Positions 1-31,316 of a stretch of 31,316 nt of DNA are shown one piece after another (position 1 is the first letter of the stretch; every line of letters starts with the position of its first letter). The DNA comes from a virus. Location of the stretch: the IMG/VR virus record IMGVR_UViG_3300032217_001251, positions 1 to 31,316 of that record. One strand, given 5' to 3'. The notes under the pieces are model-generated. The model was not told the origin of the DNA. It ran no database searches and saw only the letters and a program-made list of their open reading frames with translations. Made by a program: the position numbers and the translations under genes.

Positions 1-126
1 AAGCCACCGTTTGGTATGACTCAAGATGAATGGACTGATTTTGTGTTGTCGGAAGTGGCAGCAGAAGAGGCCCAGTTTCTTGGTGAGTTGGAAGCCATCG
101 CTGAATCTCGAGATGAGACCCAGTAA
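1..126 (+). CDS. 3' end of an unidentified rightward gene
   Basis: The reading frame is open from the first base and stops with TAA at 124-126. It gives about 41 acidic residues ending in ESRDETQ. A methionine in MTQDEW (base 16) could be an internal start, but the frame is open upstream and there is no evident ribosome site, so the gene is probably cut by the window edge. No family is recognisable from this tail. It lies directly left of attP on the same strand as the early genes, so if the genome is circular it belongs to the phage segment that closes onto attP. Confidence 0.5.
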   Translation, partial: KPPFGMTQDEWTDFVLSEVAAEEAQFLGELEAIAESRDETQ

Positions 127-127
127 C

Positions 128-146
128 GTGCGTCAAACGTGCGTCA
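128..146 (+). other. Left arm-type integrase site pair (P arm of attP)
   Basis: Two direct copies of GTGCGTCA start at 128 and 139, exactly 11 bp apart, one helical turn. The same pair with the same spacing recurs at 379 and 390 on the other side of the tRNA-derived core. Tyrosine integrases of the lambda/L5 type use such paired direct repeats for their N-terminal arm-binding domain. The function is inferred; the repeats are seen. Confidence 0.6.
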
Positions 147-151
147 CGCTA

Positions 152-242
152 AAGTACTTGCAGTAAGTTACGGTACTTAGAGGGAGGCTGTAAATGAACT
201 AAGTTAGTTAACAGTGTTTCAGGATGTATACACAGTTAACTA
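152..242. promoter_or_regulatory. Inverted repeats in the attP left arm
   Basis: AAGTACTT (152-159), a perfect 8-bp palindrome, is followed by a second half-related copy GGTACTTA (172-179). A further inverted repeat pairs TAGTTAAC (205-212) with GTTAACTA (235-242). They sit between the left arm sites and the core, where excisionase and DNA-bending proteins bind in comparable systems. The AAGTACTT doublet recurs beside the repressor gene at 2220-2236, suggesting one phage DNA-binding protein acts at both places. There is no coding sequence here. Confidence 0.4.
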
Positions 243-258
243 TTCTGATCGGTTTTTG

Positions 259-307
259 CTTCCCTGATAAGGAAGAGGTCGATGGTTCAAGTCCATCTAG
301 GCCCACC
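259..307 (+). other. attP: attP core: 3' half of a tRNA-Ile(GAU) gene
   Basis: The sequence folds as the second half of a tRNA: anticodon stem CTTCC/GGAAG (259-263/271-275) around loop CTGATAA with anticodon GAT at 266-268, a 5-nt variable loop, T stem GATGG/CCATC (281-285/293-297) with loop TTCAAGT, then acceptor strand TAGGCCC, discriminator A and CC. The expected 5' strand GGGCCTA and a D arm are absent upstream, so it cannot make a tRNA alone. Phages that integrate at the 3' end of a tRNA gene carry this half so that the host gene is rebuilt. The integrase gene close by and the arm repeats on both sides support attP. The crossover point within the core cannot be placed without the host attB. 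Confidence 0.85.
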
Positions 308-333
308 GTTCAAAACAGTTGGTACATAACAGG

Positions 334-371
334 TTCAGCCCGCATTGTCGAAAATGACAGTGCGGGCTGAA
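334..371. terminator. Long hairpin just after the tRNA-derived core
   Basis: Sixteen-base arms (334-349 and 356-371) pair with a single G-U/mismatch position and a 6-nt loop GAAAAT. The arms begin TTCAGCCCGC. No U-tract follows on either strand, so it would be a stem-only terminator if it terminates. After integration it would lie 26 nt downstream of the rebuilt tRNA-Ile, a natural place for a phage-supplied tRNA terminator or 3' processing element. A role inside the integrase complex cannot be excluded. Confidence 0.5.
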
Positions 372-378
372 CTGCTTC

Positions 379-397
379 GTGCGTCAAATATGCGTCA
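379..397 (+). other. Right arm-type integrase site pair (P' arm of attP)
   Basis: GTGCGTCA at 379-386 and ATGCGTCA at 390-397, 11 bp apart, match the left pair in sequence, orientation and spacing. The second copy touches the AGGAGA ribosome site of the gene starting at 407, so integrase bound here could block that gene's translation start region at the DNA level, an inference. Confidence 0.6.
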
Positions 398-406
398 GGA
401 GAGAAA

Positions 407-721
407 ATGGGCTTCTTTAGTCAAGACTGTCAGGCATGCGGTGAAAGCGTTAAAGCACCGTATGACCTACCTGGCGAAATCGCTTGGCACAACAAGGCTG
501 TAGCGATTACGCCGTCAGAAAGCATCATCAAAGGACCGTACGACGGTTACGGAAACATCGACTACGACGAAATGTCCTATATGGACGATTCTCGGATGGA
601 TATAGGCGGAGACAACACCGTTTATCACCAGCGTTGCTGGGAGAAATTAGGCAGCCCAACAAAATATGACGGAAAAAGTGAAGACTCTAAAGATCAAGGA
701 TTCTTTTACAACTATCCATGA
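407..721 (+). CDS. Small putative zinc-binding protein next to attP
   Basis: A 104-residue protein with AGGAGA 5 nt before its ATG. It has C8-x2-C11 near the N terminus and H74-x2-C77 (in YHQRCW) towards the C terminus, a LIM/treble-clef-like arrangement able to hold one zinc ion. The middle is acidic and Tyr/Asp-rich. No family is assigned with confidence. The gene lies between attP and integrase, opposite to integrase, and their 3' ends overlap by 10 nt (712-721). In a lysogen it would lie immediately downstream of the rebuilt tRNA-Ile, so it could be expressed from the prophage, as lysogenic cargo genes are. That is inferred from position only. Confidence 0.75.
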   Translation: MGFFSQDCQACGESVKAPYDLPGEIAWHNKAVAITPSESIIKGPYDGYGNIDYDEMSYMDDSRMDIGGDNTVYHQRCWEKLGSPTKYDGKSEDSKDQGFFYNYP

Positions 722-1809
722 GATGCGGTCTCCTCAGGATTACGGCTCATTGCCTTCCAGGCGCTCTCAACAGCACCGTGAGCCCCTGGAACAAGATGCG
801 CGTACCGATTAGTCATCGTCGGCGTTGAATGTCCAAGAAGCTGCTGAATCTCCTTCAGCGGTACACCGGCTTGAGCCAGCCAAGATGCTGCAGTATGTCG
901 ACTGGCATGTGGCGGGTAAGCAGGAATATCAACGTCAGGATTTTTGGCATTGGCATCTTCAATTGCTCGATACCACTTCTTACGCCAGTTAGGACCGTTC
1001 AGCGGCTTACCAGTATTCGGTGTAACAAACAGCAATTCGTTAGACCTCTTTCCTGCCGCGAATGGACTAACAGCTTCAATCACATGTGCAGGCGCTGGAA
1101 CTTTGCGCTGAGACGTTTCAGTCTTAGGCCCATCCTTGATCCGACCAGACTGAGTAGTTACTTGGTCAACAGAAACAATCCGTCGCATCCAGTCAATATC
1201 GCCCACTCGCAATCCTGCACATTCACCCCAACGCAAACCAACCCACGCCATAAGGAGGACCATTGCACGATCACGATCGTCTAATTCTGCGCATATAAGT
1301 TCAATCTGCTTAGGCGTAAACCATTCAACAGATTTACTGTTCTGCTTCGGTGGTGTCACTCGATCGCAAGGATTACTTGAGATCAGTTCATCAGATGCTG
1401 CAATTTTCATACTTGTTCTAAACAAGTTGAATGCGCGAACTCGTGAACCTTGACCGACACCATCTTTTTCCAATTGTTTCAACCATTGTTGAATGGTTGT
1501 GGGTCTGATCTCAGCCAACGACATTTTGCCAAAATACGGAACGATGTGGTTGCTCATGATTGCTTTATCACCGCGTAGAGTTTCTGGTTCTACACGTCGA
1601 GCAGCCATAAAGATTTCGCTCCAGTCGGCGTATGTTGTCCGGCCAGATCGTGGATTAGCCCAATTGCCTTTTGAAATTTCTGCTTCTTGTTCTTTGGCCC
1701 ATAACGCAACTGTTTGCCGTAGAGGAGCAGATTTGGTAACTCGAGTTCCGTCTGGCAGACGCACAGAGGCTTGCCATTTTCCTGATGGCAGTTTTCTAAT
1801 TGCCGGCAT
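712..1809 (-). CDS. int: Tyrosine-type phage integrase
   Basis: A 365-residue site-specific recombinase that would recombine attP with tRNA-Ile. N-terminal arm-binding domain about residues 1-55 (PSGKWQASVRLPDG), SAM-like core-binding domain about 58-155, catalytic domain about 160-350. The catalytic set is complete: R193 (GLRWGE), K229 (GPKT), H301-x2-R304 (HASR), H327 (LLGH) and the nucleophile Y336 (NRYAHL). Length is usual for actinophage integrases. Its ATG overlaps the repressor stop as TGATG, so the two genes are probably one leftward, translationally coupled operon. Confidence 0.95.
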   Translation of the reverse strand: MPAIRKLPSGKWQASVRLPDGTRVTKSAPLRQTVALWAKEQEAEISKGNWANPRSGRTTYADWSEIFMAARRVEPETLRGDKAIMSNHIVPYFGKMSLAEIRPTTIQQWLKQLEKDGVGQGSRVRAFNLFRTSMKIAASDELISSNPCDRVTPPKQNSKSVEWFTPKQIELICAELDDRDRAMVLLMAWVGLRWGECAGLRVGDIDWMRRIVSVDQVTTQSGRIKDGPKTETSQRKVPAPAHVIEAVSPFAAGKRSNELLFVTPNTGKPLNGPNWRKKWYRAIEDANAKNPDVDIPAYPPHASRHTAASWLAQAGVPLKEIQQLLGHSTPTMTNRYAHLVPGAHGAVESAWKAMSRNPEETASHG

Positions 1810-2183
1810 CAGACGGTCCTGTTGGCGCGGACGTATGCGTCGAATGTTGCTTGAGCAATTTCTCGAGCGCGAATGACAATGTCGGCGCTAACTGCTTCGG
1901 AAAGGGTAAGTGTCAGGTCGGTTGGTTCTATCGCGTTTTCGCTAATGATTCCGTCGATAGTTCCTGATGACCAGTTCAGGCCAACTTCTAATGCGACCAG
2001 AGTGTTTCTGTCTACGGCGCGTGGTTGTCCTGATTCGATGGATGTGATGGTTCGGTAGTCCAGGCCGGTTTCGCGTGCTAGTGATCTAGCTGATCGGTAG
2101 CCCATGGCGACACGTCTGTGTGCGATGGCTTTACCAAGCCGGTCTGCTGCTGTTTTGTCTAAATCGACTGTCCCTCGTGACAT
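1809..2183 (-). CDS. XRE/Cro-CI-type HTH repressor
   Basis: A 124-residue DNA-binding protein with an XRE helix-turn-helix around residues 16-70 (LGKAIAHRRVAMG, then RSLARETGLDYRTITSIESG). It has a C-terminal helical extension but no LexA-like peptidase domain. The start at 2183 is chosen because GGAGGA lies 5-6 nt before it; an in-frame ATG at 2219 has no such site. Position next to int and divergent from the excisionase-like gene suggests it is the lysogeny repressor. A Cro-like role is possible because no second XRE gene is visible. Confidence 0.85.
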   Translation of the reverse strand: MSRGTVDLDKTAADRLGKAIAHRRVAMGYRSARSLARETGLDYRTITSIESGQPRAVDRNTLVALEVGLNWSSGTIDGIISENAIEPTDLTLTLSEAVSADIVIRAREIAQATFDAYVRANRTV

Positions 2184-2350
2184 TTCTGTCCTCCGATGTT
2201 CTGTGTTGTCTTGTAACACAAGTACTTAATGTACTTACTGAATCATACTGACACACCAATCAGTTAATTAAGCATCAGTCGTTTGGAGTAATTAACGACA
2301 CACCAGTGCTTATAAATGCATCAAATAAAACAATGTGATACAACAAACTC
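2184..2350. promoter_or_regulatory. Divergent control region between repressor and excisionase-like gene
   Basis: This 167-nt non-coding stretch contains several candidate operators. There is a palindrome AAGTACTT (2220-2227) with a second half-copy ATGTACTT (2229-2236), and two direct copies of GACACACCA(A/G)T (2250-2260 and 2297-2307), with a weaker third copy inside the start of the next gene (about 2357). TTAATTAA (2264-2271) and TAATTAA (2289-2295) add AT-rich symmetry. The rightward promoter lies at 2336-2344. This is where a phage genetic switch would be expected; which element binds the repressor is not known. Confidence 0.55.
2336..2344 (+). promoter_or_regulatory. Extended -10 promoter for a leaderless transcript
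   Basis: TGA followed by TACAAC (2339-2344) matches an extended -10 element. The A of the ATG at 2351 is 7 nt beyond it, the expected transcription start. No Shine-Dalgarno sequence precedes that ATG, so the mRNA is probably leaderless, which is common in actinobacteria. The surrounding 14 nt are nearly identical to those of the promoter at 4115-4128. No convincing -35 was found. Confidence 0.5.
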
Positions 2351-2551
2351 ATGACCGACACACAAACAATCAAAATGCTCACCACAAGCCAAGTGGCAAA
2401 AGCACTTGGCTGTTCACGCGTGCATGTGCACCGTCTGATCTACTCCGGCCAGTTAAAGGCCATCACCATCAGCAAACCAGGATCAACACGGCTGCATAAA
2501 AGAATTTCAGAAAATGACCTAGCCGAATTCATTAACGGCTCGGCAGTTTGA
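2351..2551 (+). CDS. xis: MerR/HTH_17-type DNA-binding protein, probable excisionase
   Basis: A 66-residue protein that is almost entirely a winged-helix domain of the excisionase/HTH_17 type: LTTSQVAKALGCSRVHVHRLI, then a wing with SKPGSTRL and a closing helix ENDLAEFI. Such proteins bind attP arms and direct the integrase towards excision, or act as early regulators. It is the first gene of the rightward operon, divergent from repressor-integrase, the usual xis position. The start is supported by the -10 element 7 nt upstream rather than by a ribosome site. The excisionase role, as opposed to a Cro-like role, is inferred. Confidence 0.8.
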   Translation: MTDTQTIKMLTTSQVAKALGCSRVHVHRLIYSGQLKAITISKPGSTRLHKRISENDLAEFINGSAV

Positions 2552-2569
2552 AACCACTTAAGGAGTCAC

Positions 2570-2725
2570 ATGGCGGAGAAAAAGATTTCATCAAAAACGG
2601 CAATGCTTCTGCTGCTAGGAGGAGTTGTCGCCGTCGCCGTTGTTCTTGAACTCATCGATGACTCACTTGTAACTGACCCTCAATGGTCACGGTTCCTCAA
2701 GTCACACGTAGAACTACACCAGTAA
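2570..2725 (+). CDS. Small single-pass membrane protein
   Basis: A 51-residue open frame with AAGGAG 5 nt before its ATG. It has a lysine-rich N terminus (MAEKKISSK), a hydrophobic helix at about residues 11-29 (AMLLLLGGVVAVAVVLEL) and a polar tail. The charge pattern suggests the N terminus stays inside. It sits between the excisionase-like gene and the DUF932 gene on the same strand. No family is recognised; small inner-membrane proteins here can act in superinfection exclusion, but nothing shows that for this one. Confidence 0.65.
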   Translation: MAEKKISSKTAMLLLLGGVVAVAVVLELIDDSLVTDPQWSRFLKSHVELHQ

Positions 2726-2759
2726 CCCGCCCGTTACCACTCGGAAAGAAGAACTACAC

Positions 2760-3791
2760 ATGGATTATTACGACGAAGGATATGGATTCGGCGCATTCAA
2801 ACCAGCCTGGCATCACAAAATGCCAGTGCTCAATTTTCGACCAGTTGGATGGGCTGAAGCAGCTCGTCACGCAAACCTTGACTGGGATATCGAATCTGTT
2901 CCCGTATTTCGCGGCACAGAATACGAATCACTTGTTCAAGTAAGCAACTATCAACTCATCGTTCGTGACGATAAAGACGCGACTGATCCAGAAGCAATTC
3001 TGCATGTTGCAAAATCGTCATACACGCCCATCACCAATGCTGAATTCGGTGAAATCATCGAATTCATTTGGCAAGGCGCAGGACTTGGCATTAAGCCAGA
3101 GTTCGAAACTCTCATCTCGCTTAAAGGTGGACGCGTTATCGCGTGCACACTAATTCTTGGCGATAAAGAAATCAGCCGAGACTCGTCACCTATCAGGCAA
3201 TACATCGCCGGATTTACCAGCCACGACGGCAGTTCTAAGCTGCGCATCGGCAATACCGATGTTCGTATCGTGTGTGCAAATACGCAAAATGCGGCTAACG
3301 CTGATTTTGAAGGAAGCGGCCGTTTCGGAGAGATCATGCACACACCTAACTGGCGCGACATGCTTCCTAAGGTGACAGAGCAAGTGAGACATTCACTTGA
3401 TACTGCTGAAAAGAACATCAAGTTGTATGACGAAATGTCGACGACGTTCATCACGACTGAGCAGATGCACGATTTCATTTCTAAGTATGTGGCTGCTGAG
3501 ATCAAGCGAATTTATCGCGATCGTAAGCCAGATACCGAAATCGTTGAGAAGACCAGTCGAAAGATTTCTAACTCCTTCTTAGACGTGTATGACGGTGCTC
3601 TTGGTTCCGGCACGATGGAAGGAATTCGTGGTACTAAGTGGGGTCTGTACCAGGCGGTGACGCAGATGCGTGATCATCACACAGCGCATCACGGTTTGAG
3701 TGATGGAAACTACGACACTCTCATCGGTCGAACACTGCTTTACGGTGATGCGCCGAAAAATAATGCGATGAAGATTTTGGCGAAGGTCTAA
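2760..3791 (+). CDS. DUF932 / TIGR03299-type phage-plasmid protein
   Basis: A 343-residue protein of the DUF932 family, widespread in phages and plasmids and of uncertain biochemical role. Recognisable points are the N-terminal PAWH segment (residues 15-18), the central tract ending LKGGRVIACTLIL (about 121-133) and the VCANTQNA motif (171-178), with a helical C-terminal half. Length is normal. The ATG follows a GGAAAGAAG ribosome site. Its stop overlaps the next start as TAATG, so the two are translationally coupled. Confidence 0.8.
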   Translation: MDYYDEGYGFGAFKPAWHHKMPVLNFRPVGWAEAARHANLDWDIESVPVFRGTEYESLVQVSNYQLIVRDDKDATDPEAILHVAKSSYTPITNAEFGEIIEFIWQGAGLGIKPEFETLISLKGGRVIACTLILGDKEISRDSSPIRQYIAGFTSHDGSSKLRIGNTDVRIVCANTQNAANADFEGSGRFGEIMHTPNWRDMLPKVTEQVRHSLDTAEKNIKLYDEMSTTFITTEQMHDFISKYVAAEIKRIYRDRKPDTEIVEKTSRKISNSFLDVYDGALGSGTMEGIRGTKWGLYQAVTQMRDHHTAHHGLSDGNYDTLIGRTLLYGDAPKNNAMKILAKV

Positions 3792-4093
3792 TGTTCGATC
3801 CTTCCATCGCGGAGGAGGCTGTGGAGGCAGTCACTGGAGACAGGGCTGCCTCCTACGGTCATCCGTATACAGATTTCAACAAAGTGGCCGGCATGTGGAG
3901 TGCGTTGTTCGGCTGGCCAGTTACTGCTTCTGACGTGTCGTTAGCGATGATCTGCATCAAATTGGCTCGCCAAACCCATAAAAACAAAAGAGACAATTTG
4001 GTCGACATTATTGGATATTCGCTCACTGCAGATGCGGTCATCACAGAAGCTAACCGTCTTGATTCACTGTTTTTAGAGGATGAACAACTCTGA
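3791..4093 (+). CDS. DUF6378-type small phage protein
   Basis: A 100-residue helical protein with GDRAASYGHPYTDF (residues 16-29) followed by a W-x3-FGWPVTASDV region and KRDNLVDIIGYSL (about 66-78). This pattern is common in actinophage early regions. Members are compact helical proteins that have been compared to MazG-like nucleotide pyrophosphohydrolases, but activity is not established. It is coupled to the DUF932 gene by a one-base stop/start overlap. Confidence 0.7.
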   Translation: MFDPSIAEEAVEAVTGDRAASYGHPYTDFNKVAGMWSALFGWPVTASDVSLAMICIKLARQTHKNKRDNLVDIIGYSLTADAVITEANRLDSLFLEDEQL

Positions 4094-4114
4094 ATCATGA
4101 TGTGTCAAACGTCA

Positions 4115-4128
4115 CATTGTGATACAAT
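4115..4128 (+). promoter_or_regulatory. Extended -10 promoter with a palindromic -10 region
   Basis: TGA (4120-4122) plus TACAAT (4123-4128) is an extended -10 element one base from consensus. The 13-mer ATTGT-GAT-ACAAT (4116-4128) is an inverted repeat covering the -10, so a repressor could bind here. Fourteen bases match 2331-2344 with two differences, suggesting co-regulation with the excisionase-like gene. The predicted start is near 4135. No strong -35 is seen. Confidence 0.5.
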
Positions 4129-4134
4129 AGAGAT

Positions 4135-4230
4135 GAAGCAAGCGCATCCCCATGTGCTCTTCAGCCGCCACAAGCGGAACAAGAAGACCTCTGACAGTGA
4201 TCCCCCTCCTGTCAGAGGTCTTCTTTCTAT
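4135..4230 (+). ncRNA. Structured leader or small RNA ending in a strong stem-loop
   Basis: Downstream of the 4123 promoter the sequence folds into three consecutive hairpins: 4141-4158 (7 bp with one G-U, CCCC loop), 4165-4177 (CCGC/GCGG) and a perfect 17-bp stem 4181-4197/4209-4225 with an 11-nt loop, followed by TCTATTC. The last stem ends 26 nt before the next ATG (4252), leaving no room for another promoter. It is therefore either the attenuated leader of that gene or a small RNA of about 95 nt with occasional read-through. Confidence 0.5.
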
Positions 4231-4251
4231 TCAACCAAAGAAAGGAAAACC

Positions 4252-4503
4252 ATGGATCACGAGCTTCTATGCCCTCGCGGTATATGGATTTTAGGACGTC
4301 ATGAAGGACAAATTAAATGGCATATGGCCCTCGAGAAAGAGTGCCTGTGCGACATCATCGCTCAACTGCGTGAAGAACTACGCGCAGAGTTAGAGCGTGA
4401 TCAACCTAAAGCCTATGAGCGCCTGGCTGTAGATAAGCCCACCAGTCCACTCACCATGATCGGTCGAGGATCTGTCAGCAATTCAGAAAGGGCAAAACTG
4501 TGA
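4252..4503 (+). CDS. Unrecognised 83-residue early protein
   Basis: AAAGAAAGGA stands before the ATG. The N-terminal half is tryptophan- and histidine-containing. A charged amphipathic helix (about residues 34-60, LREELRAELERD) follows and the tail is Ser/Thr-rich. No family is recognised. It follows the long stem-loop at 4181-4225, and its TGA overlaps the next ATG as TGATG, making it the first of three coupled genes (4252, 4503, 4586). Confidence 0.7.
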   Translation: MDHELLCPRGIWILGRHEGQIKWHMALEKECLCDIIAQLREELRAELERDQPKAYERLAVDKPTSPLTMIGRGSVSNSERAKL

Positions 4504-4589
4504 TGTCTAACCGCGAAATTTATTACATCGGATTATCCATCGTTCTAGCCACCATTCTTACCGGATTTCTTTTGGAGAAGCTGCAATGA
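4503..4589 (+). CDS. Tiny 28-residue membrane peptide
   Basis: Starts on the overlap TGATG at 4503 and ends TGA at 4587-4589, which itself overlaps the next ATG as ATGA. The product is essentially one hydrophobic helix (YYIGLSIVLATILTGFLL) with a short basic start and an EKLQ end. Overlaps at both ends make translational coupling likely. Its own ribosome site is weak. Function unknown. Confidence 0.55.
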   Translation: MSNREIYYIGLSIVLATILTGFLLEKLQ

Positions 4590-4885
4590 CTGTCACTATT
4601 AGTTCATCAGATGCCAAGCGCATTGCTCAGTTCATTGATCCTCAAAATGATGAGCAGGCAACATTAAGTGAGCAGGAGTGCGACAGGCTTGTTTCGTTGC
4701 TCCGGCCACCTTTAGCCCTTAATGCGATTCATCAAATTGTGCTTACTGGCATGACAAAAAGTGCAAGCGCTGAAGATATTTCTATAAATATCTGTACACA
4801 GTTGCATTCACTGTTATCAGAGGTAGTTGAGGACGAAAAATGCGGCCTTAAACATGCTCTTTTGAGTCTGTTTAAAGACGTGTAG
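4586..4885 (+). CDS. Unrecognised 99-residue early protein
   Basis: The start is supported by TTGGAGA inside the preceding tiny gene, about 8 nt before the ATG. The protein is mainly helical and soluble, with a mid-region VTGMTKSASAEDI-like loop and no visible catalytic motif. The stop codon TAG lies inside the left arm of the stem-loop at 4884-4907, so it is the last gene of its transcription unit. Confidence 0.65.
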   Translation: MTVTISSSDAKRIAQFIDPQNDEQATLSEQECDRLVSLLRPPLALNAIHQIVLTGMTKSASAEDISINICTQLHSLLSEVVEDEKCGLKHALLSLFKDV

Positions 4886-4910
4886 ATGTACATAAAGTTG
4901 TACATCTTTT
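4884..4910 (+). terminator. Rho-independent terminator after the 4586 gene
   Basis: A perfect 9-bp stem AGATGTACA/TGTACATCT (4884-4892/4899-4907) with a 6-nt loop is followed by TTTGCTTT. The stem is AT-rich but otherwise a typical intrinsic terminator. It closes the transcription unit starting at 4123 or earlier. Confidence 0.65.
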
Positions 4911-4930
4911 GCTTTAAAAGCATCAAATTG

Positions 4931-4990
4931 TTACTTAAAGTAAATAAAATCGGCTAAATAGTTGCGTCTTATTACAGAAAGTGACATAAT
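4931..4990 (+). promoter_or_regulatory. Promoter TTGCGT-N17-CATAAT with upstream palindrome
   Basis: A -35 TTGCGT (4962-4967), 17-nt spacer and -10 CATAAT (4985-4990) preceded by TGA give the best full promoter in the early region. TTACTTAAAGTAA (4931-4943), a 6-bp inverted repeat, lies just upstream and could be an activator or repressor site. The predicted start is near 4997, 143 nt before the next ATG. Confidence 0.6.
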
Positions 4991-4996
4991 AGTAGT

Positions 4997-5117
4997 ACAG
5001 CAGCAAAGACGCACTGTGCTCACTTGCAGCTGAGATTCACGTACTAAGACAGTCCCAGAGTGGACTCGAGGCGAGAATCGCAAACACCAGGCTCCAACCA
5101 AACAGGTTGGGGCCTTT
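4997..5117 (+). ncRNA. Structured leader or small RNA ending in a terminator-like hairpin
   Basis: Between the promoter and the gene at 5140 no good reading frame is seen. The transcript can form a branched stem with CAGC/GCTG ends (about 5001-5032), a 5-bp hairpin AGTCC/GGACT (5051-5066), a 4-bp hairpin GCGA/TCGC (5071-5081) and the final 11-bp stem AGGCTCCAACC/GGTTGGGGCCT (5089-5099/5105-5115), followed by TTCCTCATTT. The first 30 nt resemble the 4135 leader (AGCAA, then GCGCA or ACGCA, then TGTGCTC). It is either an attenuated 5' leader or a small RNA of about 120 nt. Confidence 0.5.
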
Positions 5118-5139
5118 CCTCATTTAAGGAGACACTTTC

Positions 5140-5496
5140 ATGATTGATACTGCTTTTCTATCAATTGACCTTGGTATAGCCGCCAAGCAAGCGTCCAAGC
5201 CTCTCCCCGCCAATTACATGGAAGGCGCGGCTGTTCTCTCTCACTGGTATTCAACATACAAGGACGTTTCAGCCTGGATGTATACGCATGCTCCGGATGA
5301 TGAATTTCGCGAGTATGTGGCGCAAAGCAGCCTCAAGGCTGAAGCTCTTGGCGATCTGGCAGATTTGGCGTACTGCTCGCAAAACATGTACGAGTACGAA
5401 GTCCTGCCAGAGTTCGCAGATATGTCTAAGCATCAAAAATTCTTCACCGCGCTCAACGACATCATTTCAAGTTATGTCGGCCAGCCAGGTTTTTAA
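5140..5496 (+). CDS. Unrecognised 118-residue early protein
   Basis: TTAAGGAGA lies 9 nt before the ATG. It is an acidic, mostly helical, soluble protein with many aromatic residues (HWYSTYKDVSAWMY). No cysteine pair or catalytic motif stands out, and no family is recognised. It is flanked on both sides by hairpins of the same GGTTGGGGCC type, so it forms a single-gene unit downstream of the 4985 promoter. Confidence 0.7.
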   Translation: MIDTAFLSIDLGIAAKQASKPLPANYMEGAAVLSHWYSTYKDVSAWMYTHAPDDEFREYVAQSSLKAEALGDLADLAYCSQNMYEYEVLPEFADMSKHQKFFTALNDIISSYVGQPGF

Positions 5497-5518
5497 TACG
5501 CCACAACAAACACAAAGT

Positions 5519-5551
5519 AAAGGCCCCAGCCAAAACGGTTGGGGCCTTTTT
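5519..5551 (+). terminator. Terminator-like stem-loop, GGTTGGGGCC family
   Basis: A 13-bp stem AAAGGCCCCAGCC/GGTTGGGGCCTTT (5519-5531/5537-5549, one G-U) with loop AAAAC and a following TTTTTCT is a strong intrinsic terminator. It ends 30 nt before the next ATG, too close for a separate -35/-10 promoter, so the following gene must be reached by read-through or antitermination. Confidence 0.75.
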
Positions 5552-5579
5552 CTATGTCAACTACTAGAAAGGCAACACA

Positions 5580-6098
5580 ATGACACAGCAACAACAAGCC
5601 ACAACAATCCGCATAATGACCAGCGACGAAATTCAAGAACGTCATGTCGCGCGTCAAAACTCGTCAGTCACCTACAACGGTCCAGCCCGCTACATTAACC
5701 CGCTAACCGACCGGCAAACATTTTCGCCAGTAGTTGACGAGATTGTTACAGAACGAGCAGACGGCTCATCATCATCTGCTTTTGTGTGCACCAAATGTGA
5801 TTACAACTCAACGAACTTTTTCGTTGTTCAGGCACATTACGCATGCCACTTCCCTAAGAAAGAAAAGGGCTCAAAGCCAGCAATCAAAGCTACACGAATC
5901 TCCTCAAGTCTCAACACACAAATCAGTGATCTGATTGAGACCGAGATTAAAAACGCAGTTGCTGCACAAATCGCCAAAGCCACAGCCAAACTGCAGAAAG
6001 AACGCGACGACGCAGTAGCAGCCGCTAAGAAAGCAAAAGCTGCTCAGCGAGACGCTGAACGTCGCCTAGACACAATCCGCAAATCATTAGCAATCTAA
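5580..6098 (+). CDS. C2H2 zinc-finger and coiled-coil protein
   Basis: A 172-residue protein with GAAAGG before its ATG. It carries one textbook C2H2 zinc finger: C70-x2-C73-x12-H86-x3-H90, with an aromatic residue two before C70 and a hydrophobic V83 at the usual leucine position. A basic linker follows. Residues about 112-168 form a long Ala/Lys/Glu-rich coiled coil (KATAKLQKERDDAV). The product is likely a dimeric nucleic-acid- or protein-binding regulator; this is inferred from architecture. No named family is recognised. Confidence 0.7.
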   Translation: MTQQQQATTIRIMTSDEIQERHVARQNSSVTYNGPARYINPLTDRQTFSPVVDEIVTERADGSSSSAFVCTKCDYNSTNFFVVQAHYACHFPKKEKGSKPAIKATRISSSLNTQISDLIETEIKNAVAAQIAKATAKLQKERDDAVAAAKKAKAAQRDAERRLDTIRKSLAI

Positions 6099-6110
6099 AA
6101 CTTGTCATAC

Positions 6111-6137
6111 AGCCCCCAGCCACATGGTTTGGGGCTT
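6111..6137 (+). terminator. Stem-loop of the same family before the 6181 gene
   Basis: AGCCCCCAGCC (6111-6121) pairs with GGTTTGGGGCT (6126-6136), with one C-T mismatch and a G-U pair, around loop ACAT. The tail TTGTTCGTATTT is only partly U-rich, so termination should be weaker than at 5519. It ends 44 nt before the start codon at 6181. Confidence 0.6.
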
Positions 6138-6180
6138 GTTCGTATTTACCGACCAACTAATAACTATGAAAGGCAATGAC

Positions 6181-6642
6181 ATGACATCTCAGCAAAACGA
6201 CTCAATGGAACCTGGCCTCACTGAAGAACTTAAAGAAATTCAAGCAGTAATCCAAAACGTTACATGGCTCAACCAGAAATATGAAGATGACTGGCGCCTA
6301 CTCGGCAAACTCCTTCATCAAGAAGCAAATAGCCGTAAATGGTGTGACGAATATCAAGAATTCGTGTGCAAAGTAAATTCTTTGACGACACATTTAAAAA
6401 TGGAATTCCCCGTTAGGGAATACTGCGTTTCATGGTCAACAGACGTGATCGTGACAGTCAGCGGAACAAAGAAGATCACTGCCTTTGATTCTGAAGACGC
6501 CGCACTAATTTTTCATGATCGTGCCGATATTGAAATTTCTCATTCGGACATGATCAGAGCCATCGACATGGGCAACTGGGATTGCGATGACATAGACATC
6601 AGCATCAACGACATCGAAACCATCGGTCCAGTTCAAGCTTAG
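6181..6642 (+). CDS. Unrecognised acidic 153-residue protein
   Basis: The start at 6181 is chosen because GAAAGG lies 7 nt before it. The open frame extends upstream through the hairpin at 6111-6137, but no ribosome site precedes the earlier ATG. The N-terminal third is helical (LTEELKEIQAVIQNV) and the C-terminal third is strongly acidic (DMGNWDCDDIDISINDIE). No family, membrane segment or signal peptide is visible. Acidic small phage proteins sometimes mimic DNA or inhibit host enzymes, but nothing specific supports that here. Confidence 0.7.
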   Translation: MTSQQNDSMEPGLTEELKEIQAVIQNVTWLNQKYEDDWRLLGKLLHQEANSRKWCDEYQEFVCKVNSLTTHLKMEFPVREYCVSWSTDVIVTVSGTKKITAFDSEDAALIFHDRADIEISHSDMIRAIDMGNWDCDDIDISINDIETIGPVQA

Positions 6643-6659
6643 CCGGCAAGAAACTGCTC

Positions 6660-6691
6660 AACCCCCAACCACATGGTTGGGGGTTTTCGTC
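6660..6691 (+). terminator. Stem-loop of the same family before the 6710 gene
   Basis: A perfect 11-bp stem AACCCCCAACC/GGTTGGGGGTT (6660-6670/6675-6685) with loop ACAT is followed by TTCGTCTTT. It is a good intrinsic terminator located 24 nt before the next ATG; the ribosome site AAAGGA lies in that gap. Confidence 0.7.
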
Positions 6692-6709
6692 TTTACGAAA
6701 GGAAACATC

Positions 6710-6901
6710 ATGGCTTTCTGCAGAATCTGCAAAACAGCAGTATCCACCTACAAACAAGTACCAACAGGCAGCTTGTACGTGTGGAACGGCACGGGCTTGG
6801 TTTTGGGCAAGGGGTTTGCTTACGCGTGCAGCGATGAATGCCAGGCAGTAATCATCGCTAACTCCGGTCGCATTGCACGTCTGAAGTTGGTGGCGTCATG
6901 A
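6710..6901 (+). CDS. Small treble-clef-type zinc protein with a tail-fibre-like insert
   Basis: A 63-residue protein. The start is at 6710, after GAAAGGA; an upstream in-frame ATG at 6677 lies inside the hairpin. Cysteines C4-x2-C7 and C40-x3-C44 form a probable zinc site. Between them lies the peptide LYVWNGTGLVLGK, which is nearly the same as LYVWNGSGWVLGK in the tail fibre encoded at 11389-13707, also at DNA level (see findings). Its TGA overlaps the next ATG as ATGA. Function unknown. Confidence 0.7.
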   Translation: MAFCRICKTAVSTYKQVPTGSLYVWNGTGLVLGKGFAYACSDECQAVIIANSGRIARLKLVAS

Positions 6902-7170
6902 GACTCCCTTCGCTTCGTTGCGAATACTGCGGCGACGACATGAACGACGACACATGCCCAAACTATAAATCCAGCTGCATCACCTGCTGCATCGAAAGTG
7001 GCGACATATGTGGCCACCATCAATGCAGCAGCACCTGCGAATGCGGATATCGAGAACAACACGGCTACAGCAAAGACGTTCTCTCACCCACACTTCTGAT
7101 CCTCGGATTCATCTTCCTACTCAGCATCGTCGGCGGCATTCAAACCGCCGGCTACCCAATCACCCCATAG
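6898..7170 (+). CDS. Cys-rich protein with a C-terminal membrane helix
   Basis: A 90-residue protein coupled to the previous gene by ATGA. The first 50 residues contain ten cysteines (C8, C11, C20, C27, C30, C31, C38, C43, C47, C49) and a HH pair at 40-41, enough for two zinc sites or several disulfides. One hydrophobic helix follows at about 62-81 (SPTLLILGFIFLLSIVGG). It is probably a tail-anchored membrane protein with a cytoplasmic zinc domain. Not recognised as a known family. Confidence 0.65.
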   Translation: MRLPSLRCEYCGDDMNDDTCPNYKSSCITCCIESGDICGHHQCSSTCECGYREQHGYSKDVLSPTLLILGFIFLLSIVGGIQTAGYPITP

Positions 7171-7183
7171 AAAGGACAAAAAC

Positions 7184-7525
7184 ATGTTCGACTTCGTACT
7201 CGACAATTTGTTCGACAAGTACAAGATCACTGTTCCTTTCCGCAAAGAAGCACGCATCCATATACGTGGTGTTGAACGAGGCGTCGATTCACATTCCACC
7301 GTTAATGGTTGGCTTGAATGTCCAGAGTGCGGCGGCCCTGTCAGTCTCGTTGTGCCAGTCGCAATTCATCGCACCTACCCACCAAGTAAAAACTGGGGAC
7401 GGCTAGCGGAAATGAATCATAAAGACTGCCCAGGCGAGTATCACACCGAAGATTGCTATCCACTTGTTTGCGTTGAATGCAAAGAGTGGTTCAACACTCC
7501 ATACGGCCTTGAAGTAGATATCTAA
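7184..7525 (+). CDS. Putative zinc-ribbon protein
   Basis: A 113-residue protein with AAAGGA before its ATG. Two CxxC knuckles, C46-x2-C49 (CPECGG) and C96-x2-C99 (CVECKEW), with C82 and C91 between them, form a likely zinc ribbon. The N-terminal 25 residues are amphipathic. It has no membrane segment and no recognised family. It lies only 13 nt after the Cys-rich membrane gene, so the 6710-7525 genes are probably expressed together. Confidence 0.65.
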   Translation: MFDFVLDNLFDKYKITVPFRKEARIHIRGVERGVDSHSTVNGWLECPECGGPVSLVVPVAIHRTYPPSKNWGRLAEMNHKDCPGEYHTEDCYPLVCVECKEWFNTPYGLEVDI

Positions 7526-7539
7526 CAACGGAGACTGCA

Positions 7540-7815
7540 ATGAATACTCGCACAAACGAAGAAGTCACTGTAACGATGACCGTTACTCTCAGTACATACC
7601 AAACGCTTATGGAAATTTTGTTTGACGCCGGCATGCAAGCCCTTGATCGTTGGGAAGAGGCAGACACTGCAATTACGTCAGCAATGACATGGTCCAACTG
7701 CAAAAGAGCTTCTGACGCTTTGTGCGAAGTTACAAAGCATTTAGAACCTTGGATGACGCCACCTATGACGGTAGACCTAAGTCAAACTTTCTCATTCAGA
7801 AATCACAACTCTTAA
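7540..7815 (+). CDS. Unrecognised 91-residue protein
   Basis: ACGGAGA stands 6 nt before the ATG. It is helical and acidic in the middle (LDRWEEADTAITSAM). There is no motif of known function. It is the last gene before the first of two similar intergenic hairpin elements (7821-7888). Confidence 0.65.
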   Translation: MNTRTNEEVTVTMTVTLSTYQTLMEILFDAGMQALDRWEEADTAITSAMTWSNCKRASDALCEVTKHLEPWMTPPMTVDLSQTFSFRNHNS

Positions 7816-7820
7816 CATAT

Positions 7821-7888
7821 CCCAGCACTACTCGACCCCATCTCTTGTTTCCCTGAGAGGTGGGGTTTTTGAAGTTCTGGGCCAGCCA
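7821..7888 (+). repeat. Intergenic structured element, copy 1
   Basis: An outer stem CCCAG/CTGGG (7821-7825/7877-7881) encloses an inner 11-bp terminator stem ACCCCATCTCT/AGAGGTGGGGT (7835-7845/7856-7866, one G-U) followed by TTTTG. The flanks, CCCAGCACTACTCG on the left and GAAGTTCTGGGCCAGCCA on the right, recur almost unchanged in copy 2 (8241-8304), while the inner stem differs in sequence but keeps its pairing. It sits between 7540-7815 and 7920-8240. It could be a terminator, an RNA-processing site or a protein-binding RNA. Confidence 0.6.
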
Positions 7889-7919
7889 GCAACTCACAAA
7901 ATAAGGAGAAATAAACATC

Positions 7920-8240
7920 ATGATCGATCCTCAAATTACACTCACCATCATCAACGACAATCCTGACTACAGCACCCGCTTAGAAGTAATCAAAGCCCAA
8001 TCATTTGGACTGTACACACAGCCCCTTTTAGAGAAGATGGCTGAAATTTCAGAAGGATGCATACTCGCTGAAATAAGTATTTCCGGCTATCTTCTGGGTC
8101 TGATGCTCATAGACAAACTTGAAGGTGTTGAGCAGTGGAACGAGTCCTTTACAAAGGTCGCCGACAACGCGCGTAAAGCCTTTGAAACAGTCGCATTCGA
8201 TCTCGAGTTTGTCTCGATTACTAATCAAATCGACAAGTAA
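7920..8240 (+). CDS. Unrecognised 106-residue protein
   Basis: ATAAGGAGA lies about 11 nt before the ATG. The protein is helical, with a moderately hydrophobic stretch (CILAEISISGYLLGLMLI, about residues 47-64) that could be a buried helix or a weak membrane segment. It is flanked on both sides by copies of the intergenic structured element, suggesting that gene and element duplicated or are regulated as a unit. No family is recognised. Confidence 0.65.
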   Translation: MIDPQITLTIINDNPDYSTRLEVIKAQSFGLYTQPLLEKMAEISEGCILAEISISGYLLGLMLIDKLEGVEQWNESFTKVADNARKAFETVAFDLEFVSITNQIDK

Positions 8241-8304
8241 CCCAGCATTACTCGGCCTCATCTTCTAACTAGAAGATGAGGCCTTTGGAGTTTTGGGCTA
8301 GCCA
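8241..8304 (+). repeat. Intergenic structured element, copy 2
   Basis: An outer stem CCCAG/TTGGG (8241-8245/8293-8297, last pair G-U) encloses a perfect 13-bp inner stem GGCCTCATCTTCT/AGAAGATGAGGCC (8254-8266/8271-8283), then TTT. Left flank CCCAGCATTACTCG and right flank GGAGTTTTGGGCTAGCCA align with copy 1, with only a few substitutions that keep the pairing. It ends about 32 nt before the next start codon at 8336. Confidence 0.6.
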
Positions 8305-8335
8305 AATTCCGTTACCACACATGGAAGGCAAAAAC

Positions 8336-9394
8336 ATGTCAACCACAACAGCCTCGGCGCCACACGCGCCAATGGCAGACACAGCCAAACTGTCTGCAAT
8401 CAGGGCCGCATTCGCAGCACGATTTGGAAAACTAATTAAGCCAGCATTTCCAGACGGCGAATGGATTTCATTCAAAGATGTTCTTCTTAACGGTTCACTC
8501 AGCGACAAAGCGGCGCTAATCAAAGCTGCTGCGCAAGTAGCGCTGACTACGTTCTCTAAGAAAGCCGGACCAGTATTCAATAACGGCAAAGTGACATTAC
8601 TGCTCACCGCAGCATTGTCCAGCAAAAGCAATATGGAGTGGACTATTGACAAGTTCACTACTGCTGTACGTTTCCTCGGTCGATGCGTTATGGCCACGTT
8701 CCGTATGCCAATCAACTTGCTAGATAAGGCTGTGGAAGAGATCATCGCATTCATTGTCGAATTTCATATCGCTCGCACTGGTGAAGATGTCACGCCAAAC
8801 AGTTTAATTCTCAAGTGCGATCGCACAGCAGTGCGTATTTTCCGCTTCTGGAACCGTAACCTTGACGTTGTTGAGGCAGGATTCACCAAAGTGTTTGACC
8901 GGATTGAATCAGGTTTGAAAAGCCCCAGCACCATCTGGATTGCTACTCAAACAATGCTGGTCGCGTCAATTCTTCACTTCTTGAAAGATTTCCCGCTGAT
9001 CAACAAATTCGGCGCACCGCTTGTTTCCGCTGCGGCACGTTCACCATTTGGTGGAGCGACAGTTAAAACTCTGTCATCAAACGGCTGGGAGTTTTGGGCT
9101 GCAGCAATCGGCATCATTCTTGCCACGGCCTTAGTCAACATGATTTTCAGCCGTTCAAACAAGTCAGTCGATGACACTATTACGGAGATCGTCGTTACTG
9201 ACGAGAACATGTCGTCGCCAGCCGCTACAACTGAAACCAGTGTAAATAACGGTGACACTCTGGTTGAAACTGTTCAGGTAACTGACGTGCTCAGCGAAGA
9301 AGAAGCAAAAGTGAAGGCTGATGCCATCATGCGCGACGTTAAAGCTGTGCATGGTTCAAACAGGAATAAGCCGCGCGCTAAGAGGCGCAAGTGA
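8336..9394 (+). CDS. Unrecognised 352-residue membrane protein
   Basis: The start at 8336 follows GGAAGG; an earlier in-frame ATG at 8276 lies inside the hairpin element and has no ribosome site. The N-terminal half is helical and soluble with many Ala/Lys. Two hydrophobic helices are seen at about 199-216 (TIWIATQTMLVASILHFL) and 252-271 (EFWAAAIGIILATALVNMI). An acidic Thr-rich stretch follows (about 279-325), and the protein ends in a basic tail (NKPRAKRRK). No known domain was recognised. Its TGA overlaps the next GTG start (GTGA), so it is coupled to the Cys-rich gene at 9391. Confidence 0.65.
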   Translation: MSTTTASAPHAPMADTAKLSAIRAAFAARFGKLIKPAFPDGEWISFKDVLLNGSLSDKAALIKAAAQVALTTFSKKAGPVFNNGKVTLLLTAALSSKSNMEWTIDKFTTAVRFLGRCVMATFRMPINLLDKAVEEIIAFIVEFHIARTGEDVTPNSLILKCDRTAVRIFRFWNRNLDVVEAGFTKVFDRIESGLKSPSTIWIATQTMLVASILHFLKDFPLINKFGAPLVSAAARSPFGGATVKTLSSNGWEFWAAAIGIILATALVNMIFSRSNKSVDDTITEIVVTDENMSSPAATTETSVNNGDTLVETVQVTDVLSEEEAKVKADAIMRDVKAVHGSNRNKPRAKRRK

Positions 9395-10551
9395 CTAATA
9401 AACGTGTCCATCCAGCAAGTTGGCTGGACACACGTGGTGGCTATCGATACATCGCGGGTGCAGATCAAAACCAAATATGGGCAACCATGACGTATCCAAG
9501 AGCGTCAGGATACGCACTTGCTCCAGCCCTTATATACGACTACACGTTTGGGTTTCCATACAACAATGTCGTTCATGACAAGTCCGGTGAACGTGCATAT
9601 CCGTTTTATGTACCGGCTGTCGTTCGGTGGGAATCAGCAATAGGTGTAGATGGAAAAATTCTTCCGGAAGTTATGGAAGAACTTGTTGATCGCGACATCA
9701 TCAATCTGCCTGGACCGCCCGTACTTGTTTCAGATAGCCGATTCTTATGCGAATTTGTTAACCAGTTTTCTGAATATGACGACATGGCTTTCCGCAATTT
9801 TATTTACCCACATGAAATATGCGATTGCGGAAATAAGCATGATCCGTCAAATTGGCAAACAGGGATTGCGTCAGCTTTTCAACTAACACCAATCACAAAT
9901 GAAGCATATTTTTCGATTCATGACGACATTAAAAAAGCAGACCATGAGATGGGTTTTGCTGCACTCGCATTATCAGAACAAACAACAGAAGAATGGTGGG
10001 ACGAACTAACTGACCGCGCATCATTTGGCGAAACATTAGACGAAGCATTTCGTTCCTGCCATTGCAGATATATAGAAGAAGAAGTTGAAAAAACATGGCG
10101 CTGTGTTGCGCACGACTGCCCTGAAGCCGGTCAACCACACGAACATACGCAAACATCATCGTCACTCAAACTGGAATGCCAAGACAGCGGGACATGTCCC
10201 TGCGCCGAAGGACTTTTCAACAATCGATGCGTATGCGGAAGCACAGAGCCTACCTATCAGCAATTAAACACAGAAATAAAAGCAGCAGTCGAACATGGTC
10301 TGATCACAGTTGAGGGAAATGTCCTCCGACAAGAGAATCATGAAATTTGGCGCTACTGCATTAACTCATTCATGAACGGCCTAAAAGCAGTTCATGACCT
10401 GCAAGGCCATCCAAGTTTCTCTAAGGAGACAACATGCTTTACCTCATCATGGCAACAGTTATCGCCCTACTCGGATATGCGTTCGCTCGAAATGCATCGC
10501 CAGAAACTGTGGCAACCTTCAATCGATTTGGTCAAGCCGCTGGCATCCTAA
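9391..10551 (+). CDS. Unrecognised Cys-rich 386-residue protein
   Basis: Starts with GTG overlapping the upstream stop as GTGA. The first 140 residues are aromatic-rich. Several cysteine clusters follow: C144/C146, C223/C225, C238/C243, and C263, C269, C271, C280, C282 with interspersed His, typical of multiple zinc sites. No enzyme motif is evident. The last 39 residues are encoded within the next gene (10434-10736) in another frame; that long overlap may mean the natural stop has been lost. The family is unknown. Confidence 0.6.
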   Translation: MTNKRVHPASWLDTRGGYRYIAGADQNQIWATMTYPRASGYALAPALIYDYTFGFPYNNVVHDKSGERAYPFYVPAVVRWESAIGVDGKILPEVMEELVDRDIINLPGPPVLVSDSRFLCEFVNQFSEYDDMAFRNFIYPHEICDCGNKHDPSNWQTGIASAFQLTPITNEAYFSIHDDIKKADHEMGFAALALSEQTTEEWWDELTDRASFGETLDEAFRSCHCRYIEEEVEKTWRCVAHDCPEAGQPHEHTQTSSSLKLECQDSGTCPCAEGLFNNRCVCGSTEPTYQQLNTEIKAAVEHGLITVEGNVLRQENHEIWRYCINSFMNGLKAVHDLQGHPSFSKETTCFTSSWQQLSPYSDMRSLEMHRQKLWQPSIDLVKPLAS

Positions 10552-10736
10552 ACCGCGTATTAACAGTGATGGATTCCATCAGAGTTGTCGCTGTCTGGTT
10601 CTCAAACGGTGAAACAGGTTCAGGGCCACTCGGTGTGCCATCACCAGTAGTAGGAAAAACAACGACGCATCGATCAATGCCAGATCGACTCAACACGAAT
10701 GATCCCTCAACATACGTTGACGGAATAGGCATTTAA
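10434..10736 (+). CDS. Small membrane-anchored protein
   Basis: A 100-residue protein with a strong ribosome site TAAGGAGA before its ATG, although the first 118 nt overlap the preceding gene in another frame. The N-terminal helix (LYLIMATVIALLGYAFA, residues 2-18) is a membrane anchor or uncleaved signal. A second moderately hydrophobic segment lies about 38-57, and the tail is Gly/Pro/Ser/Thr-rich. It is the last rightward gene before the convergent terminator. Not recognised. Confidence 0.65.
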   Translation: MLYLIMATVIALLGYAFARNASPETVATFNRFGQAAGILNRVLTVMDSIRVVAVWFSNGETGSGPLGVPSPVVGKTTTHRSMPDRLNTNDPSTYVDGIGI

Positions 10737-10742
10737 CAACCT

Positions 10743-10893
10743 GGGCAGGGTTTCGCTGCCCGCGCACCGCCTCAGCCGAAGTCCTTGAGCAAGGGACACG
10801 AAACGCGTAAGCCGTGAGAGCGCCGTGAAGTTAGCAATCGTCCTTCTATCCTCGGCTGATATGAAGTCGACACCTTTCCGTACTGTCATATCA
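10743..10893. ncRNA. Structured intergenic region, candidate RNA
   Basis: This gene-free stretch between convergent operons holds a hairpin GGGCAG/CTGCCC (10743-10748/10756-10761), a long-range 8-bp pairing TCAGCCGA/TCGGCTGA (10772-10779/10852-10859) enclosing smaller stems, and an 8-bp hairpin TGATATGA/TCATATCA (10857-10864/10886-10893). The last two stems share bases 10857-10859, so they compete for them, as in switching leaders. No promoter could be assigned firmly. It may be a regulatory RNA, a read-through 3' UTR, or neither. Confidence 0.35.
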
Positions 10894-10900
10894 AACCTGC

Positions 10901-10938
10901 AGCCCCCTGCTGCTCCCTTTTGGGAGCGGTAGGGGGCT
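10901..10938. terminator. Bidirectional terminator between early and late operons
   Basis: Seventeen consecutive pairs (10901-10917 with 10922-10938, two G-U) enclose a TTTT loop. The stem begins AGCCCCCTGC. Rightward, an eight-T run follows at 10946-10953. Leftward transcripts would have a weaker tail. It separates the end of the rightward genes (10736) from the end of the leftward late genes (10966). Confidence 0.75.
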
Positions 10939-10965
10939 AATGGAATTTTTTTTGCGTTTCAGGAC

Positions 10966-11313
10966 CTATTTAGAGTTCTCCATATGTTGTTCAAAACGGC
11001 CACGCAGTTCGCCAACTTCAACAGCCAGATCATTAGTTTTTGCATCTACTCGATCGACAGTGTCTGAAATGCGGTTAATAGCTTCACGCATCCCACCAGA
11101 GTTACCGCCAAACTCTTTCTTCAAATCTTCTTTAAAACCTGCGATCTCGGCGAGGATCACCTGCCTTTCACCTTCACCTTCGATCAGTTTCTTCTCTAAC
11201 TCGTTATCGCGCTTATCAATGTTGTGACGGATACGCCAAGCACCAAGGATTATTGCTGCGATGACAACTGCGACATCAACTCCGGCCGAAATGCTGAAAA
11301 TGTTGAAATCCAC
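10966..11313 (-). CDS. Membrane-anchored coiled-coil protein at the end of the late operon
   Basis: The start is GTG at 11313 with GGAGAA upstream. It is a 115-residue protein with one N-terminal membrane helix (about residues 11-27, GVDVAVVIAAIILGAW), then a long charged helix to the C terminus (KRDNELEKKLIEGEGERQVI and RISDTVDRVDAKTNDLAVEV). This TM-plus-coiled-coil plan resembles small actinophage proteins such as DUF2746 members and XhlA-like lysis accessories. A second holin or lysis-timing role is possible but unproven. It is the last gene of the leftward unit. Confidence 0.65.
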   Translation of the reverse strand: MDFNIFSISAGVDVAVVIAAIILGAWRIRHNIDKRDNELEKKLIEGEGERQVILAEIAGFKEDLKKEFGGNSGGMREAINRISDTVDRVDAKTNDLAVEVGELRGRFEQHMENSK

Positions 11314-11388
11314 ACCAATTCTCCAGAGAAGATGTTGTCAATTGTCTTGACTAATCTTCTCGCAGATAACGATCAGAGAACAGGTACG

Positions 11389-13707
11389 TTAACGGCTTGA
11401 AACCCACTTCGAACCATCCCAGTACTTGGGGACAGCGTTAGACCAGCGCGATCCGGTCCAGTACTGCAACTTGCCCAAAACCCAACCACTACCGTTCCAC
11501 ACGTACAACTGGGGATACAGAAGCGTGGCACCGTCAGCCCCTGTGGCAGTGACGATTACTACCGATGCTTGACCATTCCTTATTGCCGAAGATGAACTAT
11601 TTGTTGCAGGAGATACTTGTGTTGAAGCCGACGCGACACTGGTTTTAATGTCAGAACCGGCAGTAGCGACATTTACGCTGGCAGCAGTGTCGACAGGTAC
11701 CACGCGAACAATGCTTGACAGTGTTACTGGCGTGACGTTAATTGTTGCCGCGCCGACAGAAACAGTTCGGTAGCCGCTGGACGCAGTGCTTGTTCCTACT
11801 GAAACCGTGACAGCATCAGCGCCTTGAATGACTGTTTTTGATCCATCAGCAATGGTCGACGGTGCGATTGAGGACGCAATTTGAGCTAACGCTGTTCTAA
11901 TTGCCGATGCAAGAGATGCAGGTGAAATAACAAGCGAAGCGTCGACAAATGCCGATCGTAGAACCGCACCAGTTGAAGATGGAGTGATTGTGGTTGGAGT
12001 GAGGTCTCCCGTGACAGCTCGTAAGCCAGTTCCTGAAGTTGATGGTGCAGCGTTAGAGATTGAAGCATCGGCAAACGCTGAACGGGTTTGATCACCAATG
12101 ACAGAAACCGCTGGTGTTATGGGAGATGTTGAAGCAGGGGCTGTTCTAAGAACTGATCCATTAGTAGTTGGAGGAATGGTCAGGCTTGAATCAACTGGTG
12201 CTGTTCGATAACCACTATTGGTAGTGACCGGTGCTACAGAAATTGATGTGGCGTTCCCGTTATAAGTGCCGTAACCAGTAGATCCGGTGGTAGGTGAAAC
12301 AGTAGATGCTGCGCCTGTAGTCATTGTCTTATATCCGGCCGATGTTATGACTGGAGATAGGGCGATTGTGACAATGTCGGCTGTACGGTTTGTTGTCGAT
12401 GGTGTTTGGTACGCCGTGACAAACAACGTTGGATATTGACCATTACCGGTGCCTAGGTAATAGTACGTGTCACCTGACCCGCCAGGTGCTGAACCACCGA
12501 ACTGTTCGTTAGTGACAGCAACCATGTTGACGTATCCGCGCGCCGATACGTCCGTGACGAGGGCTGTTCCAGTTGTGGTGACTTTCTGATAATCGGTAAT
12601 ATACGAATATCCATTAGGGAATGAAAATGATCCGTATTCAGTAAGAGCTGCTAATTGAGTAGAGTTTCTGTAATCAGCAGCTTCGATAGTTGTTCCGTAA
12701 TCAAATTTTCTAAACGACATAGGTACGGCTGGACCGGTTCCAAGCTTGCCGTTAATTTTGATGTTCAGTGTAGCGCTTGAAATCGTCCAGCCTGTGGGAA
12801 TGCTTGAGCAGTCAAATGAGTAGAAAGTTTCATAGAACGTGTTGCTATCGGACGAATTTTTTCCACCAGGGCTGAACTGCATACCGACGTAACCAAAGTT
12901 ACCCATGTAGTACGCGGTGCCACTGTTGGTGTTAAAACTTACACTTCCTGTTGGTCGCTGATTAGCCACAGTCGACGGATTGAATGTGTAAAAGTTGGTC
13001 GGCTTACCACCGGTCGTATCAGCAACAATCGTTGGTGTAGCAGATATGTCTGAGGCGTGAACGAACTGCGGTGAGGTAACTACCGTTAGCGTGGTAGCGG
13101 CTGTGTTGGGGATGATCGTTCCTGAATCATCCCCAACATACCCGCTACGGTTAATAAATTTTGTGTCACCTAAAGCGAAGTAGGTGATGCCGCCTTTATT
13201 GATGTAAGAGACAGCAGCAGACGTGCCAGTAGACGTGACAAGAGCACCAGATCGTGATCCGGTGACTGTGAAACATAGATTGTTAAACGCGGAAGGAATT
13301 TTCCAGTTCGACTGAGCAACATTGTTACCTGTATAGGCAGTCGTGCCTAAACCGTGTAGCTGAGCTGTGGTTGTACTTGGACCGTAATTATTGGCGTAAG
13401 AATTAAACGATACTGATGTGATTGTTTCTACTGGAGGGATTGCTGACGTATTAAACGCCGGAAAACCCTCCGCTGACGTATATGCGTCAGGAGAATAATT
13501 CTTTCCTGAGCCTGAGCCAGGATACAAATTAGCCGCTGCCCAATATCCATACAGTTGGCCAGAACCGCCGTAATATTTTCCATACGTTTGAGCAGGATTT
13601 CCGTTAGCCCCGTTTTCGAAATACGCAAAATTGGTCGTATAAGCGACTGATAAATCGTATGTAGCACCGGCAGGCGTGCTAGTTAAAGCACATGTATAGG
13701 TAGGCAT
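11389..13707 (-). CDS. Large repetitive tail fibre / adhesion protein
   Basis: A 772-residue Ser/Thr/Gly/Ala-rich, nearly Cys-free protein typical of phage fibres. Residues about 1-440 are beta-rich without a recognised domain. About 442-732 consists of some 13 imperfect repeats of about 20 residues (pattern T-A-x-V-D-A-S, then P-x-T, ending GYR, VLR or AIR), a likely fibre shaft. The C terminus has three W-x-G-S-x-W motifs exactly 13 residues apart (737-742, 750-755, 763-768), a common end module of actinophage tail proteins. The ATG overlaps the upstream stop (TAATG) and is preceded by GGAGG. It probably binds the host surface. Confidence 0.75.
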   Translation of the reverse strand: MPTYTCALTSTPAGATYDLSVAYTTNFAYFENGANGNPAQTYGKYYGGSGQLYGYWAAANLYPGSGSGKNYSPDAYTSAEGFPAFNTSAIPPVETITSVSFNSYANNYGPSTTTAQLHGLGTTAYTGNNVAQSNWKIPSAFNNLCFTVTGSRSGALVTSTGTSAAVSYINKGGITYFALGDTKFINRSGYVGDDSGTIIPNTAATTLTVVTSPQFVHASDISATPTIVADTTGGKPTNFYTFNPSTVANQRPTGSVSFNTNSGTAYYMGNFGYVGMQFSPGGKNSSDSNTFYETFYSFDCSSIPTGWTISSATLNIKINGKLGTGPAVPMSFRKFDYGTTIEAADYRNSTQLAALTEYGSFSFPNGYSYITDYQKVTTTGTALVTDVSARGYVNMVAVTNEQFGGSAPGGSGDTYYYLGTGNGQYPTLFVTAYQTPSTTNRTADIVTIALSPVITSAGYKTMTTGAASTVSPTTGSTGYGTYNGNATSISVAPVTTNSGYRTAPVDSSLTIPPTTNGSVLRTAPASTSPITPAVSVIGDQTRSAFADASISNAAPSTSGTGLRAVTGDLTPTTITPSSTGAVLRSAFVDASLVISPASLASAIRTALAQIASSIAPSTIADGSKTVIQGADAVTVSVGTSTASSGYRTVSVGAATINVTPVTLSSIVRVVPVDTAASVNVATAGSDIKTSVASASTQVSPATNSSSSAIRNGQASVVIVTATGADGATLLYPQLYVWNGSGWVLGKLQYWTGSRWSNAVPKYWDGSKWVSSR
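11512..12384 (-). repeat. Tandem ~20-residue repeats in the tail fibre
   Basis: Translated on the minus strand this stretch gives about 13 degenerate units of 19-23 residues, each starting near T-A/T-V and ending in an aromatic or aliphatic residue plus Arg/Lys (such as SGYR, GSVLR, SAIR). The units are visible in protein more than in DNA, so the array is old or under selection for changing sequence. Confidence 0.6.
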
Positions 13708-13982
13708 TACGCCTCCGCCAGCGACCGCACCAAGTTAGCGATAAGACGATGCGCAGCACCCAGCGGGTCATTATCGTGAGAAAACCCAGTCCAATTCAGC
13801 GGACAATCCAAAGGAATTGGCCGATCAAGATATGTCGCCGTAGCTGACACAACTTGAAACGTTGCACCGTCAACATTAAAACCTTCAACGGTTGCCACAA
13901 CCGAACCATCACGAAACGTATGCGGGCTGCCTTGAGCAGTCAAGGCAGCCGACATTTCTGCAGCGTCCTGCTCAGCACTCAT
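13707..13982 (-). CDS. Unrecognised 91-residue protein of the tail-fibre cluster
   Basis: The start overlaps the end of the beta-propeller gene (13979-13982, ATGA) and the stop overlaps the fibre start (TAATG), so it is coupled on both sides. The protein has a short acidic helix, then a beta-rich body (SVVATVEGFNVDGATFQVVS) and a helical end. No family is recognised. Its position suggests a chaperone or attachment partner of the fibre. Confidence 0.6.
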   Translation of the reverse strand: MSAEQDAAEMSAALTAQGSPHTFRDGSVVATVEGFNVDGATFQVVSATATYLDRPIPLDCPLNWTGFSHDNDPLGAAHRLIANLVRSLAEA

Positions 13983-14848
13983 CGCAACGCCACATCCGCG
14001 ACAGTCAAATCAAACACTTCCTGCACATCTAACGCTTCAAACTCGACCACGTTGCCAGAATTCTTATCCACCACAGCAATACCAGGCTGAGCCATCAGGT
14101 CTGCAGTGAGATTAGGAAATGCCGTTAGACGACCTTGTGAAATGCCAACAAGAATATGTGTACCGCAGTCCAAAATGCCACGAGACCATCCAGGCAGTTG
14201 AGTCACCACAGTGTGCGCAGCATCACCAGGGGTCCAACGGCACAATTGAGCATGACCTGAATTACAGAACCACAATGAGCCGTCGATCACCGTCGGAGAG
14301 TGCGGAAACAACAAGCCGGACACTGCCGGAGTGTTCGTATCAGCGTCAAAAATTACGCCACGCTCAGCCATCGCTTCATCACGCCAGCCACCAGATGTAT
14401 CCGAAACACCTAACACGCTCACGTATTTAGGAACATTATTAACAAGCGTTACGCCATTAACCCATGAACGACCATCCGATGTTCCTGCCGTAACACCTGG
14501 AACAGTCCAAATGACCTCATCCACGCCAAGATTCTGTCGGACAAGAGATGAACGCTGAGACGCACAAACAATCACATCACCGTTCTGCCCATAGGCGATT
14601 TCGTGAGAGTCCTTTGAGTCGATCACGATTGAACCAGCAAACTCACCTGTGCTGCGTAAGTAATACATCAAAGATTCAGATGAGGCGACTGCGATCATGG
14701 AATCGTTCACAGCAAGACCTCGAGCGCCCGTCACAGTAATGCTGCTCCACGAACCGTCAGCGAGCGACAAAACTTGATCGTTTGAATGGCTTGATACAAG
14801 TAGGCACTTGTTCGCCATCAAAGTGCGCAGAAGAGCAGAAGTACTCAT
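13979..14848 (-). CDS. DUF4915 / TIGR03032-type beta-propeller protein
   Basis: A 289-residue protein with the signature order of the TIGR03032/DUF4915 family: SHEIAYG (about residues 81-87), WVNGVTLVNNVPKYVSVLG then DTSGGWR (about 128-156), FPHSPTVIDGSLWFCNSG and QLPGWSRGI (about 181-226) and LVGISQGR (about 233-240). The family is a six-bladed-propeller-like group whose function is not established; it is not a standard tail component. It begins just after a truncated kinase frame and is coupled to the next gene. GGAGG and AAAGG precede the ATG. Acquisition as a receptor-binding or sugar-binding module is inferred. Confidence 0.7.
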   Translation of the reverse strand: MSTSALLRTLMANKCLLVSSHSNDQVLSLADGSWSSITVTGARGLAVNDSMIAVASSESLMYYLRSTGEFAGSIVIDSKDSHEIAYGQNGDVIVCASQRSSLVRQNLGVDEVIWTVPGVTAGTSDGRSWVNGVTLVNNVPKYVSVLGVSDTSGGWRDEAMAERGVIFDADTNTPAVSGLLFPHSPTVIDGSLWFCNSGHAQLCRWTPGDAAHTVVTQLPGWSRGILDCGTHILVGISQGRLTAFPNLTADLMAQPGIAVVDKNSGNVVEFEALDVQEVFDLTVADVALR

Positions 14849-14854
14849 AAACCT

Positions 14855-14983
14855 TTACATCCTCCAGGTGGGCATATCTCGCACACGATCTGCATTCCAA
14901 ACGACGCCATTAATACGCGATGCCAAAGCCTCAGCAAAAGTTGTCTTGCCAGACCCTGGTAAACCAAGGATCTGGACGATCAC
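14855..14983 (-). pseudogene. Truncated P-loop kinase, adenylylsulfate-kinase-like
   Basis: A 42-residue frame from a GTG at 14983, two nt after the stop of the tail gene at 14986. It reads VIVQILGLPGSGKTTF, a perfect Walker A loop (GLPGSGKT), then NADRVRDM, the substrate-side motif that follows it in APS kinases and similar small kinases. The frame then ends with TAA at 14855. Full members need about 170-200 residues with a second aspartate and a lid, all absent, so it cannot be an active kinase. It could be a remnant left when the beta-propeller gene was inserted, or a retained short peptide. Confidence 0.6.
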
Positions 14984-14985
14984 GA

Positions 14986-15387
14986 TCAGCTCGCAGTAGT
15001 GAACGTAACCGAGCAGGTCGAAATCGTGAGCGTATCTCCAGTAGTCATGGTCTTCGAGGTAGACAACTGCGCGGAAAACAAAAAGTTTCCTGAAGTCGAG
15101 GCATCCCACACACTGATATTTGTGATGACCTCATTGTTCTGACCAGACGGCCATGACGTCCACGACGGAGAGTTAGATAGCGAGAACGCACCGGAAGAAG
15201 CCGCTCCGAACGTGATTGCTGGACGTGTCGTATTACCTGAAGGAAGCGATGTTCCTGCAGTTCCTGGATTACCGGTATGTAGCTGGACGTAGAGCGCAGA
15301 TGGCGCCGTAATCGACGTACCCGCAGCGCCGCCACGGTACGCATTTAGCCAGTTATTGGCTAGTGTCGTTGAGACTCCGACAGCCAT
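14986..15387 (-). CDS. Small tail (fibre/adhesin) protein
   Basis: A 133-residue protein beginning MAVGVSTTLANNWLNAYRGG and containing ALYVQLHTGNPGTAG, TTRPAITFGA, then NNEVITNISVWDA and a TSKTMTTGDTLTIS end. This is a familiar small tail-protein type in actinophages, usually near fibres. The ATG directly follows the stop of the 25-residue frame upstream (TAA ATG), whose end carries the GAGGAGA ribosome site. It probably assembles at the tail tip. Confidence 0.75.
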   Translation of the reverse strand: MAVGVSTTLANNWLNAYRGGAAGTSITAPSALYVQLHTGNPGTAGTSLPSGNTTRPAITFGAASSGAFSLSNSPSWTSWPSGQNNEVITNISVWDASTSGNFLFSAQLSTSKTMTTGDTLTISTCSVTFTTAS

Positions 15388-15465
15388 TTACTTCTCCTCT
15401 TCCTGATTTGCGCGGATAACTTCCGCATCTGCTGTGACTTCTAAAACAAAAATCTGCTTTTCCAT
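15388..15465 (-). CDS. 25-residue peptide upstream of the tail protein
   Basis: ATG at 15465 with TAGGAG 5 nt upstream; it reads MEKQIFVLEV and ends EEEK, with TAA abutting the next ATG. Good ribosome site and tight spacing support translation. Its purine-rich end provides the ribosome site of the next gene, so it may serve coupling more than any protein function. Confidence 0.5.
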   Translation of the reverse strand: MEKQIFVLEVTADAEVIRANQEEEK

Positions 15466-15473
15466 GCGGGCTC

Positions 15474-15914
15474 CTAAACCTGCAACCAGAGTTGATTAAG
15501 CACTGGACTTGTGGGGGCGGTTGCCGAAACGGTGATTGCGACAGGTCCAGCGGGACCTTGAGGACCAACCACGATTGGTGTTCCTTTAGTGGAAGGAACT
15601 GAACCAATAGATGACAAGGCAATCGATCCTGAACCTGAAGGCATCAAAAAATCGATTGGCCGGCTGTTTTTCCATGAAGGAGTGCAACGGTACGAAAAAC
15701 CTGAAGGATTAATGTTCGCTGAATCGGAACACAACAGGTTAACTGACCCAGCACCATTAGCGTCCAAAAAAACAGTAATCGGAGCAGGCTCAAGTACTAC
15801 AGTTCCTGACGTGTCATAAACACGCGTGGATGGTGTAATCCATACTCTGTTGTCAGCAAAAGGGACGCCAGAATGGTCCGTGAATCGCATTGTGAGAACA
15901 CGATTTGTGGCCAT
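15474..15914 (-). CDS. Minor tail protein with collagen-like segment
   Basis: A 146-residue beta-rich protein beginning MATNRVLTMRFTDHSGVPFA, with a short collagen-like stretch GPQGPAGP (about 118-125) and a C-terminal ATAPTSPVLNQLWLQV. The last phrase resembles the TAPSSPVAGDIWLD phrase in the S74 fibre (16128-19292) and similar phrases in other fibres, where they start a carbohydrate-binding or trimer module. GAGGAGG lies before the ATG. Likely a tail appendage part. Confidence 0.65.
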   Translation of the reverse strand: MATNRVLTMRFTDHSGVPFADNRVWITPSTRVYDTSGTVVLEPAPITVFLDANGAGSVNLLCSDSANINPSGFSYRCTPSWKNSRPIDFLMPSGSGSIALSSIGSVPSTKGTPIVVGPQGPAGPVAITVSATAPTSPVLNQLWLQV

Positions 15915-15945
15915 TTGACACCTCCTCAGGCATGTTTAAACTCCC

Positions 15946-16119
15946 TTACGGGCTTACCTCTTTAGTATCCCCTGAACTGTCTGTGCTTTCCATAGACGTT
16001 AACTTTTCTTGTGTCTGTTGAAGCACAGCAGCCAGTTCAGCATTAGTAGCCATCGCTGAAGCCAACTGTTGGCGTGTGTTAGCTAGGACAGCTTCGAGCA
16101 GGGCGGCTTGATCAGACAT
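15946..16119 (-). CDS. 57-residue helical protein after the S74 fibre
   Basis: ATG at 16119 with AGGAGA upstream, 8 nt after the fibre stop. The protein is one long amphipathic helix (LLEAVLANTRQQLASAMATN and AVLQQTQEKLTSM) with an acidic tail. Such short coiled-coil genes next to fibres are often assembly chaperones; that role is inferred from position. Confidence 0.6.
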   Translation of the reverse strand: MSDQAALLEAVLANTRQQLASAMATNAELAAVLQQTQEKLTSMESTDSSGDTKEVSP

Positions 16120-16127
16120 TACTTCTC

Positions 16128-19100
16128 CTATTTTGTTTCTAGAGCGGTTAGACGGGCGTCAATGTTTTGGATGGCAGAAACTATGGGCGAAATAAACTCC
16201 TCATAACGAAGAGCCTGCTCTGATTGCAAATCATCTTTGTTACCCAAAACCCACCCGCCCCAATCGCTTACACCAGAGATATCCATTGCTTGCTTTACTT
16301 GTTGCGCAATAAAACCAGTGTGTGGTCTTAAACCAGTTTGAGGCTGAATCGTTCGCCTACCATCAGCGTCTAAAACAAAATTTCCCTTATTGTCAAATAC
16401 AAATTCGTTTCCAGCGTTAGAAAATTTGTAACTGACTGGATTAAGAGCCCTAATAAAAGACATTCCAAACGATCCATCAGGGGAAATTGTTTCGATATCA
16501 GTTTTGTCTCGCATATCAGAGGTAGCAATTGTTGACGTCGCTGCACAAATTTGCTTCCAGCGAAGTGCAGGACCTGAAACAGAACCAAGAAAATACGTGT
16601 TATCTGTATCAGGGTGCCATGCGGCAGATGTTGTGTTGTATGACACTGTTGTGTTGTTTACAGTGATGGCATTGGCGGTACTTCCATTGTTTGAAGCAAC
16701 AATTGTTGCGGAAGAAGCGCCTGCTGAGACTGAACTTGCGCCGGTAATACTGCCAGCAAGATTTAATGTTGTACCCACTATTGCTAGCCATCTAGCAGCA
16801 GTTGTTCCAAGATTGCTTGTGCTTGTTGTTTCTGGAACAAAATCATTACTTGAGTTAACAATGACGCCACTAACAGTGCTGGAAGGCTTTAAGTACAAGC
16901 TTCCGGAAGCGTTGATTTTTCCTGTCAAAGTTAAACTGCCAGTGAGTGAAGTAGCACCAACAAATGCAAGGTTTCCGCTGCTAACTTCAATGCGGCCTGT
17001 ACCGTCATTACCATTACTTTTAATGTATGTAGTACCGCCAGGACTGCTACTTAAATATGTACTGCGTGCTGCATCGACGCCCTGCGCTGCAATGCTTTGC
17101 ATAAGGATGTAGTAGCCGTCAGCGTCCATGAAACCCAAATAGGCAGGCGTTCCCGTGCCGAAAGATAAACTAGCCGCACCACCAGACCCACTAACTCTTG
17201 GCCACCATCCAACGTTAATTACTTTGTCAGTTGTTGGCGCAAATGGATTAAGTTCAATGTGAGCTTCGCGGCCATATGGATTGGTGGCATTACTTCCGGT
17301 ACCAGTTCCTGTTCCGTACAGCGAAATGCTAGCTGCCGATCCAGAAGATACACTCGGCGAGCCAATAGTGGTCCACAGATTTTTCCATGTACTCAAAGAT
17401 AGAGCGGTTGAAGAGACAAACCCAGAGCCAGTCTCACTTCCATCACCTGTAAGTAGAGATACTTGGTTGGATTTTGTTCCACCGGTTAAAACTACTCGTC
17501 CGCCGGAAGCGGCTGTTTGAACTGTTCCACCTGTGATAGTGACACCGCTTATTGTGCCTCCGGAAATGTAATCACCAGAAATTGTTGATCCTGTGCCGGC
17601 AGTAATTGTTCCCTTGAAATACGCGCTACTTGGTCCAATATCAACAGTCTTCTCAGTGCCGTTATAAATACGTAAACCTGCAGTATCTAGTTCAGCACGT
17701 TGAGTATTACCAGTCGCTCCAGCAGCTGTCGTAATCATTCCAGCCAAAGTAGACGCATTAATCGTGCCTTTGAAAGAAGCATTTCCATTGGCGTTTATGT
17801 CAATGGTTTGACCGTTAGCGTCATAAGCCCGCAATCCACTACCGTCTAACTCAACTCGAGCACCAGTAGATAAGCCAGAAGAACTGATTGCAAAAGCACC
17901 AGTCGATGAGTTTAAAGAAAACGTTGGAGTAGACGCAGTCGCGTTATACGTTTTAATTCCGGTGCTATCCATCGTGATCCGAGCACCAGAAGTAGAGCTG
18001 CTACCAACGAACAATTTTCCTGTTGTAATGCCAACAGTTGCTGTCAAACTTCCGGTTGAAATTTTTCCAGCGTCAATGGAAGCGATTTGTGCACTGCTAA
18101 TTGCAGCAGTATCAATAATTGCTGAGCCAGCAGTAATCGCTGCCGCAGCAATTTGAGTGGCCGTAATTGTATTTGCTGCAATCGAGCCAGCATTCAACTG
18201 GATAACAGTCCAGGCAGAACCTGTGTACTGCTTTTGAGTTACACCAGTACCGCTGGACGTATCAAGCCAAATATCTCCAGCAACAGGACTAGACGGTGCA
18301 GTTGAACTGATAGTGGTTGTAATACCACCAATTTGGCGTGCATTGAAACCAACCATGTTGGCACCTAGCGTGCCAGTACCAGAGGCTGTATTAACTGAGA
18401 AGGAAACCACCGCAGAGCCAGCAGTAGAAACACTCGAAGCATTACCGGCATAGTCATACGCAATCAGGCGAACGTAATACGTGTTACCAAGAGTTAACGC
18501 TGTTCCAGAACCATCCTTCATAAAGAAGGTTTGACCAGCAGACAACAAACGATCAACTTGAGTGGCAGACGACGGTGTAAACGTACTTGATGTTCCTACA
18601 TGCACATCGACGTAACTAAAATCCACAGGCTGTGCTGCACCAGCGAAATCAAGCCCATCCCATTTAACTTGAATACCAGACAAGTATGAAGTGCATACCG
18701 GAGTGGAAGGAGCGTTAGGTGGAGTTCCATCCTTATAAGCCGTCACACTCGTCGCAGGATACGACCACGGAGAAACATTGCCATACACGTCCGTGACACT
18801 GGCTTCAATTGAAATCGTTTCGCCAGGCTTTACACCGTAGAAAGTAATGACATTACCGCCAGTACTTCCCGTATCTGACGCATTAGATACAGCGGCCAAA
18901 GACGTAACAACTGTCCACGGCTTATTAGCTTGATTTTCATAGCGCCAACGAACTGCATACGATTGAGCACCAGAAAAAGTTGTCGAATCAGTATTTGTCG
19001 TCGGCGGAGTTAACGTGCATGTGATGTACGTAGCAGCAGTTGAAACGCCAGGCAGAATGGATTGTCCTGTAGTGGGCGTAGACGCAAACGTCGGCGCACC

Positions 19101-19292
19101 AGGAGTTGATGTAGGCCGGTTAGGGGCCGGAATAGTAGGCGTCCACGTTGTGCCGTTATATGTCGGCACAGCACCATTAGGAATAGTTCCAGTATCTAAA
19201 CCAACAAGATCAGTCACATTATGTTTATGAGCTGCCGGAGGCATCGTTGTTGACGGGACAACAATGCGACCGCCATTAGTGGTTTCACTCAT
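16128..19292 (-). CDS. Tail fibre with fibronectin-like domains and S74 chaperone
   Basis: A 1054-residue fibre. The start ATG at 19292 (MSETTNGG) has GAGG upstream and overlaps the previous stop; a TTG at 19304 is less likely. Order: N-terminal attachment segment; two fibronectin-III-like domains about 55-300; a long Ser/Thr/Gly shaft with beta-helix-like repeats to about 920; C-terminal intramolecular chaperone (Peptidase_S74) from 925 to the end. S925 and K930 in SDMRDK form the autocleavage dyad; GFIAQQVKQA and LRYEEFISPIVSAI are typical chaperone helices. The chaperone trimerises the fibre and then cleaves itself off. The fibre probably binds the host receptor. Confidence 0.85.
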   Translation of the reverse strand: MSETTNGGRIVVPSTTMPPAAHKHNVTDLVGLDTGTIPNGAVPTYNGTTWTPTIPAPNRPTSTPGAPTFASTPTTGQSILPGVSTAATYITCTLTPPTTNTDSTTFSGAQSYAVRWRYENQANKPWTVVTSLAAVSNASDTGSTGGNVITFYGVKPGETISIEASVTDVYGNVSPWSYPATSVTAYKDGTPPNAPSTPVCTSYLSGIQVKWDGLDFAGAAQPVDFSYVDVHVGTSSTFTPSSATQVDRLLSAGQTFFMKDGSGTALTLGNTYYVRLIAYDYAGNASSVSTAGSAVVSFSVNTASGTGTLGANMVGFNARQIGGITTTISSTAPSSPVAGDIWLDTSSGTGVTQKQYTGSAWTVIQLNAGSIAANTITATQIAAAAITAGSAIIDTAAISSAQIASIDAGKISTGSLTATVGITTGKLFVGSSSTSGARITMDSTGIKTYNATASTPTFSLNSSTGAFAISSSGLSTGARVELDGSGLRAYDANGQTIDINANGNASFKGTINASTLAGMITTAAGATGNTQRAELDTAGLRIYNGTEKTVDIGPSSAYFKGTITAGTGSTISGDYISGGTISGVTITGGTVQTAASGGRVVLTGGTKSNQVSLLTGDGSETGSGFVSSTALSLSTWKNLWTTIGSPSVSSGSAASISLYGTGTGTGSNATNPYGREAHIELNPFAPTTDKVINVGWWPRVSGSGGAASLSFGTGTPAYLGFMDADGYYILMQSIAAQGVDAARSTYLSSSPGGTTYIKSNGNDGTGRIEVSSGNLAFVGATSLTGSLTLTGKINASGSLYLKPSSTVSGVIVNSSNDFVPETTSTSNLGTTAARWLAIVGTTLNLAGSITGASSVSAGASSATIVASNNGSTANAITVNNTTVSYNTTSAAWHPDTDNTYFLGSVSGPALRWKQICAATSTIATSDMRDKTDIETISPDGSFGMSFIRALNPVSYKFSNAGNEFVFDNKGNFVLDADGRRTIQPQTGLRPHTGFIAQQVKQAMDISGVSDWGGWVLGNKDDLQSEQALRYEEFISPIVSAIQNIDARLTALETK

Positions 19293-19758
19293 CACTAGCC
19301 TCAATCACTTTACGCTCACTGGCTACACGCAAAGCCTCGATGTATTCCTTACTCGTGCCCTGGACGATAACCGTATGCACATTTGCTGACTGACTAGTGA
19401 TGTCATCCAAGCCGAGCAATTTGCTGCGCTGGCTACTGATTTTTAAAATTAGTTCCGCAGATTTCACATCACCAGATAACGCGTTAAACCAATACGCTTC
19501 TTGCAATGCGTCAAGACGATCAACTTCCATCACCAGCATGGAACGCTTGCTGTACTCGTCAACTAGTTGGCTAGCAGAACGAATAGCCTCATCAACTCGA
19601 GCCATCGCTAGTGATTCAGTGATCCCTAGCTCTTCAGCGATATGCCACCACGATTTGCCTTGCTGGCGTAACTCGTAAGCCCGTCGAGCCTGCTTATTCT
19701 GTGCTTCAAGTAAGTCTGCTGCACTTTTGGCTTTAGTCACTCGCTTCACACTGCTCAT
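19285..19758 (-). CDS. HTH protein resembling actinophage terminase small subunit
   Basis: A 157-residue protein with a helix-turn-helix at about residues 24-58 (RRAYELRQQGKSWWHIAEEL, then GITESLAMARV). It continues with a helical region EVDRLDALQEAYWFNALSGD and LILKISSQRSKLLGLDD (about 78-118) of the kind found in small HTH/terminase-small-subunit proteins of actinobacterial phages. Its ATG overlaps the WhiB stop by 4 nt. A terminase role would mean binding of the packaging site, but no large terminase is adjacent, so it may instead be a regulator. Confidence 0.5.
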   Translation of the reverse strand: MSSVKRVTKAKSAADLLEAQNKQARRAYELRQQGKSWWHIAEELGITESLAMARVDEAIRSASQLVDEYSKRSMLVMEVDRLDALQEAYWFNALSGDVKSAELILKISSQRSKLLGLDDITSQSANVHTVIVQGTSKEYIEALRVASERKVIEASDE

Positions 19759-20090
19759 CGTCTTTTCCTTTTTGGTGTATAAAACTCGCCACGATCAAAA
19801 GCGGCCATCGCCGTTGAAATAGAGCCGGAAAATTTAACAAGCGCATTACGACGTTCGCCGCCTAAATATCCACCGCGAATACCATTACGCTCATTAGCCA
19901 ACAACGCATCCATCAAACAATCACGACGAACCGGACATGACTTACACACAGCACGACCTCTGCGCGCTTGAACATTAGTCATCGGATGATCATCAGAGCC
20001 GAAAAACACATCCAAAGGCATGCCAATACAACTGGCATCTTCCTGCCAGCGTGATCGCGGAGTCGTGCGTACATGTGAAGGAACAGTCAT
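19755..20090 (-). CDS. whiB: WhiB-family iron-sulfur transcription factor
   Basis: A 111-residue WhiB-like protein with four cysteines in the family pattern, C21, then C49-x2-C52-x5-C58, which hold a 4Fe-4S cluster. The RGRAVCKSCPVRRDCLMDAL region is typical. The turn motif, normally G-(V/I)-W-G-G, reads GIRGG (residues 70-74), with Arg in place of Trp. A basic tail (TPKRKRR) would contact DNA. WhiB proteins occur only in actinobacteria and their phages and bind the primary sigma factor. It overlaps its neighbours by 4 nt on both sides. Confidence 0.9.
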   Translation of the reverse strand: MTVPSHVRTTPRSRWQEDASCIGMPLDVFFGSDDHPMTNVQARRGRAVCKSCPVRRDCLMDALLANERNGIRGGYLGGERRNALVKFSGSISTAMAAFDRGEFYTPKRKRR

Positions 20091-20455
20091 GACAGTTTTT
20101 CCACCCTGAAAAGGAAACGGCCACCTTCACGTTTCGGCTCGGCCGGCAAAATCACCGGCCAGACGCGCTCCACAAACTCCTGCGTGTCATCTGGGACGAT
20201 TCCTGCATCTACGAGCGCATCGACAACTGGTTTCATTGATGCCACTAAATTGTCAGGGTCTCTTCTACGGTTTTGAGCAGGGATATACAGCAGTGACACT
20301 TTGACTCGTTCACATGCTGGTATGTGTGCTGCTCGTAATGCTTCACCTGCTGCTTTACGCCATTGAGCGACAAGTTTGGCTTTCACCATATGATGTAGCC
20401 GGTCATTGAGACTAAGTGATTTAGTGAATGGCAGTTCTATAGTCCATTCAGTCAT
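20087..20455 (-). CDS. rusA: RusA-type Holliday junction resolvase
   Basis: A 122-residue nuclease that resolves four-way junctions. The start at 20455 (MTEWTIELPF) is chosen because GGAG lies 5 nt upstream; a neighbouring ATG at 20458 is too close to it. Key residues are D66 and D68 in RRRDPDNL and the later aspartates D89/D90 in GIVPDD, with K75 between, matching the metal-binding set of RusA. It sits in the late operon beside WhiB, so it probably debranches DNA for packaging. Confidence 0.85.
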   Translation of the reverse strand: MTEWTIELPFTKSLSLNDRLHHMVKAKLVAQWRKAAGEALRAAHIPACERVKVSLLYIPAQNRRRDPDNLVASMKPVVDALVDAGIVPDDTQEFVERVWPVILPAEPKREGGRFLFRVEKLS

Positions 20456-20573
20456 CATCACTCCACACATCGTAAAAATCTGATTTAACAAATTTCCGGA
20501 TGATGGATACACCAAAAGCTGCTAACGCTACAAACAGCCAAAATGTGATGATCACAAAAATGACGCTGACCAT
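20448..20573 (-). CDS. Tiny 41-residue membrane protein in the lysis cassette
   Basis: ATG at 20573 overlaps the endolysin stop (TAATG), and the TGA at 20448-20450 overlaps the rusA start by 8 nt. The product has one strong membrane helix (VSVIFVIITFWLFVALAAFG, residues 2-21), then a basic segment (RKFVKSD) and an acidic end (WSDDD). It could be a second holin or antiholin, as its place right after the endolysin suggests, but sequence alone does not decide this. Confidence 0.6.
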   Translation of the reverse strand: MVSVIFVIITFWLFVALAAFGVSIIRKFVKSDFYDVWSDDD

Positions 20574-21340
20574 TACGCGCCTACCGTAAAACCGGCCCTT
20601 GCGCCTAATGCTTTAAGGCTGCCAATACCGATAGAGCCTGTAGCGTCAGGACCTGACCATCCCAGCAATGATCGGCGATACTTGTCGTATGCGTTTTGTG
20701 TAGCCGGACCGAAAGCGCCATCAATAACCAGACTGGATTTGATGAACGTGTTAAGCGCGGCTTGAACAATTTTTACGTCAGCATTGGTTTTACCAAACTG
20801 AACATTTGATACGCGCACCACGGGCTTCTTCGCAGCTGTAACTTTCGCTGCAGGAGGTTTAGGTGCTAGCGGTGCAGGAGCAGCATATTTAGGAAACTCG
20901 TTCCACCATTTAATGAATGCTGCTTCAGAATCTTTCGCATACTTCGCCACCCAGTCTGCAGGGTAAGACGACCAGTCAAACGTAAACGATTGACCATCAG
21001 CGCTTACCTTCAAACCCCAATCAGCGAAACCGTTTTTAGCCAGACGCTGCGAATATTCCAAACATTTATTCGGATCAAGCATCAAACTCATATCCACGTT
21101 CGGACCGTAAATTGACCGCAACGTATCTAGATGTACGTCGTTACATTGGAGAACGCCAGTGTCAAAATGACGACCATGTCCATGTTCCCAGTCACCCCAC
21201 GGAGCACCTACGGGATATAAGCAATTTGGGTCCGCTCCGGATTCTCTGCAGCCCAAAGCGAACCAGACACGAATGTTGCTGACGTTCTTGGTACGTAAAA
21301 ATGCGTACCACCATTCAGGACCACTCACAGCGCCGGTCAT
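20573..21340 (-). CDS. Endolysin: lysozyme-like domain plus peptidoglycan-binding domain
   Basis: A 255-residue wall hydrolase. The N-terminal domain (about 1-150) has a lysozyme/transglycosylase-like start, VWFALGCRESGADPN, with E33 as the probable catalytic acid, and DTGVLQCNDVHLDTL. An Ala/Pro/Lys linker (about 152-175) follows. The C-terminal part (about 180-230) is a PG_binding_1-type domain (DVKIVQAALNTF, then VIDGAFGPATQNAYDKY). There is no signal peptide, so it needs the holin. Its ATG overlaps the preceding peptidase gene by 4 nt. Confidence 0.8.
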   Translation of the reverse strand: MTGAVSGPEWWYAFLRTKNVSNIRVWFALGCRESGADPNCLYPVGAPWGDWEHGHGRHFDTGVLQCNDVHLDTLRSIYGPNVDMSLMLDPNKCLEYSQRLAKNGFADWGLKVSADGQSFTFDWSSYPADWVAKYAKDSEAAFIKWWNEFPKYAAPAPLAPKPPAAKVTAAKKPVVRVSNVQFGKTNADVKIVQAALNTFIKSSLVIDGAFGPATQNAYDKYRRSLLGWSGPDATGSIGIGSLKALGARAGFTVGA

Positions 21341-22020
21341 GACGGATTATTTTTCATATGTTGCACATGCAACTGGTGCGGAGTGAGAGGCGTTGTTTGA
21401 GCAATCTTCGCCAAGTGAGCGAGATGTGCTTGATGCGCTGACAAAGTTGCCGGCTTAGGTGCTGGCAGTTTGCCAATGACCTTTCCAACAATTGACTGCG
21501 TACCGTCGTCTTTAATACCCAAACGCTTAATCACGTTTTGCACATCAGCCAGCGTGCAGTTTTCGCCTTGACTGGAGGGGCTCCATTGCTGGATGAGCTC
21601 GACATGCATTTCATCGGCCGAACGTCCAGGAGTCCAGTCCCCTCCCCATCCGAATACTCGCTTGCCGCTGGTGGTGACGTACTTATCCATTAACTTGTGC
21701 ATGATGTCGTGCTTTGATTGTGGCCAGTGAAGGTTGTTATCGGCTAGCAGGTAGTCGTATCGAAAATCTACGGCGCTGGCCGAACTATGGTTCGAAAGAG
21801 CGTTACTTTGACGCGCTTGACGATATTCCCACCCGTCCAAAGGACCGCCATCAAGCGGAATCAGCAACTTGTTTACTTCAGCAAGAAAACAGGCAAACAA
21901 CGGTGCTGCTTCGCGGCGAACGCACACCTTCTTCTTCGTTCCAGGTACTTGAATCCAACGCAGTCGAGGATCGTTCTCGTTTTGGATTGCTGCCCAGCCG
22001 TTAAGTGACGTTTCTCCCAT
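21337..22020 (-). CDS. M15-type D-Ala-D-Ala peptidase endolysin with His-rich tail
   Basis: A 227-residue protein from ATG 22020, just after the holin stop (TGACATG). The zinc peptidase domain (about 1-145) shows H78-x6-D85 in SNHSSASAVDF and E137-x-H139 in DEMHVEL, the M15 ligand and catalytic set. It should cut peptide cross-links and work with the glycan-cutting endolysin encoded next. After a Pro/Lys linker, the last 33 residues carry H196, H199, H202 and H215, H218, H221, each spaced by three. A similar tract ends the tape measure. Confidence 0.8.
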   Translation of the reverse strand: MGETSLNGWAAIQNENDPRLRWIQVPGTKKKVCVRREAAPLFACFLAEVNKLLIPLDGGPLDGWEYRQARQSNALSNHSSASAVDFRYDYLLADNNLHWPQSKHDIMHKLMDKYVTTSGKRVFGWGGDWTPGRSADEMHVELIQQWSPSSQGENCTLADVQNVIKRLGIKDDGTQSIVGKVIGKLPAPKPATLSAHQAHLAHLAKIAQTTPLTPHQLHVQHMKNNPS

Positions 22021-22021
22021 G

Positions 22022-22300
22022 TCAGTGACCAGTCTGATCAGCAGGGATCGTAACGTCAGAAGAGTACTGATTTGGGTACGGTTCTGACACTGAGCCAACG
22101 CCGTACTGCGTGGTCAACCATGGGGTCAGGTAATTCAACGCCATCGGAATGACGAATCCGAGCATGCCGACAACCTGAATTGGAAGATTCCAGTTCGTGT
22201 AATCCGTTTGGATGTACTGAATCAATGCGGTGACGAGGATGCCTGCTGCGACAAGAATTGAGTGACGCAAACCAGCCGGAAGACGATCAAGAAAACCCAT
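22022..22300 (-). CDS. Holin with two membrane helices
   Basis: The start at 22300 (MGFLDRLPAG) is preferred over an upstream in-frame ATG at 22387, as only the former has an AAGGG-type site close by. The 92-residue product has two membrane helices, about 13-31 (HSILVAAGILVTALIQYI) and 40-62 (IQVVGMLGFVIPMALNYL), and a polar C-terminal tail. It lies directly before the two wall hydrolases, the normal holin position. A class II type topology is inferred. Confidence 0.75.
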   Translation of the reverse strand: MGFLDRLPAGLRHSILVAAGILVTALIQYIQTDYTNWNLPIQVVGMLGFVIPMALNYLTPWLTTQYGVGSVSEPYPNQYSSDVTIPADQTGH

Positions 22301-22356
22301 GATGGTGCCCTTCAGAAGAGGAGTTAACTCTTCAAGAGTACACCTTCCGCAATAGG

Positions 22357-22424
22357 AAACAGGTAAACGACGCTGGTTGTAGCCCAATCTTTACTGGCTA
22401 TTTGCGTACAGAAAACACCTGTTT
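22357..22424 (-). other. Inverted repeat between tail and lysis genes
   Basis: AAACAGGT (22357-22364) and ACCTGTTT (22417-22424) pair and enclose a 5-bp hairpin TAGCC/GGCTA (22380-22384/22396-22400). The outer arm begins right after the stop codon of the minor tail gene. It may slow transcription or mark mRNA processing before the lysis genes. No promoter with a good -35 and -10 was found in this 125-nt gap. Confidence 0.35.
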
Positions 22425-22425
22425 A

Positions 22426-24999
22426 CTATTGATATTCGCCGTACGACTTGTTCCATAGACGGCCAAGAAAATACGTATCTGTCGCACTGTCATCGCAATA
22501 AACCATCACGTAAGCCCATATGTCTCTGTAATAGTTCGAGAGCGTGTCAGAGGGGTTGTATGACCTTTGAGGATCAATGCGAGACGCATTTCCGTTCATG
22601 TAATCCCAGCTGAAACCAACTTCATCAACTAATTGTCCGGTCGGAGCATCACCTTTAGCTGATGAGCCAGGCCAATAGCCGGCTTTCTCGTAATAGTTTC
22701 CCCAACCAATCATGAATGAGCCACTATCAGCAGGAAGTCTTTGCTGAACATTTGTCGCTACAGTCCCGTCAGGATTCAACTTGTTCCATGCTTCAGCGAA
22801 GAACGGGTAATACATTGTTCCGTCTGTGGCGTAAGTAACATCTCGAGGAAGGGTTGCTCCTGCCGGAAGATTAGGCATAGACATGTATGAGATCGAGTCG
22901 CGATACAAAGACACGTGATAGCGGACTGGTTTAACGTCGCCATCTACGGTGTAAGCGCACATTTGGAACAACCGAATGTCACCCTTAGCGGCAAGTTTGA
23001 ACCTGTATGCCTTGAAATTGCTCAAGTTTGCGGCATCTGTCGCTGAAGCGCTATATCCGGCATTAGCCCAGTTCATGCTGGCGTTCGTCGCATTTCGAGC
23101 TGGCACTTTAATGTAGTACTGCGGGTAATACCGTGGTGGAAACTGTTTCGTGTATGGGGTCCAAGGAAAATCGACTGTATTGGGATCGTCGTAAAAACCT
23201 ACGTACGCGCCGTAACTACTTAAATAGTTTGCGCCATTCACAAAAAGTCCAGCATCAGACGAACCTAATGTCGGCGTCAGAGTTGAACCTAATGTGCGCC
23301 ATTCAGGAACCACGCCAGAGCCAAGACTGTAATTCCACGGATATAGAAGATCAGGCACCTTAGGCGAATACGTGTCAGCCGTAGACAGAACACGAAATGG
23401 AACAAGAGAATCACGGCCGCGTAAACGAATCTGATCAACAGTTAACTGATCACGATATTTACTGTCAATTGTCAGACTCATTTGTCCCTCACCATCAAGG
23501 GATGTTTCAGTTACATGAAAATACATACCGCTTGATGAAGCAGAGCCTTGAAATACGCCTTTAACAAAAATGGTTTGACCGGCCTGAATGATTTGGCGAG
23601 GAAAAGGGCGACCATTAGGCCGCACAGGATCAACATTTAAATTAATGTTGCCAGTCACACCAGGATCAGAAAACCTGTTCAAATACGCTTTAGCAGCATT
23701 CTGAGCCTCTTTAGGCGTCAAACCATCACTAAAATCGACCTTCACTTCTTTACGCATCTTTTTCAGATCAAGAAACGCGTTAGATGGTCTTTGCGGATGA
23801 ACTGTCGAATCATAAGCAGCCGGATCGTAATACGTATACGCAGCATCATTAGACACTTCCATACCGGAATACACCGCACCGTTACGTGATTGACCAGTTG
23901 AATACACCACTGCAGCTCGCTGCGTAAAATCAGCCGTCAATTCAAGTTGAACACCTGGCCATAACAAGTCAACGGTCAAAATTTCGCCAATAAGCGGAGT
24001 CTGTGTAGGGCCGGTTACATAATTCCGGTATTTCAAAGACGGAACTCGACCAGTATCAAGAAGAAGAGTGAACTGTCCTGCTGGAGTTCCAATGCCACCA
24101 AAATTTTGTGCGCATTGCATGTTCGATAAAAGACCAGAAATATAGCCAGTTAACGTTGCTTCCCAGTTACCTGTATTACGAGTAATCAAACCCGTCCATT
24201 TATCACCATTGTTAACGCCGACAGGGACAGTCCACGGAGCATTCGTCGCATCATAATTAGATGAGTTATACGTCAATGACCATGACGCTGGGAAAGCAGC
24301 AGACGTTACTTGCGGATCTGCTAGACGCAAATCTTGCTTTTTAACGGCGTAACTATATGACTCGTCAAGAAATGCGCGCCTAATCGCATACTCGTAAGGC
24401 ATCGGATTAGTGACATATTCCGGCTTGGCTAAGTAGTTATCTAACTGACGTAAAGCCCCTACACATGACACAGATAAGCCAGAACCATCATCGCCGGAAG
24501 AATACGCGTACGAAACGAAATATCCTTCCCATGTGTAACGGGCAGTATCCACAGCACCCCAGTTAGGGTCTGAATTCATCCACACAAGATCGACGCTGTA
24601 CTCAGGATTCAGCCAATACAAATCACCTGTACCAATTGAATCCATAATGGTGATGGCAGGGAAACTAACATTGGCTGCTGCAGGACCAAATGGATCAGTT
24701 GTTGTAATACCAGAAATCTGTGTCGGAGCGCCGCGAACTACTGTGATATCAACTTTGGTTCCGTCTGGTAAGTATGCAAACACCATCCAATAACCAGAAG
24801 GACCATTTTCAGTTCGGCTAATAACAGGCTCGCGAGTTGTATCAGCAGCAGCTTTAGGTAAGCCATCAACCATCGTGTACGACTCAACACTGAACAGTTG
24901 ATAACGCTGCGGAACATATGTAACAACGCTATTACCTGACCATGTTGTCGTGGTCGATCCCCATGTAAGCCTGGAATCTCCCCAAAAATATTTAGCCAT
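22426..24999 (-). CDS. Large minor tail protein (tail tip / baseplate)
   Basis: An 857-residue protein beginning MAKYFWGDSRLTWGSTTTTW, aromatic-rich and beta-rich throughout, without signal or membrane segments. It comes third after the tape measure, where siphoviruses encode the tail-associated central tip proteins. A region about 420-475 (DFSDGLTPKEAQNAAKAYL, NVDPVRPNGRPFPRQIIQAG) fits the Tal/gp27-like core of such proteins, a tentative match. The ATG overlaps the upstream stop (TGATG). Confidence 0.7.
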   Translation of the reverse strand: MAKYFWGDSRLTWGSTTTTWSGNSVVTYVPQRYQLFSVESYTMVDGLPKAAADTTREPVISRTENGPSGYWMVFAYLPDGTKVDITVVRGAPTQISGITTTDPFGPAAANVSFPAITIMDSIGTGDLYWLNPEYSVDLVWMNSDPNWGAVDTARYTWEGYFVSYAYSSGDDGSGLSVSCVGALRQLDNYLAKPEYVTNPMPYEYAIRRAFLDESYSYAVKKQDLRLADPQVTSAAFPASWSLTYNSSNYDATNAPWTVPVGVNNGDKWTGLITRNTGNWEATLTGYISGLLSNMQCAQNFGGIGTPAGQFTLLLDTGRVPSLKYRNYVTGPTQTPLIGEILTVDLLWPGVQLELTADFTQRAAVVYSTGQSRNGAVYSGMEVSNDAAYTYYDPAAYDSTVHPQRPSNAFLDLKKMRKEVKVDFSDGLTPKEAQNAAKAYLNRFSDPGVTGNINLNVDPVRPNGRPFPRQIIQAGQTIFVKGVFQGSASSSGMYFHVTETSLDGEGQMSLTIDSKYRDQLTVDQIRLRGRDSLVPFRVLSTADTYSPKVPDLLYPWNYSLGSGVVPEWRTLGSTLTPTLGSSDAGLFVNGANYLSSYGAYVGFYDDPNTVDFPWTPYTKQFPPRYYPQYYIKVPARNATNASMNWANAGYSASATDAANLSNFKAYRFKLAAKGDIRLFQMCAYTVDGDVKPVRYHVSLYRDSISYMSMPNLPAGATLPRDVTYATDGTMYYPFFAEAWNKLNPDGTVATNVQQRLPADSGSFMIGWGNYYEKAGYWPGSSAKGDAPTGQLVDEVGFSWDYMNGNASRIDPQRSYNPSDTLSNYYRDIWAYVMVYCDDSATDTYFLGRLWNKSYGEYQ

Positions 25000-25526
25000 C
25001 AGGCAACCTCATACACGCCTGAAAAACTAATCGTGTTAGTCGCGGCCCACGTAAATGGTGCGGTACTGGTTAATGCTGTTTCCGCACCGTTAGTTCCGGT
25101 GTATTTAACGTAAAACTGAGTGCTGCTATAAATTTCTCCAGCACCCATGTAGTACGAAGAACCAGCAACTAAACGCACATTGACTGGTTGAATGCCAGCA
25201 GTTGTGTAGGCAGCAGGTGAAGGCAGCGTGACGCTGTGCGGTCCAGTACCAATAGTTAAACCAGTACCAAAAGTAATCGTGCCGTGAAAAATTACTGTCT
25301 TGCCGTTAATCACAATGTAACGACCAACCTGAGAGCCACCACTACCGAGAGCAAATCCTGTACCCGTCATTGACGGCGCATACGCGCTCCACGTTGCCGG
25401 TACAGCAGCAGCAATTCTTGTGTTGACAGTCGTGTCAGAGTTATCGAACGCTGCAGCGACAGACTGTGCCCACGCCGGCAATGTCGATAGTGAACTGTTA
25501 GATGCGCCATAAGCGGTGACGCCCAT
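24999..25526 (-). CDS. Minor tail protein, small beta-rich actinophage type
   Basis: A 175-residue protein with the phrase WSAYAPSMTGTGFALGSGGSQVGRY (shown here only in outline, residues about 46-70), then a VIFHGTITFGTG strand and alternating polar strands. This pattern recurs at the ends of many actinophage minor tail proteins. The N-terminal 45 residues (SSLSTLPAWAQSVAAAFDN) form a trimerisation-like helix. A role at the tail tip or in host recognition is inferred. Confidence 0.7.
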   Translation of the reverse strand: MGVTAYGASNSSLSTLPAWAQSVAAAFDNSDTTVNTRIAAAVPATWSAYAPSMTGTGFALGSGGSQVGRYIVINGKTVIFHGTITFGTGLTIGTGPHSVTLPSPAAYTTAGIQPVNVRLVAGSSYYMGAGEIYSSTQFYVKYTGTNGAETALTSTAPFTWAATNTISFSGVYEVA

Positions 25527-25535
25527 AATTGCTCC

Positions 25536-25973
25536 TTAAACTGAAACGATCGTTTCTATCGGATCGCGAATGAGTTGGATTTGAATTTGAACCAGATTCG
25601 CGTTTGTTAACGCACGGTTAGATTGCATCGTGTAATCACTGGCGTAACACGACCATGTGACTTGAAGATTGTTGACAGTTTTAACAATCGAAAACTGTGT
25701 TTGTTCCAGCGCATTCTGTAAAGCAACAACAGCAGTTTGCGTTGCGTATTGTGATGCGCCAGAAACATAAACACTGAACTGTTCAGTAACGTTTTGCCTC
25801 AAAGAAGAAATAACATATTCACCTTCAAGAAACGGACTAGACGCAGTTTTACGACGATGCTGGACAGACTGTTGAGCAAACGAACCGTCAGCAATCCGAT
25901 ACGGAGATGCATTCAAATCAATGAACGTACTCGCGCTGGTATACAACTTGACCGATAAGGCGATATCTACCAT
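25536..25973 (-). CDS. Distal tail (Dit-like) minor tail protein
   Basis: A 145-residue beta-rich protein encoded directly after the tape measure, coupled by TGATG. It begins MVDIALSVKLYTSASTFIDL and has a mixed core with LEGEYVISSLRQNVTEQFSV and QIQIQLIRDPI near the end. In siphoviruses this position is held by the distal tail protein that joins tube to tip. Family assignment rests on order and general character. Confidence 0.6.
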   Translation of the reverse strand: MVDIALSVKLYTSASTFIDLNASPYRIADGSFAQQSVQHRRKTASSPFLEGEYVISSLRQNVTEQFSVYVSGASQYATQTAVVALQNALEQTQFSIVKTVNNLQVTWSCYASDYTMQSNRALTNANLVQIQIQLIRDPIETIVSV

Positions 25974-28900
25974 CAGACGCTCGTTGGGATAGCAGCTCGA
26001 GAAGGAGACACCAGACGAGACATGGCAACCTTCTTTTTCAACGCTTCAAGCATCTTTGCCGGATCATCAGCCTTCACCGTGATCGGACCCATTACCTGTG
26101 TTCGACTGTCGTAATGATGCATATTGTGATGAGTTGTTGACGAGGAATACGGCATAGTGCGAGCCGCACGAATCTGATCAGTATGAGAATTGACACGGCT
26201 CATGTGCACTTCATGCTGCATGTGCGCCATGTGAGCCATATGCGCTAGGTGAGCAGTATGAGGAGAAGTTTTAGCGGCCTCTGCTGCTTTTGCTTTCGCG
26301 TTAGCAGCATCTTCCTGCGCTTTCCTGTCAGCGGCTGTCTGCATATCAGCCATCCGACGACGATCCGCTTCAGCCTGACTACTACCAGAACCGTGATAAA
26401 TCGTTCCACGATCAGCATTAGTAATCTTTTCAAGCCCATTCATATGCAAAGGCATACCGTTATTTAAAGCTTCAAGAAGACCAGGTGGCATGTTCTTAAC
26501 TGCTGACGCTTTCAAAACATATTCGCCACGAGACAACATCATTGGAATGCTGTCCGACAATTCAGTGCCTGGACCCATCACATAACCGCCGGTAGAAGAC
26601 CGCCCTGGAGGCCGTCCACCGGTTCCTGCAGCATTAGCCCAGCCTGGGCGCCCTTCTTGACCTGCAGGAGTTGGAGTTGTTGTTCCTTCAGGCGCACCTC
26701 GCTCAGCAGGAACTGATGTTGCACCGTGCGGTGCTGAAACTGCACCGTTAATTAGTGCAACAAAATCAATGCCAAAAGGAGCAAACGCAGCAGCGCCGTA
26801 CGTTTTAAGATCTGCTGCCATATGAGTCGTCAAGTCTTTAAGAGCAGTGCTCATTGATGGACGAATATTTTTTGGCATTTTTGCAATTTCAGAACCAAGT
26901 CCTGTCACAGCTTTATTGAACAAACCAACAACTCCGTCAGGTCCTGTACCAATCTCCTCACCAAAATGAGATAGCTCGATATAGGCATCCTGTCGAGCCT
27001 TTTTCAAATCAGCAGTCATATCGCCAAAAGACGTTTTTAGATGAGCACGAGCGCGCTTAATAGACTTTTCAAGCTCAGCATCTTGCCGCGCTAAAGCAGT
27101 TTTGTAATCAGTTTCAGACCGAGAAACTGATTTACGATATTCCTTTTCATTATCAGCAAGAGAGATGGCGAAATCGCGCTGCGTACGCTTAATCGACTTC
27201 TCAAAATCAAGCGTCGCATCATGTTGAGCCGTGTTGTAATCCTCGACCGAACGTCGATACGTGTCGTTAGCGTTATTCTCAACAAGACCTGACGTAGCAG
27301 TACTTCGTTGCGCTGCAGTCGCGTTATACCGGCCAACCAAACTGGGATCATTAGCCAAATCATTGACAAGACGATTCAACTGCTGCGCATTATTTGGATT
27401 AGACAAATCCAACTGACTAATAACAGCTTGAGAAACACCCATCGCCTGCAATTGAGCCAATTGAGCAGTCTGTTTCAGAATTGCCTCATTTTGTTGCTTC
27501 AAATTATTCAATAACGAGCCAGCGTCCCAAACCTGCTGCGCTTGAATGCGCTTATACGGGTCATACAAACTCTTAGCAGAATCCTCGACCATACGAGCCA
27601 TCTGCTTATTAAAATCGCGTTGGCTTCGTTGTTGTTGAAGATGAAAGTCGTCAGTTGCGTCTTGTTCTCGTCGGCGCTCGTCACGTTTTGCGTTTTCCAC
27701 TTGCAACGTATGGTCTTTATCAGCACGATCCATTTGCAATTTATGGTCGTAGTCAGCGTTATCGCGTTGAGTTTTGTAATCCTTGCGCGCTTCAGTTTCT
27801 TGTGTCGCAAGATCGCGTAGAGCGCGAGCCTGAGTAATAGCAGAATCGCGTTCAGCCCTAGCAAGTTGACGATCCAATTGCAGTTTTTGCATTACAAACT
27901 GCTTCATCATCTGAATTCTTTGAGCGTATGCTTCCTGCTCACCCTGAATTTGCTGCATCAATCCTTGACGCGCTTCAGGATCAGTAGTCGTCTTTAGCAA
28001 TTCACGTGCACGCTGACCTTGCTCAATGGCCAGCCGCTGATTCTGTCCAGTAGAACGAGCCGCAGACGGAACAATGTCAGCAACTTGAGCCTGCTGAATC
28101 ATCGCTTTAACCGCTTGTCTTGCCAGCGGATTCTTTGACTCAGTCAAACCCTCCAGCATTTGATAACCCTGAGTTACAGCACCTCGAGCACTACCAGTGC
28201 CTTTAATCGCGTCTTGAAGTAGCAATCCAGATAAGTTAGCGCTGTTAGCCGCGTTAGGATTTTGTTGTAGTCGATACGCGGCAAGTCCTACCAAACCACC
28301 CTGTCTTTTAACTTCAGCATCAGACAGTTTGCCCATATCTTTGCCAGCGGCAGCAGCAGCTTTTGCAGCAGCGTAAAGAGCAGTTGATAAATCTTTCGCT
28401 CCAGGAACAAGCTTGGCAAATGTTTTATCTAACTCCTCCGCCTTGCTTTGGGCCTCAGGAGTTTGAGCCAATTTGGCAAAATCAGGATTATTGAAATCAA
28501 AACCTTGAGACTTTAACGCTTTGTACTGGTCAGCTACTCCGCCACCGATTGTCGGAATAATTTCATCCAACGTCTTATTATCCTCAAGACCCTGTTTCAA
28601 TATGCCTTTTTGATCATCACCTAAACCAAGAACATCACCAATTGAAGTTCGTGCAGCAAAATTTGCTTGCTCTGTTGGTAAGCCATTCCACCAAGAATCT
28701 TTTTGCTTCTCAGTATTAGTGGCAGAAAGAATTTTAGAAGCTTCAACAAACTTTGAAGCGATAGCAGCGTCAGAACTTTCACCATAAATACTGCCAACGC
28801 TCTTAACATTTTGAGTTGCGCGAGACGCCATCGACTGGCCAATGCCTGCCTGAGCATCAGTCATTCCATTACCCATGATTGAATCCGGTTCACTCCATGG

Positions 28901-31316
28901 AGCAAAACCTCGCGCCTCGACATAGGCACCCATCAGGTCTTCGTAGCCAGACGATTTCTTGTTAATTCCGCTAGTGAATTCTTGAATCTTTTTAGCGTCG
29001 CCCTGCACCGAATTTGCGTAATCCATGCGCATACGTTCAATTGCAGCAGGAGAAGCATCTACCCCTAAAACACCTTGCGCTTCAGCAATAGAGCGTTGAG
29101 TGTTGTACGGGTCAGAAGCTTTAAACGCCGCGTTATATCCAGGCGAAGTTGCAACAGCAACATCTCCGCCAACTCCACCAACAAAATTAGATGTAGCAGT
29201 TGCTGCGTCTTGCATTTTCTTAGTCATGTCAGCAGTAGATACAGAAAGAGAAACTAGACCTTTACTTGCCAAGCCGGCAGCGGAAGCAAAATCGTTGTAT
29301 TGAGCATTTGCATCTTTAAAACCAGATTCAAACTTGGCCATCTTTTGTTCGTTTTCGCTGCGCTTAGAAAGAGTAAATTCGATAGCAGCCATAGCACCAG
29401 CAATAGCAATCAGTGGACCAGCAGTAGCCATCAAGCCGCCGCCGACGCCCTTGACAGCACCTAAACCTGCAGCAGCTTCCCTTTTGGCATACATCGCCAT
29501 CGTCTGACCAAGACCAATGACTGAACTACGCAAATTAACCATTGGTTTTTCTAAAGTTGCAGTCTCTTTAGCAAGTTTTCCAATCGCATTGGCAGACTCA
29601 CGACTAGCAGTAGTTATCCCTGCAATATTTCCGCCAGCCGCTTGCGCTTCAGCAACATTGCTACCAGCAGTTCCAGGAGCAAATACTCCATACGCACCTT
29701 GCCGAGCAGCCCTAATAGCCGTCCGAGTTTCTTGGTACTCCTTGCCAGCCGCACTACGCCTCATCAATTCTTCTTGCGTGTACGGCGTACCATCCGCTTT
29801 AACTTGTGTACGCCAATCAGCAGTCCTGAAATCATTTGACTGCCAATTAAAACCAGCAGCAGTTAGATTAGTGGCCGCTTTTAACGTTGCTCCGAAGCCA
29901 GCACGCATTTGACCGGCTGACGGAACAAAACCAGGAACCGTAGAGCCGTACTTACCACCTGCGGTAATCATCGGTCCCATAGGCATACCACTGGCTTCGT
30001 TAGCCACAGCTTGTTTCAAAACCACGTTCTTGCCGGATGTATCTGCAGCCAATTCGGCAGGAGTCATTCCTGTCCGTGCCATAGCTACTTCTTCAGCGGT
30101 CATACCGCCGCGAGCCATATCGCGACCAATACCAAAGCCTTGAGTCTTAGCGCGACCAAAATTGAAAGCACGCCTACCCATAGCAAGCATTGCCATATTG
30201 CTAACAAGAGCCATGCCCATCCCGCCAGCGCCTTCAGCAACACCAGCAACAGGGCCAGTAACAGTACCAACAGCCTGTCCAATTGGCCCTTGCATCACAC
30301 TTGCTACAGCGGCAGCAGCCTGATTAGCAGCACCAACAACCGAACCAAGAAAAGACAAAAACGGGCGACCTGCAGACGCAACAGCTTGCGACATACTTTC
30401 CTGCAACATTTGCATTTGAGTATTCACATTATTTATTGCTGCAGCGGCAGCTTTTTCCGTAGAACCATCACCGTACGCTTTTGTGGAATCACCAATAATT
30501 GACCGCAAATCACCTTGACTAGAAAGAGCAGTCAAAGCTTTTTGTGTCCTAACAGCATCTAGACCTAACGCTTCAAGTGCTCGTTGAGCGTCAGGACCAC
30601 CTTTACCAATTGCCTCGGTAAAACGAACCAAAACTTCAGTTGGATCGCTTTTAAACAAATCCGACAATGCTTGTTGATTCATACCAAGCAAACCGGCGTA
30701 TTCACGCAATTGAGGAGTCCCATTGCGAATAGACGACGACATGTCCAGCAACACTTTGTTGAACGCGTTATAACTGGCTGCGCCATCCTCGCCAAGACGA
30801 GAAGCAGCAGTACCTAAGCCAATAACAGCCGTCTCAGTAATACCAACAGAAGAAGCAACCGGAGCAAGAGCTTTAGCAAACGACAAAGAACTAGCCGCAG
30901 ATGCACCGTATTTGGCACTCAAAGTTGTCAGCGAATCGCCAAATTTACCTAACTGCTGTTCAGAATTGCCAAACGACCGGTTCATCTCCAGCAACTGCTT
31001 GCCTATAGCAGCACCATCAAACCCATTCGCAGCACCAAGATCAGAAAAAGCCTTACCAAGTTTTCCAATTGAAGTCGTCGCAGTAACACCAGACTGCTGC
31101 AAAGCAGTAACCATTTTGACGGCTTCACCAATACCACCAGGAACCTCACGCGCAAGATTCAACGTAGCCTTTTGAACACCATCAAACGATTTACCAGCAG
31201 CAACAGCCGTCGCAGCCAAACCAGACATCGCCTGCTCATATGCAGCAGCCTCAGCAACAGACGTCTTATAAACACCAGTAATTTTTGACGTCTTATCGAT
31301 CAAACCAATCATGGCC
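25973..31316 (-). CDS. Tail tape measure protein (5' end outside the window)
   Basis: The frame is open to the right edge, so the N terminus is probably missing; at least 1779 residues are present, counted here from the ATG at 31312. It sets tail length and occupies the tube. Residues about 1-300 are the conserved tape measure core (TIGR01760-like: AREVPGGIGEAVKMVTALQQ). A hydrophobic segment lies near 625-650. Two arrays of 11-residue coiled-coil repeats occupy 1146-1244 and 1348-1446. The motif GPGTELSDSIPMMLSRGEYV follows near 1600. A tract of seven histidines spaced by three lies at 1685-1703. Confidence 0.9.
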   Translation of the reverse strand, partial: AMIGLIDKTSKITGVYKTSVAEAAAYEQAMSGLAATAVAAGKSFDGVQKATLNLAREVPGGIGEAVKMVTALQQSGVTATTSIGKLGKAFSDLGAANGFDGAAIGKQLLEMNRSFGNSEQQLGKFGDSLTTLSAKYGASAASSLSFAKALAPVASSVGITETAVIGLGTAASRLGEDGAASYNAFNKVLLDMSSSIRNGTPQLREYAGLLGMNQQALSDLFKSDPTEVLVRFTEAIGKGGPDAQRALEALGLDAVRTQKALTALSSQGDLRSIIGDSTKAYGDGSTEKAAAAAINNVNTQMQMLQESMSQAVASAGRPFLSFLGSVVGAANQAAAAVASVMQGPIGQAVGTVTGPVAGVAEGAGGMGMALVSNMAMLAMGRRAFNFGRAKTQGFGIGRDMARGGMTAEEVAMARTGMTPAELAADTSGKNVVLKQAVANEASGMPMGPMITAGGKYGSTVPGFVPSAGQMRAGFGATLKAATNLTAAGFNWQSNDFRTADWRTQVKADGTPYTQEELMRRSAAGKEYQETRTAIRAARQGAYGVFAPGTAGSNVAEAQAAGGNIAGITTASRESANAIGKLAKETATLEKPMVNLRSSVIGLGQTMAMYAKREAAAGLGAVKGVGGGLMATAGPLIAIAGAMAAIEFTLSKRSENEQKMAKFESGFKDANAQYNDFASAAGLASKGLVSLSVSTADMTKKMQDAATATSNFVGGVGGDVAVATSPGYNAAFKASDPYNTQRSIAEAQGVLGVDASPAAIERMRMDYANSVQGDAKKIQEFTSGINKKSSGYEDLMGAYVEARGFAPWSEPDSIMGNGMTDAQAGIGQSMASRATQNVKSVGSIYGESSDAAIASKFVEASKILSATNTEKQKDSWWNGLPTEQANFAARTSIGDVLGLGDDQKGILKQGLEDNKTLDEIIPTIGGGVADQYKALKSQGFDFNNPDFAKLAQTPEAQSKAEELDKTFAKLVPGAKDLSTALYAAAKAAAAAGKDMGKLSDAEVKRQGGLVGLAAYRLQQNPNAANSANLSGLLLQDAIKGTGSARGAVTQGYQMLEGLTESKNPLARQAVKAMIQQAQVADIVPSAARSTGQNQRLAIEQGQRARELLKTTTDPEARQGLMQQIQGEQEAYAQRIQMMKQFVMQKLQLDRQLARAERDSAITQARALRDLATQETEARKDYKTQRDNADYDHKLQMDRADKDHTLQVENAKRDERRREQDATDDFHLQQQRSQRDFNKQMARMVEDSAKSLYDPYKRIQAQQVWDAGSLLNNLKQQNEAILKQTAQLAQLQAMGVSQAVISQLDLSNPNNAQQLNRLVNDLANDPSLVGRYNATAAQRSTATSGLVENNANDTYRRSVEDYNTAQHDATLDFEKSIKRTQRDFAISLADNEKEYRKSVSRSETDYKTALARQDAELEKSIKRARAHLKTSFGDMTADLKKARQDAYIELSHFGEEIGTGPDGVVGLFNKAVTGLGSEIAKMPKNIRPSMSTALKDLTTHMAADLKTYGAAAFAPFGIDFVALINGAVSAPHGATSVPAERGAPEGTTTPTPAGQEGRPGWANAAGTGGRPPGRSSTGGYVMGPGTELSDSIPMMLSRGEYVLKASAVKNMPPGLLEALNNGMPLHMNGLEKITNADRGTIYHGSGSSQAEADRRRMADMQTAADRKAQEDAANAKAKAAEAAKTSPHTAHLAHMAHMAHMQHEVHMSRVNSHTDQIRAARTMPYSSSTTHHNMHHYDSRTQVMGPITVKADDPAKMLEALKKKVAMSRLVSPSRAAIPTSV
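26204..26260 (-). repeat. Period-3 histidine tract in the tape measure C terminus
   Basis: Encodes HTAHLAHMAHMAHMQHEVHM, in which His occurs at residues 1685, 1688, 1691, 1694, 1697, 1700 and 1703. The DNA shows a matching 9-nt rhythm of GCCATATG/GCCATGTG-like units. A related tract ends the M15 endolysin at about 21340-21438. Confidence 0.65.
26975..27271 (-). repeat. Hendecad array 2 in the tape measure
   Basis: Nine successive 11-residue units (residues 1348-1446), for example FEKSIKRTQRD, YRKSVSRSETD, YKTALARQDAE and LEKSIKRARAH. Each unit starts mostly with an aromatic or Leu and ends mostly in Asp/Glu. Eleven-residue periodicity indicates an undistorted or slightly right-handed coiled coil. 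Confidence 0.65.
27581..27877 (-). repeat. Hendecad array 1 in the tape measure
   Basis: Nine successive 11-residue units (residues 1146-1244), for example LDRQLARAERD, YKTQRDNADYD, HKLQMDRADKD and FNKQMARMVED. All nine end in Asp. The 33-bp unit is conserved in protein pattern but not in DNA sequence. Confidence 0.65.

Follow-up and report, generated by a model that had tools for sequence, protein, structure and literature searches.

The early region of a temperate phage, probably one of freshwater actinobacteria, contains, in its long intergenic gaps, seven hairpins that, judging from the DNA sequence, are likely to be directional intrinsic terminators of graded strength. The window considered is the whole stretch of 31,316 nucleotides analysed, IMG/VR record IMGVR_UViG_3300032217_001251. 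All seven stem-loops of the original prediction are present, far beyond chance. Terminators were scored by the D value of d'Aubenton-Carafa, taken as the best per gap, a score that is calibrated on E. coli and may not fit the host of this phage. The features to which the analysis refers are the following:

258-307, + strand: core of attP, formed by the 3' portion of a gene for tRNA-Ile(GAT); tRNA-Ile genes of actinobacteria share 50-52 identical nt with it
332-374, + strand: long hairpin just 3' of the attP tRNA end, dG -34.5, without a U-tail
4118-4128, + strand: putative promoter P2, extended -10 TGTGATACAAT, GTGAYAYAAY motif
4134-4177, + strand: structured leader of P2 by fold statistics, two stem-loops with one unpaired base between them
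4181-4223, + strand: hairpin 1, putative leader terminator, gene 4252 next; D 6.9 sense, -1.6 antisense
4884-4907, + strand: weak A+T-rich terminator-like hairpin 3' of the gene at 4586-4885, absent from the earlier list; D -9.8
4961-4990, + strand: putative promoter P3, TTGCGT-17-CATAAT, extended -10 GTGACATAAT, GTGAYAYAAY motif
5089-5115, + strand: hairpin 2, putative leader terminator, gene 5140 next; D 4.6 sense, -30.6 antisense
5519-5549, + strand: hairpin 3, intercistronic, with the top U-tail of the array; D 41.4 sense, 7.8 antisense
6111-6136, + strand: hairpin 4, intercistronic; D -7.1 sense, below -77 antisense
6660-6685, + strand: hairpin 5, intercistronic; D 26.1 sense, -6.4 antisense
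7823-7883, + strand: element of hairpin 6, intercistronic, terminator stem at 7834-7865; D 9.7 sense, -59.8 antisense
8241-8301, + strand: element of hairpin 7, intercistronic, terminator stem at 8254-8283; D 4.5 sense, -40.0 antisense
10902-10937, + strand: terminator-like hairpin where the early (+) and late (-) blocks converge; D 6.5 sense, dG -39

The host is probably of the Nanopelagicales type, with attP corresponding to the 3' end of tRNA-Ile; once the phage is integrated, the hairpin at 332-374 would sit behind the host tRNA-Ile promoter. Nonstructural genes on the + strand make up the early region and the late block lies on the - strand. Relatives with the same early genes were found neither in phages by blastn and tblastn, nor in IMG/VR using three proteins, nor in genome contigs or Nanopelagicales genomes. 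Distant kin were seen only for a DUF932-like gene, the 3791 gene, the integrase and the tape measure.

Placement of the hairpins is strict. Within the early region, one is present in each gap of 60 nt or more between codirectional genes and in none that is shorter. Distances to the next start are 28, 24, 30, 44, 24, 54 and 52 nt for hairpins 1-7, respectively, and those from the preceding stop are 87 and 203 nt for hairpins 1 and 2 and 22, 12, 17, 18 and 13 nt for hairpins 3-7. The stems comprise 10-17 pairs, most only 10-14. The idea of one hairpin per gene is, however, not correct, given that the starts at 4504, 4586, 6898, 7184, 7540 and 9391 are not preceded by a hairpin.

When 60 shuffles of each of the seven gaps were scored, D of the actual gap exceeded all 60 in every case, and no shuffle gave D>0. 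Positive values were obtained in six of the seven gaps, barely so at 4181, 5089 and 8254, with 6111 as the exception. This last hairpin, the weakest, has a stem mismatch and a poor U-tail, yet still surpassed 60/60 shuffles. By contrast, D>0 was seen in none of 177 early and none of 676 late coding windows in the sense direction (0/853 together). A scan of both strands of the whole window returned, as sense sites with D>-5, five hairpins of the array and the terminator between the convergent blocks; the late block contains no such hairpins. Sense D was higher than antisense D in 7/7 gaps, which is the behavior expected of terminators acting at the RNA level and not of DNA palindromes. The earlier description of the hairpins as terminator-like, most with U-rich tails, is in agreement with both the D values and their directionality.

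The stems belong to at least two unrelated families, with the 4181 stem in addition. Four stems had been said to share the core CCCCARCC/GGTTGGGG; this is exact for those at 5519 and 6660, but the stem at 5089 is a variant with one G-U change and that at 6111 has one mid-stem mismatch. Because the same core stem, in many cases followed by a T-tail, recurs in many unrelated phages whose G+C content ranges from 31 to 71%, its interpretation as a private regulatory code was rejected in favor of a common terminator stem of unrelated phages. Its presence in only 2 of 151 genomes of the host order means that it is not obviously derived from host terminators. The exact 5519 stem has no copies elsewhere in IMG/VR. 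Hairpins 6 and 7 represent a duplicated 60-bp element (83% identity) for which a search likewise returned no copies elsewhere. Between the two, three pairs have changed on both sides with pairing retained, a two-sequence covariation that is weak, as 69 of 500 shuffles scored as high. In each copy, an outer stem, CCCAG/CTGGG in hairpin 6, encloses the terminator stem. The U-tract also falls inside this outer stem, an arrangement not needed for termination by itself. No Rfam family was matched at gathering score, the best weak match, at 27 bits vs 55, being to the portion of Thr_leader that forms its terminator.

The extended -10 motif GTGAYAYAAY occurs in the window only at 2335, 4119 and 4981, all on the + strand (three or more occurrences in 4/100 shuffles). 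As such, hairpins 4181 and 5089 are best read as leader terminators following putative promoters, with the other five being intercistronic. These three promoter-like motifs, together with the weak terminator-like hairpin at 4884-4907, leave the assignment of the genes to one operon unsupported. In the 200 nt upstream of each of the five intercistronic starts, no promoter-like motif clearly exceeded the background rate, consistent with the view that genes 3' of the hairpins would need read-through or upstream transcription. It had also been argued that the gaps are too short for a promoter. That argument is weaker than claimed, since in Streptomyces phage phiC31 the recurring intergenic motif GGGTTGCCGACTCCCTTA, which we take to be the early promoter of that phage, starts at the hairpin base, ~50 nt before the start codon. 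The segments following the hairpins have no motif in common but the Shine-Dalgarno sequence GAAAGG, which is also found at the hairpin-less start 7184.

In the terminator model, hairpins 4181 and 5089 would end short leader RNAs from P2 and P3, and the five intercistronic hairpins would stop transcription 12-22 nt past the upstream stop codon. In a lysogen, the terminators would damp leaky and incoming transcription and so insulate the early region, a role that internal terminators serve in mobile elements elsewhere (PMC11658703, PMC8955417). During lytic growth, partial read-through would allow expression of the genes behind the hairpins, and this expression would be polar, with transcript levels stepping down along the early region. 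In the strict sense of a terminator/antiterminator switch, the term attenuator used in the original prediction is not supported, as pairing of the 5' arm with upstream RNA was no better than in shuffles for any of the seven (p 0.26-0.99).

Rather than relying on read-through, the phage could gate the terminators by a processive antiterminator, with transcripts from P2, P3 or both either containing a put-like cis-acting RNA (4134-4177) or recruiting a phage protein, either of which would enable RNA polymerase to get past every hairpin further downstream in lytic growth. This is considered unlikely, even if the number of terminators in the region is uncomfortably high for read-through alone. The P2 leader begins at the predicted transcription start, and the fold of its two stem-loops (4134-4180; z -3.75) was not equalled in stability by any of 200 shuffles. 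The putL element of HK022 likewise consists of two stem-loops 3' of an early promoter (PMC9378689), and canT and conAn-type systems join internal terminators with antitermination (PMC11658703, PMC8955417). However, the P2 element spans ~44 nt vs ~70 nt for put and its second stem has 4 pairs, and no unusual degree of folding was seen in the P3 leader (z -1.31). An antitermination factor was not recognised among the early proteins, with no family matches being obtained. Nut-like boxA/boxB sites in the P2 leader were rejected, the boxA-like TGCTCTTCA lying inside the first stem and such 9-mers (up to one mismatch) occurring at chance rate across the window. A set of termination-gated early operons opened specifically by the put-like RNA at 4134-4177 or by a small cysteine-rich early protein is, if anything, slightly more doubtful. 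Were it to operate, such gating would amount to processive antitermination in a freshwater actinobacterial phage.

It is improbable that the hairpins instead serve as mRNA processing or stability elements, protecting 3' ends or being cut by RNase III to yield monocistronic messages. Their location 12-22 nt past stop codons, the long stems and the outer stem around the terminator stem of the duplicated elements would suit such a role, yet it would require neither sense-only U-tails nor high terminator scores, and most stems reach merely 10-14 pairs. Far less probable is start-associated control of translation in the manner of SAS/ESAS, whereby the terminator tail would hide the next Shine-Dalgarno sequence. 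That sequence was less accessible than with shuffled tails in three cases (4181, 5519 and 8254; combined p 0.017), but nothing was seen in the other four, a U-rich tail pairs with a purine-rich Shine-Dalgarno sequence almost by composition, and start 7184 has the same sequence without a hairpin. The SAS consensus GGGATAGGAGCCC gave 4 matches in the window at up to 3 mismatches vs 3.1 expected, none of them at these starts, and the stems are not one 17-bp consensus family, so that the likening of the array to SAS/ESAS was not upheld. Finally, DNA-level palindromes without an RNA role, be they binding sites for proteins or relics of mobile repeats, are scarcely credible, for although there are two sequence families, one of them the 60-bp duplicated element, the U-tails show strong strand asymmetry and the hairpins are confined to codirectional early gaps, with none in the late block.

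If the terminator model is true, early genes of unknown function would be controlled mainly by sites at which RNA polymerase stops, and not by many promoters. The array would then offer a compact natural test of intrinsic terminators, read-through and possible antitermination in low-G+C freshwater actinobacteria, in which transcription is little studied. Recognition of the apparent stem motif as a widespread terminator stem instead of a code should also aid in reading other phage genomes.

Comparison with known systems was also considered. The ESAS repeats of cluster K mycobacteriophages form a family of inverted repeats associated with SAS (PMC3203893), in which 17-bp inverted-repeat pairs of one consensus lie upstream of SAS, itself 3-7 bp before the start; neither element was found here. 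In TM4, a phage with ESAS, D>0 was obtained in only 4/12 gaps, and sense was no better than antisense (5/12). In Arthrobacter phage LeeroyJ, hairpins stand shortly before starts in 7/9 codirectional gaps, and in IMG/VR relatives with the DUF932-like gene they occupy 14-44% of gaps vs 1-16% of coding windows. LeeroyJ and the other phages with such a gene have lower occupancy than the phage considered here and, unlike it, mostly lack U-tails. The putative host genomes gave a hairpin in 1 of 15 comparable gaps, a small set that is based on simple gene calling in MAG contigs. HK022 put (PMC9378689), Tn916 canT (PMC11658703) and conjugation operons with bipartite antitermination (PMC8955417) are multi-terminator systems with processive antitermination. 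Like the present array, they hold several intrinsic terminators inside early or transfer genes of a mobile element; here, the only candidate counterpart of their antitermination is the small put-like two-stem leader. The closest known layout is that of the phiC31 early region, also from a temperate actinophage, in which many codirectional gaps of intermediate size contain strong hairpins, described as intergenic Rho-independent terminators in the work of Ingham, Hunter and Smith (1995), as related in PMC8355165 and PMC5335608. Hairpins occupy 7/13 phiC31 gaps of 61-130 nt vs 5/5 here, and mostly lack a U-tail (D>0 in 3/15 gaps vs 6/7 here). The phiC31 gaps contain eight copies of GGGTTGCCGACTCCCTTA, which was not found in this phage, where hairpins are followed by no shared motif except the Shine-Dalgarno sequence. 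The hairpin array is real and unusually complete, and looks like the ordinary stop signals already known from phages and mobile elements.

All seven hairpins of the original prediction (stems at 4181, 5089, 5519, 6111, 6660, 7834 and 8254, plus strand) are indeed present. Each lies in one of the seven codirectional gaps of at least 60 nt in the early region, i.e., the plus strand nonstructural genes, and no hairpins were found in early-region gaps shorter than 60 nt. When each gap was compared with 60 dinucleotide-preserving shuffles of itself, its best d'Aubenton-Carafa terminator score (D) exceeded those of all 60 in 7/7 cases, with D > 0 being reached in no gap shuffle, in none of 177 early coding windows and in none of 676 late sense windows. 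In every gap, sense D exceeded antisense D.

D of the hairpin-containing gaps (sense; antisense)
Gap with hairpin 4181: 6.9; -1.6
Gap with hairpin 5089: 4.6; -30.6
Gap with hairpin 5519: 41.4; 7.8
Gap with hairpin 6111: -7.1; -87.9
Gap with hairpin 6660: 26.1; -6.4
Gap with hairpin 7834: 9.7; -59.8
Gap with hairpin 8254: 4.5; -40.0

A window scan of both strands returned, as sense sites with D > -5, five of the seven hairpins and one site at the convergent early/late junction; the sole antisense site was the reverse of 5519.

The complete IMG/VR record (31,316 bases, 47.5% G+C) further contains the following features.

258-307: 3' portion of a tRNA-Ile(GAT) gene, likely attP core, by sequence identity to actinobacterial tRNA-Ile
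712-1809, minus strand: integrase
1809-2219, minus strand: repressor-like gene
Start at 2351: excisionase-like gene
2760-3791: DUF932/TIGR03299 gene
Minus strand: late block that includes two lysis genes and encodes a tape-measure protein

tRNA-Ile genes identical to region 258-307 over 50-52 bases occur in 16 contigs of actinobacteria, the majority from freshwater Nanopelagicales (acI) genomes. Given this likely attP core, the phage is presumed temperate. At 47.5% G+C, the most plausible host is of Nanopelagicales type, but this is not proven, since Aeromicrobium and Sporichthya share the identical tRNA end. Close to a RusA-like gene of the late block, 19285-19758 encodes a protein that matches phrog_645, annotated as 'RNase E' (E 3e-18). 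Three consecutive small cysteine-rich (zinc-finger-like) early proteins are encoded at 6710-7525, for which no family match was found; none of the collections searched yielded a relative sharing the early genes of this phage.

The hairpins had been proposed to form a repeated per-gene system within one operon. A single operon is not supported: three copies of an extended -10 motif, GTGAYAYAAY (2335, 4119 and 4981, all on the plus strand), are found, each before a gene block (at least three sites occurred in 4 of 100 shuffles). Nor does every gene have its own hairpin, as the starts of six early genes lack one. The 2335 motif ends 6 nt upstream of the excisionase-like gene ATG (2351), a pattern as in a leaderless transcript. 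From the other two, the putative promoters P2 and P3, transcription is predicted to start near 4135 and 4997, giving leaders of ~45 and ~90 nt to the 4181 and 5089 hairpins, which are thus predicted leader terminators. The remaining five hairpins are intercistronic.

These five stems lie 12-22 nt downstream of stop codons; a terminator just past a stop codon is able to form after the last ribosome has stopped. As no promoter motif clearly above background was found near them, the genes that follow would depend on read-through and, because terminator strengths differ widely, transcription would most likely step down along the early region. Were the phage integrated at tRNA-Ile, the host's tRNA promoter would drive transcription into the prophage in the plus direction, where a long hairpin (332-374) and then the plus strand terminators would obstruct it, a role comparable to the insulation of Tn916 by a terminator (PMC11658703).

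The P2 leader (4134-4177) is predicted to form two stem-loops with a single unpaired base between them and folds better than 200/200 shuffles; it is a candidate put-like RNA antiterminator. The putL RNA of HK022, which has two stems and lies shortly after an early promoter, allows RNA polymerase to pass terminators without a dedicated protein (PMC9378689). The resemblance is, however, in outline only, as the P2 element is shorter than putL and has a second stem of 4 pairs, and no special structure is seen in the P3 leader. A short terminated RNA of ~95 nt is also consistent with these data; this possible small RNA (4134-4230) would have a promoter and a terminator of its own and contain three hairpins as well as C-rich loops (z -8.9; no Rfam match). 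Masking of the next Shine-Dalgarno sequence by the U-tail, seen at 3/7 hairpins (combined p 0.017), is weak at best. As to the per-gene attenuators of the original prediction, competing upstream pairing for the 5' arms was sought and none was found, rendering a classical attenuator unlikely. Graded termination with read-through is the preferred reading.

The core CCCCARCC...GGTTGGGG, described as common to four stems, is exact in two and imperfect in two more. It recurs in at least 119 IMG/VR stretches; among the 80 retained, which range from ~31 to 71% G+C, roughly half of sites have a T-rich tail. Of 151 host-order genomes, only 2 contain it. As such, it is a common terminator stem reused by phages rather than a private code. 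An unrelated phage (L130, 37% G+C) carries three near-identical copies between genes, ~800 bp apart (493, 1285 and 2081; CCCCAGCC/GGTTGGGG terminators); its small genes at 1390 and 1619 resemble a HicA/HicB pair by their translations. Stems 7834 and 8254 form a separate family, a duplicated ~60 bp element with an outer CCCAG/CTGGG stem. Between copies, three inner-stem pairs are altered on both sides and 20/20 pairs are retained, weak evidence given that only two sequences are compared and 69/500 shuffles equal it. In another phage (L098, 36% G+C), two of four gap hairpins share a loop and arm, CTTGTCGGTGGTA.

The suggested likeness in layout to the start-associated repeats (SAS/ESAS) of cluster K mycobacteriophages was not borne out, the SAS (PMC3203893) being absent from the window, as is the intergenic motif recurring in eight copies in phiC31. 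The canonical U-tails seen here are, by contrast, mostly absent in phiC31 (D > 0 in 3/15), TM4 (4/12) and LeeroyJ (1/7). When hairpins near the next start were sought by the same simple method in codirectional gaps of 61-130 nt, they were found in 5/5 gaps of the window, as compared to 7/13 in phiC31, 7/9 in Arthrobacter phage LeeroyJ and 1/15 in putative host genomes. Among 80 IMG/VR phages carrying a DUF932-like gene, gap hairpin rates were 14-44% by G+C class, as against 1-16% for coding windows; such phages thus commonly have hairpins at the boundaries of early genes, and the phage considered here is an extreme case.
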